From assembly GCA_028281945.1 (NCBI GenBank), contig JANQIW010000031.1:20177-84176 (forward strand): DNA of 64,000 bases, written 5' to 3'. Shown piece by piece: positions 1 to 64,000 of the stretch. Position 1 is the stretch's first letter; every line of letters begins with the position of its first letter. The position numbers and the translations under genes are program-made. The DNA comes from Prochloraceae cyanobacterium PL24a_bin.78. Its GTDB lineage: Bacteria; Cyanobacteriota; Cyanobacteriia; Cyanobacteriales; JANQIW01. The notes under the pieces were generated by a model that saw only the letters and a program-made list of their open reading frames with translations, did no database searches and had not been told where the DNA came from.

Positions 1-238
1 TTACCATAATATTGTCTATTCCTATAGGGGTTTGGTGGAGTTACTTTCTCTTAATCTGGCCAAGGCTGATGCCAAAATAAAATCAAGTAACAGTCAAAGT
101 CAAAGAAAAAATAAAAGTTAAAATAATTAATTAAGAAAAAACTGGTTATAAAATGTATAGGGCAAGTAAAATTGCAATTAAGGCAAAGTACCACTCCCAT
201 AACAAAGTAGTTGAGCAAGTCGGGAGCAAATAATTTTC

Positions 239-2113
239 ATGGGAAATTATTGGATCCATTGTTGTAATAAGAACTGTCAAGCACCAAATCCAGAAAATAG
301 GGATTTATGCGAACAATGTCATACGCCAATAGTAAGACGGTATTTATGGGCCAAAGGAGACAAAATCACAACCTATCAAATAGGAGATTTGATCGGCGAT
401 CGTTATTTATTAAAACAAAAACAAGTTTTACTGGATACAAAGCCAGCATTAGCTCCCTGGGTTCCAGAAGAAATACCGACTGAAATATCAACCTATCTCA
501 AGCTATTTCCTTATAGACAGCATATACCCCAAGTCTATGGTTATATAGCAAGCACAGAAACAAATCCAGAAGAAATAATCTGGTTATTTGAATATGGGAC
601 AGTCCCAACAGAAAAATCAGGAGAATTAAAGTATCAAGAATTATTGCCAGAATTAACAACATTATGGGCTGAAGCAACAGGAATGCGACAGCTTAATTGG
701 TTATGGCAAATAGCTAGACTATGGAATCCTTTAAAAAAGAAGGAAGTAGTCTCAAGTTTATTGAATACATCTCAGTTAAGAGTAAATGGATTCACAATTC
801 AATTGAGAGAATTAGAATTAGATGGCAAGAACCAACCAAGTTTAAAACACTTAGGGAAATTATGGTCATCAAAGTTTCTGGAAAAATCAGATTCAAGTAT
901 AACAGAGTTTTTAACAAAATTGTGCCAAACCTTAGAAAAAGGACAAATAAATCAAGCAGATATATTACTAGCTTATTTAGATGGAGCACTTTATGAGTTA
1001 GGAAACCTATATGAACGTAAAATTTCAATTTATACTTGTACAGATACCGGACCAACTCGGGAACACAATGAAGATGCTTGTTATCCAGCTCATGGGACAT
1101 TTATCAAAAACAAAGACGTAGAAAAATCATTAACCATAGTCTGTGATGGACTTGGAGGTCAAGAAGGAGGAGAAAGAGCCTCAAAATTAGCCATCGAAAA
1201 TTTAGAAAAAAAAGTCAAAAATATCCCTTTAGGAGAAACACTAGAAGGATGGATACCTAAAAAAAATCTAGAGAAATTTAATGACGCAGTATGTGAAACC
1301 AACGAAATAATTAGCGATATTAATAATGAAGAAAATCGCTACGAACGACAAAGAATGGGAACAACCGTAGTAATGGCTAAAGCTCATGCCCATGAAATGT
1401 ATTTGACCCATGTGGGAGATTCACGCATCTACTGGATTACAAAAACAGGTTGCCATCAAATCACCATAGATGATGATTTAGCTTCAAGAGAAGTAAAGCT
1501 AGGTTATGTTTTTTATAGAGATATCATACAATATCCCAGAGCAGGAGCACTAGTACAAGCATTAGGAACAAGTTCATCAGAGCACTTGTATCCCAATATA
1601 CAACGTTTAGTTATCGATGAAGACAGCGTTTTTTTACTATGTTCTGATGGCCTTTCAGACTTTGATCGGGTAGAACAATATTGGCAAGATGAAATAGTAG
1701 GAATTCTTGAGGAGAAAAAGGATTTAGAATCAGTAACAGAAAGATTATTAGCAATTGCCAATAGTCAAAATGGTCATGATAATATTACTATTGCTTTAAT
1801 ACATGTTAAAGTGAAAAAAAAGTATGAAGATAAAAATGAAAAAATAGCATGGTTAACTATAAAAGAATATGTAGATAAAACACCTAAAACTATTTTAAAT
1901 GTTAAAGAATCCAGAAGTAAACAAGGATTGCTATCTAACAATAATTTTTTAATTCTTGGAATTGTAACAGGTTTATTAGTTGTGGTTTTATTAGCAATAT
2001 ATTTTATATTGAAAGATGAAAGCTCTGAAAATAAGAATGAATCAACAACTTCAACTATAGAAAAACAATTGGAGGATTTGATGATTACTAAAACAGAAAA
2101 TTATAAAGAATAG
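239..2113 (+). CDS. PP2C-type Ser/Thr protein phosphatase with N-terminal zinc ribbon and C-terminal TM segment
   Basis: PP2C motifs TGPTREHNEDA, VCDGLGGQEGGERAS, THVGDSRIYW, LLCSDGLSD, NGHDNITIALI; N-terminal CCNKNCQAPN..CEQCH; hydrophobic C-terminal segment FLILGIVTGLLVVVLLAIYFIL. Confidence 0.9.
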   Translation: MGNYWIHCCNKNCQAPNPENRDLCEQCHTPIVRRYLWAKGDKITTYQIGDLIGDRYLLKQKQVLLDTKPALAPWVPEEIPTEISTYLKLFPYRQHIPQVYGYIASTETNPEEIIWLFEYGTVPTEKSGELKYQELLPELTTLWAEATGMRQLNWLWQIARLWNPLKKKEVVSSLLNTSQLRVNGFTIQLRELELDGKNQPSLKHLGKLWSSKFLEKSDSSITEFLTKLCQTLEKGQINQADILLAYLDGALYELGNLYERKISIYTCTDTGPTREHNEDACYPAHGTFIKNKDVEKSLTIVCDGLGGQEGGERASKLAIENLEKKVKNIPLGETLEGWIPKKNLEKFNDAVCETNEIISDINNEENRYERQRMGTTVVMAKAHAHEMYLTHVGDSRIYWITKTGCHQITIDDDLASREVKLGYVFYRDIIQYPRAGALVQALGTSSSEHLYPNIQRLVIDEDSVFLLCSDGLSDFDRVEQYWQDEIVGILEEKKDLESVTERLLAIANSQNGHDNITIALIHVKVKKKYEDKNEKIAWLTIKEYVDKTPKTILNVKESRSKQGLLSNNNFLILGIVTGLLVVVLLAIYFILKDESSENKNESTTSTIEKQLEDLMITKTENYKE

Positions 2114-2369
2114 AATCAAATAAAAAAATATATTGAAAAAAAGAAAAACTTCCATAAAATACTACTTTATTTGTTTAAAAAACCAAGTAAATTATCTCTA
2201 TACATTTTAAAATTCACCAAATCTGGAATTACTCAAAAGTAGTACCAAAATGGTAAATATTTAGTATCATAGAGTAACTAAGTAATCCTCACATTACAAC
2301 AAAATCCTAACGTTGAATGGTGGGAATTCTCAAAAAAAAGTAAATACATACATAAACTAAAGGTTGTGA

Positions 2370-4034
2370 ATGTTTGTTAATGTCAATCCCTGTCTAAGTC
2401 TAGTAATTGCCAATTTAACCAAAGCAGGACCTGAGAATTTTGCCGTTTGGGTGCATAAATCTCCAGTATCATCAGGATTAGTAAATAACGATTGTATTTG
2501 GTCTGTAGCATTAACCAGAACATGGTTAGCATGGCAGGAAATGTTTTCCCTACAAAGTCAAGATTTTATTGCTCCTATTAATCATGAGATTTTAAATAAC
2601 TCTGATAATGATGATCCTAATGATATAGATGATCTTCCCATCTATGGCGAAAACTATTCAGGAAGACTAATGGAATATTTTGGTATTCTTTTATGGCAAT
2701 GGTTATTTGATGGTTCCATCGTTGAAAGTCTAGCTCAAAGTAAAGGAATTGCCATCGCTTTGACAAAACCATTAAGAATTCAATTAGAAATTCGTGATCC
2801 CAATTTAATCCCTTTGCCTTGGGAAATCATGCAGCAAGATGCCGGCAAACCACCTATTTCTATTAATGAACAAATTGTTTTTAGTCGTACAACCACCGAT
2901 ACAGAACCTTTAAACCATCGCCAAGATTGGGAAAGTTTAAATATATTATTGGTCCTCGGTGAAGAAGAGCCAAATACAAATTTGTTTTCACAAGAATCAA
3001 AGGAATTTCAAAGATTAAACCTTGAAAAAGAAGCTCAAACTTTAGCAGAAGTTATCAAAAAAATTTCCCTATCTAAATCATCAAATAAACCATACCAAAA
3101 TTTTTGTCCAGCTACAGTGACAACTCTCATTCAACCAACTGCATCCCAACTAATAGAATCCATTGCAACCGGTAAATTTAATACTATATTTTATGCCGGT
3201 CATGGAGAACCAAGTACAGATGGTGGTTTATTATTTCTAAGTTCTCACAACACCATTAATGGCAAAGAATTAGCTTCTTATCTCGTTCGCTATCAAATTA
3301 GTTTAGCAGTATTTAATGCCTGTTGGGGGGCAGAAAGTGCTCAAGTTGATGGAAAACTCATGGAGAGATCTTCTTTAACAGAAGTTTTAATTCATTATGG
3401 TGTACCAGCAGTTTTAGGAATGCGAGATTCCATTGCTGATGAAGAAGCGTTGAGTTTTATTGAAGTTTTTACTAAGGCTTTATGTCAACGAGAGTCAGTT
3501 GATCGAGCTGTTACCATCGCAAGGCAACATTTATTTTCAGTGTATAAAGTAAATCAGCCTACTTGGACATTGCCCATTCTCTATATGCACCCAGATTTTG
3601 AAGGACACATTATTCGGCCTCTTTTTGAAGAAATTACTCAGTTACCCATTCCCAGTCCTAATCGTGCTCCTTTAATTAAAGCTTACCTTCGCAGTGTTGA
3701 AGATCATCAACAAGTTTGGAAATTTGACGATCGCCTCCGTATTGGTAGAAAACCAGATAATGATTTGGTAATCAATCAACTTTGGGTGAGTAGAAAACAC
3801 GCAGATATTGTTTGTCGCGACTTTCCCTACTCTGACGATCGCCCACCTCGTTATTTTTTGAGAGATCGTTCTCGTTTTGGAACTTTTATCTATAAAGATA
3901 ATAAATGGCAAAAAATTCACAATCAAGAGATTTTGTTAAGTTCTGGAGATCAAATTAGATTCGGTAACACTGAAGGTCAAATCCTTGAATTTGTCATTGA
4001 AACAGAAAAACCCAATTTTGCCATGGACAATTAA
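2370..4034 (+). CDS. CHAT-domain (caspase-like) protein with C-terminal FHA domain
   Basis: CHAT His motif FYAGHGE and Cys motif FNACWGAES; FHA motif RIGRKPDNDLVINQLWVSRKHADI...RDRSRFGTFI. Confidence 0.85.
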   Translation: MFVNVNPCLSLVIANLTKAGPENFAVWVHKSPVSSGLVNNDCIWSVALTRTWLAWQEMFSLQSQDFIAPINHEILNNSDNDDPNDIDDLPIYGENYSGRLMEYFGILLWQWLFDGSIVESLAQSKGIAIALTKPLRIQLEIRDPNLIPLPWEIMQQDAGKPPISINEQIVFSRTTTDTEPLNHRQDWESLNILLVLGEEEPNTNLFSQESKEFQRLNLEKEAQTLAEVIKKISLSKSSNKPYQNFCPATVTTLIQPTASQLIESIATGKFNTIFYAGHGEPSTDGGLLFLSSHNTINGKELASYLVRYQISLAVFNACWGAESAQVDGKLMERSSLTEVLIHYGVPAVLGMRDSIADEEALSFIEVFTKALCQRESVDRAVTIARQHLFSVYKVNQPTWTLPILYMHPDFEGHIIRPLFEEITQLPIPSPNRAPLIKAYLRSVEDHQQVWKFDDRLRIGRKPDNDLVINQLWVSRKHADIVCRDFPYSDDRPPRYFLRDRSRFGTFIYKDNKWQKIHNQEILLSSGDQIRFGNTEGQILEFVIETEKPNFAMDN

Positions 4035-4133
4035 AATTAAATATTCTCAGCTTGATCTGCGGAATTTCTAGAACTAATATTGTAGTTACTATTGTAGAGA
4101 AAAACTCATTAATAAAAGATTTTAGGAGAGTAA

Positions 4134-4757
4134 ATGATGTTTAATCAATCAGTTGAAAATTTAGTAGAAAGAGAATTTTTAGAAGCTTTATTAGAAGAAA
4201 ATCAATCTTATTCAAGGAATTCATCTGAGGAAGAGATAGTTGATCCAGAAAAAGATGGGATTTATCCTTGGAATCCTTTATCAAGAGAAGCAGATAATTA
4301 TTTTTGTTTATCAGAAGAAGATATAAATATTACCGAAAGTATTGATTCACAAGATTTGGCAGAAAATGCTAATAATTTTTTCTCTCATCTTAATCAATGT
4401 TGGGAATCAGAATCATACTCGAAAGTCAAAGAATCTTTATGGCAAGAGTTTGGCAATATCATACCTGAAGAAGTTTTAGAAACCATTGCTTCACAAGCAG
4501 AAGAAATTTTTACTACCAATATCTCTCGTCTACAACAATTAGTAGAATGTGTTAAACCCATACTTTCCAATTGGGGAGAAGAAGATTTACAAGTATTTGC
4601 TCGTCCTCTAGCCTATGCTATGAGAGGCAAACAAAAGATTAAAAAAGCTCCTTGGGCAGAATTGTCCCCTATAGAACAAGCCCGCTTAAGTATGAAGATT
4701 GCTCAATATGCTTTGATGGAATTAAAAAGTTACGAAGAAAATAATATTAGTAATTAG
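4134..4757 (+). CDS. hypothetical acidic protein
   Basis: 207-aa ORF, colinear with the CHAT-FHA gene, start preceded by ttttaggagag SD. Confidence 0.6.
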   Translation: MMFNQSVENLVEREFLEALLEENQSYSRNSSEEEIVDPEKDGIYPWNPLSREADNYFCLSEEDINITESIDSQDLAENANNFFSHLNQCWESESYSKVKESLWQEFGNIIPEEVLETIASQAEEIFTTNISRLQQLVECVKPILSNWGEEDLQVFARPLAYAMRGKQKIKKAPWAELSPIEQARLSMKIAQYALMELKSYEENNISN

Positions 4758-5372
4758 TGCGCTTGATCAAGTGGGATATTTGAGATGAAAATTACTAAAA
4801 TATTCTGCTTTGAGTTGTTTTACTATGGATTTAAAGTTAGAGATAAATTTGAAAATATAATTTTTATATGATTTATTTTTTATTATATTGAATTATTTTT
4901 ATTTATAGAACAAAGAAAAAGTTATTGATGAAGATAATATTATAAGTCATAGAAATTGACCACATCGAAGTATTTACTAGCAACAACTCAAGGTATTTCA
5001 CCATCTTTAATTATTCAGTTAAATTGTTACAAATCTTAAAATTATCCTAGGATTTTATCACTCCTAAAGGAAAATATATAGATCAAATTAATTGCTTTAA
5101 AATTATATAGTACAATGGATTATTTTCAGAAATTCGTAATTTTGTTATTTCCCAATTCCTCCTGCCATTGGTTTAGCCTCAGCCTCAGCAGATATTCCAA
5201 ATTCAAACTCCATCAATCAATCAAAAAGTCTAAGATACAAAATCCTATACTGTCATCAAAAAATAAAATATTAACAACCATTAAATAATAATCTAGCTTC
5301 TATCATAGATAGAAAGAGGACAATATTATCTTTATTGTCTTTAAAGGATTATTCCCTTATTAATTACAACTT

Positions 5373-6776
5373 ATGATCGATGATGATATTTTGCTTAATT
5401 CAATCAGCAACTATGTCTTCCAAACGATTCTGTCTATTGAGAGACGGCATCCTCAGTGGCTGAGAGACAAATTTAGGAAGTATCCCTGGCAGAGTCAGGA
5501 ATTTCAACTCAAATTTACCACTAGATTAGCAGCTAAACTTCGTCAATCTGAGAATCGAGATATCTTAATTAATCAACTACTTGCTTTTTTAAAGAGTTTT
5601 TTCTCTCCTAGCTTTTTTATTTCCTCTCAATTTACAGAGTTAATGGCTAATGTTGGCAGGTATACTCATACTCATCCAGGGATAGAAATTGAAGCCCAAG
5701 AAGAATTGAAAACTCGGCATAATTCAATTCAAAATAACTGTCACCATTTTCCCGTAAAACCATCAAAAGGCGGTTTTGCTATTCTTCTTCTCGATGCTGA
5801 AAATTTAGCTATTGATGCGGATTTAGAAAAAATTTTGCTATCCATTTGTACCAATCCCATTAAAATTAAATTAGCATTTGGTAATTGGCGAAATTTGGGA
5901 AAAAAAGATTTAGAATTTCATAATCGCGGTTATGAATTAATTCACGTGCCAGCAGGAAAAAATAGTGCAGATCTCAAAATGATTTCCGTAGGCTCTTCCA
6001 TTTGGATTCACTACCCCAATGCTAAAGAAGTGTTAGTTTGTTCTTCTGATGGAGATTTAAATCATTTATCTACTACTTTAACTCATCATGGTTTAATTGT
6101 TTATAAGATTTCTAGGATTGCTAATCGTTTAATTGTGGTGAATAGTACAACCTCTGAAACGAAAACTTATTTTTTAAATAATGAGCCTGAGATGCCAATC
6201 TTAGAAGATTTTATCCAAAAAATCAAAGACATTATTAAAGAAGAGCAAAATCGTATTAATCAAACTTGGATTAAACTAGAAAAAATAGCACAGTTATTTC
6301 AGTATAAGTATAATCTTAGTTTGACTCAAATCATTTCTCATTATTTTCCTCATAAGAAAACTAGAGAGTTTTTTCTGGATTTAAAAACAGATTTTGTTGT
6401 GCATCAAATCACCACAGATTCTTTTGTCTATCTAACAATTTTTGATGATAACTTAGATATTAAAGAAAAAAAACAACATAAAATTATCTTATCTACTTCA
6501 AAGAAAGTCGATCTTACTTCAAAAAATGAGTTGGAAACGGCTATTTATCAAATAGTAGATACTTTATCTCATAAATCTGATCAAGAATTTGTGCCAATTT
6601 GTTCTGTTGCAACTCAGTTTAATCAGGAATATACTATTCCTATTACTAAAGCAATGAAGAATTTAAACTTAGGAAGTAAATTTTCTAAGTTGTTGCAATC
6701 TTTTAGTAGTTTGAAAGTCAAGAAAATAGATAAAAGCTATCATGTTGCTTTAACGGCTAAAACTGATTCTAACTAG
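5373..6776 (+). CDS. NYN/PIN-like nuclease-fold protein with C-terminal OST-HTH/LOTUS-like domain
   Basis: Acidic motifs ILLLDAENLAID, NSADLKMIS, VCSSDGDLNHL; C-terminal ELETAIYQIVDTL...FVPICSVATQFNQEY..PITKAMKNLNLGSKFSKLLQS resembles OST-HTH. Confidence 0.75.
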   Translation: MIDDDILLNSISNYVFQTILSIERRHPQWLRDKFRKYPWQSQEFQLKFTTRLAAKLRQSENRDILINQLLAFLKSFFSPSFFISSQFTELMANVGRYTHTHPGIEIEAQEELKTRHNSIQNNCHHFPVKPSKGGFAILLLDAENLAIDADLEKILLSICTNPIKIKLAFGNWRNLGKKDLEFHNRGYELIHVPAGKNSADLKMISVGSSIWIHYPNAKEVLVCSSDGDLNHLSTTLTHHGLIVYKISRIANRLIVVNSTTSETKTYFLNNEPEMPILEDFIQKIKDIIKEEQNRINQTWIKLEKIAQLFQYKYNLSLTQIISHYFPHKKTREFFLDLKTDFVVHQITTDSFVYLTIFDDNLDIKEKKQHKIILSTSKKVDLTSKNELETAIYQIVDTLSHKSDQEFVPICSVATQFNQEYTIPITKAMKNLNLGSKFSKLLQSFSSLKVKKIDKSYHVALTAKTDSN

Positions 6777-6801
6777 GCTAATAGCTATTTGCTACAGCCT
6801 C

Positions 6802-6821
6802 CTCCCTTTTGGGAGTTTTTT
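6802..6821 (+). terminator. Rho-independent-like terminator after the NYN gene
   Basis: CTCCC-TTTT-GGGAG followed by TTTTTT. Confidence 0.6.
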
Positions 6822-6917
6822 CAATTAACTAAGTAATATTAAATAAGTAATTAATCTATGATTTTAATCACAATAATTGATACTTTTAGTTAGTATTTTA
6901 CTTTGTATTTGATTTAA

Positions 6918-6990
<73 letters not shown>

Positions 6991-7120
6991 AAGTTTTTCT
7001 GTGTTTTTCCACTGCTTTATTACTCTAACAAATCTGTTGGATAATTGCAAGCTTTTTTTCAAAATTTTTCTAAACAATTTTTGTGGTGATATTTTTGAGA
7101 AAAAGTTAATTTGACAACTA

Positions 7121-7142
7121 TGTCTGAATAGTTGTTCAGATA
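7121..7142. promoter_or_regulatory. SmtB/ArsR-type operator-like imperfect inverted repeat upstream of metallothionein
   Basis: TGTCTGAATA-GT-TGTTCAGATA, imperfect 10-2-10 dyad resembling the smt operator TGAACA-GT-TATTCA. Confidence 0.7.
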
Positions 7143-7188
7143 TTATAATTAAAGAACTCAACATTAAAGATAATTTGGAGAAAAAGCT

Positions 7189-7353
7189 ATGTCTACTGTA
7201 ACTACCATGAAATGTGCTTGTGAATCTTGTCTGTGCGTGATTGAGATTGAAAAAGCTATCAAAAAAAATGGAAAAAATTATTGTAGCCAAAACTGTGCTG
7301 ATGGTCATCCTAATGGCAATGGTTGTGGACATGCTGGCTGCGAATGTGGATAA
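7189..7353 (+). CDS. smtA: bacterial metallothionein (SmtA family), 54 aa, absent from the supplied ORF track
   Basis: MSTVTTMKCACESCLCVIEIEKAIKKNGKNYCSQNCADGHPNGNGCGHAGCECG; CxCxxCxC...C..C.DGH...CGH.GC.C; SD ttggag upstream. Confidence 0.93.
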   Translation: MSTVTTMKCACESCLCVIEIEKAIKKNGKNYCSQNCADGHPNGNGCGHAGCECG

Positions 7354-7511
7354 AATAGAAATATCGAATCATCAAGAAATTAAATAATTTAAGCAATTGT
7401 CAGGAAATAAAAATGTAACCATAACAATAGATCATTAGAAAGTATTATTTTGGTATTATAGAGATTCTTTCCAGACTTTTGCTTTCTGGTTTCTAGAAAT
7501 TGCTAAAACAA

Positions 7512-7543
7512 AAAAAAATAAAATAAAATAAAATAAAATAAAA
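7512..7543 (+). repeat. AAAAT pentanucleotide microsatellite directly upstream of smtB-like gene
   Basis: aaaaaaaataaaataaaataaaataaaataaa. Confidence 0.85.
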
Positions 7544-7559
7544 CAATCTGGAGTAATAA

Positions 7560-7982
7560 ATGTCAGCTAGCCTTGAATCAACCCCTGTCTGCGAGCAAAT
7601 ACATCCAATAGAATTAGATAAATTGGAAAAAATTCAAGGGGAAATTCTCCATCGTCAAAAAGCTCAACAAATGGCGGAATTTTTTAGTCTCTTAGCTGAT
7701 GCAAATCGTTTGAGAATAATTTCTCTATTAGCCAAACAAGAATTTTGTGTTTGTGATTTGGCTGCCTCTCTAGAAATGACGGAATCAGCCGTATCTCATC
7801 AATTACGGATTTTAAAAGCAATGAAACTGGTACAATATCAAAAAAGAGGTCGTAAAGTTTTTTATCGTCTCTTAGATGGTGATGTGGTGGAATTATACCA
7901 TTCTGTAGCTGAACATCTAGATAAAACTATAGATTATAATAATGACAATGAGTATAGCAAGAATTTGGGCCATAGCTGCTAA
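7560..7982 (+). CDS. smtB: ArsR/SmtB-family metal-sensing repressor
   Basis: ArsR winged helix FFSLLADANRLRIISLLAKQEFCVCDLAASLEMTESAVSHQLRILKAMKLVQYQKRGRKVFYRL; CVCDL metal motif; adjacent to metallothionein. Confidence 0.88.
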   Translation: MSASLESTPVCEQIHPIELDKLEKIQGEILHRQKAQQMAEFFSLLADANRLRIISLLAKQEFCVCDLAASLEMTESAVSHQLRILKAMKLVQYQKRGRKVFYRLLDGDVVELYHSVAEHLDKTIDYNNDNEYSKNLGHSC

Positions 7983-8727
7983 TGCTTTTCGAGAAGTGAT
8001 TCGCGATCGAATTCTCTACTTTACTGGTTTCTTTGCCATAATATTAATTATTGCTTTACAAATATTACCCCCTATATCTACTGGTAATAATATAGATGAA
8101 AAAATTTTTTTGGATTTCGGCTTGGGAGCAATGGGCTTTTTAAGTGCAATTTTAGCAATATTTGTAGGAGTAAGCTTAATTAATAAAGAAATTGAAAAGA
8201 AAACAGTATTAATTTTAATACCAAAACCAATTACTAGAGCAGAATTTATTCTAGGAAAACATTTAGGATTATCAGGAGTCTTATTAATCCTTGTATTAAT
8301 AATGACAGGAATCTATCTATTTTTATTAGCTATATCAGGGATTGTCTATCCTTTAAAAGAAATTATGGTTTCGTTATTATATCTTTATCTAGAATTAGGT
8401 TTATTAATAGCAGTAGCCATGGTTTTTAGCGTCTTTACTAGTTCTATTTTAGCAACTTTATTTAGTTTTGGCATTTATTTAATGGGACATTTAAGTAGAG
8501 AATTAGTAGAATTAGGTCAAATAAGTGAAAATGAAAATATTATTTTATTTACAAAATCTCTCTATCTAATCTTACCAGATTTAGAAAGACTCAATCTGAG
8601 AAATGAAGCAGTATATGGTTTATTGCCATCATCAGGGGAATTGTTAACTCATGGACTCTATGGATTATTATATATAAGTGTATTGTTATCTTTAACTATT
8701 CTCATTTTTTCCCAAAGAGAATTTTGA
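7948..8727 (+). CDS. ABC-2 type transporter permease
   Basis: ARIWAIAANAFREVIRDRILYFTGFF; about 6 TM helices; overlaps the end of the smtB-like ORF (the ORF track starts it at 7942). Confidence 0.75.
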   Translation: MSIARIWAIAANAFREVIRDRILYFTGFFAIILIIALQILPPISTGNNIDEKIFLDFGLGAMGFLSAILAIFVGVSLINKEIEKKTVLILIPKPITRAEFILGKHLGLSGVLLILVLIMTGIYLFLLAISGIVYPLKEIMVSLLYLYLELGLLIAVAMVFSVFTSSILATLFSFGIYLMGHLSRELVELGQISENENIILFTKSLYLILPDLERLNLRNEAVYGLLPSSGELLTHGLYGLLYISVLLSLTILIFSQREF

Positions 8728-8756
8728 GCCACATTGGTAAATAATCAATCATTGAG

Positions 8757-10925
8757 ATGATAAGGTTAACTTTTATGGTTAACTTGGAAATATCTGATTT
8801 ATTTGGGCTAATGTATAAGTTGCAACCAAACATACAATCAATTTCTAAATTGAGGTTACTAATCCTAGCAGCCTCAATAGATCAAGAGATCATATCTATT
8901 ATCAAAATCCTTCAAGAAGCAAATATTTGCTTTAATTATGAAATAGCCCCAGTTGATAATTCCGTATTATTGTTGAAAAGTAATACTTATGATGCAATTT
9001 TATTAAAAGATCCAGATTTTCTTGTTTGGTTGCATCAATATCAAAAAAAAATTCCCTTAATTTTGATTTTGCGGGCTGAAAATTGGGATAGTCAGTTAGA
9101 AAATCTTAAGTCTGAAAACATCAATTATGTTGATAAAAATAGCTTATCTCTTCTACCAACTATTCTCAAACGCTGCCTAAAATTAGCTCAAATTCAGGAA
9201 GATCAAAAACATCAGCTTCTGATGAGACGCATGAGTCAACTAATGCAAGAAACTCTTGTTTTGGAAGAATTACTCCAAAGTATGGTGGATATGATCCACG
9301 AAGCCTTAGGAGTTTATGGTTGTTTAATTTTTCGTTTTTATCCAGATAGCAAACGAAGAATTTGGTATGCTTCCAATGATACCGATGCTTCTTCAAATCT
9401 AGTTAATTTGTGTTGCGAAATATCTAATTATAATCATTATTTATTATTACAAGGAAAGCCTTTAGTTTGTAATCAGGTTAGAGATTGTTTAGAATCTCAA
9501 CTTTTAGAAACAGCTCTAAAAAATAAGGTGAGTTCTTTTGTTTTAAGACCTTTAATCTATCAAAATTCATATTGTGGCGAAATCTGGATTCATTGTCAAA
9601 ATAACCATCAATGGAGTGACAATGAATTAACTACAATTCATACTATAGCTACTCAATCTGCAATGGCTATTTCTAAAGCTCAATTATATCATAAACTTCA
9701 ACAACAAAAACAGAAAGAAAAATTACAACGTCAACTGACTCAGAAAATTAATTCTAATCTTAATTCCCAGCAAATTCTAGAAGCAATTCTTCAGGAAATA
9801 GGGGAAAAATTTAGATTCCATCGGGTAATTCTTTTTAGTCTTGGCAATGAAAATATTGAAATTAAGCAACAATGGCTCATTGATAATCAAATACCTTCTT
9901 TAAAGCTTAAAACCCCAATATCATCAGAGTTAAGGGAGTTAAAAGAATTAAAAGAAATCAATATTTTAGATGAAAATTTATCTGAAAAAATAACAGAAAA
10001 TATCAAAAAAGTAATTGACGGATTACCATTAGAATCTCTCTTAACAGTACCAATATTACTACATAAAAAACTCTTTGGTATTTTAGTATTAGAAACCAAT
10101 ATTGAAACTAAAACTATTACAGAAGATGATCTCGATTTACTATCTGCAATTGCTGAACAAATATCTTTAGCAATTCATTTTGAAGAATTAGTAAAATCTC
10201 GCACTCAAGAATTAGAAAAAGAAAAAAAACGCATTGAAAATGCTAATCGTGCTAAAAGTGAATTTCTCTCCCATATGAATCATGAATTACGTACCCCGTT
10301 AACAGCAATTATGGGTTTTTCGAGAATGTTGAAACAAGAATTATATGGGGAATTAAATGCTAAACAAATGCAATATGTAAGCGCAATTTGTGACTCAGGA
10401 GAGCATCTTTTAGAATTGATTAATGATTTACTTGATATTTCTAAAATAGAAGCAGAAAGAGAAGAACTTTATCTAGAAAAATTTCCTGTGGAAGAAGTTT
10501 GTTTAGCTTCTATGTGTTTAGTAGAAGAAAAAGCAAGACAACAAGGATTAGAATTGATTTTAGATATCTCTGAAGAAGTTAGTTTTTGTATGGCAGATCG
10601 TCGGAGATTGAAACAAATATTGGTAAATTTATTGTCTAATGCTGTAAAATTTACTGAAGAAGGTTCTGTAACTTTAAAGGTGGAAATAGGAGAAAAAATG
10701 CTGGAGTTTTCTGTAATAGATACTGGAATTGGTATTAAAGAAGATGATTGCAAAAAACTTTTTCAACCCTTTTCTCAGATTAACAATCATTTGACTCGGA
10801 AACACAAAGGCACTGGTTTAGGATTGGCTTTATCTCTAAAATTAGCAAGACTTCATGGAGGAGATCTTACTTTAAAATCTAATTATACTCAAGGTAGTTG
10901 TTTTACAGTTTATTTACCTCTTTAA
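8757..10925 (+). CDS. sensor histidine kinase: pseudo-receiver-like N-terminus, two GAF domains, HisKA, HATPase
   Basis: H-box FLSHMNHELRTPLTAIMGF, N-box QILVNLLSNAVKFT, G1 VIDTGIGI, G2 KGTGLGLALS; GAF-like repeats. Confidence 0.88.
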   Translation: MIRLTFMVNLEISDLFGLMYKLQPNIQSISKLRLLILAASIDQEIISIIKILQEANICFNYEIAPVDNSVLLLKSNTYDAILLKDPDFLVWLHQYQKKIPLILILRAENWDSQLENLKSENINYVDKNSLSLLPTILKRCLKLAQIQEDQKHQLLMRRMSQLMQETLVLEELLQSMVDMIHEALGVYGCLIFRFYPDSKRRIWYASNDTDASSNLVNLCCEISNYNHYLLLQGKPLVCNQVRDCLESQLLETALKNKVSSFVLRPLIYQNSYCGEIWIHCQNNHQWSDNELTTIHTIATQSAMAISKAQLYHKLQQQKQKEKLQRQLTQKINSNLNSQQILEAILQEIGEKFRFHRVILFSLGNENIEIKQQWLIDNQIPSLKLKTPISSELRELKELKEINILDENLSEKITENIKKVIDGLPLESLLTVPILLHKKLFGILVLETNIETKTITEDDLDLLSAIAEQISLAIHFEELVKSRTQELEKEKKRIENANRAKSEFLSHMNHELRTPLTAIMGFSRMLKQELYGELNAKQMQYVSAICDSGEHLLELINDLLDISKIEAEREELYLEKFPVEEVCLASMCLVEEKARQQGLELILDISEEVSFCMADRRRLKQILVNLLSNAVKFTEEGSVTLKVEIGEKMLEFSVIDTGIGIKEDDCKKLFQPFSQINNHLTRKHKGTGLGLALSLKLARLHGGDLTLKSNYTQGSCFTVYLPL

Positions 10926-11082
10926 ATCAATTTGTTGACAAATAATTCCATAATTACAAAAGACTTAGAATTAAAAACTTAGAAATAGAAAATCTCTGGA
11001 TTTGTCTTCTATTTGAGAACATAATTTGATATTATAAAAACTCAAATCAAAAAATTAGTTGTTCAAATCTATTATTAATATC

Positions 11083-11895
11083 ATGATTCAAGAAAAATTA
11101 GCACAATTAAAAAGTTTATTTGCCCAAATGGATCGAGCTTTAATTGCTTATTCTGGAGGTATTGATAGCACTTTAGTCGCCAAAATCGCCTACGATGTTT
11201 TAGGGGATAAAGCATTAGCAATTACGGCGGTTTCTCCTTCTTTATTGCCAGAAGATTTAGAAGATGCTAAAACTCAAGCCATCACTATCGGTATTCCTCA
11301 CGAGTTGATTCAAACTCACGAAATGGATAATCCTAATTATACTTCTAATCCTGTGAATCGCTGTTATTTCTGCAAAAGTGAGCTTCATGATACTCTCAAA
11401 CCAATTGCTATTCAAAGGGGTTATCCCTATGTGGTTGATGGGGTTAATGCTGATGATTTACACGATTATCGCCCCGGCATTCAAGCAGCAAAAGAAAGAG
11501 GCGCGCGATCGCCTTTAGCTGAGGTTGGAGTCACTAAAGCTGAAGTTAGAGAAATGTCTCAGTTATTAGGTTTACCTTGGTGGAATAAGCCTTCTCAGCC
11601 TTGTTTGAGTTCCCGTTTTCCTTATGGTGAAGAGATAACTGTAGATAAATTACAAAAGGTTGGTCGTGCTGAGGTATATTTGCGAAAGTTAGGATGGAAT
11701 AATCTTCGGGTTCGATGCCATGAGAATACTGCTCGAATTGAATTACCTCCTGAAAAAATCAAGGATTTTGTCGCTAGTGTTGATTTAAATGCTTTAGTAT
11801 CTGCTTTTCAAGAGTATGGTTTTGTTTACGTGACTCTTGATTTAGAAGGTTATCGCAGTGGGAAGCTCAATGAAGTATTGAATTTATCTGTTTAG
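11083..11895 (+). CDS. larE: ATP-dependent sacrificial sulfur transferase LarE
   Basis: PP-loop AYSGGIDSTLVAK; NRCYFCKSEL; PCLSSRFPYG; ATG at 11083 preferred over the TTG used in the ORF track. Confidence 0.88.
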   Translation: MIQEKLAQLKSLFAQMDRALIAYSGGIDSTLVAKIAYDVLGDKALAITAVSPSLLPEDLEDAKTQAITIGIPHELIQTHEMDNPNYTSNPVNRCYFCKSELHDTLKPIAIQRGYPYVVDGVNADDLHDYRPGIQAAKERGARSPLAEVGVTKAEVREMSQLLGLPWWNKPSQPCLSSRFPYGEEITVDKLQKVGRAEVYLRKLGWNNLRVRCHENTARIELPPEKIKDFVASVDLNALVSAFQEYGFVYVTLDLEGYRSGKLNEVLNLSV

Positions 11896-11993
11896 TTATA
11901 TTTAAGTTTAGAACAAATTTAGTAAAAAAATAGTAATAAATTTGTAAGGTAGTCTTTTACTTTAATTAGTATTATTACTATTATCAACAAAAA

Positions 11994-13442
11994 TTATGAA
12001 TGATAAGTATTTGTTGCCCAAATAGGTTTACCTTCCTTGGTATATACCACAACATTTCCATCAGTTTGAATAGATAAAAACCTACCTTCATTAGCAGTAT
12101 TAGTATGCCAAATACAAGTACCATTATCATCATAGATACAAACATTCCCATCCTTTTGAACTGAGAAAATTCTGGAATTTTTATTATTAGTATTACTAGC
12201 CCAAACCGCTTTTAGGGAAGAATTATATAATACTAGATTGCCATCAGGCTGAAAAATGAATGTATAACCAGTTGAAGTTGTCCAAGATTGTCCTACAGTA
12301 AAATCTAAATTAACATCAATAGGCTTGAGATCCACATTACTTTCAAATAAATTCCATTGAGGAATAATGCCTTCTTCCCAACATTTTGTCAGTGGTGTCT
12401 TTAAGGCATACATTGCACCAAAAAATTGACTACTTTTATCAGCATCACCACTCCACATACCAGTGAGAATATCGATAAATGACTCAAACTGGGTCATTAA
12501 ATCTTTTAATGCGTCCAATTGTGGTTGAGAGAATTCTTTACTTAAAGGATAAGTATCAGGCCAATCATTAGCATCTTTACCTTCTAGCTTATTGTTAATC
12601 CAAAGAAACCTACCGTAATGAGAATATTGGTTATAAACAAAGGGATCATCCTCTTCTGGATTATACTTATCACTTTCATAGAATCGAGAACCAGCATAAA
12701 CAGGAAAATCATCCTCTTTGTAAGGTTGAGGAGGAAGGGGACTTTTAGCAAGGCCTTCACCTTGATCACAAATTAATTTAACAGCTTGTTGAGCATCACC
12801 AAAGCAAGAAATTTTTTGGTTAATTCTCAAGGCACTTTTTGTATAATCTGGAGGGAGGGTAAATTGTATCTGTTGATTTTCTGTAGACCACCCAAACACA
12901 GGTTCTTTTGCTTCTACCTCTAGAATTCCCTGAAGAAGAGCATCATACATTTCACCTATAGTTGCATAAGGATATTGAGGGGTTGTATGATCTAAAGACT
13001 CATCAAACTCTGTAGGAGTCTCAATATCTAACATCCTATTAAGAGTATTTTGATTCAAAGCACCCAAATCAGCCCTTAATAAGGCAACGTGCTTAGGAAT
13101 GGTATCCCCCATGGTTTCTGGATCGTAAGGTTGTAAGTAAGGAATTGATTCCCCATATTCAGGGTTAGAAAAAATCTCTGATGCTGGAATATCAAGGGCT
13201 AAACAAAGATTTGCTGCTAATTGCAGATGGAGCATTTCTTCAATACAAACGCTCAAAATTGTTTGATAAGTTTTATTGGTTAGCTTGGCTTTATCGGAAG
13301 TATCATCTTTATCGGGTAAAATGATAGAACTCCAAACAGTTAGATAAAAAGGTAATGTATACATTTCTATCAATACAGCAGTTTTGGCATGGGATTGAAC
13401 TAGTTCTTTTGTCCATTTTCCATTTCCATTTCCATTGTTCAT
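11994..13442 (-). CDS. ferritin-like (VioB/iminophenyl-pyruvate dimer synthase-type) domain protein fused to C-terminal bulb-type (B-)lectin domain
   Basis: N-terminus AVLIEMYTLPFYLTVWSSI...ICIEEMLHLQLAANL-type ferritin-like motifs; C-terminal triplicated QPDGNLVLY / QKDGNVCIY / QTDGNVVVY. Confidence 0.75.
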   Translation of the reverse strand: MNNGNGNGKWTKELVQSHAKTAVLIEMYTLPFYLTVWSSIILPDKDDTSDKAKLTNKTYQTILSVCIEEMLHLQLAANLCLALDIPASEIFSNPEYGESIPYLQPYDPETMGDTIPKHVALLRADLGALNQNTLNRMLDIETPTEFDESLDHTTPQYPYATIGEMYDALLQGILEVEAKEPVFGWSTENQQIQFTLPPDYTKSALRINQKISCFGDAQQAVKLICDQGEGLAKSPLPPQPYKEDDFPVYAGSRFYESDKYNPEEDDPFVYNQYSHYGRFLWINNKLEGKDANDWPDTYPLSKEFSQPQLDALKDLMTQFESFIDILTGMWSGDADKSSQFFGAMYALKTPLTKCWEEGIIPQWNLFESNVDLKPIDVNLDFTVGQSWTTSTGYTFIFQPDGNLVLYNSSLKAVWASNTNNKNSRIFSVQKDGNVCIYDDNGTCIWHTNTANEGRFLSIQTDGNVVVYTKEGKPIWATNTYHS

Positions 13443-13696
13443 AGTTTTAATCTCCAGAAATTGTCTACTTAATTTTTACTTGTAGATATCATTAAAATAT
13501 AAGTTTTAGTACTACTTAAAGATTAAATTTTATTACTTAAATATTAATTATTTATTAAATTTTATAATAAAAATCTATTGACGAACACTCTATTATCTTT
13601 CTGAATGTATTATTTATCTAATAAATTGTATGTAAAATATTAATAAAATAGTTAGAAATTTTAAATTATGAATAAGAGTTCAGATGGAAGTTAATA

Positions 13697-14503
13697 TTAT
13701 GTTTTATTTAATAAATCTTTCAAAAAATCAACAAATTGTTTTAAATCATCTACTTGATTGTAGGTTTCTTCACTAATCCATTTATTTGCTTTAATACTAA
13801 CTGTATTCGTGAATCCAGGTTTAAATACACTCGCAACTGAAGCAATTATGGCTTTATCTTTATCAAAAGGTTTCCATTTAATCTTTAAATTCCATCGCTC
13901 TTCCTCAGTAAATGAATTTACATAATTTTCTGCCTTCTCAATACATTTAGGATAAGCTACTATCCCACATTGATACAATAATTTTTCTAATACCCCTTCA
14001 TCTCTATTGTTAGGTAAAACATACATTCCTAATCGGGGAGAATCATTTGTAATAATTCCCAGTTGAGTAGGGAAATTATCAAAAAATTCTTTTAACTCTT
14101 CAGAATAATTCTGTAATAAAGTCTCAGGAGACTTTTTATCGGCATCTACAACAATTCCAAAAGCAAAAAGCTCACTATCATCATCTATATTACGAAGAAC
14201 CCTCATTAAACTATCAATTCTATGACTTAAATCACCTCCTTCTATTCTATAAATTGCTACTGAAAGAAATTCATCTTGAACCTCTTTATCATTAAAAATA
14301 GAAGGGGTATTTAATCTGACATGAAACTTTCCTCTATTAGGATTGTAATTTGGAATAAAATAACGCCATAATGATTTTGATTGAATTAAATCTTCCTTAT
14401 TGCCATTAAACTCTTTTAAATTAAAAAGTTTTTGTAAAATACTACTAACAAATGCTTGATCGTGACTCCCTTCGACGATAATAAGAGCATATTTTATACT
14501 CAC
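13697..14503 (-). CDS. DUF3226-like / Toprim-like protein (GTG start)
   Basis: IIVEGSHDQAF, FGIVVDADKKSPE, PRLGMYVLPNNRDEGVLEKLL; GTG start overlaps the upstream TAG by 1 nt, with GGAGG SD 7 nt upstream. Confidence 0.72.
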   Translation of the reverse strand: MSIKYALIIVEGSHDQAFVSSILQKLFNLKEFNGNKEDLIQSKSLWRYFIPNYNPNRGKFHVRLNTPSIFNDKEVQDEFLSVAIYRIEGGDLSHRIDSLMRVLRNIDDDSELFAFGIVVDADKKSPETLLQNYSEELKEFFDNFPTQLGIITNDSPRLGMYVLPNNRDEGVLEKLLYQCGIVAYPKCIEKAENYVNSFTEEERWNLKIKWKPFDKDKAIIASVASVFKPGFTNTVSIKANKWISEETYNQVDDLKQFVDFLKDLLNKT

Positions 14504-15630
14504 TAACGTACCTCCTGTCCTAATTCTTCTCGCAAAATCTTTAATCCTTTCCAATCATGGCGAGTTACTTTTGTTTTAGAGTCATGAGGTTTCAAACGAT
14601 ATAAAACTAGATCATCTTCTAATTCTGTTGAAGCCACAAGTGTATCAATGGCTTCTAAACTATGAGTAGTAGCAAAGAGTTGTACATTCATCTTTTTACA
14701 CCATTTGACAATCCAACGAAAAGATCTTTGTAAAGCTTCTGTATGAATGGTTGATTCAAGTTCATCAATTAAAAGTATTCCTCCTTGAACTTCAATTAAT
14801 TGTAAGGCAATGTATAGTAAACGTCTGACTCCATCTCCAAAAACATCTATGGGCACAAGTCCAAGTTTTTGATATTTTAAATAGATATTAAAGCTCGAAA
14901 AAGTTGTTATCGGTGACAACAAAATATCTAAATCAACAATATCTGAGTCCATATATTGAAGTAATTCTATTAAATTTGGCTTAAAATTATCAAAAGTTGC
15001 ATCTGATAATAAACGAAACTCTTTAGTTGATCGATGAGATGATCCCGTAACAATAGATATAGGTATTTTAATATTTTTTCTTTGATTAAACCTTGAAATT
15101 TTGTTATTTTTTTCCCAAAATGAAAAAGCTTCTTGGTATTCTTTCCCTTTTTTATCTATATATTTTATCCTTATTTTTAATCCTTTAATCGTATTTTCTT
15201 CGCTAACAATATACTCTTTTACTATTCGATCTAAAATATGTTCTAGATTTTGTCTTTCCCCTTGATCTTTGTCAGAAATTGATATTTCTTCTAATTCTTC
15301 ATAAGTCATTGATAATTTTTCAATATCAAAATTTCCATCGCTAGAAATTAATATCTCATTTTTTTCTAGTTGATTATTTCTAACATTTTCAAATTTAGGA
15401 AATAACCATTCCAAAGATTCTAGTATAAAAGATTTTCCTTGTCGCTGATAAATAATATTTAACCACTCTGTAATATCAAAAGGATTACAATAAATAGATA
15501 AAGCTTCTAATACACTAGTTTTCCCACAATTATTAACACCAACTAAGAGATTAATTTGCCCAAGGTTTTTCAATTCCAAATCCCGCAAACCCCTAAATTG
15601 GTGAATTGTAAAATTCTCTAAATTCTTCAT
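14503..15630 (-). CDS. AAA_15/AAA_21-type ABC-like ATPase (OLD/AriA/RloA-like)
   Basis: FRGLRDLELKNLGQINLLVGVNNCGKTSVLEAL (Walker A), FGDGVRRLLYIAL (signature-like), GGILLIDELESTIHTEAL (Walker B), LFATTHSLE. Confidence 0.85.
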   Translation of the reverse strand: MKNLENFTIHQFRGLRDLELKNLGQINLLVGVNNCGKTSVLEALSIYCNPFDITEWLNIIYQRQGKSFILESLEWLFPKFENVRNNQLEKNEILISSDGNFDIEKLSMTYEELEEISISDKDQGERQNLEHILDRIVKEYIVSEENTIKGLKIRIKYIDKKGKEYQEAFSFWEKNNKISRFNQRKNIKIPISIVTGSSHRSTKEFRLLSDATFDNFKPNLIELLQYMDSDIVDLDILLSPITTFSSFNIYLKYQKLGLVPIDVFGDGVRRLLYIALQLIEVQGGILLIDELESTIHTEALQRSFRWIVKWCKKMNVQLFATTHSLEAIDTLVASTELEDDLVLYRLKPHDSKTKVTRHDWKGLKILREELGQEVR

Positions 15631-15830
15631 TTCTTTAACTGTTTTAAGTAGTAAATGTAGGTAAAAATTGCAGATATCTCCATCCTACATTCTTTTAAAA
15701 ACAATAATAACTAAAAACACGATCGCCAAAACAGAAAAAACTTTTTAGCAATACCTTTCAAACTCAATATGCTATAGAATCCAGCAATATCCTAATGACT
15801 TATTACTTATAACTTATTACTTAACTTAAA

Positions 15831-15902
15831 CTCCCCGAGTAGGATTCGAACCTACGACCAATCGATTAACAGTCGACCGCTCTACCGCTGAGCTATCGAG
15901 GA
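15831..15902 (-). tRNA. tRNA-Asn (GTT)
   Basis: Reverse complement TCCTCGATAGCTCAGCGGTAGAGCGGTCGACTGTTAATCGATTGGTCGTAGGTTCGAATCCTACTCGGGGAG; cloverleaf, anticodon GTT. Confidence 0.95.
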
Positions 15903-16044
15903 TTGCTCTTAACCTTATCTAATATAGCCCAAAGAAAAAAGAAATGTCAAGTCTTTTGCCAAAAATTTTTTAAATCCTAAAACTATTACCAGTAAACGAT
16001 TGTAGCTAGAATATACTAAGAAAAGCCAAAAATTAAACCAGAAA

Positions 16045-17163
16045 ATGCCACAAAAAATCATCCAACCAGAAGACACAATCCTTGCCAACTACAACTACCA
16101 ATTACCTCCAGAATTAATTGCCCAAAATCCAGTCACCCCAAGAGACACATCCAAAATGCTAGTGATAGACTCCCCCAATACTCACCATCACAGTATCTTT
16201 AGAAAATTACCAGAATTGCTATTACCAGGAGACTTATTAGTACTAAATAATACCAAAGTAATTCCAGCCAGACTCTACGGGCGTAAATCCACCGGCGCAT
16301 CAGTGGAAATCTTACTCTTAGAAGAAAAAGGCGAGAATAGATGGTTAGCATTAGTCAAACCCGGTAAACGTTTTATTTTAGGGACAGAAATCTGGTTTTC
16401 CCATGAACCCAATACCAAAGATATAGACCAAGATTCCGTTTTCAAAGCTAAAGTAATAGATTCCCATCCCCCCACAGGAGGAAGAATATTAGAATTTCAA
16501 ATACCTTCAGGTAAAAATTTTTGGCAATTATTAGAAGAATTTGGTGAACTTCCTTTGCCACCTTATATTACGGATACTGAATCCCAGCCTTCCCAATATC
16601 AAACCGTATATGCCGAAAAACCAGGAGCAATTGCTGCCCCTACAGCAGGGTTACATTTCACCGAGGAGTTGTTAGAAAAATTGCAAACTAAAGGTATAAA
16701 AATCGGTTATCTTACCCTTCATGTTGGCATCGGTACCTTTCGCCCGGTGGAAATTGATGATATTACCAACCATAAAATGCACGAGGAATGGTTAGATGTC
16801 AATGATTATCTTGTGAATCTGATTCAAGAAACTAAAGCTAATGGTGGGCGAGTTATTGCCGTTGGTACAACTGTTGTGCGTGCTTTGGAAGGAGCTTTTA
16901 TGGCTAGTAATGGGGCGTTGTTGCCTTTTCAGGGGAAGACCAATTTGTTTATTTATCCTGGTTTTGAATTTGGTGTGGTGGATGGTTTGATTACTAATTT
17001 TCATTTGCCATGTTCGAGTCTTTTGATGTTGGTTAGTGCTTTTATCGGGCGCGATCGATTGTTGACTTTATATGAAGAGGCTATTAAATATCAATATCGG
17101 TTTTATTCCTTTGGGGATGGGATGTTGATTTTGCCTCATAATGTCGTTTTTCCAAAAGTATGA
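16045..17163 (+). CDS. queA: S-adenosylmethionine:tRNA ribosyltransferase-isomerase
   Basis: YQLPPELIAQNPVTPRDTSKMLV, LNNTKVIPARL, GAIAAPTAGLHFTEELL, TNFHLPCSSLLMLVSAF. Confidence 0.97.
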   Translation: MPQKIIQPEDTILANYNYQLPPELIAQNPVTPRDTSKMLVIDSPNTHHHSIFRKLPELLLPGDLLVLNNTKVIPARLYGRKSTGASVEILLLEEKGENRWLALVKPGKRFILGTEIWFSHEPNTKDIDQDSVFKAKVIDSHPPTGGRILEFQIPSGKNFWQLLEEFGELPLPPYITDTESQPSQYQTVYAEKPGAIAAPTAGLHFTEELLEKLQTKGIKIGYLTLHVGIGTFRPVEIDDITNHKMHEEWLDVNDYLVNLIQETKANGGRVIAVGTTVVRALEGAFMASNGALLPFQGKTNLFIYPGFEFGVVDGLITNFHLPCSSLLMLVSAFIGRDRLLTLYEEAIKYQYRFYSFGDGMLILPHNVVFPKV

Positions 17164-17174
17164 GATACAATGGT

Positions 17175-17219
17175 TAGGGGGAGACAAGGGGGACAAAAGG
17201 GACAAGGGGGGCAAGGGAG
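17175..17219 (+). repeat. purine-rich GGGGGACAAG-type degenerate tandem repeat
   Basis: agggggagacaagggggacaaaagggacaaggggggcaaggg. Confidence 0.7.
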
Positions 17220-17404
17220 ATAGGTTTTGGGTTGGGTATCAGCCGTCCAAGAAGAATTTTAACTCTATCATCATTTTAGAAATTTGGGATAAGAAAATAT
17301 AAAAGAAATGAGAGAATCAGAGTAACTTATCTTATAATTTCGATAATTTCTCCAAATCTCTCACTTGTTTATGACGTATTTACTTATTATTGATTAGTTA
17401 AAAA

Positions 17405-19804
17405 CTAGAAAGGCCATTGCCAATTCTTAATTTCTGGGAGATCCTCACCATATTTAGAAACATATTCTTTATGCTCGATCAATTTATCTCTGACATATTG
17501 TTTGGCATAGGCTGCAACTGATCGCAATTTTGGAACACGATCGATCACATCAGCCACAAGATTGTAGCGATCAATTTGATTTCTGACGCACATATCAAAA
17601 GGAGTAGTAGTAGAGCCTTCCTCCTTGTAACCCCTTACGTGAAGATTATGATGATTAGTTCGACGATAGGTTAAACGGTGAATTAACCAAGGATAACCGT
17701 GATAATTAAAGATAATAGGTTTATCTGTAGTGAATAAAATATCAAAATCTAAAGTAGATAATCCGTGAGGATGTTCTTCTTGTGGTTGTAACTTCATCAA
17801 ATCCACCACATTAACTACCCTTACTTTCAAATCTGGGAAAAATTCTCTCAAGATTGCTACTGCACCTAAAGTTTCAAAAGTTGGCACATCCCCTGCACAA
17901 GCCATTACCACATCAGGCTCGGTTCCTTGATCGTTACTAGCCCATTCCCAAATCCCGATCCCAGCGGTACAATGCTTAATTGCGGCATCCATATCGAGAT
18001 ATTGTAATTCAGGTTGCTTACCTGCGATGATTACGTTCACATAATTACGACTCTTGAGACAGTGATCTGTTACAGACAATAAAGTATTAGCATCTGGTGG
18101 TAGATATACACGAATTACATCAGCCTTTTTATTCACTACATGATCGATAAATCCTGGATCTTGATGACTAAAACCATTATGATCTTGTCGCCAAACATGA
18201 GAAGTCAAAAGAATATTTAGAGAAGCAATAGGTCGTCGCCAATGAATTTCCTTACTAGTAACTTTCAACCACTTAGCGTGCTGGTTAAACATAGAATCGA
18301 TCAGATGGATAAATGCTTCATAACAAGAGAAGAAACCATGTCGCCCAGTTAATAAATAACCCTCTAACCAACCTTCACAATTATGCTCACTAAGAATTTC
18401 CATGACTCGCCCATCATTAGCCAATAAACCCCCATTATCATCTTCAGGGAGAATATCTGCTAACCAAGTGCGCTTAGTCACCTCAAATACCGCACTTAAA
18501 CGGTTAGAAGCGGTTTCATCTGGGCCAAATAACCTAAAATTAGTGGGATTATTTTTCATGACATCCCGCATAAATATACCCATATTTCTGGTGGCTTCTG
18601 CAAAGATTTTTCCAGGTTTAGCAACCTTAATGGCATAATCCTTAAAGTCAGGCATCCTTAATTGCTTTAATAACATCCCGCCATTAGCATGAGGATTATC
18701 ACCCATTCTTCTTTTTCCAACTGGAGCTAATTCTGCTAATTCTGGAATTAATGTGCCATTTTCGTCAAAGAGTTCCTCTGGTTTATAACTCTTCATCCAA
18801 TCTTCTAGCAATTTAATATGCTCATTTTTCTCTTTCATTTTTGAGAAAGGCACTTGGTGGGAACGCCAGAAATTCTCGGTAATGTTGCCATCAACTTTTT
18901 TTGGTCCCGTCCAACCTTTTGGGGTACGCAACACGATCATGGGCCACATGGGGCGATAGGCTTTTCCACTAGAGCGAGCTTTGGCTTGAATTGTTTTAAT
19001 CTCACCAATTATGATATCAAGGGTTGCTGCCATTTCTTGGTGTATCTTTTGGGGATCACTTCCTTCCACAAAGTATGGCTTGTAACCGTATCCTTTAAAG
19101 AGGTTTTCTAATTCTTCATGGCTAATTCTGGCTAATATGGTTGGATTAGCGATTTTATAACCGTTGAGGTGGAGAATTGGTAATACAGCACCATCGGTAA
19201 TAGGATTAAGAAACTTATTAGAATGCCAACTGGCTGATAATGGCCCTGTTTCTGCTTCTCCATCGCCAATGACACAAGCTACAATTAAATCAGGATTATC
19301 AAATGCTGCACCAAAAGCATGGGAAAGGGCATAACCTAATTCTCCTCCTTCATGGATGGATCCTGGTGTTTCTGGTGCTACGTGGGAAGGAATTCCTCCT
19401 GGGAACGAAAATTGTTTAAATAGCTTTTTCATTCCTTCTTCATCTTGGGAGATGTTAGGATAAAACTCACTGTATGTTCCTTCTAAATAAGTATTTGCTA
19501 CTAAGCCTGGTCCGCCGTGTCCTGGGCCTGCAATATAGATCATATCTAGATCTTGTTTTTTGATCATCCGATTGAGGTGAACGTAGATAAAGTTTAATCC
19601 GGGTGTTGTTCCCCAGTGTCCTAGTAGTCTTGGTTTTATATGTTCTATGGTTAGTGGTTTTTTCAGTAATGGATTGTCGTAGAGATATATTTGTCCTACT
19701 GAAAGATAGTTAGCCGCTCTCCAATAAGCATCCATCAAATTTAATTCTTCTTGACTTAATGCTTTGGGAATTTCTGTTATTTTTGCTTCTGTTGTTTGAA
19801 CCAT
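17405..19804 (-). CDS. phosphoketolase (xylulose-5-P/fructose-6-P type)
   Basis: [85 protein letters not shown]. Confidence 0.97.
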
Positions 19805-20497
19805 AATATTTATTAATTTTGGTAAGGTTTTTTCCTGATTTTTGTTCTTCGTTTTGTTCTACTTTGCAGAGGTTTAATTGATTCTATATTGTTGCTTTTT
19901 GACTATCTAGGTTCTATGTTTTTGTTCAATACTGATTATAATATAATAGTTTTTTTCTTTAATGGTTACATATTAATATTATTTTAATTTTCAATTCTTG
20001 ATTTTTTTGGGTTAAATTCTGGTTAAGTATTAGTTATCTCAATGGATAGTATTAATATTATTTATACTTGAACATCTTAACCCTAATGTCTAAATTGTAA
20101 GGATTTAGTTTAATCTTAACAGATTACATTATGAATCATATTTTTTTAGTAAATTCAGCACCCTATATTATCTATTCAAAGAGTTGGAGAGATTTTTAAT
20201 CAGATATTATCAAGACAATACAATAATTTTTTTTGATTTGATAGATCTCAATATTAATGTCAATTTTTGTTGATTTAATTAAGATTTTTTTGATCTAATA
20301 TCTATTTTTTTTAAAAAAATAGAGTTAAATACTGTCTTCTGGAGGATAATTAATAATAATTTTAATTAATCTTGTAATCTTTAAAAAGTTAGAAAAATTG
20401 TTATATTTAAACAAAAAAATTTAAGAAAATCGGAATAATTAATCTCAGTTAATTTGACTTATAAATTATTAAAAATTTTCAAATAAATCAGATAAAG

Positions 20498-21952
20498 ATG
20501 TTCAACAAAAAAGTACATAAAACTTGGTTTTTATCTTGGTTTCAGATAGCAATGATTGGTATTTTTCTAATTTCTTTGGGGTTAAGATTTTGGAAATTAG
20601 GGCAATTCAATACTTTAGTTTTTGATGAAATTTATAATGCTGTATTTGCCAACAATTATTTAATAGGTAAAAGCCAATTCAATAGTCATCCTCCTTTAAG
20701 TCAATATCTAATTGCCATAGGAATGTGGATAGGTTCCCAATTTCCAGCTAAACCAGAGATAATAAATGATTTAACTGGTTCCATTCGTTCTACAATTAGT
20801 TATCGTTGGTTAAATGCTTTAATTGGTTCTTTTATTCCTATTTTAGTTGGAGTAATGGCTTATTATCTAAGTGGTAGTCGTAGTTATGGAATAATAGCAG
20901 CATTATTAGCAGCTAGTGATGGTTTATTTTTAGTAGAATCTCGTTATGCTTTAAAAAATATTTATTTAGTTTTTTTTGGACTTTTAGCTCAATTATATTT
21001 TCTCTTAGCAATTCATGAAAAATCAAACAAAAAATTACAAAAATTGATTATTTCTGGGGTTTTTTTTGGAGCAACGGCAAGTATAAAATGGAATGGTTTA
21101 GGTTTTTTGTTAGGAATTTATGGTATTTTTTTAATATTTTGGTTGATTAAATATCTAGAAAAAAATAATAATATCTTCTTAAATACTTCTCCAAGCAATA
21201 ATCAAATACCTAAACAAAATTTAGATGCACAACTATGGCAGAAAATTACTTCCATAAAGGTTAAAGATTTAATTTTAGGTTTAGTCATTATTCCTTTGAT
21301 GATTTATATAATACTTTGGATTCCCCATTTACTCATTAATCCTGAATATGGATTGTGGGAAATTCATCAAAAAATGTTATCTTTTCACCAAAATATTGGA
21401 AATACTTCTGAAGTTCATCCTTATTGTTCTAAATGGTATACTTGGTTATTGATGTGGCGAACTGTTGCTTATTATTATCAAATTATACCAGATGAAAACC
21501 AAGATTTTAATTCAATAATTTATGATGTTCATGGGATGGGAAATCCTATTTTATGGTATTTATCAACTATAGCAAGTTTGAGTTTTATTGTTTACTTAGG
21601 TATTATCTTAATATTTTTCTTCAAACATAAAAAAATACACTTCAATCAAAAAGAAAATTGGCTAGTAATTTATCTTACCTGTAATTATTTAGCAAATTTA
21701 TTACCTTGGATTGGGGTCGATCGTTGTACTTTCTTGTATCATTACATGAATTCTTATGTATTTAGTTGGTTAGCTTTAGGCTGGATTCTTACTAAATCTC
21801 TAGAAAAAAGCAAATATTTTCCCCGATGGATCGGAATTAGTTTAGTTATTTTAATAATTTTAGGTTTTATCTATTGGATGCCAATTTATCTTGGATTACC
21901 TCTATCAAAACAAGGCTGGAAGATAAGAATGTTATTTCCTAATTGGATTTAG
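20498..21952 (+). CDS. dolichyl-phosphate-mannose--protein mannosyltransferase-like glycosyltransferase
   Basis: LGLRFWKLGQFNTLVFDEIYNAVFA..HPPLSQYLIAIG, multiple TM, RWLNALIGS. Confidence 0.8.
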   Translation: MFNKKVHKTWFLSWFQIAMIGIFLISLGLRFWKLGQFNTLVFDEIYNAVFANNYLIGKSQFNSHPPLSQYLIAIGMWIGSQFPAKPEIINDLTGSIRSTISYRWLNALIGSFIPILVGVMAYYLSGSRSYGIIAALLAASDGLFLVESRYALKNIYLVFFGLLAQLYFLLAIHEKSNKKLQKLIISGVFFGATASIKWNGLGFLLGIYGIFLIFWLIKYLEKNNNIFLNTSPSNNQIPKQNLDAQLWQKITSIKVKDLILGLVIIPLMIYIILWIPHLLINPEYGLWEIHQKMLSFHQNIGNTSEVHPYCSKWYTWLLMWRTVAYYYQIIPDENQDFNSIIYDVHGMGNPILWYLSTIASLSFIVYLGIILIFFFKHKKIHFNQKENWLVIYLTCNYLANLLPWIGVDRCTFLYHYMNSYVFSWLALGWILTKSLEKSKYFPRWIGISLVILIILGFIYWMPIYLGLPLSKQGWKIRMLFPNWI

Positions 21953-22062
21953 CCAAAAGTTACAAAAAATAAAACCTAAAAAATTTAGCCTCCAGAAAAG
22001 AACTAGTATTTTTTTTAGGTTTTTGATGATTAAATCGAAATTTAAATTATTATGAAATATTT

Positions 22063-22935
22063 TTATTTACAACTTTTAGTATGTTTATTCTTATTTTGTC
22101 TAGAAGCTAAAGCAGCAGTAGAAACGAAAAGTAATGCTAACATAGAAGTTGGTTCTGGAGTCGTCTCAATTTCAAGAGGAGAGGCTAAGAGAAATCCATT
22201 GGGAATAATGATACCTATATCAGAAGAATCATCCCCAAAAATTCCACTGAATTCAATTCCAGTTACAACATCATTTTCAAAATAAACTAACTCTATAGGA
22301 TATAATCCTGGTTGTAGGAAAGTAACTTCAGTAAAAACTCTGTTAAAAGCATTATTTGCCGTAGGATCTTGTGAGATAACTAGTAGATCATCACCATCAC
22401 CTAAACTAAGTTGGAATCCATCGTCACTACCAACTACAAAAGTAACATTAATTCCTTCAGTACTACTATCTTGATCTAGTTCTTCTGTGATATCAATCAA
22501 TCCTGTGAATTCAAAAATTGATCCTTCTAGAGTTGCATCGGCTTCCGCTGGAGTGAAACTATCACCATCAGGGCCTAAAAATTCAGTGACCAATGTATTA
22601 CTATTAAAAGCAGTAACAAAGCTTTCTAGAGGATAATCAACCGCAGTTGACAAGAAAGTAGCATCTGGTTCTGTTGCCTCAATGATATCTAATACTGAGT
22701 TAAGAAAAGGAACATCTACAGGCTCTACATCTCGAAATGTTCCCAATAAACCATTAGGAACAGGAGTCAAAGGAGCGGGCACTGGATCACCGGTAATGGT
22801 GACAGATTCAGAGGTTATAAAAAGTTCTTCAATAGGTACAATTTCCTGAGCATTAGTGGATTCAGCAAATATTAATCCTAATACAATTGCTATTGAACTT
22901 GTTAAAAGGTTTAATTTTTGGTTTTTTGTCTTCAT
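22063..22935 (-). CDS. secreted PEP-CTERM-type exported protein
   Basis: N-terminal signal sequence; C-terminus TTPEPTSMLALLFVSTAALASRQNKNK. Confidence 0.75.
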   Translation of the reverse strand: MKTKNQKLNLLTSSIAIVLGLIFAESTNAQEIVPIEELFITSESVTITGDPVPAPLTPVPNGLLGTFRDVEPVDVPFLNSVLDIIEATEPDATFLSTAVDYPLESFVTAFNSNTLVTEFLGPDGDSFTPAEADATLEGSIFEFTGLIDITEELDQDSSTEGINVTFVVGSDDGFQLSLGDGDDLLVISQDPTANNAFNRVFTEVTFLQPGLYPIELVYFENDVVTGIEFSGIFGDDSSDIGIIIPNGFLLASPLEIETTPEPTSMLALLFVSTAALASRQNKNKHTKSCK

Positions 22936-23417
22936 AGAAATATTTTCCTTGGATTGATTTTAATTATGATGTTTAACGATGTTGATTATGTTGTTGGTTT
23001 TAATAATGAGTATAGCTTAATTAAATTGATTTTTCCTTAAATTTTGATTGAGACTTAACTCTGTAGTTCTTGTCTTATAGTGTATTGAGGCTTTAATTTA
23101 GGACGATAATTTTCAATTTCACCATGGGGAGTTCTTGAAAGATTTTATATCTATATTCTTTGATCTATTCTTTTTGAGGAATTAATTTTATAATTTTGAA
23201 GCTTAAGAATGTTTTTTAACGGGATTAATCTTATTTGTTATTATTTTGCTTAAAATATATCTTAGTAAATATACGGAGAAGTTCTCTTTTAATTATAAAA
23301 TTTAATTATAACTTCTCCTATTCTCTATGTATAAATACTATTAAAATTTAAAAATCAAAAATTAATAAATTATTAAAATTTTCAAATGAGATTTTTAATT
23401 TTTGGGAGATGCTAATA

Positions 23418-25022
23418 CTAATTTGATTCTTGCCAAAAGATAATGGAATCATCAAGAGGTTGAAGTAAGGCTCCTTGATAATAAAATGCTAAAATTTGTT
23501 TGGCACTGAAACCAAGTTGAGCTAATTTATAACTACCAAATTGACTTAAACCAACACCATGTCCAAAACCACCTCCGACAAAAGTATAAGCTACTAGTTT
23601 TTCTTCACTATCCAAATGTGGTTCAAGATAAAATAAAGTGCTAATTGGTGGGCCTAATGCGCTACGAATTTCGGTTTTATGTAATTCAATTATGCCTAAA
23701 TCAGTTTGAACATCTAGTTGAAGAATTCGCCCTGAAGTGGATCTTTTTACGATTTCTAGTGAGGAAATTTCATTAATATCTGCTAATGGATGTTTAATGC
23801 GCTCTAGATATTTTTGTAAATCTTCAGTTAACTCTTCTAAAGTACTTCTACGGGACCAACGAAATAACCTTCTACCTGTTTCATTAAATCCATTTCTTTG
23901 AGTTAAAAAACGACGGAAATTGGCTTCATCTTCTAAGGTTTGAGATAAATTCCAAGGAGGATTGGAGGCATCAATGACTGGTTTTAAATAGGGGCGAGCT
24001 TCTCCATCCCAAATATCACTAAAGTTGGCTGTAATCCCTCCACTGGTGGAAAAATATAAAGCATCTACTAATTCGGAATTATAGGTAAGCACTAAACCTT
24101 TAGTAGCACTAATGGCTCGATCTACTCTGGAGTTAGTTTGTGTCAAACCATAATACACTTGACAATGGGTTGAGGCACAAAGTTGATAATCATCTGCGGC
24201 AAAACGACGGACATTGCGTAAAGCATAAGTTCGAGCAATAATTGTTTGTGCTTCCATGGCTTTTTGAGGTGCATTGGGTCCTATTTCATAGGGTACTACA
24301 CCTCGTAAATAAGTTTCTAAGGGTACTTCATTAACTAAGGTAAAGTCGCCATAGGAATTAGGTTGAATTTTTAATTTTCCACCATAGAGACGAAGTTTGT
24401 TTGACTCGCTTTCTTTAACCCAAATTCGGTTTTTTTCTGTGGTAATTTTTAAATCAGAAACTTGATATCTCTCTTCGTTGATATTCAAAAATACTTGGGG
24501 TTTTTCTGCAATGAGGGCTGATTCTAAATAGGGGCGATCAAATCCTTTAGTTGATAAACTTTCTAATAACCAACGACGTAATATGGGGGTGGAATAAACA
24601 TCTCTTTTAGCCCAAACTTGCCAACGTTGGGGTTGAGTTACTTCTACTTCTATTCCTTTAGATTTCCATTCTTTGGCTTTATTTTCTGCGGTTTCAAAGG
24701 TTGCTACATCGCTTAAGATTATTCTTTCTTCTACTACTTTTTCTGTTAAAGGTAGCATTTCAATGGATAATTTTAAGTCTTTAATTTCTTTGGTTTGAAG
24801 TTGATCATTGCTGTCTTTAAAAGTGACGTTTAATAAATCCCCTTCTTTACTTCGGAGGGTAATTTCATCAGTTGTTTCGTCTCCAAATCGTTGAACTATA
24901 CCTACTTGGAGTTCAATTTCTTTAGATTTAGTTTCTGCTGCTACAGAGTTGGATAAATCTATTTTTAATGTGAACAAGCCGAGGCTAAGTAGACTTAAAC
25001 TAATAAATTTGCGCCACACCAT
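23418..25022 (-). CDS. SpoIID/LytB domain protein
   Basis: LVNEVPLETYLRGVVPYEIGPNAPQKAMEAQTIIARTYALRN; GGGFGHGVGLSQFGSYKLAQLGFSAKQILAFYY. Confidence 0.93.
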   Translation of the reverse strand: MVWRKFISLSLLSLGLFTLKIDLSNSVAAETKSKEIELQVGIVQRFGDETTDEITLRSKEGDLLNVTFKDSNDQLQTKEIKDLKLSIEMLPLTEKVVEERIILSDVATFETAENKAKEWKSKGIEVEVTQPQRWQVWAKRDVYSTPILRRWLLESLSTKGFDRPYLESALIAEKPQVFLNINEERYQVSDLKITTEKNRIWVKESESNKLRLYGGKLKIQPNSYGDFTLVNEVPLETYLRGVVPYEIGPNAPQKAMEAQTIIARTYALRNVRRFAADDYQLCASTHCQVYYGLTQTNSRVDRAISATKGLVLTYNSELVDALYFSTSGGITANFSDIWDGEARPYLKPVIDASNPPWNLSQTLEDEANFRRFLTQRNGFNETGRRLFRWSRRSTLEELTEDLQKYLERIKHPLADINEISSLEIVKRSTSGRILQLDVQTDLGIIELHKTEIRSALGPPISTLFYLEPHLDSEEKLVAYTFVGGGFGHGVGLSQFGSYKLAQLGFSAKQILAFYYQGALLQPLDDSIIFWQESN

Positions 25023-25057
25023 TATTTATTTTCCTGATTTTCCTATGTTAATTGTTC

Positions 25058-28000
25058 TTATTTTACTTTACTAGGATTTTCTAATAATTGTTCTCCACTA
25101 AGCATCCGCTTTGCTGCATTTAGTAAATCATTTTCGATATAAGGTTTAGTAAAGTATGCTCTCGCTCCTAATTCTGCTGCTATTTTTCGGTGTTTTTCTG
25201 CGCCTCTTGATGTCACCATTGCTACTGGTATTTGAGATAATATTTCATCTTTTTGGATTTTTCCTAATAATTCTAATCCATTCATTCTGGGCATTTCGAT
25301 ATCACAGAGGATGATATTACAAGGTAATCCCCCACTTAATTTTTCCCAAGCATCTTGACCATCTCTAGCTTGTTCTACATGATATCCTGCTTTTTTGAAG
25401 CTCATTGAAAGCATTTCTCTTACAACTACGGAGTCATCAATGATTAATACTATAGGGTGATCTGAGTTATATGTTGATGGGGTATTTCTGGGTTTTAATC
25501 TATTTTTCTCTGATTTTTCTCTGATTGCTTTTAATTCTTCTAGGGCTATTTCTGGTTTGGTTGTTTTTGGACTAGAGACGGTGGGATTCTCTTGAAGGGT
25601 TAATTCTTCTACTTCTTTGGTTTTGTCTACTATTAATGTCTCTCCTTCTATCATTCTTTTGGCGGTATCTAGGAGTTGTTTTTCGGTGTATGGTTTAACT
25701 AAATAGCCTTTTGCACCTTTGGTTTTGGCTACGTCTTTGTGTTTGTCTGCACCGCGAGAAGATAATATGGCTACTGGTATTGCTGATAGTTCTGAATCTT
25801 CTTGCATTTTTGATAATAATTCTAAGCCGCTGAGTCTTGGCATTTCAATATCTGAGAATACCACATCGCAGGGTAGGCCTGATACTAGTTTGTCCCAAGC
25901 TTCTTGTCCGTCTCTGGCTTGCTCTACACGATAACCTGCTTTGGTAAAGCTGATGGATAGTAGTTCTCGAACTGTGATGGAGTCGTCTACTACTAAAACT
26001 ATTGGCTGAGATGATGGTAATGTTTTTACTTTGTCTCTTGATGTATTTAATTCTGGTATTTGGAGTGGTTTTCCTTGGGCGATGGCGATTAATTCTAATA
26101 CATCTCCTATGGGCATGACACTACCATCTCCTAAAACTGTTGCTCCTGTTATTCCTTGGGGTTTGGGGATGGGACCTTCTATTTGTTTGATTACTATTTC
26201 TTCTTCTCCTAATACTTGATCGACTTTGATTGCTAGTAAGTCGTCTCCTCCTCGCAATACTACGATTGATACTGTATCTTGTTCTTGTTTGTTATAAAAT
26301 CTGCTTCTGGTTAATTGACGGTTGTAGTGTAATAGTTTATCTAATTGATGGATTTCTAGTTGTCGATCGCGCCAGTTGATATATTCTATACCTTCTTGGT
26401 TGATTTTGAGGTCATTTTTGTCGTAGTCTTGCATATCTTCTACCCCATCCATGGGAAATGCTAATCTTGCTTTATTGATTTGACAACAAAGGGCTTTACA
26501 GATGCTCAACATTAGTGGTAGGCGAATTGTAAATGTTGTGCCTTTTCCGATGGTGGAATCTATGATAATTGTTCCTCTGATATCGTTTAAATTTGTCCTA
26601 ACTGCGTCTAAACCTACCCCTCTGCCGGCTATTTCATTGGCTTGATCTTCTGTACTGAAACCTGGATGAAATAGTAGATCGTATACTTCTTGAACTCTTA
26701 AATTTTTGGCTTGTGCTCTTGTGATTAATCCTCTTTGAATTGCTTTCTGTTTGATTTTTTCTGGATTAATCCCTCCTCCATCATCTGATACTGAGATTAC
26801 GGTTTGGTTTCCTTGTAAAAAGGCACGAACTAAGATTTTTCCTTTTTTTGGTTTTCCTTGCTGAATTCTTTCTTCTGGTAATTCAATGCCGTGAGCGATG
26901 GCGTTATTGACTAGGTGAGTCATGGGGCTGTTGAGGTGTTCTACGATCATTTTATCGATCAATACTTCTCGCCCTTCTACTTTCAATTCTACGAGTTTTT
27001 TTGATTTTTGGGATATGTCTCTAACTGCTCTGGGTAAACGATCTGTGGTTTGAGCGAATGGAACCATGCGGGATTTATTGATGGTTTCTTGTAATTGGGT
27101 GCTCACTTGGCGCATTGTGCGTCCTACTTGTTCTGTTTCGTCTACTACGTATTGGATATCTGAGGAGGCTTCCCGAACCCGAACTATTTGTTCGATCATT
27201 TCTTGAGTTAATAAATGGAATCCTGTGAAACGATCCATTTCTAGGGCGTTAAGATTTTGTTCTGGTGATGATACGTCTAGATGAATATTTTGGGTTGGAA
27301 ATGAACTTGATTGATTCCGACTTGCTAATAGTGCTCCTTCTAATAGGCTTCTTTCGTACAATTCTTGCATTCTACTACCTATCTCTCCTAGGTTTTGAAC
27401 TCGATTTAGCAAATTATCTAAGAATTGATGGAGACGTTGTTGATCTTGTTCTAAACGATTTCTTTTTACAACTATTTCTCCTATTAAATTATTCAGGGTA
27501 TTGAGTTGTTCTATGGGTACTCTAATACTTTGTGAAAATACTTTTGGTTTTGTGATTTCTTTTAGTTGTATTTCAGAGATATTTTTGTTTCTTTCTTCGT
27601 TGATTAGAATATCTTCTACTTCTTTTTCTTCTTCTAATTCTAACTGGCTTTCTATTTTTGTTAATACATCTTCTTCTTGTTTGGATAATGTATATGGATT
27701 TCCTGAGTTAGTTAGTTCTACTATTCTTTCATCGGCTGGAGATTCTATTAAATTTTTTAACTGCTTCCAGACTTCGGAAATATTTATCTCTTCTAGTAAT
27801 GTACTTGGTGGTGCGGCTATTACTTCTTCTAATTTTTCAATCTGTTCGTATAATACTATTTCTTTGTCTTCTCTTTTGTCTCCTGGTGTTGTTTTTGCTT
27901 CTTCTTTGTTTTCTTCTTTGAGCCAATTTTCTAATTCTGCAAAGGGATTTTCTGCTTCTTCTTCTAATTCTTGGGAAATATCTTGCAGGGATAATTCTAG

Positions 28001-29092
28001 AGTTTCTAAGTCTTCTAATAAATCTGTGTCTTTTTGGTTTTCTTTTGCTATTTCTTCTAATTCTTCTAATACGGAGTTATCTTGATTTTCTTTTTCGACA
28101 ACTTTTTCGTTTTTCAAATCCAAGGATTCTGATGATTCATTTTCTTGAATATCTAGATCAAATAAGGTTACTAACTCTTCTAGGGTTTCTTGGGTTACAG
28201 CTTGACTGGTTTCTTTTCCTTGAGTTTTTGTACTTTCTGTTTCTCTTGATATTTTTCCTTTTTCTGGTGTTTCTGATATTTCTTCACTATCTCCTAAAAT
28301 ATTTTCATGATTCCCTAGATTTTCTTCTAGCAAATCTAAATCTCTTTTAGATATTTCTGATGTTTGCTGATTTTCTTCAAACAATATGCTCAATTCATCT
28401 ACTGCTGATTTATGATCATAATTTACTGTTTCTTCTTCTATATAATCTTCTTCTAAGAATAGCTCATTTTCTGCTATTTCTTGGGTTTTTTCTTCTTTTT
28501 GGAAAATATTTACCAATTCTTGTGTTAACTTATCTTCTTCTTCTATTTGTTTTTCTTCAGCTAATTTATTAGCTTTTTTTACTTTTTCTGTTTCTAATTC
28601 TACTTTGTCTTCGTTGGTTAATGTGCTTGTTTCCCATAATTCAGGTTCTCTTGTGCCTATATATCCAGTATTGGTTTCCCATTCTTGACATATAGTTTCT
28701 ATTTCTACCATTTTTGAATCAGATAAAGTGGCAAAGCTTTGTAGTTTCTCACTGATTTTTATTTGAGATGCTTGGCCTGTTAAGACTAATTCTCCTGCTT
28801 CTTTGATTTCTTTGACGATAATTCTTGCACAAGCTTGATATGGGTTTTCTGGTAAGGATATGGCTAATGATGCTGTTTCTACCAATTCTATCCATTGGCG
28901 CATTTTTGAGTCTTTTCCCATTTTTGAGAGCTTTTGACAATGGGTTTGGAGTTTTACGCGGTTTTCTTGACGTTCCCCTTGTTTGAGTATTTTCAGCATT
29001 TCTCCTAATCGCAGTAGTACTTTTTTATGGAAGTTTTGCTGAAATTCTTGTTTTTCTTGATTGTTTCCCTTTGTGTTTTTGATCTTGTTCAC
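25058..29092 (-). CDS. CheA-like hybrid histidine kinase with CheW-like domain and two C-terminal receiver domains
   Basis: VRDISQKSKKLVELKVEGREVLIDKMIVEHLNSPMTHLVNNAIAHGIE, SDDGGGINPEKI, GRGVGLDAVRTNL; two REC domains (VLVVDDSITVRELL, VLIIDDSVVVREML); Glu-rich N-terminal linker. Confidence 0.9.
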   Translation of the reverse strand: MNKIKNTKGNNQEKQEFQQNFHKKVLLRLGEMLKILKQGERQENRVKLQTHCQKLSKMGKDSKMRQWIELVETASLAISLPENPYQACARIIVKEIKEAGELVLTGQASQIKISEKLQSFATLSDSKMVEIETICQEWETNTGYIGTREPELWETSTLTNEDKVELETEKVKKANKLAEEKQIEEEDKLTQELVNIFQKEEKTQEIAENELFLEEDYIEEETVNYDHKSAVDELSILFEENQQTSEISKRDLDLLEENLGNHENILGDSEEISETPEKGKISRETESTKTQGKETSQAVTQETLEELVTLFDLDIQENESSESLDLKNEKVVEKENQDNSVLEELEEIAKENQKDTDLLEDLETLELSLQDISQELEEEAENPFAELENWLKEENKEEAKTTPGDKREDKEIVLYEQIEKLEEVIAAPPSTLLEEINISEVWKQLKNLIESPADERIVELTNSGNPYTLSKQEEDVLTKIESQLELEEEKEVEDILINEERNKNISEIQLKEITKPKVFSQSIRVPIEQLNTLNNLIGEIVVKRNRLEQDQQRLHQFLDNLLNRVQNLGEIGSRMQELYERSLLEGALLASRNQSSSFPTQNIHLDVSSPEQNLNALEMDRFTGFHLLTQEMIEQIVRVREASSDIQYVVDETEQVGRTMRQVSTQLQETINKSRMVPFAQTTDRLPRAVRDISQKSKKLVELKVEGREVLIDKMIVEHLNSPMTHLVNNAIAHGIELPEERIQQGKPKKGKILVRAFLQGNQTVISVSDDGGGINPEKIKQKAIQRGLITRAQAKNLRVQEVYDLLFHPGFSTEDQANEIAGRGVGLDAVRTNLNDIRGTIIIDSTIGKGTTFTIRLPLMLSICKALCCQINKARLAFPMDGVEDMQDYDKNDLKINQEGIEYINWRDRQLEIHQLDKLLHYNRQLTRSRFYNKQEQDTVSIVVLRGGDDLLAIKVDQVLGEEEIVIKQIEGPIPKPQGITGATVLGDGSVMPIGDVLELIAIAQGKPLQIPELNTSRDKVKTLPSSQPIVLVVDDSITVRELLSISFTKAGYRVEQARDGQEAWDKLVSGLPCDVVFSDIEMPRLSGLELLSKMQEDSELSAIPVAILSSRGADKHKDVAKTKGAKGYLVKPYTEKQLLDTAKRMIEGETLIVDKTKEVEELTLQENPTVSSPKTTKPEIALEELKAIREKSEKNRLKPRNTPSTYNSDHPIVLIIDDSVVVREMLSMSFKKAGYHVEQARDGQDAWEKLSGGLPCNIILCDIEMPRMNGLELLGKIQKDEILSQIPVAMVTSRGAEKHRKIAAELGARAYFTKPYIENDLLNAAKRMLSGEQLLENPSKVK

Positions 29093-29547
29093 GATCCGTT
29101 ACCTGCTCCCTTTAGGATCTTTATTTTTTTTAAAGTGAATGAAAGATTAATTCTGGTTTTTTTATTGTTTTAAAATTTATAAGTCTACTGTTAAATCTTG
29201 ATTTGATTTAATCTTTTTTTATTCTCTCCATTTCTTTATTAGATCAGAAGAGGTTTTGTTAATTTTTTTATTTTTTATTTTATTTAAAATAGCTTATTTA
29301 CTATTTACTTTAACTAAGTTAATTATCTTTAAATCTTAATAAAGATCATACTTAAGCAAAACTATTAAATAGCAAGTTTTAGGTTTAAAAAACTATAACA
29401 ATTCTCAATAAGTGCTTTTTTAGAATTTTAACACTTGAAATGTTCAATTGTCAAAATTTTCTTTTTTTTCCTTATGTTAAGCATAATTTATCACTATAGC
29501 TTTGGATTGAGAAATTTCCTAATCTACTGTAATTTATTTGTTTTATC

Positions 29548-30501
29548 TTAAAAAGATTCGAGACGATAACCAAATTCTGCTAAGTGTAATCGAGATTGTC
29601 GCCAATTGGGCTGAACTTTAACAAATAATTCTAAATATACTGGTGTTGCAATCAGTTTAGATATAGAAATACGGGCATTTTGACCTATGGTTTTGAGCAT
29701 ACTACCTCCTTTTCCTATGATAATTGCTTTTTGGGATGGTCTTTCTACATTGATGGCTGCATAAATTTTGGTTATTTTGGGGGTTTCTTGAATCTTCTCC
29801 ACAATAATTGCTACTGAGTGAGGAATTTCTTGACGAGTTTGTTTTAAGATTTGTTCTCGAATTAATTCTCCTATAATAAACCTTTCTGGTTTATCTGTTA
29901 CTAATTCGGGAGGATAATAATATGGTCCTGGATTTAGATATTCTATTAATTTTTCTTGGAGTTTTTCTATTCCTGTACCTGTTAGGGCTGAGAATTTGAT
30001 CATTTCCCAATCTTTTTGGATTAAGTTTTCATAACTTTCATCTATTTTTTTACTGTCTGATGGTTGTTGATCTATTTTATTTAAACCAATTATTACTTTT
30101 GTTTGGGTTTTTTGTAATAAATCGATGATAAAACGATCGCCTCCTCCTGCTGGGTGACAGCTATCTACCACTAATAATACGACATCTACTAATCCAATTA
30201 CAGCTTGAGCATTTTGGACAATGATTCTCCCTAATTGATGATGGGGTTTGTGAATACCTGGGGTATCGATAAAAATTATTTGTCCTTGAGCAGTTGTAAG
30301 TATTCCTCTAAGACGATTCCTTGTTGTTTGTGCTACTGATGAGGTTATGGCAATTTTTTCTCCTATCATTTTATTCATTAATGTAGATTTTCCTACATTT
30401 GGTCTACCGATTATGGCTACGAAACCGGATTTAAATCCTGGTGGGGTTTCGGGTATGATTCCTGTTTGGCTTAAATTGTTGTTTTCTTTTGATTCATTCA
30501 T
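29548..30501 (-). CDS. era: GTPase Era
   Basis: FVAIIGRPNVGKSTLMNKMIGEKIAITSSVAQTTRNRLRGI, DTPGIHKP, GLNKID, C-terminal KH domain KAIIIGKGGSMLKTIG. Confidence 0.97.
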   Translation of the reverse strand: MNESKENNNLSQTGIIPETPPGFKSGFVAIIGRPNVGKSTLMNKMIGEKIAITSSVAQTTRNRLRGILTTAQGQIIFIDTPGIHKPHHQLGRIIVQNAQAVIGLVDVVLLVVDSCHPAGGGDRFIIDLLQKTQTKVIIGLNKIDQQPSDSKKIDESYENLIQKDWEMIKFSALTGTGIEKLQEKLIEYLNPGPYYYPPELVTDKPERFIIGELIREQILKQTRQEIPHSVAIIVEKIQETPKITKIYAAINVERPSQKAIIIGKGGSMLKTIGQNARISISKLIATPVYLELFVKVQPNWRQSRLHLAEFGYRLESF

Positions 30502-30517
30502 TATTAATTCTCTAAGA

Positions 30518-31645
30518 TCAATTCTCTAAAGTTAATATTTCCAACACATACTCTCCTTGATTGACTGCTTCATTTTTACCCACATCAAAAATAATGCCAT
30601 TAGTTTGGGCTTGAATGGAGATAGTTTTTGGCATTTGTGTTTTTTCAAAACTCATGATTTGATAAATTTGGCTTCCTGATTGTACTTTTGTTCCTAATGA
30701 TAATCTATTTTTAAGGATTCCTCCGGCTGGGGCATAATATTTTTTAAGATTAGTTTTTCTGATTAATTGAATGGGTTTTGCTTCTAAGTTAAAAGAAGGG
30801 ATATTCAGCATATTTTTATAGACTAGATAATTTTTAATTCCTTGTAAGCCTTTTGCTACAGAAGAGGGATTACTTTCCATGGAAGCACCTAATTCTAAAG
30901 TCCATGATTCGATATCAAATTGAATTTTTTTCCCTAAGATATCTAATTCTTTTTCTAAGGCAAGCCAAGGTTTCATAAAGGCTTCGTCAAAGGCATCTCC
31001 ATCATATTGATTCATTAAGATTCCATATTCTAAACCAAAATATTTGGCACTTTCTTCTCTAGTATTAAAACAATATAAATATTCTAAAGCTTCATTACTA
31101 GAGCTATGAATATCGATAACATAGTTAGCATCTATGGCTAAAGATTGCAAATGATAACGATATTTTTGATGAAAAGGTGTACTACTGGGACTATTAATTT
31201 GTTCTAATTGTTTTTCTAAAGCTAATTTTTCTTTTTGGAGAAAATTGTTTCTAATTTGTTCTGGAGAAAGTTTTGTTTGGGAAAGGGCAAATGATTTTAA
31301 ATCATGACATTCTTTTTGATAATCCCAAAAAATTCGATTCCAATCTTTGCCATCATAACTGTTAAAACGCCCTGTGGAAAAAAAGTGGTTTCGTTGATTA
31401 ACACTAAGGGGATTACAAAGGGGAAGTAACCAAATTTCTCCTATTAGTTGATTTTCTTTTAGCTGGGATAAAAAATCGATTAATTGATAAATAACTGTAT
31501 TACCAACTATTTCGGCTCCGTGGAGATTGGCTTGTATATAGGCTTTTTTCCCTGTTTGTTTGCCAATAAATTTGTAGACGGAAATGGAGAGGTAATTGCC
31601 ACAAGCTAGTTGTAATAAATCGATGGTTTCAATGGAAGGGATCAT
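30518..31645 (-). CDS. succinylglutamate desuccinylase/aspartoacylase-family metallohydrolase
   Basis: AYIQANLHGAEIVGNTVIYQL; IDIHSSSNEALEYLYCF; LTLGTKVQSG-type C-terminal domain. Confidence 0.8.
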   Translation of the reverse strand: MIPSIETIDLLQLACGNYLSISVYKFIGKQTGKKAYIQANLHGAEIVGNTVIYQLIDFLSQLKENQLIGEIWLLPLCNPLSVNQRNHFFSTGRFNSYDGKDWNRIFWDYQKECHDLKSFALSQTKLSPEQIRNNFLQKEKLALEKQLEQINSPSSTPFHQKYRYHLQSLAIDANYVIDIHSSSNEALEYLYCFNTREESAKYFGLEYGILMNQYDGDAFDEAFMKPWLALEKELDILGKKIQFDIESWTLELGASMESNPSSVAKGLQGIKNYLVYKNMLNIPSFNLEAKPIQLIRKTNLKKYYAPAGGILKNRLSLGTKVQSGSQIYQIMSFEKTQMPKTISIQAQTNGIIFDVGKNEAVNQGEYVLEILTLEN

Positions 31646-31691
31646 TTTAGCTCATATAATAAAAACTATTGGTAGAGTTTAACAAATAACT

Positions 31692-32687
31692 ATGACTGAA
31701 AACACAACTCGTCGTAATTTTATTTTAGGGGGAATGGCTACGGTTGGAAGTATTGCTGGTAATTATGTTTTTCAACATACTTCTAATAATGCTTCTAATA
31801 GTTCTGTTTCTGATAATTATATTTCTAAGATTTCTTCTACAATGCCAGAAAGAATCTTGGGTAATACTGGTTTATCTCTTCCTATTTTTGGTTTAGGAGG
31901 TGCGGGAAAAACCCCTTTATCTAGTTCTAGAATGGAAAAAGAGTCTATCGCTATTATAGAAGCTGCTTTAAGGCAAGGTGTTCGTTATTTTGATACGGCT
32001 GCTAGTTATGGCCCTAGTGAGTCTTATTTGGGTAAGGTTTTACCTCAATATCGGGATGATGTGTTTTTGGCTAGTAAAACTGGTGGGCGGGATAGAGATG
32101 GCGCATGGCGAGATTTGGAGCGATCGTTGAAACGTTTAAATACTGATTATCTTGATCTTTGGCAATTTCACCATGTTTCTTTTGATGAAGAATTAGATCA
32201 AATTTTTAGTTCTCAAGGGGCAATTGTTGCCATGGAGGAGGCTAAGGAACAAAAGTTGATTAAATATTGTGGTATTACAGGCCATCATGAACCGGCGGTG
32301 ATTGCTAATGGTTTAAATCGTTATCCATTTGATACCACATTAGTATCAATTAATGCTGCTGATATCCATCATCCTCGCCCTTTTATTCCTACAGTTTTAC
32401 CATTAGCTAAGAGGAGAAATATTGGGGTGATTGCTATGAAAGTTCCTGCTTATGGACGTTTATTTAAACCTGGGGTTTTGGATGGAATGGATCAGGCGAT
32501 GGGTTATGTTTTGTCTTTGTCTGGGGTTCATTGTTGTATTATTGCTGCTGAAACGGTAGAACAGTTGGAGTTTAATGTTAGAGTGGCTAAAGCTTTTCAA
32601 CCTCTGAATTCTCAGGAGATGGCTTTTATTGAAAAACTTACGGCTAATGCTTGGCAAGATAATACTTTTTTCCGTCGTTGGACTTAA
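31692..32687 (+). CDS. aldo/keto reductase with N-terminal Tat-like signal
   Basis: TTRRNFILGGMATVGSIAG; ILGNTGLSLPIFGLGGAG; GVRYFDTAASYGPSESYLGKVL. Confidence 0.88.
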   Translation: MTENTTRRNFILGGMATVGSIAGNYVFQHTSNNASNSSVSDNYISKISSTMPERILGNTGLSLPIFGLGGAGKTPLSSSRMEKESIAIIEAALRQGVRYFDTAASYGPSESYLGKVLPQYRDDVFLASKTGGRDRDGAWRDLERSLKRLNTDYLDLWQFHHVSFDEELDQIFSSQGAIVAMEEAKEQKLIKYCGITGHHEPAVIANGLNRYPFDTTLVSINAADIHHPRPFIPTVLPLAKRRNIGVIAMKVPAYGRLFKPGVLDGMDQAMGYVLSLSGVHCCIIAAETVEQLEFNVRVAKAFQPLNSQEMAFIEKLTANAWQDNTFFRRWT

Positions 32688-32881
32688 GGTGATGGATAAT
32701 TGATCATAAATTTTTGATGTTTAATCATTTATTATGTCTAAGATTATTGAGGAAAATTGAGGAAAGATGATCAACTTTTTTTCTATTTATATTTCTATAT
32801 TTTGTTTTGATAGATCTTATCTTTTTTTTACTAATTTTTCTATTGACTATTTGTTTTTTTCTTGAGGCAATTTAAATTTTT

Positions 32882-34318
32882 ATGATGTCTATTTTTAACT
32901 ATCCAATTATTACATTTGGAGAATATAATATCTCGCTTTTTTTAATTATTAAAATTCTGTTTTATTTTTTAATTCTGTTCTTTTTAACTAAGCTTTTTAA
33001 AAAGTTATTGAATGATTTTTTCTTACATAAGTTTGGCTTAGATTTGGGGAATAAAGAGGCTATTTCTACTATTGCTAGTTATTTTTTTGCGATTATAGGA
33101 TTTGTCATTATTTTACAAATTAATGGTTTTAATCTTTCTTCTTTAGCAGTGGTAGCTGGGGGCTTAGGAATAGGGATTGGTTTTGCTTTACAAGAAATAA
33201 TTCAAAATTTTATTAGTGGTTTGGTTATTTTGTTTAATCGAATTATTAAAATTAATGATTTTGTGGAATTTGGAGATGGAGAGTCGGAATATTATCTCAA
33301 TATGAAAGGAACAATTACTAAGATTTCTCCTCTATTTACTATTATGAAAACTAAGGATGGAGGCAATCTGATTATTCCTAATAGTTATTTGGTAGAACGT
33401 CCTATTTTAAATTGGAATTATGAAGGAAATGAAAAACGTTTAGAATTTAAACTGAAGGTAAGTCAAGGAATTGATGTTGTTTTTTTAACTGAGACGGTTT
33501 TAAATACTGTTTATCAAGAAAGAAGGGTGTTAAATCAACCTTTACCAAAATTATTTTTCCAAGAATTTTGCGAAGATTATTTAGTTTTTAATCTGGATAT
33601 TTGGATTGATGACATGGAACAAGAAGAGGAAATTAGAAGTTCTTTAAATTATGCTCTTAACTATAATTTATATCAAAAAGAATTAGAAAAACGTCGTCAA
33701 GTTGATGAATTAATCTTAGTAGATACAGGAGATGAAACAACTCAATTTCAAATTAAAAAAACTGATAAAGTTAACAATAGTCCTGAAAATGCCCAAAAAA
33801 ATTTAATTATTAGTGATTTATTAAAAGAGGTTAAATACTTTGAAAAGTTTACTCCGTTAGAATTGCGTCAATTAATAGAAATAGGATACCGTCAAAAGTT
33901 AAAACCTTCAGAAATTTTGTTTAATGAGGGAGATGAGGGGGATGCTTTTTATATTATTTTATCTGGTTCTGTTGAAGTCTTTCTTCCGAAATTAGAAAAA
34001 CAATTAGTAATTCTTCATAGTGGTTCTTTTTTTGGGGAATTATCATTAATTTTAGGTCTTCCTCGCACTGCTTCTGTTAGGGCTTTAGAAAATACTATTT
34101 TATTTGCTATTGTTAAACCAGCTTTTGAACAATTGTTACAACAATACCCTGAGTTAACAGATGTAATTATTTCAGAGTTAGAAAAACATCAAACAGAATT
34201 GGCTGAGCGTCAAGTACAACTTAGAGAAATGGGATTATTAGATCGAGATGAGGATGATACTAATTTGGTGGATTGGATTGGTAAACGCTTTAAAAAATTG
34301 TTTGATTTGGAACTATAA
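32882..34318 (+). CDS. MscS-type mechanosensitive channel with C-terminal cyclic-nucleotide-binding domain
   Basis: AGGLGIGIGFALQEIIQNFISGLVILFNRIIKINDFVE; cNMP fold NEGDEGDAFYIILSGSVEVF...GSFFGELSLILGLPRTASVRA. Confidence 0.9.
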   Translation: MMSIFNYPIITFGEYNISLFLIIKILFYFLILFFLTKLFKKLLNDFFLHKFGLDLGNKEAISTIASYFFAIIGFVIILQINGFNLSSLAVVAGGLGIGIGFALQEIIQNFISGLVILFNRIIKINDFVEFGDGESEYYLNMKGTITKISPLFTIMKTKDGGNLIIPNSYLVERPILNWNYEGNEKRLEFKLKVSQGIDVVFLTETVLNTVYQERRVLNQPLPKLFFQEFCEDYLVFNLDIWIDDMEQEEEIRSSLNYALNYNLYQKELEKRRQVDELILVDTGDETTQFQIKKTDKVNNSPENAQKNLIISDLLKEVKYFEKFTPLELRQLIEIGYRQKLKPSEILFNEGDEGDAFYIILSGSVEVFLPKLEKQLVILHSGSFFGELSLILGLPRTASVRALENTILFAIVKPAFEQLLQQYPELTDVIISELEKHQTELAERQVQLREMGLLDRDEDDTNLVDWIGKRFKKLFDLEL

Positions 34319-34594
34319 ATATTGTATTTTAAGCTACTATTTTTGTTGTGTAGTTCAACTTTTAAAACATTAAATAATAACAGATATTTTTGAAAACCGA
34401 AAGAAATATTACTAAAAAATTTTTAATTTAAAATCTTCCATGATTCAGAATAAATTTAATTAAATTTTAACAATAATAAAAAAAAGCAAAAATTTTCTCC
34501 AAAAAACATTTTTTAATTTATTTTTTACAAGAAATTCAATTAGATCAAGCTAACCTTAAGGTGAATTCTCTATTTTTAAGAAGCAGAAAGTAAT

Positions 34595-36019
34595 ATGGCT
34601 CCTAGAACTTTTGGTGTAATTGGTTTAGCGGTAATGGGGGAAAACTTAGCCCTCAATGTAGAAAGCCGTGGATTTCCCATCGCAGTTTACAACCGTACAG
34701 AAACAAAAACTAAAGAATTTATGGAAAAGCGAGCAGTTGGCAAAGATGTCAAAGCTGCTTATAGCATAGAGGAATTTGTTAAGATCCTAGAACGTCCTCG
34801 CAAAATCTTAGTGATGGTAAAAGCAGGGGGACCTGTTGATAAGGTGATCCAACAACTTAAGCCTTTACTTGAAGAAGGGGATATGATTATCGATGGTGGT
34901 AATTCTCTCTACGATGATACAGAAAGACGTACTAACGAGTTAGAAGCTAGTAAATTAGGCTTTGTTGGTATGGGTGTTAGTGGTGGTGAAGAAGGTGCTC
35001 TTAATGGTCCTAGTTTAATGCCTGGTGGTACTAAAGCATCTTATGATTATTTAGAACCAATTTTGACTAAAATCGCTGCTCAAGTGGATGATGGTCCTTG
35101 TGTGACTTTTATCGGACCTCGTGGGGCTGGTCATTATGTGAAAATGGTTCACAATGGTATTGAATATGGCGATATGCAGCTTATTGCTGAGGCATATGAT
35201 ATTCTTAAGAATGGTTTAGGTTTAACTAATGAAGAGCTTCATGAAGTTTTTGCTGAATGGAATAAAACTGATGAGCTTAATTCTTTCTTGATCGAAATTA
35301 CTACTGATATTTTTAAGTATGTTGATAAGCAGTCAAATACTCATTTAGTAGATTTAATTCTAGATTCTGCTGGACAAAAAGGGACTGGACGTTGGACTGT
35401 TGTGACTTCTTTGGAATTAGGTGTTCCTATTCCTACTATCTATGCGGCAGTAAATGCTAGGGTAATGTCTTCTTATAAGGAAGAGCGTATTGAAGCTTCT
35501 AAACAAATAAGTGGACCAGATGGTCATATCGTTGCTTTACAAAACAAAAAGGCATTTATTTCTAAGGTACGTGATGCTTTATATTGTTCTAAGATGTGTT
35601 CTTATGCTCAAGGTATGGCTCTTTTAGGTAAGGCTTCTAAAGAATATAACTATGAATTGAATTTGGCTGAAATCGCTCGGATTTGGAAGGGTGGTTGTAT
35701 TATTCGTGCCGGTTTCTTAGATAAGATTAAGAATGCTTATAATGAAAATCCAGAGTTACCTAACCTTCTTTTGGCTTCTGAATTTAAGCAAACAATTGTC
35801 GATCGTCAGGAAGCTTGGCGTGAAGTTTTGGTAATGGCTAATACTTTGGGTATTGCTGTTCCTGCTTTTAGTGCTTCTTTGGATTATTTTGATTCTTACC
35901 GTCGTTCTCGTCTACCTCAAAATCTTACTCAGGCTCAACGTGATTTCTTTGGTGCTCATACTTACGAACGCATTGATCGTCCAAGAGGGGAATTCTTCCA
36001 CACTGAATGGGCTAAGTAA
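34595..36019 (+). CDS. gnd: 6-phosphogluconate dehydrogenase, decarboxylating
   Basis: FGVIGLAVMGENLALNVESRGF, IIDGGNSLYDDTERR, GMGVSGGEEGALNGPSLMPGG, GRWTVVTSLELGVPIPTI. Confidence 0.97.
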   Translation: MAPRTFGVIGLAVMGENLALNVESRGFPIAVYNRTETKTKEFMEKRAVGKDVKAAYSIEEFVKILERPRKILVMVKAGGPVDKVIQQLKPLLEEGDMIIDGGNSLYDDTERRTNELEASKLGFVGMGVSGGEEGALNGPSLMPGGTKASYDYLEPILTKIAAQVDDGPCVTFIGPRGAGHYVKMVHNGIEYGDMQLIAEAYDILKNGLGLTNEELHEVFAEWNKTDELNSFLIEITTDIFKYVDKQSNTHLVDLILDSAGQKGTGRWTVVTSLELGVPIPTIYAAVNARVMSSYKEERIEASKQISGPDGHIVALQNKKAFISKVRDALYCSKMCSYAQGMALLGKASKEYNYELNLAEIARIWKGGCIIRAGFLDKIKNAYNENPELPNLLLASEFKQTIVDRQEAWREVLVMANTLGIAVPAFSASLDYFDSYRRSRLPQNLTQAQRDFFGAHTYERIDRPRGEFFHTEWAK

Positions 36020-36339
36020 GTTTTAGCTTATAGATTTCTTCATACTCCCTCTGATTAATTTCGGGGGGTTTTGTTTTATTCTTGGTGTATTTGTTGATCA
36101 CATTCTTTTTTTATATCAATTTTCTAAAACGATGATAGAGTTAAAGGGATCCAAAACCTAGTGAATTAATTTTCAAAAGTAATTTCTCAAGTAGATAAAA
36201 TTAAAAATATTTGAAGTAATAAATAGTTGCATAATATTTAAAATATTTTAACATCAGCAATATTAATATAATAATAAGATTAGATCATCATTATCAGCTA
36301 CAAATAATCTACAAATAATATTAATATAATTTTTTACCC

Positions 36340-37863
36340 ATGGAACAAGAAAATAACCAAAAAGAACAAAATGTATCTATTTCTGCAACAGACGAAATAG
36401 ACGAAATACAAGAAATAGAAGAAATAGAAGAAGAATATCTTGAATCACGGGAAAATTCAGCCAAAAAAAAATCTTTGATATTACCTTTAGTATTCTTTAT
36501 TTTAGTCGCAATAGTAATAGGCATAATTTTTAGAACCTTATCATCCCAAAACGAAAAGGAAGATTCATCTACCACGGAAACAACTGAAACCATTGAACAA
36601 GCCCAATTACCCGTAAGAGTTGTAGAAGTAAGTAAACAACCAATTCAAGAATGGGTATTTGCTGATGGATATGTAAGTGCTGTTGATAAAAGACATCTGA
36701 TCTTTGAAACCGATGGCACTATAACCTATATGAAAAAAGTTGATGGGAGAGAATTGCGAGAGGGAGATTTGGTAAAAAAAGGTGAAGTATTAGCCAGACT
36801 CGATCGCCGTAAATCCGATGCCGATTTAACCGTCAGTCTAGCAACCCAATTAGAAGCCAAAAACCAAGTTTTAGCAGCCCAAGCCCAACTCAGACAAGCT
36901 GAACAAAGTTTAATTCAAAGTCAAGCAGAATTAGAAAAAGCCAAAACTGAATTAGCTTTTGCAGAAGCTGATTACATTCGTTATAAAGAATTAGGTGAAC
37001 AAGGTGCAATTCAATTAAGAGATGTGGAAGTTAAGAAAACAGAATATGATAACGCCTTAGCTAATCTTAAAGTGGCAGAAGCTGAAGTCAAATCTATGGA
37101 AGTCAGTATAGAAACTGCTCAAACTGAATTAGAAATTGCTGAATCAGGGGTAAAAAAAGCCACTGCTGAATTAGACAAAACTAAAGTCGATCGAGAAGAT
37201 TATGAAATAGTAGCTCCTTTTACCGGTATAATATCCCATTTAAATATTAGAGATGGGGAATATTGGGATACCCAAAGAGTACAAGCTTCTTCAGTTGATT
37301 ATCAAACTATTACTGAACAAGTTCCTATCATTATCACACCATTAGACAGTGAATTTGATGTGTATGTATCCATTCCTCCTTTCCAAGGAAATTCAGTTTC
37401 TCCAAGACAAAGGGCAATAATTGCCTTAGATGAAAGCGGTAGAAATGTTTCTGGTTTAAAAAATCCCACAAATGATCCCACAAAGAATGCAGATGCTACA
37501 GGAAGAGTATTTTCTGTAAGTCCTTCCGTTTCTCCAGGAGAGCGATCGGTAAATGTCAGAATTAGAGTTCCATCGGGATTTAGATCTCTAAAAGATGGAG
37601 CAAGAGTTTCTGCTTGGATTGCAGTGAAAGATAATTCTAATACCGAAGTAATTCCTAGCAATGCCTTAATCTTTCGCGACGGCAATCCTCATGTATTCGT
37701 TGTGAATCGAGATCAAGGTATTGTGGAAAAAAGAGAAGTAGAATTAGGGATTGAAGGATTTTCCAGCTGGGAAATTATTAGTGGAGTGAGAACAGGAGAA
37801 TTAGTAGTAACTGATGGGAAAGATCGTCTAGTAGATGGTGCTCCTATTACCATTGTGAAATAA
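36340..37863 (+). CDS. RND efflux periplasmic adaptor subunit
   Basis: HlyD/MFP architecture: single N-terminal TM, lipoyl-like and coiled-coil repeats, EIVAPFTGIISHLNIRDGEY. Confidence 0.88.
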   Translation: MEQENNQKEQNVSISATDEIDEIQEIEEIEEEYLESRENSAKKKSLILPLVFFILVAIVIGIIFRTLSSQNEKEDSSTTETTETIEQAQLPVRVVEVSKQPIQEWVFADGYVSAVDKRHLIFETDGTITYMKKVDGRELREGDLVKKGEVLARLDRRKSDADLTVSLATQLEAKNQVLAAQAQLRQAEQSLIQSQAELEKAKTELAFAEADYIRYKELGEQGAIQLRDVEVKKTEYDNALANLKVAEAEVKSMEVSIETAQTELEIAESGVKKATAELDKTKVDREDYEIVAPFTGIISHLNIRDGEYWDTQRVQASSVDYQTITEQVPIIITPLDSEFDVYVSIPPFQGNSVSPRQRAIIALDESGRNVSGLKNPTNDPTKNADATGRVFSVSPSVSPGERSVNVRIRVPSGFRSLKDGARVSAWIAVKDNSNTEVIPSNALIFRDGNPHVFVVNRDQGIVEKREVELGIEGFSSWEIISGVRTGELVVTDGKDRLVDGAPITIVK

Positions 37864-37909
37864 AGTAAAACTTCTATCAAAAAAATTATAACAAAAATAA
37901 TAGAAAATT

Positions 37910-40900
37910 ATGACACAAATAGAGAGCCAAAAAGAGAATACTAATCTCTTGCAGAATGAAGAAAAACCTATAATAAAAGTAACCCCCGTTACTAAATTCT
38001 TCTTTCTCAAGCCAATTCTTGGGATTTTACTCTGTATGCTGATGATAGTTGGTGGACTAATTGGGTTTACTCAAATTGTCAAAGAAGGAGATCCAGACAT
38101 CGAACAAGCCAGAGCAAGTATTACCACTATTTGGGAAGGAGCAGATCCAGAAACCATTGAAAATCAGATTACTGATGAACTGGAAAAAGAACTCAAATCA
38201 ATGAAGGGACTAAAAAATATTAGTAGTGCTTCATTTGAAAGTCAATCAAGAATTAATATAGAATTTGTCGCTGAAGCCGATGTGTTAGAATCCATTGCCT
38301 TAACAAGGGCAGAAGTTGATGAAGCCAAGCCAGAATTACCAACAGAAGCCGAAGAACCAAAAGTTACACAAGTATCTGTACAAGACACTCCAATCCTCAC
38401 AATTGGTTTATTTGGAGATCTCGATCCCGCTGTTATGAGTCGAGCAGCCGAAGATATACAAGAAATCCTTGAAAAAGTTCCCAATGTTAGAGAAGTAGAT
38501 TTGGCAGGGAAAAGAGAAGAAGTAATTCACATTCAACTAAATTTAACTAGAATGAGAATTTTAGGGATAGCCCCCACTCAAGTTGCTGATGCAATCCAAA
38601 ATGGCAACCAAGATACTCCTTGGGATCGGATCGAAGATGATGGTATTGGAAGTCAATTACGCTTTTACGGGAGATTTCGGACTCTAGAAGATTTACGCAA
38701 CTTACCCGTAGCTCGTTTAGGTGATACAGAAAGGCGTGTAGTACGATTAAATGAAGTAGCTCAAGTAAGAAGAGATTTAGAAAAAGAAGAAAACAGGGCA
38801 AATTTAAGTGTTGAAGGTGGAGAATTTAAACCAGCAGTGGTGGTGGATATCGTAAAAGTTCCCGGAGCAGATACCATTCAAATAATCGATGATTGTTTAA
38901 AAACCATAGAAGAGACCACCAAAAATCCTGGAATTTGGCCTTTTGGCATGAAATATAAAGTGATTAATACCGATAAAGATGAGATTCAAGCAGATTTAGC
39001 CAATGTATTTAATAATGTGTGGCAGGGAGTTTTAGGAGTTTTTATCGTTCTTTTAATAGCTTTAACATGGAGAGAAGCAATTATTGCCGGATTATCAATT
39101 CCACTGACATTTTTAGGGGCATTAGCAATTATATATCTATTGGGTTTTAGCCTCAATACAATGGTACAAATCGGGATGATTTTATCCTTAGGTTTGTTGG
39201 TGGATGTATTTATTCTGATGATGGAAGGAATGCACGATGGTATTTTTGTTGAAGGTTTAAGTTGGGAACAAGCCGCTCTCAAAACTGTTAAAACTTATGC
39301 TTTACCTGCATTTACAGGACAGTTAACTACCATTTTAGCTTTGGCTCCTTTGGCAGCAATTAGCGGTACTATGGGTAAATTTGTTCGTTTGATTCCTATT
39401 TCTGCCGTGACTTGTTTGCTATTGAGTTATGGAATTTCATTGTTGGTGGATATTCCTTTATCTCGTCTATTATTAGGTAAGATAGAAGGGAAAGGTAAAA
39501 AAACTTGGATGGATAAAATTACAGAAGTTGCTTCCGATAATTTTACTAACTGGACTTTAGCATTTACCATACCTAATAAAACTATATCTCGATTTTGGAT
39601 TTTGGTAGCCCTTGGATTATTTGTATTTAGCACAATTTTAGTGGGAACAGTACCCAGTACCTTATTTCCCGATGGAGATGAAAGAAAAATGAGTGTAAAT
39701 ATCGAATTATCTCCGAATACAACTTTAGAAAGTTCACAAATTGTCGCTGATGATATCGGTGACATACTAAGAAGTAAAGATTATTTAGAAAGTGTAGTTC
39801 AATTAGTAGGTCAAAGGAGTAATTTTGTCACAGAAAGCGGCATTAAACCCAATGACGGTGACTATTTAGTAGGATTTACAGCAGTTTTTAAACCATTAAA
39901 TCAGCGAGAAAAATATTCTTTTGAATACGATCAAGAATTAAGAAACGATTTAAATCAGGCAATTCGTAAATATCCAGGGTCATCTTTAACGTTAAATATT
40001 CCCACTTCTGGTGAAGGTGGTGATCCCATCGAATTAGAAATAACTGGTTCTGATATGGCAGAATTAAGGCGTATATCTAAAGAAGTTCAGCAAGTAGTTA
40101 GAGAAATCCCCGGTAGTTTAGACGTTAGAGACGATTTAGGAACTTTGCAAAGAGATATCAAGCTTCGCCCTCGTCGAGAAGCCATTGATTTTTACGATTT
40201 AACTCCAGGAGATATTGCTTCTCAAGGAAGGTACATAATGACTGATAGTGATATAGGAGATTTTCCCCTTGGTGGAGGAGAAGAGGATTTAGAAATGCGC
40301 TTGAGCACCCAATGGCCCTCTCGTAATGGCGCAATTGGTGGACCCACCACTAAAGAAGAATTAATCCAAACTCGTTTTATCACCCCTTCAGGAGCGGTAA
40401 TTTCAGGAGGAGAAATATTAGAATTTGAATCTGGAGAAGCACCAATTTCCATTACACACCAAGATGGAGAACGCACCGTTACGGTTTTGTCTAAAACCCA
40501 AGGGCGCACAGTAGGGCAGATTTGGCAGGATTTAGAACCAAAACTCCAATCTATGGCCCAGACTTGGCCTCGTGGATATTCCTACAAATTGGCAGGAGAG
40601 GCGGAAACTCAAGGGGAAACTTTTGCCTCCGCAGGGCAAATGGCTATAGTGGCAATCTTCTTAGTATTTGCAGTATTGGTACTTCAGTTTAGTTCTTTTA
40701 CTCAGCCATTGATTATTATGATGAGTATACCGTTGGCTTTGATTGGTACTTTTACAGGGTTTTTCTTATTTCAAATTCCCATATCTTTTCCAGCAGTGAT
40801 CGGGATTATTTCACTGACGGGAATAGTGGTTAACGATGCCATCGTCATGGTAGAGACTATGAACAATTTTCGAGAAAAAGGAATGGATATCCGTCATGCT

Positions 40901-41107
40901 GCTGCTAATGGTGTTGCTGCTCGTTTGCGCCCCATTTTAACTACTAGTATTACTACCATTGTTGGGGTGATTCCTTTGGCATTAAGCGATCCTACTTGGT
41001 TTCCACTAGCTAGTGCTATTGGTTTTGGCTTGGTAGCTTCTACTATCATTGCTTTATTCATAATTCCTTGCTTGTATTTACAATTAACATCTTCTGTTAA
41101 TAATTAA
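37910..41107 (+). CDS. RND-family efflux permease (AcrB/HAE type)
   Basis: 1065 aa; two TM bundles; EGDPDIEQARASITTIWEGADPETIENQITDELE; LSLGLLVDVFILMMEGM; GIVVNDAIVMVETMNNFREKGMDIRHAA. Confidence 0.93.
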   Translation: MTQIESQKENTNLLQNEEKPIIKVTPVTKFFFLKPILGILLCMLMIVGGLIGFTQIVKEGDPDIEQARASITTIWEGADPETIENQITDELEKELKSMKGLKNISSASFESQSRINIEFVAEADVLESIALTRAEVDEAKPELPTEAEEPKVTQVSVQDTPILTIGLFGDLDPAVMSRAAEDIQEILEKVPNVREVDLAGKREEVIHIQLNLTRMRILGIAPTQVADAIQNGNQDTPWDRIEDDGIGSQLRFYGRFRTLEDLRNLPVARLGDTERRVVRLNEVAQVRRDLEKEENRANLSVEGGEFKPAVVVDIVKVPGADTIQIIDDCLKTIEETTKNPGIWPFGMKYKVINTDKDEIQADLANVFNNVWQGVLGVFIVLLIALTWREAIIAGLSIPLTFLGALAIIYLLGFSLNTMVQIGMILSLGLLVDVFILMMEGMHDGIFVEGLSWEQAALKTVKTYALPAFTGQLTTILALAPLAAISGTMGKFVRLIPISAVTCLLLSYGISLLVDIPLSRLLLGKIEGKGKKTWMDKITEVASDNFTNWTLAFTIPNKTISRFWILVALGLFVFSTILVGTVPSTLFPDGDERKMSVNIELSPNTTLESSQIVADDIGDILRSKDYLESVVQLVGQRSNFVTESGIKPNDGDYLVGFTAVFKPLNQREKYSFEYDQELRNDLNQAIRKYPGSSLTLNIPTSGEGGDPIELEITGSDMAELRRISKEVQQVVREIPGSLDVRDDLGTLQRDIKLRPRREAIDFYDLTPGDIASQGRYIMTDSDIGDFPLGGGEEDLEMRLSTQWPSRNGAIGGPTTKEELIQTRFITPSGAVISGGEILEFESGEAPISITHQDGERTVTVLSKTQGRTVGQIWQDLEPKLQSMAQTWPRGYSYKLAGEAETQGETFASAGQMAIVAIFLVFAVLVLQFSSFTQPLIIMMSIPLALIGTFTGFFLFQIPISFPAVIGIISLTGIVVNDAIVMVETMNNFREKGMDIRHAAANGVAARLRPILTTSITTIVGVIPLALSDPTWFPLASAIGFGLVASTIIALFIIPCLYLQLTSSVNN

Positions 41108-41165
41108 CCAGAAATTTTTGGTTAAGGAAACATAAAGGACATGAACTACCCCACCTCTGGAGACG

Positions 41166-41188
41166 AGACGCCGCGCGGCCGCGCGTCT
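41166..41188. repeat. GC-only palindrome at the tnpB 3' end (candidate transposon right-end/omegaRNA hairpin)
   Basis: agacgCCGCGCGGCCGCGCGtct with a 14-bp perfect palindrome CGCGCGGCCGCGCG at 41172-41185. Confidence 0.75.
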
Positions 41189-42392
41189 ACAACTCAGATA
41201 GGGTTTCCAGGCTCATCGGCAGTACCAAAGCTTTAGTCAGAAGACCTAGGTTTGGTCTTACACTCCCTCTACTGGCAGAATCGGGTGTTCCCTCCGACTG
41301 TAATATTCTGATCCCTTCTGCTCTGATATTTTTGGCGGCGTTTTCATCTCTATCATGCTTAGTTTGGCAATTAGGACAAGTCCATTCTCTTACATCTAAT
41401 GGCATTTTATCCATTTGATAGAGACAATTCGAGCAGATTTTAGAAGAGGCAAACCATCTATCTATTTCAATTAGATTTTTATCTTCTCGTTCTAATTTAT
41501 AAGACAGAAAATTTACAAACATCCCCCATCCACAATCAGATATTGCTTGAGCTAACTTATGGTTACGTACCATTCCCTTTACATTGAGATTTTCCACTAC
41601 AATGACTTGGCTGTCGTTTGTCAGTTTTCTACTTAGTTTATGTAAGTAGTCTTGACGGGAATTACTTATTCGTGCGTAAACTTTAGCTACTAATTTTTTG
41701 GCTTTATTTCTAGAATTACTACCTAGTTTTTTACGAGATAACTTCTTTTGTTTTCTTACTAAATTTTTATAATGTTTTTCAAAATGTTTTGGATTATTAT
41801 ACTTACTGGTTTTAATTCCATCATTGACAATAGCAAAATCTTTTATTCCTAAATCTATTCCCAGAATTTTATCTCCTTTCCCATTGAGAAAACAAGCCTC
41901 TAGTTCATAAATGATAGATGCAAAGTAATGATTACAACTGTCTTTAGTTACTGTAACCGTCTTAATTTTTCCTACATATCTCCGATCAAATACTGCTTTT
42001 ACTAAGCCAATTTTAGGGATTTTTATATAGTCGCCGTCAACTTTGACTGATTGAGGAAATCCTACAGATTGTTTTCTATGTTTGGATTTGAATCTAGGAA
42101 ATCTTGCTCTTTTTTGAAAAAAATTGATAAAAGCATAAGATAGATTTAGTGATGTTTGCTGTAATGATTGTGAATAAACATCCGTTTTTAACCATGTGAA
42201 TTCTTGTTTGAGATTAGGCAATAAGGCATTCAATGCACTACGAGACAAGCTTTTACCAGTTTCTTTATAAGTTTTTATGGTTTGATTGAGTGCATAATTC
42301 CACCAAAATCTACAACAACCCATTGCTTTAGCCAACTGTTGCTGCTGTTTCTCTGTTGGATAAATTCTGATTTTTTGCACTTGTCTTATCAT
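41187..42392 (-). mobile_element. tnpB: TnpB (IS200/IS605-family OrfB, RNA-guided nuclease), 401 aa, no adjacent TnpA
   Basis: N-terminal RIYPTEKQQQQLAKAMGCCRFWWNYAL; RuvC-I GIDLGIKDFAIV; RuvC-II VIVVENLNVKGM; zinc finger CSNCLYQMDKMPLDVREWTCPNCQTKHDRDENAAKNI. Confidence 0.93.
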
Positions 42393-42788
42393 AGGGAAAA
42401 TGCCTGATTGCTTTTTAGTTTTTCACATTATAACTAATCATTATAGAAATGCCTTAGCTAAAATATCTCTTACTAACTAATAAGAACTCCCTAACGGTCG
42501 TTTTTTTATTGGTTAAAATTCGTAGCCACTGGCCCTATAGAGGGATGGGAAATTTTTTTGACATGAAGTTAAAAAAAGATAAAGGAAGAAAAGTTTTGAA
42601 CTATTGCCTTGTACCAATGGTGTAGGGGTAAAAACCAAGAAAAATATTGACTCTTAGTCCAATTAGCACAATTAAATATTAATAAAAAACCTAGAATTTA
42701 AACACTATAGTTAAGAGTAAAATCTGTAGCAATGGCAAGCAAAGATCGCCAATTATTCCCATATTAATTAACTTGGAGTAGAAATTGT

Positions 42789-44381
42789 ATGGATCGAACA
42801 CCAAAAGCATTATGGCAAAGATATCAAGACTGGCTATATTATCACGAAGGTTTGGGATTTTATGTAGATATTAGCAGAATGAGTTTTGAGCCTAGCTTCG
42901 TCGAAAGCATTAAGCCAAAAATGGATCGAGCTTTTGAGGATATGGAAAAACTAGAACAAGGGGCGATCGCCAATCCAGATGAAAATAGAATGGTAGGGCA
43001 CTATTGGCTCAGAGATCCAGATTTAGCCCCCACACCAGATTTAACCCAAGAAATATCTCAAACTGTAGATCAAATCGAAGCATTTGCCAAAAAAGTCCAT
43101 TCAGGAGAAGTTAAACCACCAGGGGCACCAAAATTTACTGATATTATCTCCATTGGTATTGGTGGATCCGCACTAGGCCCTCAATTCGTTGCAGAAGCAC
43201 TTACCCCTAAAGATTCACCTTTAGCAATTCATTTTATTGACAACATCGATCCCCAAGGGATTGATGATATCGCAGAAAAACTTAAAGATCGTCTAAACAG
43301 TACAATAGTATTAGTAATTAGTAAATCCGGCGGTACACCAGAAACTCGTAACGGGATGCTGGAAATTAAGCAGGTTTACGAATCTAATGGTTTAAAATTT
43401 GAACCCCATGCTGTAGCGATCACAATGCCAGGGAGCAAATTAGATAATATCGCTAAATCTGACAATTGGCTTGCCATGTTCGCCATGTACGATTGGGTGG
43501 GTGGCCGTACCTCTGAAATGTCCGCTGTAGGACAAGTAGCTGCCGCATTACAAGGCATTGATATCCGAGGCATTATGGCAGGTGCTAAAGAAATGGATAT
43601 AGCTACTAGAGTGAAGGATATACATCAAAATCCCTCGGCGATGTTAGCATTAAGTTGGTACTATGCCTGTGGTGGTAAAGGTGAAAAAGATATGGTAGTT
43701 TTACCATATAAAGATAGTTTAATCCTATTGAGCCGTTATCTACAACAATTATTAATGGAATCTTTAGGGAAAGAAAAAGATTTAGATGGAAAAATAGTCC
43801 ATCAAGGTATTGCTGTATATGGGAATAAAGGTTCTACAGACCAACACGCATATGTACAACAATTGCGAGATGGGGTGCCAAATTTCTTTGTGACTTTTAT
43901 TGAAATCCTAAAAGATCGTGAGGGAAACTCCATGGAATTAGAGCCAGGAGTGACGTCAGGGGATTATTTATCAGGATTCTTACAAGGAACTCGTCAAGCT
44001 TTGTTTGAAAATGAACGAGATTCCATAACTATCACTATCCCAGAAGTGAATCCCAAAACTTTAGGTGCTTTAGTTGCCCTTTACGATCGAGCAGTGGGTT
44101 ACTATGGCTCATTGGTAAATATTAATGCTTATCACCAACCAGGGGTAGAAGCAGGGAAAAAAGCAGCCGCAAGTATTCTGGAATTACAGAAAAAAGTGAT
44201 GGAAACTCTAAAAAATGAAGGGAAATCCATAGATTTAGCTAGTTTAGCTGAAAAAGCAGGTTATGGGGATTCAGTAGAAGCAGTATATAAAATTATCCGT
44301 CATTTAGAAGCTAACAATCGTGGTGTGGCAATAACAGGCGATCGATCAAAACCGTCAAGCTTAACCATATCTATTAAATAA
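42789..44381 (+). CDS. pgi: glucose-6-phosphate isomerase
   Basis: [62 protein letters not shown]. Confidence 0.96.
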
Positions 44382-44410
44382 GCAATTAAACTATAGGAGT
44401 AAAACATAAT

Positions 44411-46924
44411 ATGACTTCTCAAATACAAATACAAGTAGAAGACGATCGTACTGGTTTAAGTATTGAAACCCTTAGACGAGCAGTAGCAGATAACTTATTC
44501 TATATTCAAGGGAAATATCCTGGGATCGCTACCAAAAATGATTATTATATGGCAGTATCCTATACTGTAAGGGATCGTCTCCTCCAACGTTGGCTCAATA
44601 GTATTAAAAACTACCTTAAACCAGATGTTAAAGTAGTCTGCTATATGTCAGCAGAATTTTTAGTAGGTCCCCATTTAGGCAATAATCTCCTCAATCTCGG
44701 TATCTACGAAAGAGTGCGCAAAGCAATTGCTGAATCTGGTTTGGATTTAAAAGAATTAATTGAACAAGAAGAAGAGCCGGGTTTAGGCAACGGGGGCTTA
44801 GGAAGATTAGCTGCTTGTTACATGGATTCCTTATCAACTTTAGAAATTCCTGCCATTGGTTATGGAATTCGTTATGAATTTGGCATCTTTGATCAAGAAA
44901 TTCGTGACGGTTGGCAAGTAGAAATTACTGATAAATGGCTTCGTTATGGTAACCCTTGGGAAATATGCCATCCAGAAAACACTTATGAGGTGAAACTTGG
45001 TGGTTATACAGAGCATTATCAAGATGATTATGGTAATCACCGGATACGTTGGGTTCCTAATCGTGTGGTAAAAGGTATTCCTTATGATACTCCTATTCTT
45101 GGTTATGGGGTAAATACTGCTAATAGTTTACGTCTGTGGAAAGCAGAAGCCCCTGAATCCTTTGACTTTAAAGCTTTTAATGTTGGTGATTACTATGGAG
45201 CAGTAGATCAAAAAGTAGTATCGGAAAATATTACCAAGGTATTGTATCCCAATGATGAGCAAATTCAAGGTAAGCAGTTGCGTTTAGAGCAACAATATTT
45301 CTTTGTCTCTTGTTCCATTCAAGATATGATCCGAATTCACTTTGAAAGTGGTAAAACTTTAGAGACTTTCCACGAAAAATTCGCAGTTCAACTCAATGAT
45401 ACTCACCCAGCTATCGGTGTAGCTGAATTAATGCGTATATTTGTAGATGAATATCACATGGAGTGGGGTAAAGCATGGGATATTACTCAAAAAACTTTTG
45501 GCTATACTAACCATACTCTTTTACCAGAAGCTTTGGAAAAATGGCCTTTAAGTTTATTTGCAAGTATTCTTCCTAGACATTTAGAGATTATCTATGAATT
45601 AAATCAAAGGTTCATGGATAGGGTAAGAATGAAATATCCTAACAACAATGAAAAGTTAGCACGTTTATCTCTCATTGATGAAAGTGGTGAAAAATATGTA
45701 AGAATGGCTCATTTATCTTGCATAGGTGCCCATGCCATCAACGGAGTAGCAGCTTTACACTCTGAATTGTTGAAAAAAGATGTATTGAGAGATTTTTATG
45801 AGTTATTCCCAGAGAAATTTAGCAATAAAACCAATGGTGTAACTCCTCGACGTTGGGTGGTTTTGAGCAATCCAAGATTGAGCGAACTCATAACTTCTAA
45901 AATAGGAGATAGTTGGATTCGTAATTTGGATCAGTTGAAAAAATTAGAGCCTTTTGCAGATGATCCTGATTTCCGCCAAGCTTGGTTAAAAGTTAAGCAA
46001 GATATTAAAGAAGATTTAGGGGCATACATCCAAAAGCATCAAGGAATAACCATAAATCCCAAATCAATTTTTGATGTTCAAATTAAGCGTATTCATGAGT
46101 ATAAGCGTCAACATCTCAACGTACTCCATATTGTTACTCTTTACAATCGCTTGAAGCAAAACCCATCTTTGGATATTTCTCCTAGAACTTTCATCTTTGG
46201 TGGTAAAGCAGCACCAGCTTATCATATGGCTAAGTTGATGATTAAGTTGATTACTTCAGTGGGTGATGTGGTAAATAATGATCCTGATATCAAAAACAAA
46301 ATTAAAGTAGTCTTTATGCCAGATTACAATGTTAAGCTCTCTCAACGGGTTTTCCCAGCTGCTGATCTTTCTGAGCAAATCTCCACCGCAGGTAAAGAAG
46401 CTTCCGGTACTGGTAATATGAAGTTCTCCTTAAATGGTGCTTTGACTATTGGTACTCTTGATGGAGCTAATGTGGAAATTCGTCAAGAAGTTGGGGCGGA
46501 GAATTTCTTCTTGTTTGGTTTGACAACTGAAGAGGTGGTGGCTAAAAAAGCCGCAGGTTACAATCCTTTAAATTATTATCATTCTAATGCAGAGTTGAAA
46601 TATGCCATCGATATGTTAAGTTCTGGTTATTTCTCTCATGGTGATAGTAATTTATTTAATTCTCTGTTAGAGTCATTAATGTATCGGGATCAGTATATGT
46701 TATTTGCTGATTATCAATCATATATTGAATGTCAGGACAAAGTAAGTGAGGCTTATAAGGATCTTGATAATTGGTCGAGAATGTCTATCTTAAATAGTGC
46801 TCGTATGGGTAAGTTCTCCAGCGATCGCTCCATTGCTGAATACTGTGAAGATATTTGGAATGTTAAAGGTGTACCTATTCCTTTAACAGATTTATGTCCA
46901 GATGGTCAATGTAGTTTGGTTTAA
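44411..46924 (+). CDS. glgP: glycogen phosphorylase
   Basis: YMSAEFLVGPHLGNNLLNLG, EEEPGLGNGGLGRLAACYMDSL, NDTHPAIGVAELMRI, EASGTGNMKFSLNGALTIGTLDGANVEI. Confidence 0.97.
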   Translation: MTSQIQIQVEDDRTGLSIETLRRAVADNLFYIQGKYPGIATKNDYYMAVSYTVRDRLLQRWLNSIKNYLKPDVKVVCYMSAEFLVGPHLGNNLLNLGIYERVRKAIAESGLDLKELIEQEEEPGLGNGGLGRLAACYMDSLSTLEIPAIGYGIRYEFGIFDQEIRDGWQVEITDKWLRYGNPWEICHPENTYEVKLGGYTEHYQDDYGNHRIRWVPNRVVKGIPYDTPILGYGVNTANSLRLWKAEAPESFDFKAFNVGDYYGAVDQKVVSENITKVLYPNDEQIQGKQLRLEQQYFFVSCSIQDMIRIHFESGKTLETFHEKFAVQLNDTHPAIGVAELMRIFVDEYHMEWGKAWDITQKTFGYTNHTLLPEALEKWPLSLFASILPRHLEIIYELNQRFMDRVRMKYPNNNEKLARLSLIDESGEKYVRMAHLSCIGAHAINGVAALHSELLKKDVLRDFYELFPEKFSNKTNGVTPRRWVVLSNPRLSELITSKIGDSWIRNLDQLKKLEPFADDPDFRQAWLKVKQDIKEDLGAYIQKHQGITINPKSIFDVQIKRIHEYKRQHLNVLHIVTLYNRLKQNPSLDISPRTFIFGGKAAPAYHMAKLMIKLITSVGDVVNNDPDIKNKIKVVFMPDYNVKLSQRVFPAADLSEQISTAGKEASGTGNMKFSLNGALTIGTLDGANVEIRQEVGAENFFLFGLTTEEVVAKKAAGYNPLNYYHSNAELKYAIDMLSSGYFSHGDSNLFNSLLESLMYRDQYMLFADYQSYIECQDKVSEAYKDLDNWSRMSILNSARMGKFSSDRSIAEYCEDIWNVKGVPIPLTDLCPDGQCSLV

Positions 46925-47117
46925 AGGGAATTCAAGGGATGTAACTTAAGATTTTTCTCAAGTATTTAATGCTCAATTTCTGTATTGGGCATTATCTAGC
47001 AATATAGGGAAAAAGAAAAAACTTTAGAATTTTTTAAGTCAATTTAGAAAGGTCATGATTTATCCTAAGGATACGCCCTACTTATGGCCTGTTTCCAAAA
47101 ATAACCGTGAAATAGGA

Positions 47118-47155
47118 AATTAAGCAATTAAGCAATTAAGCAATAACAATTAAGC
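47118..47155 (+). repeat. AATTAAGC octamer tandem repeat upstream of the phosphatase gene
   Basis: aattaagc x3 contiguous (47118-47141) and one more after a 6-nt spacer. Confidence 0.85.
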
Positions 47156-47159
47156 AACA

Positions 47160-47798
47160 ATGAGTTTAAAACTATATTTTCTAAGACATGGAGAAACAGT
47201 ATCCAGTCGAACAGGAGGTTATTGCGGTAGTCTCGATGTGGAATTAACTCCCGAAGGACAACTTATGGCAGAAGATTTTGGCAGAGCCTATAAGTCGTTG
47301 GATTGGTTAGCTGTATTTGCTAGCCCTTTGCGTAGAGCGATGGCAACTGCTAAACCTTTAGCTAATGCCATTGGAAAGGAAATTCAAAGCCGAGATGGTT
47401 TAAAAGAAATTGCTTATGGTACCTGGGAAGGGATGTCTCCTGATGAAGTAAATCAGAAATATCATGATGAATATGTTCGGTGGTTATCTGATCCCGGTTG
47501 GAATCCTCCTACAGGTGGTGAAAAAGGCATTGAGATTGCCCGTCGTAGTTCTCAAGTACTTCAAGAAATCGAAGCAACTTATTCTACAGGTAATGTTCTA
47601 GTGGTTTCTCACAAAGCAACGATCCGGATTATGTTGTGCTCTTTATTAGGGATAGATATTGGTCGTTTTCGTGATCGCATCGGTATGCCTGTAGCGTCTG
47701 TTAGTGTCATAGAAATGGCAGGTAGTGGGCCTCTACTTCAGAGATTAGGCGATCGTTCTCACCTGCGTCCAGAATTATTTCACCATGATGGGGGATAA
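47160..47798 (+). CDS. histidine phosphatase (phosphoglycerate mutase-like) family protein
   Basis: LYFLRHGETVSSRTGGYCGSLDVELTPEGQ, FASPLRRAMATA, LKEIAYGTWEG, VVSHKATIRIML. Confidence 0.92.
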   Translation: MSLKLYFLRHGETVSSRTGGYCGSLDVELTPEGQLMAEDFGRAYKSLDWLAVFASPLRRAMATAKPLANAIGKEIQSRDGLKEIAYGTWEGMSPDEVNQKYHDEYVRWLSDPGWNPPTGGEKGIEIARRSSQVLQEIEATYSTGNVLVVSHKATIRIMLCSLLGIDIGRFRDRIGMPVASVSVIEMAGSGPLLQRLGDRSHLRPELFHHDGG

Positions 47799-47955
47799 AG
47801 ATAAATTAATAATCAGGATTGACAAGCGGCGATGAATAAGATATACTAACCAATATAGTGTTAGATTAAGAGATTAATTATTCAGGAAAATCTACCCAAT
47901 GTATGGTGCTTGGGGTTTGTGAATGAATGACCAACCAAGCTAGGTTATAATTACT

Positions 47956-49173
47956 ATGAAAATATTAGTATTAAATGCAGGGTCAAGCAGTCAAAAAAGT
48001 TGTTTATACGAGATAGAAGGAGATGGATTCCCTCAAAATCCAGTAGAAACTAAGTGGAAAGCTGATATAGATTGGAATGTAAATCGTGAATATGGAGTTT
48101 TAGAAGTAAAAGCAAATAATACAAAAATTGAGAAAAACCTAGAATTAAAAGATAAAAAACAAGGGATCGCCAGTATGTTAAATACTTTAGTAGAAGGCGA
48201 GACGAAAGTAGTAGATGATTTATCTTCCATAGATATAGTAGGGCATCGAGTAGTGCATGGAGGCTCAAAGTATTCCCAAGCAACCTTAATTGATTCAGAA
48301 GTAAAAGAGACGATTGAAGAATTAATTCCCTTGGCACCAAATCATAATCCAGCACATTTAGAAGGAATCCAAGCAATTGCAGAGATATTGCCAGAAATTC
48401 CCCAAGTAGCCGTATTTGATACCGCATTTCACGCTCAAATGCCAAAAAGTGCCGCAGTATATCCCATTCCCTATGAATGGTATGAAAAAGGGATTCGTCG
48501 TTATGGATTTCATGGCATTAGTCATAAATATTGCTCTCATCGTGCCGCAGATATATTGAATCGATCGCTATCAGAGTTGAAAATAATTACCTGCCATTTA
48601 GGAAACGGTTGCTCTTTAGCAGCGGTAGATGGAGGAAAAAGTATCGACACAACTATGGGTTTTACCCCTTTAGAAGGATTGATGATGGGAAGTAGAAGTG
48701 GTTCTATCGATCCTGCTATTTTAATTTATTTATTACAAGAATATGAGCTAAAACCGAATAGGCTTTATGAAATACTTAATAAAGAATCTGGATTAAAAGG
48801 AGTTTCAGGAGAATCTTCAGATATGCGAGTAATTCAAAAAGCAATTGAAAAAGGAAATGAAAGAGCACAATTAGCATTTGATATTTATATTCATAGACTA
48901 AAAGCAGGAATCGCTTCAATGTTAGCTAGTCTAGGAGGTTTAGATGTCATGGTTTTTAGTGCAGGAATAGGGGAAAATACTCCTGCGGTTAGAGAAAAAA
49001 TCTGCCAAGCTTTCAATTTCTTAGGGTTAAAAATAGACTCAAAAAAGAATTCCTCGTCACCAATGAATGAGGATATAGCCACACCTGATTCTCAAGTACG
49101 GGTGTTGGTGCTTCATACTGAGGAAGATTGGGCAATCGCCCAAGAATGTTGGTACATCAAACAATCCCTATAA
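47956..49173 (+). CDS. ackA: acetate kinase
   Basis: MKILVLNAGSSSQK, VGHRVVHGG, AVFDTAFHAQMPKSAAVYPIPYEW, GFHGISHKYCSHRAA, CHLGNGCSLAAV. Confidence 0.97.
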   Translation: MKILVLNAGSSSQKSCLYEIEGDGFPQNPVETKWKADIDWNVNREYGVLEVKANNTKIEKNLELKDKKQGIASMLNTLVEGETKVVDDLSSIDIVGHRVVHGGSKYSQATLIDSEVKETIEELIPLAPNHNPAHLEGIQAIAEILPEIPQVAVFDTAFHAQMPKSAAVYPIPYEWYEKGIRRYGFHGISHKYCSHRAADILNRSLSELKIITCHLGNGCSLAAVDGGKSIDTTMGFTPLEGLMMGSRSGSIDPAILIYLLQEYELKPNRLYEILNKESGLKGVSGESSDMRVIQKAIEKGNERAQLAFDIYIHRLKAGIASMLASLGGLDVMVFSAGIGENTPAVREKICQAFNFLGLKIDSKKNSSSPMNEDIATPDSQVRVLVLHTEEDWAIAQECWYIKQSL

Positions 49174-49185
49174 TTAGGAGGAAAA

Positions 49186-50361
49186 ATGGCTAAGACAGTA
49201 TTAGAGCAACTTCGGGAATATACGATCGTAGTAGCAGATACCGGAGATATTAATGCAATTCAACAATATACCCCTCGTGATGCTACAACTAACCCTTCCC
49301 TAATTACAGCAGCAGCACAAATGCCTGAATATCAGGAAATTGTGGATGAAACTTTAAAACAGGCAAGACAAGAAAAAGGAGCCAGCGCATCGGCAAATGA
49401 AGTGGCAACATTGGCTTTCAATAACCTAGCGGTTGCTTTTGGGAAAAAGATTCTAGAAATTATTCCTGGGCGGGTTTCTACTGAGGTAGATGCCAGATTA
49501 TCTTATGATACTGAAGCAACTCTTGTTACTGCAAGAAATATTATTCAACAGTATGAAGCAGCAGGAATCTCTAAAGATCGCATTTTGATCAAGATTGCTT
49601 CTACTTGGGAAGGTATTAAAGCAGCTGAAGTATTAGAAAAAGAAGGAATTCACTGTAATTTAACTCTTTTATTTGGACTTCATCAGGCAATTGCTTGTGC
49701 AGAAGCGGGAATTACTCTAATTTCTCCTTTCGTAGGAAGAATTTTAGATTGGTATAAGAAGGATACTGGTAGAGAAAGTTATCCTTCTAACGAAGATCCA
49801 GGAGTTGTTTCTGTAACTACAATTTATAACTATTACAAAAAATTTGGTTATAATACTGAGGTAATGGGTGCAAGTTTCCGCAACACTGGTGAAATTAAAG
49901 AATTAGCTGGTTCCGATTTATTAACTATTTCTCCTAAGATTTTAGCTCAATTACAATCTGAAGAGGAAGAATTACCTCGGAAGTTATCCCCTGAAACTGC
50001 TGCTAAGAGTGATGTGGAAAAAATAAATGTGGATAAAGCTACATTTGATAAAATGCACGCAGAAAATAGAATGGCTAGTGAGAAGTTAGACGAAGGTATT
50101 AAAGGATTCTCTAAAGCTTTAGAAGCCTTAGAAGAACTTTTAAAGAATCGTTTAGCATATCTTGAAGGCCAAGGAAAAATCGATGCTGGTACGGCAGAAA
50201 TTTTCAATGCCTATGATTTCGATGGGGATGGATTTATCACTCGTGAAGAGTGGGCAGGCACAGATGCTGTTTTTGATGCCCTTGATGTTAATCATGATGG
50301 TAAGGTTAGTGCTGAGGAAATTGCTGCTGGTTTAGGTGCTGCGGCTGTGCCTTTGAGATAA
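49186..50361 (+). CDS. tal: transaldolase with C-terminal EF-hand pair
   Basis: [60 protein letters not shown]-hand loops [12 protein letters not shown] and [12 protein letters not shown]. Confidence 0.96.
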
Positions 50362-50547
50362 TTTTTGACTGAGTATTTGGGTGGATTTATTATCTAAATT
50401 TACACTTTTGAATTTGTTTTTTATAGTTATTTTTAGGTATCAGGGTAATAAAGATTAAAATTTTTATTGAAACCTTGATATCTTTTTTTTATTTTGATTT
50501 CTAAAAATTATTCATTGTATGAATATCTATTAATACTAATCAAGTAA

Positions 50548-50623
50548 TTCTTCCCATTCTTCCCATTCTTCCCATTCTTCCCACTCTCCCCATCTCCCAT
50601 TCACCCATTCCCCCATTCTTCCC
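50548..50623 (+). repeat. CCCATTCTT-type pyrimidine-rich tandem repeat upstream of lasso cyclase
   Basis: ttcttcccattcttcccattcttcccattcttcccactctccccatctcccattcacccattcccccattcttccc. Confidence 0.85.
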
Positions 50624-50633
50624 AAATTATATT

Positions 50634-52544
50634 ATGAATGCAATCTCCTTAACAGTTAATTGGGATGGCAAACCCATCGAAAAAACCCTTTTAGAAAAAA
50701 TCAATACAAGTGTCAAATATCGCACCCCTGATGGAAGCTGGTATTGGTTAAATAATCACATAGGCATAACCCAATCAGATTTAGCCACCTTGCCTGAAGA
50801 TACTCCCGGAGTTGCAGTATATACAAAAGATATCCGAATTGCCGCCAGTTGCAGAATCGATAATCGAGAAGAAATAAAATCCACCTTACCAACAGAATAT
50901 TTTCCTAAAACCAAAAGCGATACTGCATTTATCTTAGCAGCATATCAAGCATGGGGAGAAGATTGTATCCATCATCTAATAGGAGATTTTGCCTTTATAA
51001 TTTGGGATAACCGTAATAAAACTATATTTGCCGCAAGAGATCCATCAGGAGTTAGAAGTTTATATTATTTTGTTAATAAAGAAAAGTTAATTATCGCCTC
51101 AGAAATAATCCAAATTTTCCAAAATAAAACTATAAAAAAAGAAATAGATGAAGAGCAAATAATCGAATATCTTACCCCTATTTACCAGTATTCAAGTGGT
51201 TGGGATTTAGGTTACTTTAAAAATTTACAAGCATTACCAGCAGGACATATTTTATTAGCAAAATACGGCAAAATAATTATCAAAAAATATTGGTATTGGC
51301 AAGAGAAAACACTTAATTACAATAATCAACAAGAGATTTTAGAGGAATATTATTTAACCCTAGAAGAAGCAGTAAGATGTCGTTTAAGAAGTAAGGTAAA
51401 AATAGGTTTAGAATTAAGTGGTGGTTTAGATTCTTCTGCTGTTGCGGCTATAGCAGGAAAGTTATCTATGGATTCTAATCGACAGCTTCATACCTTATCG
51501 ATGATTTTTAATTTGGTTAAAGAAAGTGATGAAAGAGAAAGAATTAAAAAAGTAAGAGAATTATATCCTTATATTTCCCATCAATTTGTTGCTGACGAAT
51601 TTTATACACCTTTATGCTTTAAAGAAGATTGGAATCCTCGTAGTATTATGGGAATTCAAGAAATAATGATACGCCCTTTATTTGATTTTTATCAAAAAAT
51701 AGAAACTACAGGATGCCAAGTAGTATTAAGTGGCCATTTAGGAGATGCCTTGAATTATGGAAGCGATGCCGTTTATTTTGACTTATTAAAAAGAGGTTGT
51801 TTCACCCAAACATGGAAATGGTTTCAAACCATAGCAAAATTTTCTCCAAAACAAGCCTTAAAGCAATTATTCTTAGATGGTTTAGTGCCAATGATGCCCT
51901 TGGGATTACTTCAAGCAAGATTATTAATGAGAGAAAAAAAGCGAAGCCAAAATGCTATAAATAATTTACCTGATTATTTTACTTCCGATTTACGAGCAAA
52001 AATCATCGAAAAAGATCGAGAAATTAGGATTAAAAGAATTGAAGACAATCAAATACGTTGCCCTGTGGTACGATCGACTTTAGAAAGAATATCTCCACCT
52101 TTTGTTACCCTCACCACTCCCATACCTCAACCAATCGAAAGACGACATCCATATACTGATAGAAGATTGATAGAATTAGTCTTAGCAATGCCCAAAGAAT
52201 TATTATGGGAAAAAGAAAAACAAGGAATCTTAAATGCCGGGCGTTTTCATCACCGCCAAATCATGGAAAAAATTCTACCAAAAGAAATTATAGTTAACAA
52301 TATAGGGGTATACTTTGATCCAGTTGTTAAACATTGTATGACACCAAAATTAATGGGAGATTGGCTATCTAGGAGTAAAAATACCGAAATTTTTGAGAGA
52401 GGTTACGTTATTCCCAAAAATTTTTGCCAAGAAATAGAAAAAACTACTCATCCTTTCCAAAATTATATTATGATAATGTTGACTCTGGAGGGATGGCTGT
52501 GTAGCCTTACTCCCGGAGGAAAAATGAATCAATTAATTCCTTAA
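50634..52544 (+). CDS. asparagine synthetase-like protein, probable lasso peptide macrolactam cyclase
   Basis: Degenerate GATase-II N-terminus (no Cys2) IAASCRIDNREEIKS..DTAFILAAYQAWGEDCIHHLIGDFAFIIWDNRNKTIFAARDPSGVRSLYYF; PP-loop LELSGGLDSSAVAAIAG; followed by a lasso-type precursor ORF. Confidence 0.85.
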   Translation: MNAISLTVNWDGKPIEKTLLEKINTSVKYRTPDGSWYWLNNHIGITQSDLATLPEDTPGVAVYTKDIRIAASCRIDNREEIKSTLPTEYFPKTKSDTAFILAAYQAWGEDCIHHLIGDFAFIIWDNRNKTIFAARDPSGVRSLYYFVNKEKLIIASEIIQIFQNKTIKKEIDEEQIIEYLTPIYQYSSGWDLGYFKNLQALPAGHILLAKYGKIIIKKYWYWQEKTLNYNNQQEILEEYYLTLEEAVRCRLRSKVKIGLELSGGLDSSAVAAIAGKLSMDSNRQLHTLSMIFNLVKESDERERIKKVRELYPYISHQFVADEFYTPLCFKEDWNPRSIMGIQEIMIRPLFDFYQKIETTGCQVVLSGHLGDALNYGSDAVYFDLLKRGCFTQTWKWFQTIAKFSPKQALKQLFLDGLVPMMPLGLLQARLLMREKKRSQNAINNLPDYFTSDLRAKIIEKDREIRIKRIEDNQIRCPVVRSTLERISPPFVTLTTPIPQPIERRHPYTDRRLIELVLAMPKELLWEKEKQGILNAGRFHHRQIMEKILPKEIIVNNIGVYFDPVVKHCMTPKLMGDWLSRSKNTEIFERGYVIPKNFCQEIEKTTHPFQNYIMIMLTLEGWLCSLTPGGKMNQLIP

Positions 52545-52569
52545 ATTTTGACAAGTTAAACATAAACAA

Positions 52570-52704
52570 ATGAAAGAAACAAATAAAAAGAAAAAAAAGT
52601 ATAACCATCCCGAACTTCGGAAATTTGGTAAAGTGGAACAAATTACTTTTGGTGGTGGATCCGTACTTCCTTTGGATGCAACTTTAACAAAAAGACCTTC
52701 TTAA
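52570..52704 (+). CDS. probable lasso peptide precursor (44 aa), absent from the supplied ORF track
   Basis: MKETNKKKKKYNHPELRKFGKVEQITF|GGGSVLPLDATLTKRPS; leader matches YxxPxLxxxGxxxxxTx; core has Gly1 and Asp9 for a 9-residue macrolactam. Confidence 0.82.
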   Translation: MKETNKKKKKYNHPELRKFGKVEQITFGGGSVLPLDATLTKRPS

Positions 52705-53289
52705 TTTGGCTTGTTTACCTAATTTCTTCACACACTTTAATCCTAATTTAAATCTAATTTAAACTTAACTTCAAATTAAATTATATTTTTGATATATCTT
52801 AAAAAATAAAACTACTAATTTTTCAACTATAAAAACTTTCTATTCTAGAATAATTAAATTTATTTAATATCTAAAAGCCTATTATGCCAAACCCTATTTT
52901 CATAGTTGCCTTATTTTAATTGACTGAAATTTCTGAAAAAACAAGAATTGGATAGAAATGTATAAACACAGTTTTAGTTGGGGATTGAGTATTATTAAAA
53001 ATTAAGGGATAATGCTATTGATAAATGTTTATCAAACAATAAAATTACTGATAAGTGGTATTCATTTAGTGAATATTTTTGATTAAAATTCATAAAATCA
53101 AGATTTCAAAAAAATATATTTCACAATATTAAAAGTTATAGTGTGATTCTAAAAAGTTATCCATGAATATTATAGCTAAAAAATAAAATAGGAAAAATAA
53201 AAATCCTATTTTAGATAAGAGAAAAAATAGAAATATTATTGAAGACTTGGACTGAAAATTGATTCAATGAAGAAAGCAAAATTTATGAA

Positions 53290-53787
53290 TTAACTCTTAG
53301 AATCAGGTTTAATCCACATTAGAGTTTGACCATATTCTACAGGTTGACCATTTTCGATAACAATTTCCATAACTTCACCAGAAACTTCAGCTTCAATTTC
53401 ATTCATTAACTTCATTGCTTCAATAATACAAACAGTTTGACCCACACTAATACGATGGCCAACTTCAACAAAAGGATCTTCTTGAGGAGCCGGAGCACGA
53501 TAAAAAGTTCCTACCATTGGAGAAGTAATTTCTAACCATTTTTTTTGTGCAGGTGTAGAAGGTGGGGAAGTTTCAGGGGCAGTGGGAGTTGTTGAAGTTT
53601 GAGATGGTACTAAATTCGTTTCAGAAGTAGTTACTTCAGTAATTGTAGAACCAACATTTTGTTTCATTCCATCACTTTTTTTCTGGAAAGTCAGTTCAAA
53701 CTCTTCACTTTTTAAAGTTAACTCCGTAATTTCGGTATTAGCTATTGCCACTAAAAAATCACGAAGTTGGTTAAGATCTATTGACAC
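53290..53787 (-). CDS. accB: acetyl-CoA carboxylase biotin carboxyl carrier protein
   Basis: [56 protein letters not shown]. Confidence 0.97.
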
Positions 53788-54045
53788 AAATCCAACATCC
53801 TATTGAGTTGTTGTTTGTCAGTTGCCATGAAATATTAAAAATATTGACAACTAACCAATCATACATTAAAACTTTTAATTTAACTTTTAAGGTTGCTTTG
53901 ATTTGATAATAGTTATCGAAAAAGTCAATCATATTTAACAATGTAATAGTTAATATTTAACTGGAAAAAATTAAGCATTAACTATTAACAACAAAATATT
54001 TTGCTCAAATCGATAACTTCAATTAGCAACTTAAATTAACAAACC

Positions 54046-54606
54046 CTAATTTTCTCGACCTAAATAAGAATCATTACGGGTATCGATTTTAATCTTTTCA
54101 CCCACAGAAACAAATAAAGGAACCATTATTTGAGCACCAGTTTCCACAATAGCGGGTTTACTACCACCAGTAGCGGTATCGCCTTTAACACCGGGATCGG
54201 TTTCAGTTACTTCTAGTACCACTGTATTAGGAAATTCTACTTCCAATACTTGACCATTCCAAGTAAGCACATTTACTTCCATTCCTTCTTTAAGGTATTT
54301 GACACGATCGCCAATTTGTTCAGGATTAAGACGGGATTCTTCGTATGTCACCATATCCATCAAAACATATTGTTCACCATCTTTATAGGTATATTGTTGA
54401 GTATTCTTCTCCAAATTAGCTTGAGGTACTGTTTCTCCTGCTCTAAAAGTACGTTCTACTACGCTGCCACTTTGAACATTTTTTAATTTAGTACGTACAA
54501 AAGCAGAGCCTTTACCTGGTTTAACATGGAGAAATTCTACCACCCGCCATACGGATCCATCTAATTCGATGCTTACACCGGTGCGAAAATCATTACTAGA
54601 AATCAT
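54046..54606 (-). CDS. efp: elongation factor P
   Basis: [58 protein letters not shown]. Confidence 0.97.
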
Positions 54607-54874
54607 TACTCTCTCTAACTTTGTAAAATAATCTAAAGATAAACAATTTTTATTGGTACACCAAGAACCTTAATTATTTTATATAATCTTGGAAATTAGA
54701 ACGAGTTACGATGGAGCTTTTCTCAACTGTCAGAGACAATAGAGATATCCCACCAAAATTATAGTTGGCGAATATTTGACCATTTTCCCAAGCAGGAATT
54801 GTTAATTGAATGGCAACTCTAGCTTGTTTAGACTGGTACTTGATCTACCGTAGCTGTTTTATTTTACCTTGTCT

Positions 54875-55021
54875 TTATTCTTTATTAAAGCAGGTTAATC
54901 TGCCATCAAATCCAGTAATTATAATTTTTTTGTAATTTCTTTGGTTTACTGCTTCACTGGCATCTATCGTCATCAAATCCTTAGCTACCATCATGGCATT
55001 AATTTGAGAGTATTCTTGTAA
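54875..55021 (-). pseudogene. possible remnant of a periplasmic sugar-binding (Peripla_BP/LacI-type) protein
   Basis: Stop-bounded LQEYSQINAMMVAKDLMTIDASEAVNQRNYKKIIITGFDGRLTCFNKE resembles the '..NDxMAxGAxxAL...kkiiitGFDG' motif; no start codon upstream in frame. Confidence 0.4.
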
Positions 55022-55167
55022 TTACTGTGAAGTTTTTCTTGACTATTTTTTACTTAATTTAGTTTAGTGAATATTTTCTAGATTGATCAAATCTCAAGTT
55101 TATTTTTACTCATCTATGGTGTAGTACTTATTTATTTCTGATGCCATTAAAAAGTAAATTAGATTAT

Positions 55168-56040
55168 TTATTGTTTCCCCATCCATGCAATACATTTCTC
55201 TAATTCTTTTGACATTGTTTCATAACTTCCATGATAACGCCGGCCATGACCAGGTAATACCCATTCAAATTTATAATTAGTTAGTTTTTTCATAGATTCA
55301 ATTTGTTCTTCCCAAGAATACCAACACACATGAGGAAAACCAATCAGTTGTTCTTGACTTTGGGAAAAAGCTAAATGATCTCCACTAAAGAGGTATTTCT
55401 GATTATACAATAATACAGTATGTCCTTTAGTATGCCCTGGAACTGGAATAATTAGTAAGTCTTGATCTAATTCTGTAGCATCTAAACCTGTTAACTTGAT
55501 TTCCACATCTTGAGTAGATTTTCCTATCTCATCAGTATGTAAAATACGATCGCAACCAAAATGCTCACTATATTTTTGATGATGCACAATATCATCTTTA
55601 TGAGTTAGATACATCCAACGGATTCCACCCATTTCTTCAAAGGTTTTCACCAATGGTGGTGTAAATCGAGGAGAATCGATTAAAATATTTCCCTCAGGGC
55701 GTTTAACAAAGTAACTAGCAGCACCAAAGGAAGATTTGCCATGATAGCCACAGTGATAGACATTTTCATCAATGAGTAAGGGAAAACTATTTTGGATTTC
55801 TTTAATATCTCGAGGTTTTTCTACTGTGCCAATAGAAGCCGTAGGGCATGATAAAAGTGCCTGTAATGCCTTTTGACGCTCTTCTGGCTTAGCTGGTTGA
55901 TGATAAACCACTGATTGGGAATCAACTCTTTTAAAAACTTCCGGACTCATCCAACGGCAAGTATCGCAATCGATACAAGTGCTATCTACATAAAAATCCC
56001 CTTCAATATTTTGGGATCTTCGTTTTTCTAAAGTAGCCAT
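55168..56040 (-). CDS. ferredoxin-like domain fused to metallo-beta-lactamase-fold hydrolase
   Basis: N-terminal CIDCDTCRWMSPEVF...LLSCPTASIG; MBL fold MYLTHKDDIVHH, IIPVPGHTKGHTVLLY, LFSGDHLAFS, VLPGHGRRYHG. Confidence 0.85.
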   Translation of the reverse strand: MATLEKRRSQNIEGDFYVDSTCIDCDTCRWMSPEVFKRVDSQSVVYHQPAKPEERQKALQALLSCPTASIGTVEKPRDIKEIQNSFPLLIDENVYHCGYHGKSSFGAASYFVKRPEGNILIDSPRFTPPLVKTFEEMGGIRWMYLTHKDDIVHHQKYSEHFGCDRILHTDEIGKSTQDVEIKLTGLDATELDQDLLIIPVPGHTKGHTVLLYNQKYLFSGDHLAFSQSQEQLIGFPHVCWYSWEEQIESMKKLTNYKFEWVLPGHGRRYHGSYETMSKELEKCIAWMGKQ

Positions 56041-56292
56041 TTTAAAATTTTGAATTTGTTTTGTTATTATTTCTATTATAAAAAATTTTTGAAGTTTAGT
56101 TTTTTTGGTAATTAAATTTTTTTAAACTTAAATTTATCCAGAGGTATCAATAAATTATTCTAGTTTTCTTGATATTTTAAAAGATAAAAGTCTATTCTAA
56201 ATGTGGGATTATAATTTAACTTTTAGTTTATTGACTATCAAATCAATTTTTTACTTATAACTAATCAATTTAACTATTTAAGAGGAGGAAAA

Positions 56293-56898
56293 ATGGGAAT
56301 TAATTTACAAAAAGGGCAGCGTATATCCCTTAAAAAAGAAGCCCCCGGCTTAGAAAGAATTATGTGTGGATTAGGTTGGGATGTCGCTAAAAACAAATCA
56401 AAAGGTGGTTTATTAAGTATTTTTAGTAAAACTGATGATTTTGATTTAGATGCTTTTGTTTTATGTTTAGATGCTGAAGATCGTTTAAAGTCTAAACAAG
56501 ATCTAATTTATTTTGGTAACTTAAGGCATGCAACTGGGGCGATCATCCATTTAGGCGATAATTTAACTGGAGAAGGAGATGGTGATGATGAAGAGATTTT
56601 AATTGATCTCAATCATATTCCTGAAGGAATTCATAAATTAGTTTTAGCTGTTAATATTTATAAGTGCTTTGAAAGAGATCAAGAATTCTCTCAAATAGAA
56701 AATGCTTTTATTCGTTTAGTTAATTTATCTAATAATAAAGAGATAGTCCGTTATAGTCTTTCTGGGAATGAATACCAAGGTAAAACTGGCATGATTTTTG
56801 CCGAGATTTATCGTCATAAAGGCGAATGGAAAATGGCAGCAATTGGAACAGGTTTACAAATTTCCGATTTAGCAGAATTAGCAAAGTCTTATAGCTAA
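56293..56898 (+). CDS. TerD family protein
   Basis: MGINLQKGQRISLKKEAPGLERIMCGLGWDV...FDLDAFVLCLDAEDRL...GDNLTGEGDGDDEEILIDLNHIP. Confidence 0.93.
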   Translation: MGINLQKGQRISLKKEAPGLERIMCGLGWDVAKNKSKGGLLSIFSKTDDFDLDAFVLCLDAEDRLKSKQDLIYFGNLRHATGAIIHLGDNLTGEGDGDDEEILIDLNHIPEGIHKLVLAVNIYKCFERDQEFSQIENAFIRLVNLSNNKEIVRYSLSGNEYQGKTGMIFAEIYRHKGEWKMAAIGTGLQISDLAELAKSYS

Positions 56899-56981
56899 TT
56901 GATTTATCTTTTAAACTTACTCATTCACCCAAAATACCTCAATATAATGAGTAAGTTCAATGAAATTTAGGTAACGAGGAG

Positions 56982-58505
56982 TTAACTGTATCTAGCCTGT
57001 TTTTTAGGAGTCGTCACCTCACGATTCCAAAAAGTTAAACCTTCAATTGATCTTGGTGTGGGCTTGGAACCTAGAAGAGAAATGATCAAACCAAAGATTA
57101 TGGCTACAGGAGCGGTAATTGCAGAATTCCAGATACCAGGAAAGGTAAACCAACCTAATCCCGAGCCTATCATCAGCAAAATAACCGCTGCGACAGTACC
57201 AAAAAATGCACCATTAGCATTAATGCGAGGAATAAGAATACCCATCAAGAAAATACCTAGTAATGGACCTAAAAACATGGTGGTATATGTTACCAGAAAA
57301 GGAAGTAAAGATTCTCCTGTTGAGGCGACATAAAATGCTGAAAGAATACCCATAATACCCCAAAGGATAATTAAACCTTGAGCAACTTTGAGAGAACGAG
57401 ACTCACTCTGCTTAGATTTAGAATAACGCTCATAAAAATCTACTGTCATACAAGTAGCTAAAGAATGAAGTGCTGAGTCAATAGATGACATAGCCGCCGC
57501 AAAAATTGCTGCAACTAAAAACCCAGAAGCACCATTTGGTACTTGGTTAAGGATAAAATAAGGCAGAATTCCATCAGGTTTGATATTATCTGGAAGGCCT
57601 ATATTAGTTGAATTATAAAAACCAAATAAAAGAACTCCAAGTAATAGGGTAGCGGCAACACCGATAAAGCCAGAAAACCACCCTAATAAAATAGCTTTAC
57701 GAGCAGAAGGGACATTTTTACAAGAGACATAACGCTGTACTGATTGTTGGTTTGTTCCCGCCACTGCGAAAGCTAGTACACTATATGCGAATACAACCGT
57801 AGGAAAAGAACGAATAGATTCCGGCTCCCAAGAGAGATTGATCATGGCTAGTTTTCCATTTTCAGCGGCGGTTGTCCAAAGTTGGCTAAATCCTCCATCT
57901 ACTCCTGAAGTTGCGGCCCAAATCCCAGCAGCCAAACCGACAAAAATCATAAAAAATTGAAGCACATCAGTCCAGACGACGGCAGTAATACCTCCTGTGA
58001 CAGTATATACAATTGAAATAACTCCCACAATTAAAATGGCTAAATGTATGGGAAGATCTGTTATAGTTGAAATAACTAAGGATGCTGCGTATAAAAGTCC
58101 TCCTAAACGAGCTATTACAAATAACAAAAAACACATAGAACCAAGAGCACGAGTTTTAGCATCAAAACGCTTCTCTAAGTATTCATAGGCGGTAGTGAGA
58201 TTAAGCTTAACAAAAAAGGGTAAAAATATTAATATAACTAAAATATATCCTATTAAATCTCCAAATTGAAGTTGTAGAAATAAAAATCCATTTTCATATC
58301 CTTCTCCCGGTCCTCCTAATAGTGAAGCAGCTGAGAAAGATGTTGCAATAATAGAAAAACTAATTGCCCACCAAGGTAGTTGTCTTCCTCCTCGAAAGTA
58401 TTCATCGGTATTGTTTTGCTTCCGACTTGCTGCAATTCCGATTGCAATCACAATCAGTGCATATACTACAACAATTAACCAGTCTATTATACTCATATAT
58501 TTCAC
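56982..58505 (-). CDS. sodium:solute symporter family protein
   Basis: VVYALIVIAIGIAASRKQNNTDEYFRGGRQLPWWAISFSIIATSFSAASLLGGPGEGYENG; ITAVVWTDVLQFFMI; AAAMSSIDSALHSLAT. Confidence 0.92.
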   Translation of the reverse strand: MKYMSIIDWLIVVVYALIVIAIGIAASRKQNNTDEYFRGGRQLPWWAISFSIIATSFSAASLLGGPGEGYENGFLFLQLQFGDLIGYILVILIFLPFFVKLNLTTAYEYLEKRFDAKTRALGSMCFLLFVIARLGGLLYAASLVISTITDLPIHLAILIVGVISIVYTVTGGITAVVWTDVLQFFMIFVGLAAGIWAATSGVDGGFSQLWTTAAENGKLAMINLSWEPESIRSFPTVVFAYSVLAFAVAGTNQQSVQRYVSCKNVPSARKAILLGWFSGFIGVAATLLLGVLLFGFYNSTNIGLPDNIKPDGILPYFILNQVPNGASGFLVAAIFAAAMSSIDSALHSLATCMTVDFYERYSKSKQSESRSLKVAQGLIILWGIMGILSAFYVASTGESLLPFLVTYTTMFLGPLLGIFLMGILIPRINANGAFFGTVAAVILLMIGSGLGWFTFPGIWNSAITAPVAIIFGLIISLLGSKPTPRSIEGLTFWNREVTTPKKQARYS

Positions 58506-58618
58506 CCAAAGCTATATAGTTGTAATTTAGAGTGTTTTAGTTTTAATCATAACTATTATATATCAACTTAGTGCAAACTTATATCATTTTGCTTTAATAT
58601 TCCTAGATATTGAAAGAA

Positions 58619-58657
58619 GAGAATGGGAAGAATAGGGAGAATGGGGAGAATGGTAAG
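58619..58657 (+). repeat. GAATGGGAAG-type purine repeat (reverse-complement orientation of the CCCATTC family)
   Basis: gagaatgggaagaatagggagaatggggagaatggtaag. Confidence 0.75.
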
Positions 58658-58731
58658 AGTAAATTTTTGTTAATTATCCTAAAATTAGGATTTTTTAACT
58701 CTATGATTATGTTTGCACTTTTGATATTACA

Positions 58732-59337
58732 TTACTTTTGACTTAAAGAAGTAGGACCAAGATATTTTCTCAAATAGGGAGAAAACACTTCATAGATTAA
58801 AGTAAGGGGCTTTCTATTGTGCCAGAAGAGATAGTGCCGTCCCCAAAAAGGGCCTGATTCTCCAAAGGCTGACTCTAAAATCTCATTATCACCATAGTAA
58901 ATGCCTTGAATATCTCTATATAACTCTGTATGTAGACGAGAAAGGCTTTCCCAGATAGGCAACGATCGATTTTGCAAATATTCATCCACGTGGGTAGCAT
59001 CCCACCAAGACGCAGCATAAGCTAATCTTTGGCCAGAAGCTGTGCGTAACCATACTTGCCTTCTTAATCTGGGTTGAGGGACTTTTTGAATCTGAATGGG
59101 AGCGTCATCGTCATCCATACCAATTTCGGACATATCGATGACATCTACTTCTGTAGGTTCCCCTGTAAGGAGTTGTAGGTGACGAGTAGGTGAGCCATCC
59201 CCTAAAAGTAAGATTTGCCAAGTTGGAGCCAGTTGCTGGTGAGGCAATCCAAGGCGAACTATTTCTTCTTCGCCTTTCCAGATATTTTTAAGGGCGTGCC
59301 ATTTGGTTGGGATTTTAATGTTGTTGTCTATTTTCAA
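58732..59337 (-). CDS. chorismate lyase-like (4-hydroxybenzoate synthetase) protein
   Basis: LGDGSPTRHLQLLTGEPTEVDVI; PRLRRQVWLRTASGQRLAYAASWW. Confidence 0.8.
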   Translation of the reverse strand: MKIDNNIKIPTKWHALKNIWKGEEEIVRLGLPHQQLAPTWQILLLGDGSPTRHLQLLTGEPTEVDVIDMSEIGMDDDDAPIQIQKVPQPRLRRQVWLRTASGQRLAYAASWWDATHVDEYLQNRSLPIWESLSRLHTELYRDIQGIYYGDNEILESAFGESGPFWGRHYLFWHNRKPLTLIYEVFSPYLRKYLGPTSLSQK

Positions 59338-59439
59338 GATTTCAATTCAGGAATTTTTACAAAACTTAATTATTCTCTAATTAAATAGTACACAATTCTT
59401 AAAGAATTTGGAGCTAAAAGATGGCAAGAGAAATTGATC

Positions 59440-59532
59440 TTCTCCCCATTCTCCCCATTCTCCCCATTCTTCCCATTCTCCCCACTCTCCCAACTCTCCC
59501 CACTCTTCCCATTCTCCCCACTCTTCCCATTC
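59440..59532 (+). repeat. CTCCCCATT-type tandem repeat
   Basis: ctccccattctccccattctccccattcttcccattctccccactctcccaactctccccactcttcccattctccccactcttcccattc. Confidence 0.88.
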
Positions 59533-59554
59533 AATGTCTAACCATAACTAAAAA

Positions 59555-60334
59555 TTACATTCCCATAATGTTGTAACCAGCATCGACATAGATTACTTGC
59601 CCTGTAATACCACTTGAGAGATCGCTACATAAAAAAGCAGCAGTATTACCTACTTCTAACTGAGTAACTGTTCGTTTAAGAGGAGCGACGTTTTCAACAT
59701 GATGAATCATATCAAGAATTCCACCTACTGCTGAAGAAGCTAAAGTCCGAATGGGTCCAGCGGAAATTGCATTAACACGCACATCAGCTGCTCCTAATTC
59801 TGCGGCTAAATAACGAACGGTCATTTCTAAGCCTGCTTTAGCAATTCCCATTAAGTTATAATTAGGAATTACTTTAACACCGCCGATATAAGTCAGGGTG
59901 ACAATACTTCCTCCTGGATTAAACAATGGCTTAGCTTCTCTAGCTAAACGACCTAAAGAGAAAGTACTAATTTCTAAGGCTTTGGTAAAAGCTTCTGAGG
60001 TAATAGCGGAAAAATCACCTGATAATCCTTCTTTATCGGCAAAAGCTAGACAGTGAATCAAAATGTCTAATTTGCCCCATTCCTGAGCTACTGTTTTAAA
60101 AGTTTCTTGGATTTGTTCTTCATTTTGGACATCGCAGGGGACAAAAATAGAAGGCTTAAGGGGTTCTTCTACTAATTCCCGAACTTTTTTTTCAAAACGT
60201 CCTTTAGGATCGGGTAAATAGGTAACACCAATATTTGCTCCAGCCTGATGTAATTGTTGGGCTATTCCCCAAGCAATAGAACGGTTGTTCGCAATTCCTG
60301 TTACCAGTGCATTTTTTCCAGTTAAATCTAGCAT
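59555..60334 (-). CDS. fabI: enoyl-[acyl-carrier-protein] reductase (NADH)
   Basis: MLDLTGKNALVTGIANNRSIAWGIAQQLHQAGANIGVTYLPD; YNLMGIAKAGLEMTVRYLAAELG; NAISAGPIRTLASSAVGG. Confidence 0.96.
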   Translation of the reverse strand: MLDLTGKNALVTGIANNRSIAWGIAQQLHQAGANIGVTYLPDPKGRFEKKVRELVEEPLKPSIFVPCDVQNEEQIQETFKTVAQEWGKLDILIHCLAFADKEGLSGDFSAITSEAFTKALEISTFSLGRLAREAKPLFNPGGSIVTLTYIGGVKVIPNYNLMGIAKAGLEMTVRYLAAELGAADVRVNAISAGPIRTLASSAVGGILDMIHHVENVAPLKRTVTQLEVGNTAAFLCSDLSSGITGQVIYVDAGYNIMGM

Positions 60335-60512
60335 AAGTTAATAATGATTATTTCTGAATCTTTCCAATCTTTTGTTAGTATCATTAAGAAAACTAATCCA
60401 GATGATGGGAGATTAAACTAAATCATTATCCTAATATAAAATTGAATCAAAAATCTCAATTTCTAAATCAATTACAAGATAATCACTTTATTTATTTAAT
60501 ATATAGCTTTCA

Positions 60513-61190
60513 ATGGAACTGTCGGTAATTCAAGATAAACCATTAGCATTAGTATTTCGTCAAATCGGGAGTGGATCCCATCCCCCTGTTGTCGAAAATT
60601 TTGAAAGGGGTAAAACCATATTTTTCCCAGGGGATCCTGCAGAGAGAGTTTATTTCTTGCTCAAAGGTGCGGTAAAACTCTCTAGAGTCTATGAGACAGG
60701 AGAGGAAATAACTGTGGCTTTGTTAAGAGAAAATAGTGTTTTTGGGGTATTATCCCTCATGACTGGTCAAAAATCTGACCGTTTTTATCATTCTGTAGCT
60801 TTTACACCGGTTGAGTTGATGTCGGCACCCATCGATCGGGTTCAACAATCTTTGAGAGAAAATCCTGAGTTATCAGGGTTGATGTTACAAGGATTGGCTT
60901 CGAGAATTTTGCAAACGGAAATGATGATTGAAACTTTGGCTCATCGAGATATGGGATCTCGTTTAGTTAGTTTTCTTTTGATTCTGTGTCGTGATTTTGG
61001 CGTACCAACTAATGATGGAATTCAAATTGATTTGAAATTATCTCACCAAGCAATTGCGGAAGCGATTGGATCTACTAGGGTTACAGTGACTCGCCTTTTA
61101 GGAGATCTACGGGATAAAACCATGATCTCTATTCATAAGAAAAAAATAACTATTCATAATCCGGTAGCACTTAGCCAGAAGTTCGCCTAA
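60513..61190 (+). CDS. ntcA: global nitrogen regulator NtcA (CRP family)
   Basis: [110 protein letters not shown]. Confidence 0.97.
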
Positions 61191-61237
61191 ACTAAATAAT
61201 TGTTGTATTTTATTCTGGCTCTGACAAAACTAAACTT

Positions 61238-62719
61238 ATGACAAGTGCTTATATTCTGATTGCAGCAGTATTATTATTAGGAGGCTTAATAGCAGCATTA
61301 GGCGATCGTTTAGGTACAAAAGTAGGAAAGGCTCGGTTGAGATTGTTTAATCTACGTCCCCGTCAAACTGCAGTGGTTATTACAGTGTTGACGGGTGTTC
61401 TGATTTCAACTTTTACTTTGGGGATTCTCTTTGCTTTTAGTAAATCTTTGCGACAAGGTGTGTTTGAGTTAGATGATATTAAACGAGAACGCAGAAAAAT
61501 TGAAGCTGAATTAATAGATGTTAAAGAGGAATTGATCAATGCTGAAGAACAAAAAGATGATGTATCTCAACAACTTCAAGAAACTAAATTAGAACAAGCT
61601 CAGGTGGAAAATCGTCTCCAAAATCTTAATGAAAAGTTTGAGGAGGCACAACTAAAATTACGTAATATTTCTAACCAAGCTAGTCTCTTAAAAGATGAAG
61701 TTAAAAAACTTCTCAGTGAACGCCAAAATTTAATCCAACAAAAAGAACAATTAGATTTACAAATAGATCAACTTATTAGTCAAGTAAATAATAAAAACCA
61801 AGAAATAAATTTTCAAAGGAATAGAATTAAAGATCAAGAAAGTATCATTAAGGCAAGAGAACTTCGTCTTCAGGCTTTGGAAAAAGAACAGGAAAAGTTA
61901 CAGGTAGAAGTAAGTAAAAAAGATAATCTAATTATTAGTTTAGATGTTGCTATTGATGGTAAAGATAGAGAACTTCAAATAAAAGAATCACGACTTGGGA
62001 GTTTGGAATCCCAATTGGGTTTTCTTAAACAAGAATTGGCAATATTAGAACAATATTATCAGGATTATCAGGAGTTACGAGAGCAAGAAATTGCTATTTT
62101 TAAAGGTCAAGTATTAGCTTTTGCTGTGGTTAGAGTTTTAGATCCAAATGCTGTTATTGAAGCAATTGATGAATTATTAAGGCAAGCTAATCGCAATGCA
62201 ATTCAGGTAAGTATGCCTGAGAGTGAGGATTTTAACCAACGTGTGGTAAAAATTGCTAGAACTCAAGTTGAAGATATTAGCAATCAAATTAGAGATGGTC
62301 AATCTTATGTGATTAGAATTATTTCTGCAGAAAATTATGTTGTGGGAGAAAGTGAAGTACGAGTTTTTGGTGATTTTGCTTTAAATAAAAGAATTTTTCT
62401 CCAAGGCGAAGAAATTGCTTCTACTTCTATAGATTCTATAATAATGAACGAGGATGATATTCAAGAACGTCTAAATCTATTATTATCTTTATCTCAGTTC
62501 CGTGCTCGTCGTGCAGGAATTTTAGGAGATGTCACCATTGAAAATGATCGTTTAACTACTGTTTTTCGCTTTATTGAAGAGTTAAAAACTTTATCTTTTG
62601 AGGAAATTAAGGCTATTGCCACTGAAACTACTTATACGGCAGGGCCTTTAAGACTTCGTTTGGTGGCATTTGATAATGGAGAACAAGTTTTAAGTACGGG
62701 AGATGTTATTGAACAATGA
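61238..62719 (+). CDS. DUF3084 domain-containing coiled-coil membrane protein
   Basis: SAYILIAAVLLLGGLIAALGDRLGTKVGKARLRLFNLRPRQTAVVITVLTGVLIS followed by a long coiled coil. Confidence 0.88.
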   Translation: MTSAYILIAAVLLLGGLIAALGDRLGTKVGKARLRLFNLRPRQTAVVITVLTGVLISTFTLGILFAFSKSLRQGVFELDDIKRERRKIEAELIDVKEELINAEEQKDDVSQQLQETKLEQAQVENRLQNLNEKFEEAQLKLRNISNQASLLKDEVKKLLSERQNLIQQKEQLDLQIDQLISQVNNKNQEINFQRNRIKDQESIIKARELRLQALEKEQEKLQVEVSKKDNLIISLDVAIDGKDRELQIKESRLGSLESQLGFLKQELAILEQYYQDYQELREQEIAIFKGQVLAFAVVRVLDPNAVIEAIDELLRQANRNAIQVSMPESEDFNQRVVKIARTQVEDISNQIRDGQSYVIRIISAENYVVGESEVRVFGDFALNKRIFLQGEEIASTSIDSIIMNEDDIQERLNLLLSLSQFRARRAGILGDVTIENDRLTTVFRFIEELKTLSFEEIKAIATETTYTAGPLRLRLVAFDNGEQVLSTGDVIEQ

Positions 62720-63126
62720 TTTTAGGTTTCGATCCGGGTAGGGATAAATGCGGGGTGGCTGTTATGTCTGACAATGGTGAGGTAGTTTATCATGAAGTAA
62801 TATTATCGACTCAGGCTATCTCTATGATGGAATCTTTATTAGAAAAGTTCCCCATTCAATTAATTGTTTTAGGAAATCAAACTACTTCTAAAAGTTGGCA
62901 AGAAAAAATCCGATGGAAGATTCCTTCCCTTCCTATTGAGATGGTTGATGAACGTAATAGTACATTAGAAGCACGAGATCTTTATTGGGAGAAATATCCA
63001 CCAAAAGGATTATTACGTTTAATTCCTCAAGGAATGCGTCTCCCACCTCGCCCGATTGATGATTTAGTTGCTATTTTATTAATTCAAAGATATTTACAAA
63101 ATAAGAAAATAGGTAATGAAAATTGA
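62716..63126 (+). CDS. YqgF/RuvX-like RNase H-fold (pre-16S rRNA processing/resolvase-like) protein
   Basis: MILGFDPGRDKCGVAVM; LIVLGNQTTSKSW; VDERNSTLEARDLYWE; start overlaps the DUF3084 stop (ATGA). Confidence 0.85.
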   Translation: MILGFDPGRDKCGVAVMSDNGEVVYHEVILSTQAISMMESLLEKFPIQLIVLGNQTTSKSWQEKIRWKIPSLPIEMVDERNSTLEARDLYWEKYPPKGLLRLIPQGMRLPPRPIDDLVAILLIQRYLQNKKIGNEN

Positions 63127-63139
63127 TAAATATAATTAA

Positions 63140-63403
63140 TTATAGGTTAGCTTTAAGGATAAAATGATAATCACCTCCTGGTTCTAATTTATAATCATAA
63201 TGCTCTAAAAAACGTCCTAATGGCTCTTGAATTAAAGCTCTCCCTAGGGAAGGTTTAACTAATAATTTTCCTTCTCGAAAACGCCATTGAAATTGCCACT
63301 GATAAGAGGCTGCTTTTACTTCCCCTTCAAGTTTGCCATCGTGCCAGGATTGGTTGGTAATGCTGACATAGGCTATGGTTTCTGGTAAGTATTTTGAAGT
63401 CAC
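63140..63403 (-). CDS. DUF3146-like small cyanobacterial protein
   Basis: 87 aa, AYVSITNQSWHDGKLEGEVKAASYQWQFQWRFREGKLLVKPSLGRALIQEPLGRFLE. Confidence 0.7.
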   Translation of the reverse strand: MTSKYLPETIAYVSITNQSWHDGKLEGEVKAASYQWQFQWRFREGKLLVKPSLGRALIQEPLGRFLEHYDYKLEPGGDYHFILKANL

Positions 63404-63863
63404 TATCTTTGTTTTTGATTATTTTTTATTCAAGGTTTAATTTTTAAAATAACAAATAATAAGGATGTGTTTACTCTAACAATAGATAATTAAATTTTGC
63501 AAGGATTAATTTTCCTAAGTTTTGGCTTTTCTCAGAATTAATTTCTATAGTATTTGACGATTGATAATTTAAAAACTTTTATTTTTGAGCTGTGGCTAAG
63601 ATTCTATTTGTAAATACTATGGTATTCACTAGGATATTTTTATTTGGTGTTAGTTATTACTTAATTATTTATTACTTATATCAAGTTTCTAATTTCTTGA
63701 TAGATTTGTAGTAATAAATTTTATAGCTTTAATAACTTCTTTAAATTTTTCTTTCTCTTGTCTTCTCAGTCTAATTTGTCTCTTTTGATGGAAATATTCC
63801 ATAATTTTGGAAAAAGATATTATACTAAATCCGGTTATGAAACAAGCTTTATTGGCGAGGTAG

Positions 63864-63934
63864 AATAGCCTAACGGCAAGGCTAACGCCTACGGAATTCC
63901 CAATAGCCTAGCGGCAAGGCTAACGCCTACGGAA
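63864..63934 (+). repeat. two near-identical 33-nt direct repeats with internal dyad
   Basis: AATAGCCTAACGGCAAGGCTAACGCCTACGGAA (63864-63896) and AATAGCCTAGCGGCAAGGCTAACGCCTACGGAA (63902-63934), 1 mismatch; TAGCCT/AGGCTA inverted arms. Confidence 0.9.
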
Positions 63935-64000
63935 AAATTAGGAGATAAAACAGTTTTTTTAATAAGTCAACTTTGAAAATAGGATTTGGGATCAGAGGTT

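Follow-up and report, generated by a model that had tools for sequence, protein, structure and literature searches.

The genome of Prochloraceae cyanobacterium PL24a_bin.78 comprises 4.63 Mb in 176 contigs. The stretch analyzed here, 64,000 nt corresponding to bases 20177–84176 of contig C89 and referred to below as the window, carries two neighboring forward-strand ORFs where a sequence-only reading had placed them: one of 636 codons with no internal stops (50634–52544), encoding an asparagine-synthetase-like homolog of the lasso-type cyclases (C protein, 636 aa), and one encoding a 44 aa lasso precursor (A; 52570–52704), which begins 25 nt past the cyclase stop. The pair lies among housekeeping genes, flanked by a transaldolase gene (49186–50361) and, on the minus strand, a biotin carrier protein gene (53290–53787). 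No dedicated export transporter, tailoring gene, B gene, or further lasso gene was seen near it. Neither RNA families near the pair nor an intrinsic terminator at the locus were found, and promoter-like sites there are about as numerous as expected by chance.

The transaldolase bears EF-hand motifs at its C terminus (Pfam TAL_FSA with EF hands). The window also has short arrays in which 9-base units (ATTCTTCCC, GAGAATGGG, TTCTCCCCA) repeat in tandem, at 50547–50624, 58619–58653, and 59440–59532, the first of them directly upstream of the cyclase gene. Runs of CTTCCCAAGT type resembling them are found (L037, 15400–17700) on another contig of the same genome, C170, downstream of the B2 gene described below.

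The precursor peptide

The leader (MKETNKKKKKYNHPELRKFGKVEQITF, 27 aa, 52570–52650) has the motif Y-x2-P-x-L-x3-G-x5-T, with Y11, P14, L16, G20, and T26 all present as claimed and the Thr at position -2. In an alignment with 19 other cyanobacterial leaders, Y11, P14, G20, and T26 are invariant. The Thr in the penultimate leader position is known as the recognition residue (PMC10368454). The Phe at -1 is unusual, and is also found in another cyanobacterial precursor set (L156). The core that had been read from the sequence, GGGSVLPLDATLTKRPS (52651–52701), does have Gly in its first position (G28) and Asp in its ninth (D36); a Gly1–Asp9 macrolactam is predicted from these, with an [M+H]+ of 1650.917 for the lasso form. 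Among precursor-like ORFs, position 9 is where acidic core residues are most frequent (31 of the 77 from the loci read, the window's included).

Profile searches uphold the assignment of the 44 aa ORF to the lasso precursor class. NCBIfam lasso_cyano (NF033528) matches residues 8–26 (E 1.7e-4; 21.5 bits, under its cut-off of 33) and has no other match in the genome; a second model, which included the window sequence, likewise finds a single precursor. An independent HMM, built from the 19 other cyanobacterial leaders with the window sequence excluded, yields this ORF as its single match in the six-frame translated window (E 1.8e-9; the runner-up has E 0.75), and the strict leader motif occurs once in the real window vs. 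~0.017 times per shuffled window. The match is therefore not a matter of chance, and a chance ORF downstream of the cyclase is ruled out.

Class and divergence of the cyclase

Model scores, the second residue, and phylogeny agree with the proposal that the neighboring gene encodes a lasso-type cyclase, and rule out AsnB. The best model for it is lass_lactam_cya (NF033535), at 318.7 bits, under the cut-off of 525; AsnB models score it lower (192 and 122 bits), and a profile of relatives at 313 bits. Its second residue is Asn; at this position AsnB carries Cys2, and the precursor-linked cyclases (34 of 34) carry Ser2. In a tree of 67 proteins, it groups with the lasso-type cyclases on a branch with SH-aLRT 100, and E. 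coli AsnB and synthetases of the Cys2 type fall outside. The protein does match Pfam Asn_synthase, and is the only full Asn_synthase protein in the genome, as would suit an ordinary asparagine synthetase followed by an accidental ORF. That explanation is nonetheless scarcely credible, given the missing Cys2 nucleophile, the higher score with NF033535 than with the AsnB models, the separation in the tree, the leader-profile match of the precursor, and the loss (see below) of a Lys that AsnB itself requires. Judged by sequence, these two genes form a genuine lasso-type locus, neither a chance association nor AsnB, with a lasso peptide as the predicted product.

The cyclase is a long way from its relatives. 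Its end branch measures ~2 substitutions per site (2.4 when other long rows are left out), which is too long to fix an exact sister. A grouping with the cyclases of L043, L044, and L046, which stand beside similar cores, is not rejected by the AU test (p 0.16). The N-terminal domain retains a fraction of 0.53 of the positions that relatives conserve, compared to at least 0.64 in the full-length cyclases from the two main lasso clades of cyanobacteria; for the synthetase domain (C-domain) the fraction is 0.64, inside the range seen in other lasso cyclases. The gene has an ordinary reading frame and codon-position composition, in a genome of 33% GC. No close ortholog of the A–C pair for testing selection was found, the best identity being about 30–35%. 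A scan of contigs from other genomes gave a distant Novosphingobium locus as its sole match, and in a plasmid search all among the matches listed were under 26% identity.

Of the catalytic residues of the synthetase domain that mark members of a lasso system, the ATP-binding PP-loop SGGLDSS (residues 262–268; 51417–51437, forward strand) is intact and Asp371 is kept, and the R-x(1,2)-K motif is lost. The motif reads N-N-I-G, with I557-G558 (52302–52307, forward strand) at the site of a Lys present in 66 of the 67 aligned proteins, this one being the sole exception. Lys466 of human ASNS is in contact with the phosphate of the acyl-adenylate and has been called essential in AS-B (PMC6748925); as assigned from the alignment, it is the Lys of this motif. 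A frameshift was considered as the cause of the loss and rejected: the ORF is continuous, and the other frames, inspected by eye, have no such motif. Misalignment was likewise rejected, MAFFT fixing the region between the anchors LPxE (upstream) and F-x-P (downstream). A tblastn comparison with genome G010 (see below) put a gap at the motif region, and in this alternative alignment the Lys is still unmatched.

With the conserved Lys gone, another residue would have to assume its role, and Lys566 and Lys572, near the lost motif in sequence, are candidate substitutes. A lasso pathway with helper proteins supplied in trans, in which the cyclase closes the ring without the family's Lys, by another residue or another chemistry, is possible, if on the whole doubtful.

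The cyclase might instead have been repurposed, for another product (with no ring, or with some other bond) or as a non-catalytic partner, in which case the peptide released by B1 and B2 would be linear or otherwise modified. The N-terminal domain and the Lys motif have changed most, while the precursor and a large part of the synthetase domain stay conserved, a pattern that such repurposing could produce. The core nevertheless keeps the Gly1 and Asp9 that a macrolactam requires, and the literature searched yielded no precedent; we regard this explanation as rather improbable.

B1 and B2 on a second contig

The genome has one PqqD protein over cut-off (B1; C170:14750–14950) and one Transglut_core3 protein (B2; match at C170:15117–15410), encoded on C170 by overlapping genes of 93 and 156 aa, respectively. 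B2 scores 83.6 bits with NF033537, above the lasso B2 cut-off of 33, and the protease Cys and His are conserved in its alignment. B1 has its best matches to lasso PqqD models, but under their cut-offs. C170 carries no cyclase or precursor, and no cyclase remnants were found beside its B2; GC content is similar on the two contigs (0.335 and 0.324). Both helpers are thus encoded in the genome, but A, B, and C genes are not clustered: B1 and B2 are absent from the window locus, and their sole copies are side by side on C170, so the pathway is split. With the genome 94% complete, a second B1 or B2 could be missing from it. The earlier description of the window as a lasso locus therefore holds for the precursor and the lasso-type cyclase, and has to be qualified for the rest: the B1 and B2 genes are on another contig, and the cyclase has diverged and lost its catalytic Lys motif.

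The B1–B2 pair on C170 adjoins leuA. A genome from another family, G010, matches this contig in leuA (81–96% identity), an NYN-type gene (92%), and a rhodanese gene (54%), and has the order leuA, B1, B2, kinase-like ORF, methyltransferase-like ORF, cyclase, then, on the opposite strand, a precursor-like ORF (NYN, rhodanese, kinase, and methyltransferase being assignments made by eye). By this synteny, B1–B2 on C170 occupy the position of a lasso cluster whose own C and A are gone. The G010 cyclase is not a close relative of the window's A–C pair. The lasso-type cluster beside leuA in G010 (L165, 3947–9059) has its cyclase in two overlapping frames. The B2 of the window genome falls in a B2 clade of 32 rows (SH-aLRT 99), and for most members of this clade no cyclase lies within 1.5 kb. 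Among the genomes drawn as relatives, none belongs to the host's family or genus.

A decaying lasso locus could present a similar picture. Cyclase catalysis would have been lost, leaving A–C as a remnant, and B1–B2 on C170 would be left from another, lost cluster. The missing catalytic Lys and accelerated divergence of the cyclase point in this direction, as do the disappearance without trace of the C and A expected beside B1–B2 from the G010 synteny and the lack of tailoring or export genes. Decay is harder to reconcile with 636 stop-free codons of ordinary codon-position composition in a genome of such low GC, with a PP-loop and other catalytic-domain residues that are kept (C-domain retention being inside the lasso cyclase range), or with a leader, core Gly1 and Asp9, B1, and B2 that are all intact. 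It seems unlikely, while still deserving serious consideration.

The most likely reading is a divergent cyanobacterial lasso pathway distributed over two loci, with A and C in the window and B1–B2 acting in trans from C170; the main competing reading is a lasso locus in which the cyclase has become inactive or been repurposed. We consider the split pathway probable, although not strongly so. In its favor are the presence of A, C, B1, and B2 in one copy each, the G010 synteny, and a comparable split in genome G087 (see below); against it are the lost Lys motif, the very long cyclase branch, low N-domain retention, and a score under the NF033535 cut-off.

It is normal for B1 and B2 to be separate, and B proteins that were split artificially function as separate proteins (PMC5067487). 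As both are diffusible, their linkage to A–C could in principle be dispensed with. The sequences show that the genes are present, intact, homologous to lasso genes, and single-copy; from this, for such a split pathway, we infer cleavage, cyclization, threading, and cooperation of the two loci along the following lines. B1, a PqqD-like recognition element, would bind the YxxPxL...G...T leader and pass it to B2, the leader protease, which would cut after Thr26-Phe27; C would activate Asp9 by adenylation and link it to the Gly1 amino group, closing a ring of nine residues that the tail ATLTKRPS would thread. Of these steps, the doubtful one is the adenylation, by a cyclase that lacks the usual Lys.

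Split arrangements and other lasso systems

The small ORF was expected to be conserved beside related cyclases, and such precursors are indeed found there, some with the same core type. The cores GGKDGEQLDASFPVNTPKGKLTFS (G047), GVGKGESLDKDF... (G229), and KTKVGTKLDASF... (G085), which adjoin three of the four cyclases that match best beyond the window's own genome, have an x8-Asp-Ala/Lys pattern in common with the window core.

The 391 genomes of the order contain 72 cyclases with E <= 1e-40; a B2 lies within 5 kb of 50 of these cyclases, and the other 22 have none at that distance. For 14 of the 22, B2 is only on another contig, which in draft genomes is possibly an assembly effect; some of the genomes concerned have B2 beside another cyclase. 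In G087, which is closed (two contigs) and has one B2, A–C and B1–B2 are 2.36 Mb apart. G121 has B1-C-A apart from B2, and G104 has a cyclase apart from B2.

Several further arrangements were seen in these genomes. The G087 loci are L177 and L131, and SVAIRGNLDGAGPRAVPNRTI-like cores recur in related genomes (L170, L176, L178). In L103 (G015; 10356–11538), one cyclase is followed by five tandem lasso precursor ORFs with similar cores. Five genomes have, in one neighborhood, B1, B2, and one or two precursors (YSEPELKAHGKISGLTQQVGGSGGF...) with no cyclase detected (L134, L153, L159, L162, L163); this core has no Asp or Glu at positions 7–9, and may therefore represent a different peptide class sharing the lasso helpers.

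Lasso mining generally targets contiguous A-B-C clusters. In the present genome, as in several other cyanobacteria that were checked, B1/B2 are unlinked from A–C, so that mining of this kind can easily overlook such loci or score them as incomplete. Should a single B1–B2 pair serve distant A–C loci, recognition of the leader in trans could be put to the test; a cyclase lacking the usual Lys would test the true requirements of the lasso-forming step.

Contiguous cyanobacterial lasso clusters have been described (PMC9332814, PMC9967302). No description of a split arrangement was found in the open literature searched, which covers genome mining incompletely and does not establish absence. Compared to cyanobacterial lasso systems as represented by NF033528, NF033535, and NF033537, the present one is alike in its leader motif, a precursor directly beside the cyclase, a Gly1/Asp9 core, a cyclase without Cys2, and one B1 and one B2 per genome; it differs in that A–C is unlinked from B1–B2, cyclase and precursor score under the curated cut-offs, and the Lys motif is lost. 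E. coli AsnB has the same domain layout and a PP-loop, but also Cys2 and an essential Lys, neither of which the window protein has. The complete clusters of G047 and G229 (L121 and L119, in the order B1-B2-C-A) include cyclases among the best-matching ones and cores of the window's type (GGKDGEQLDASF... and GVGKGESLDKDF...) with an acid at position 9, but are contiguous, with longer tails and an intact R-x(2)-K motif. The split systems, G087 and in part G121, G104, and G025, resemble the window system in having A–C (or A–C–B1, or C) far from B1–B2 (or B2); their aligned cyclases, however, retain the Lys motif, and that of G087 is of another type, near the cyclase of G042.
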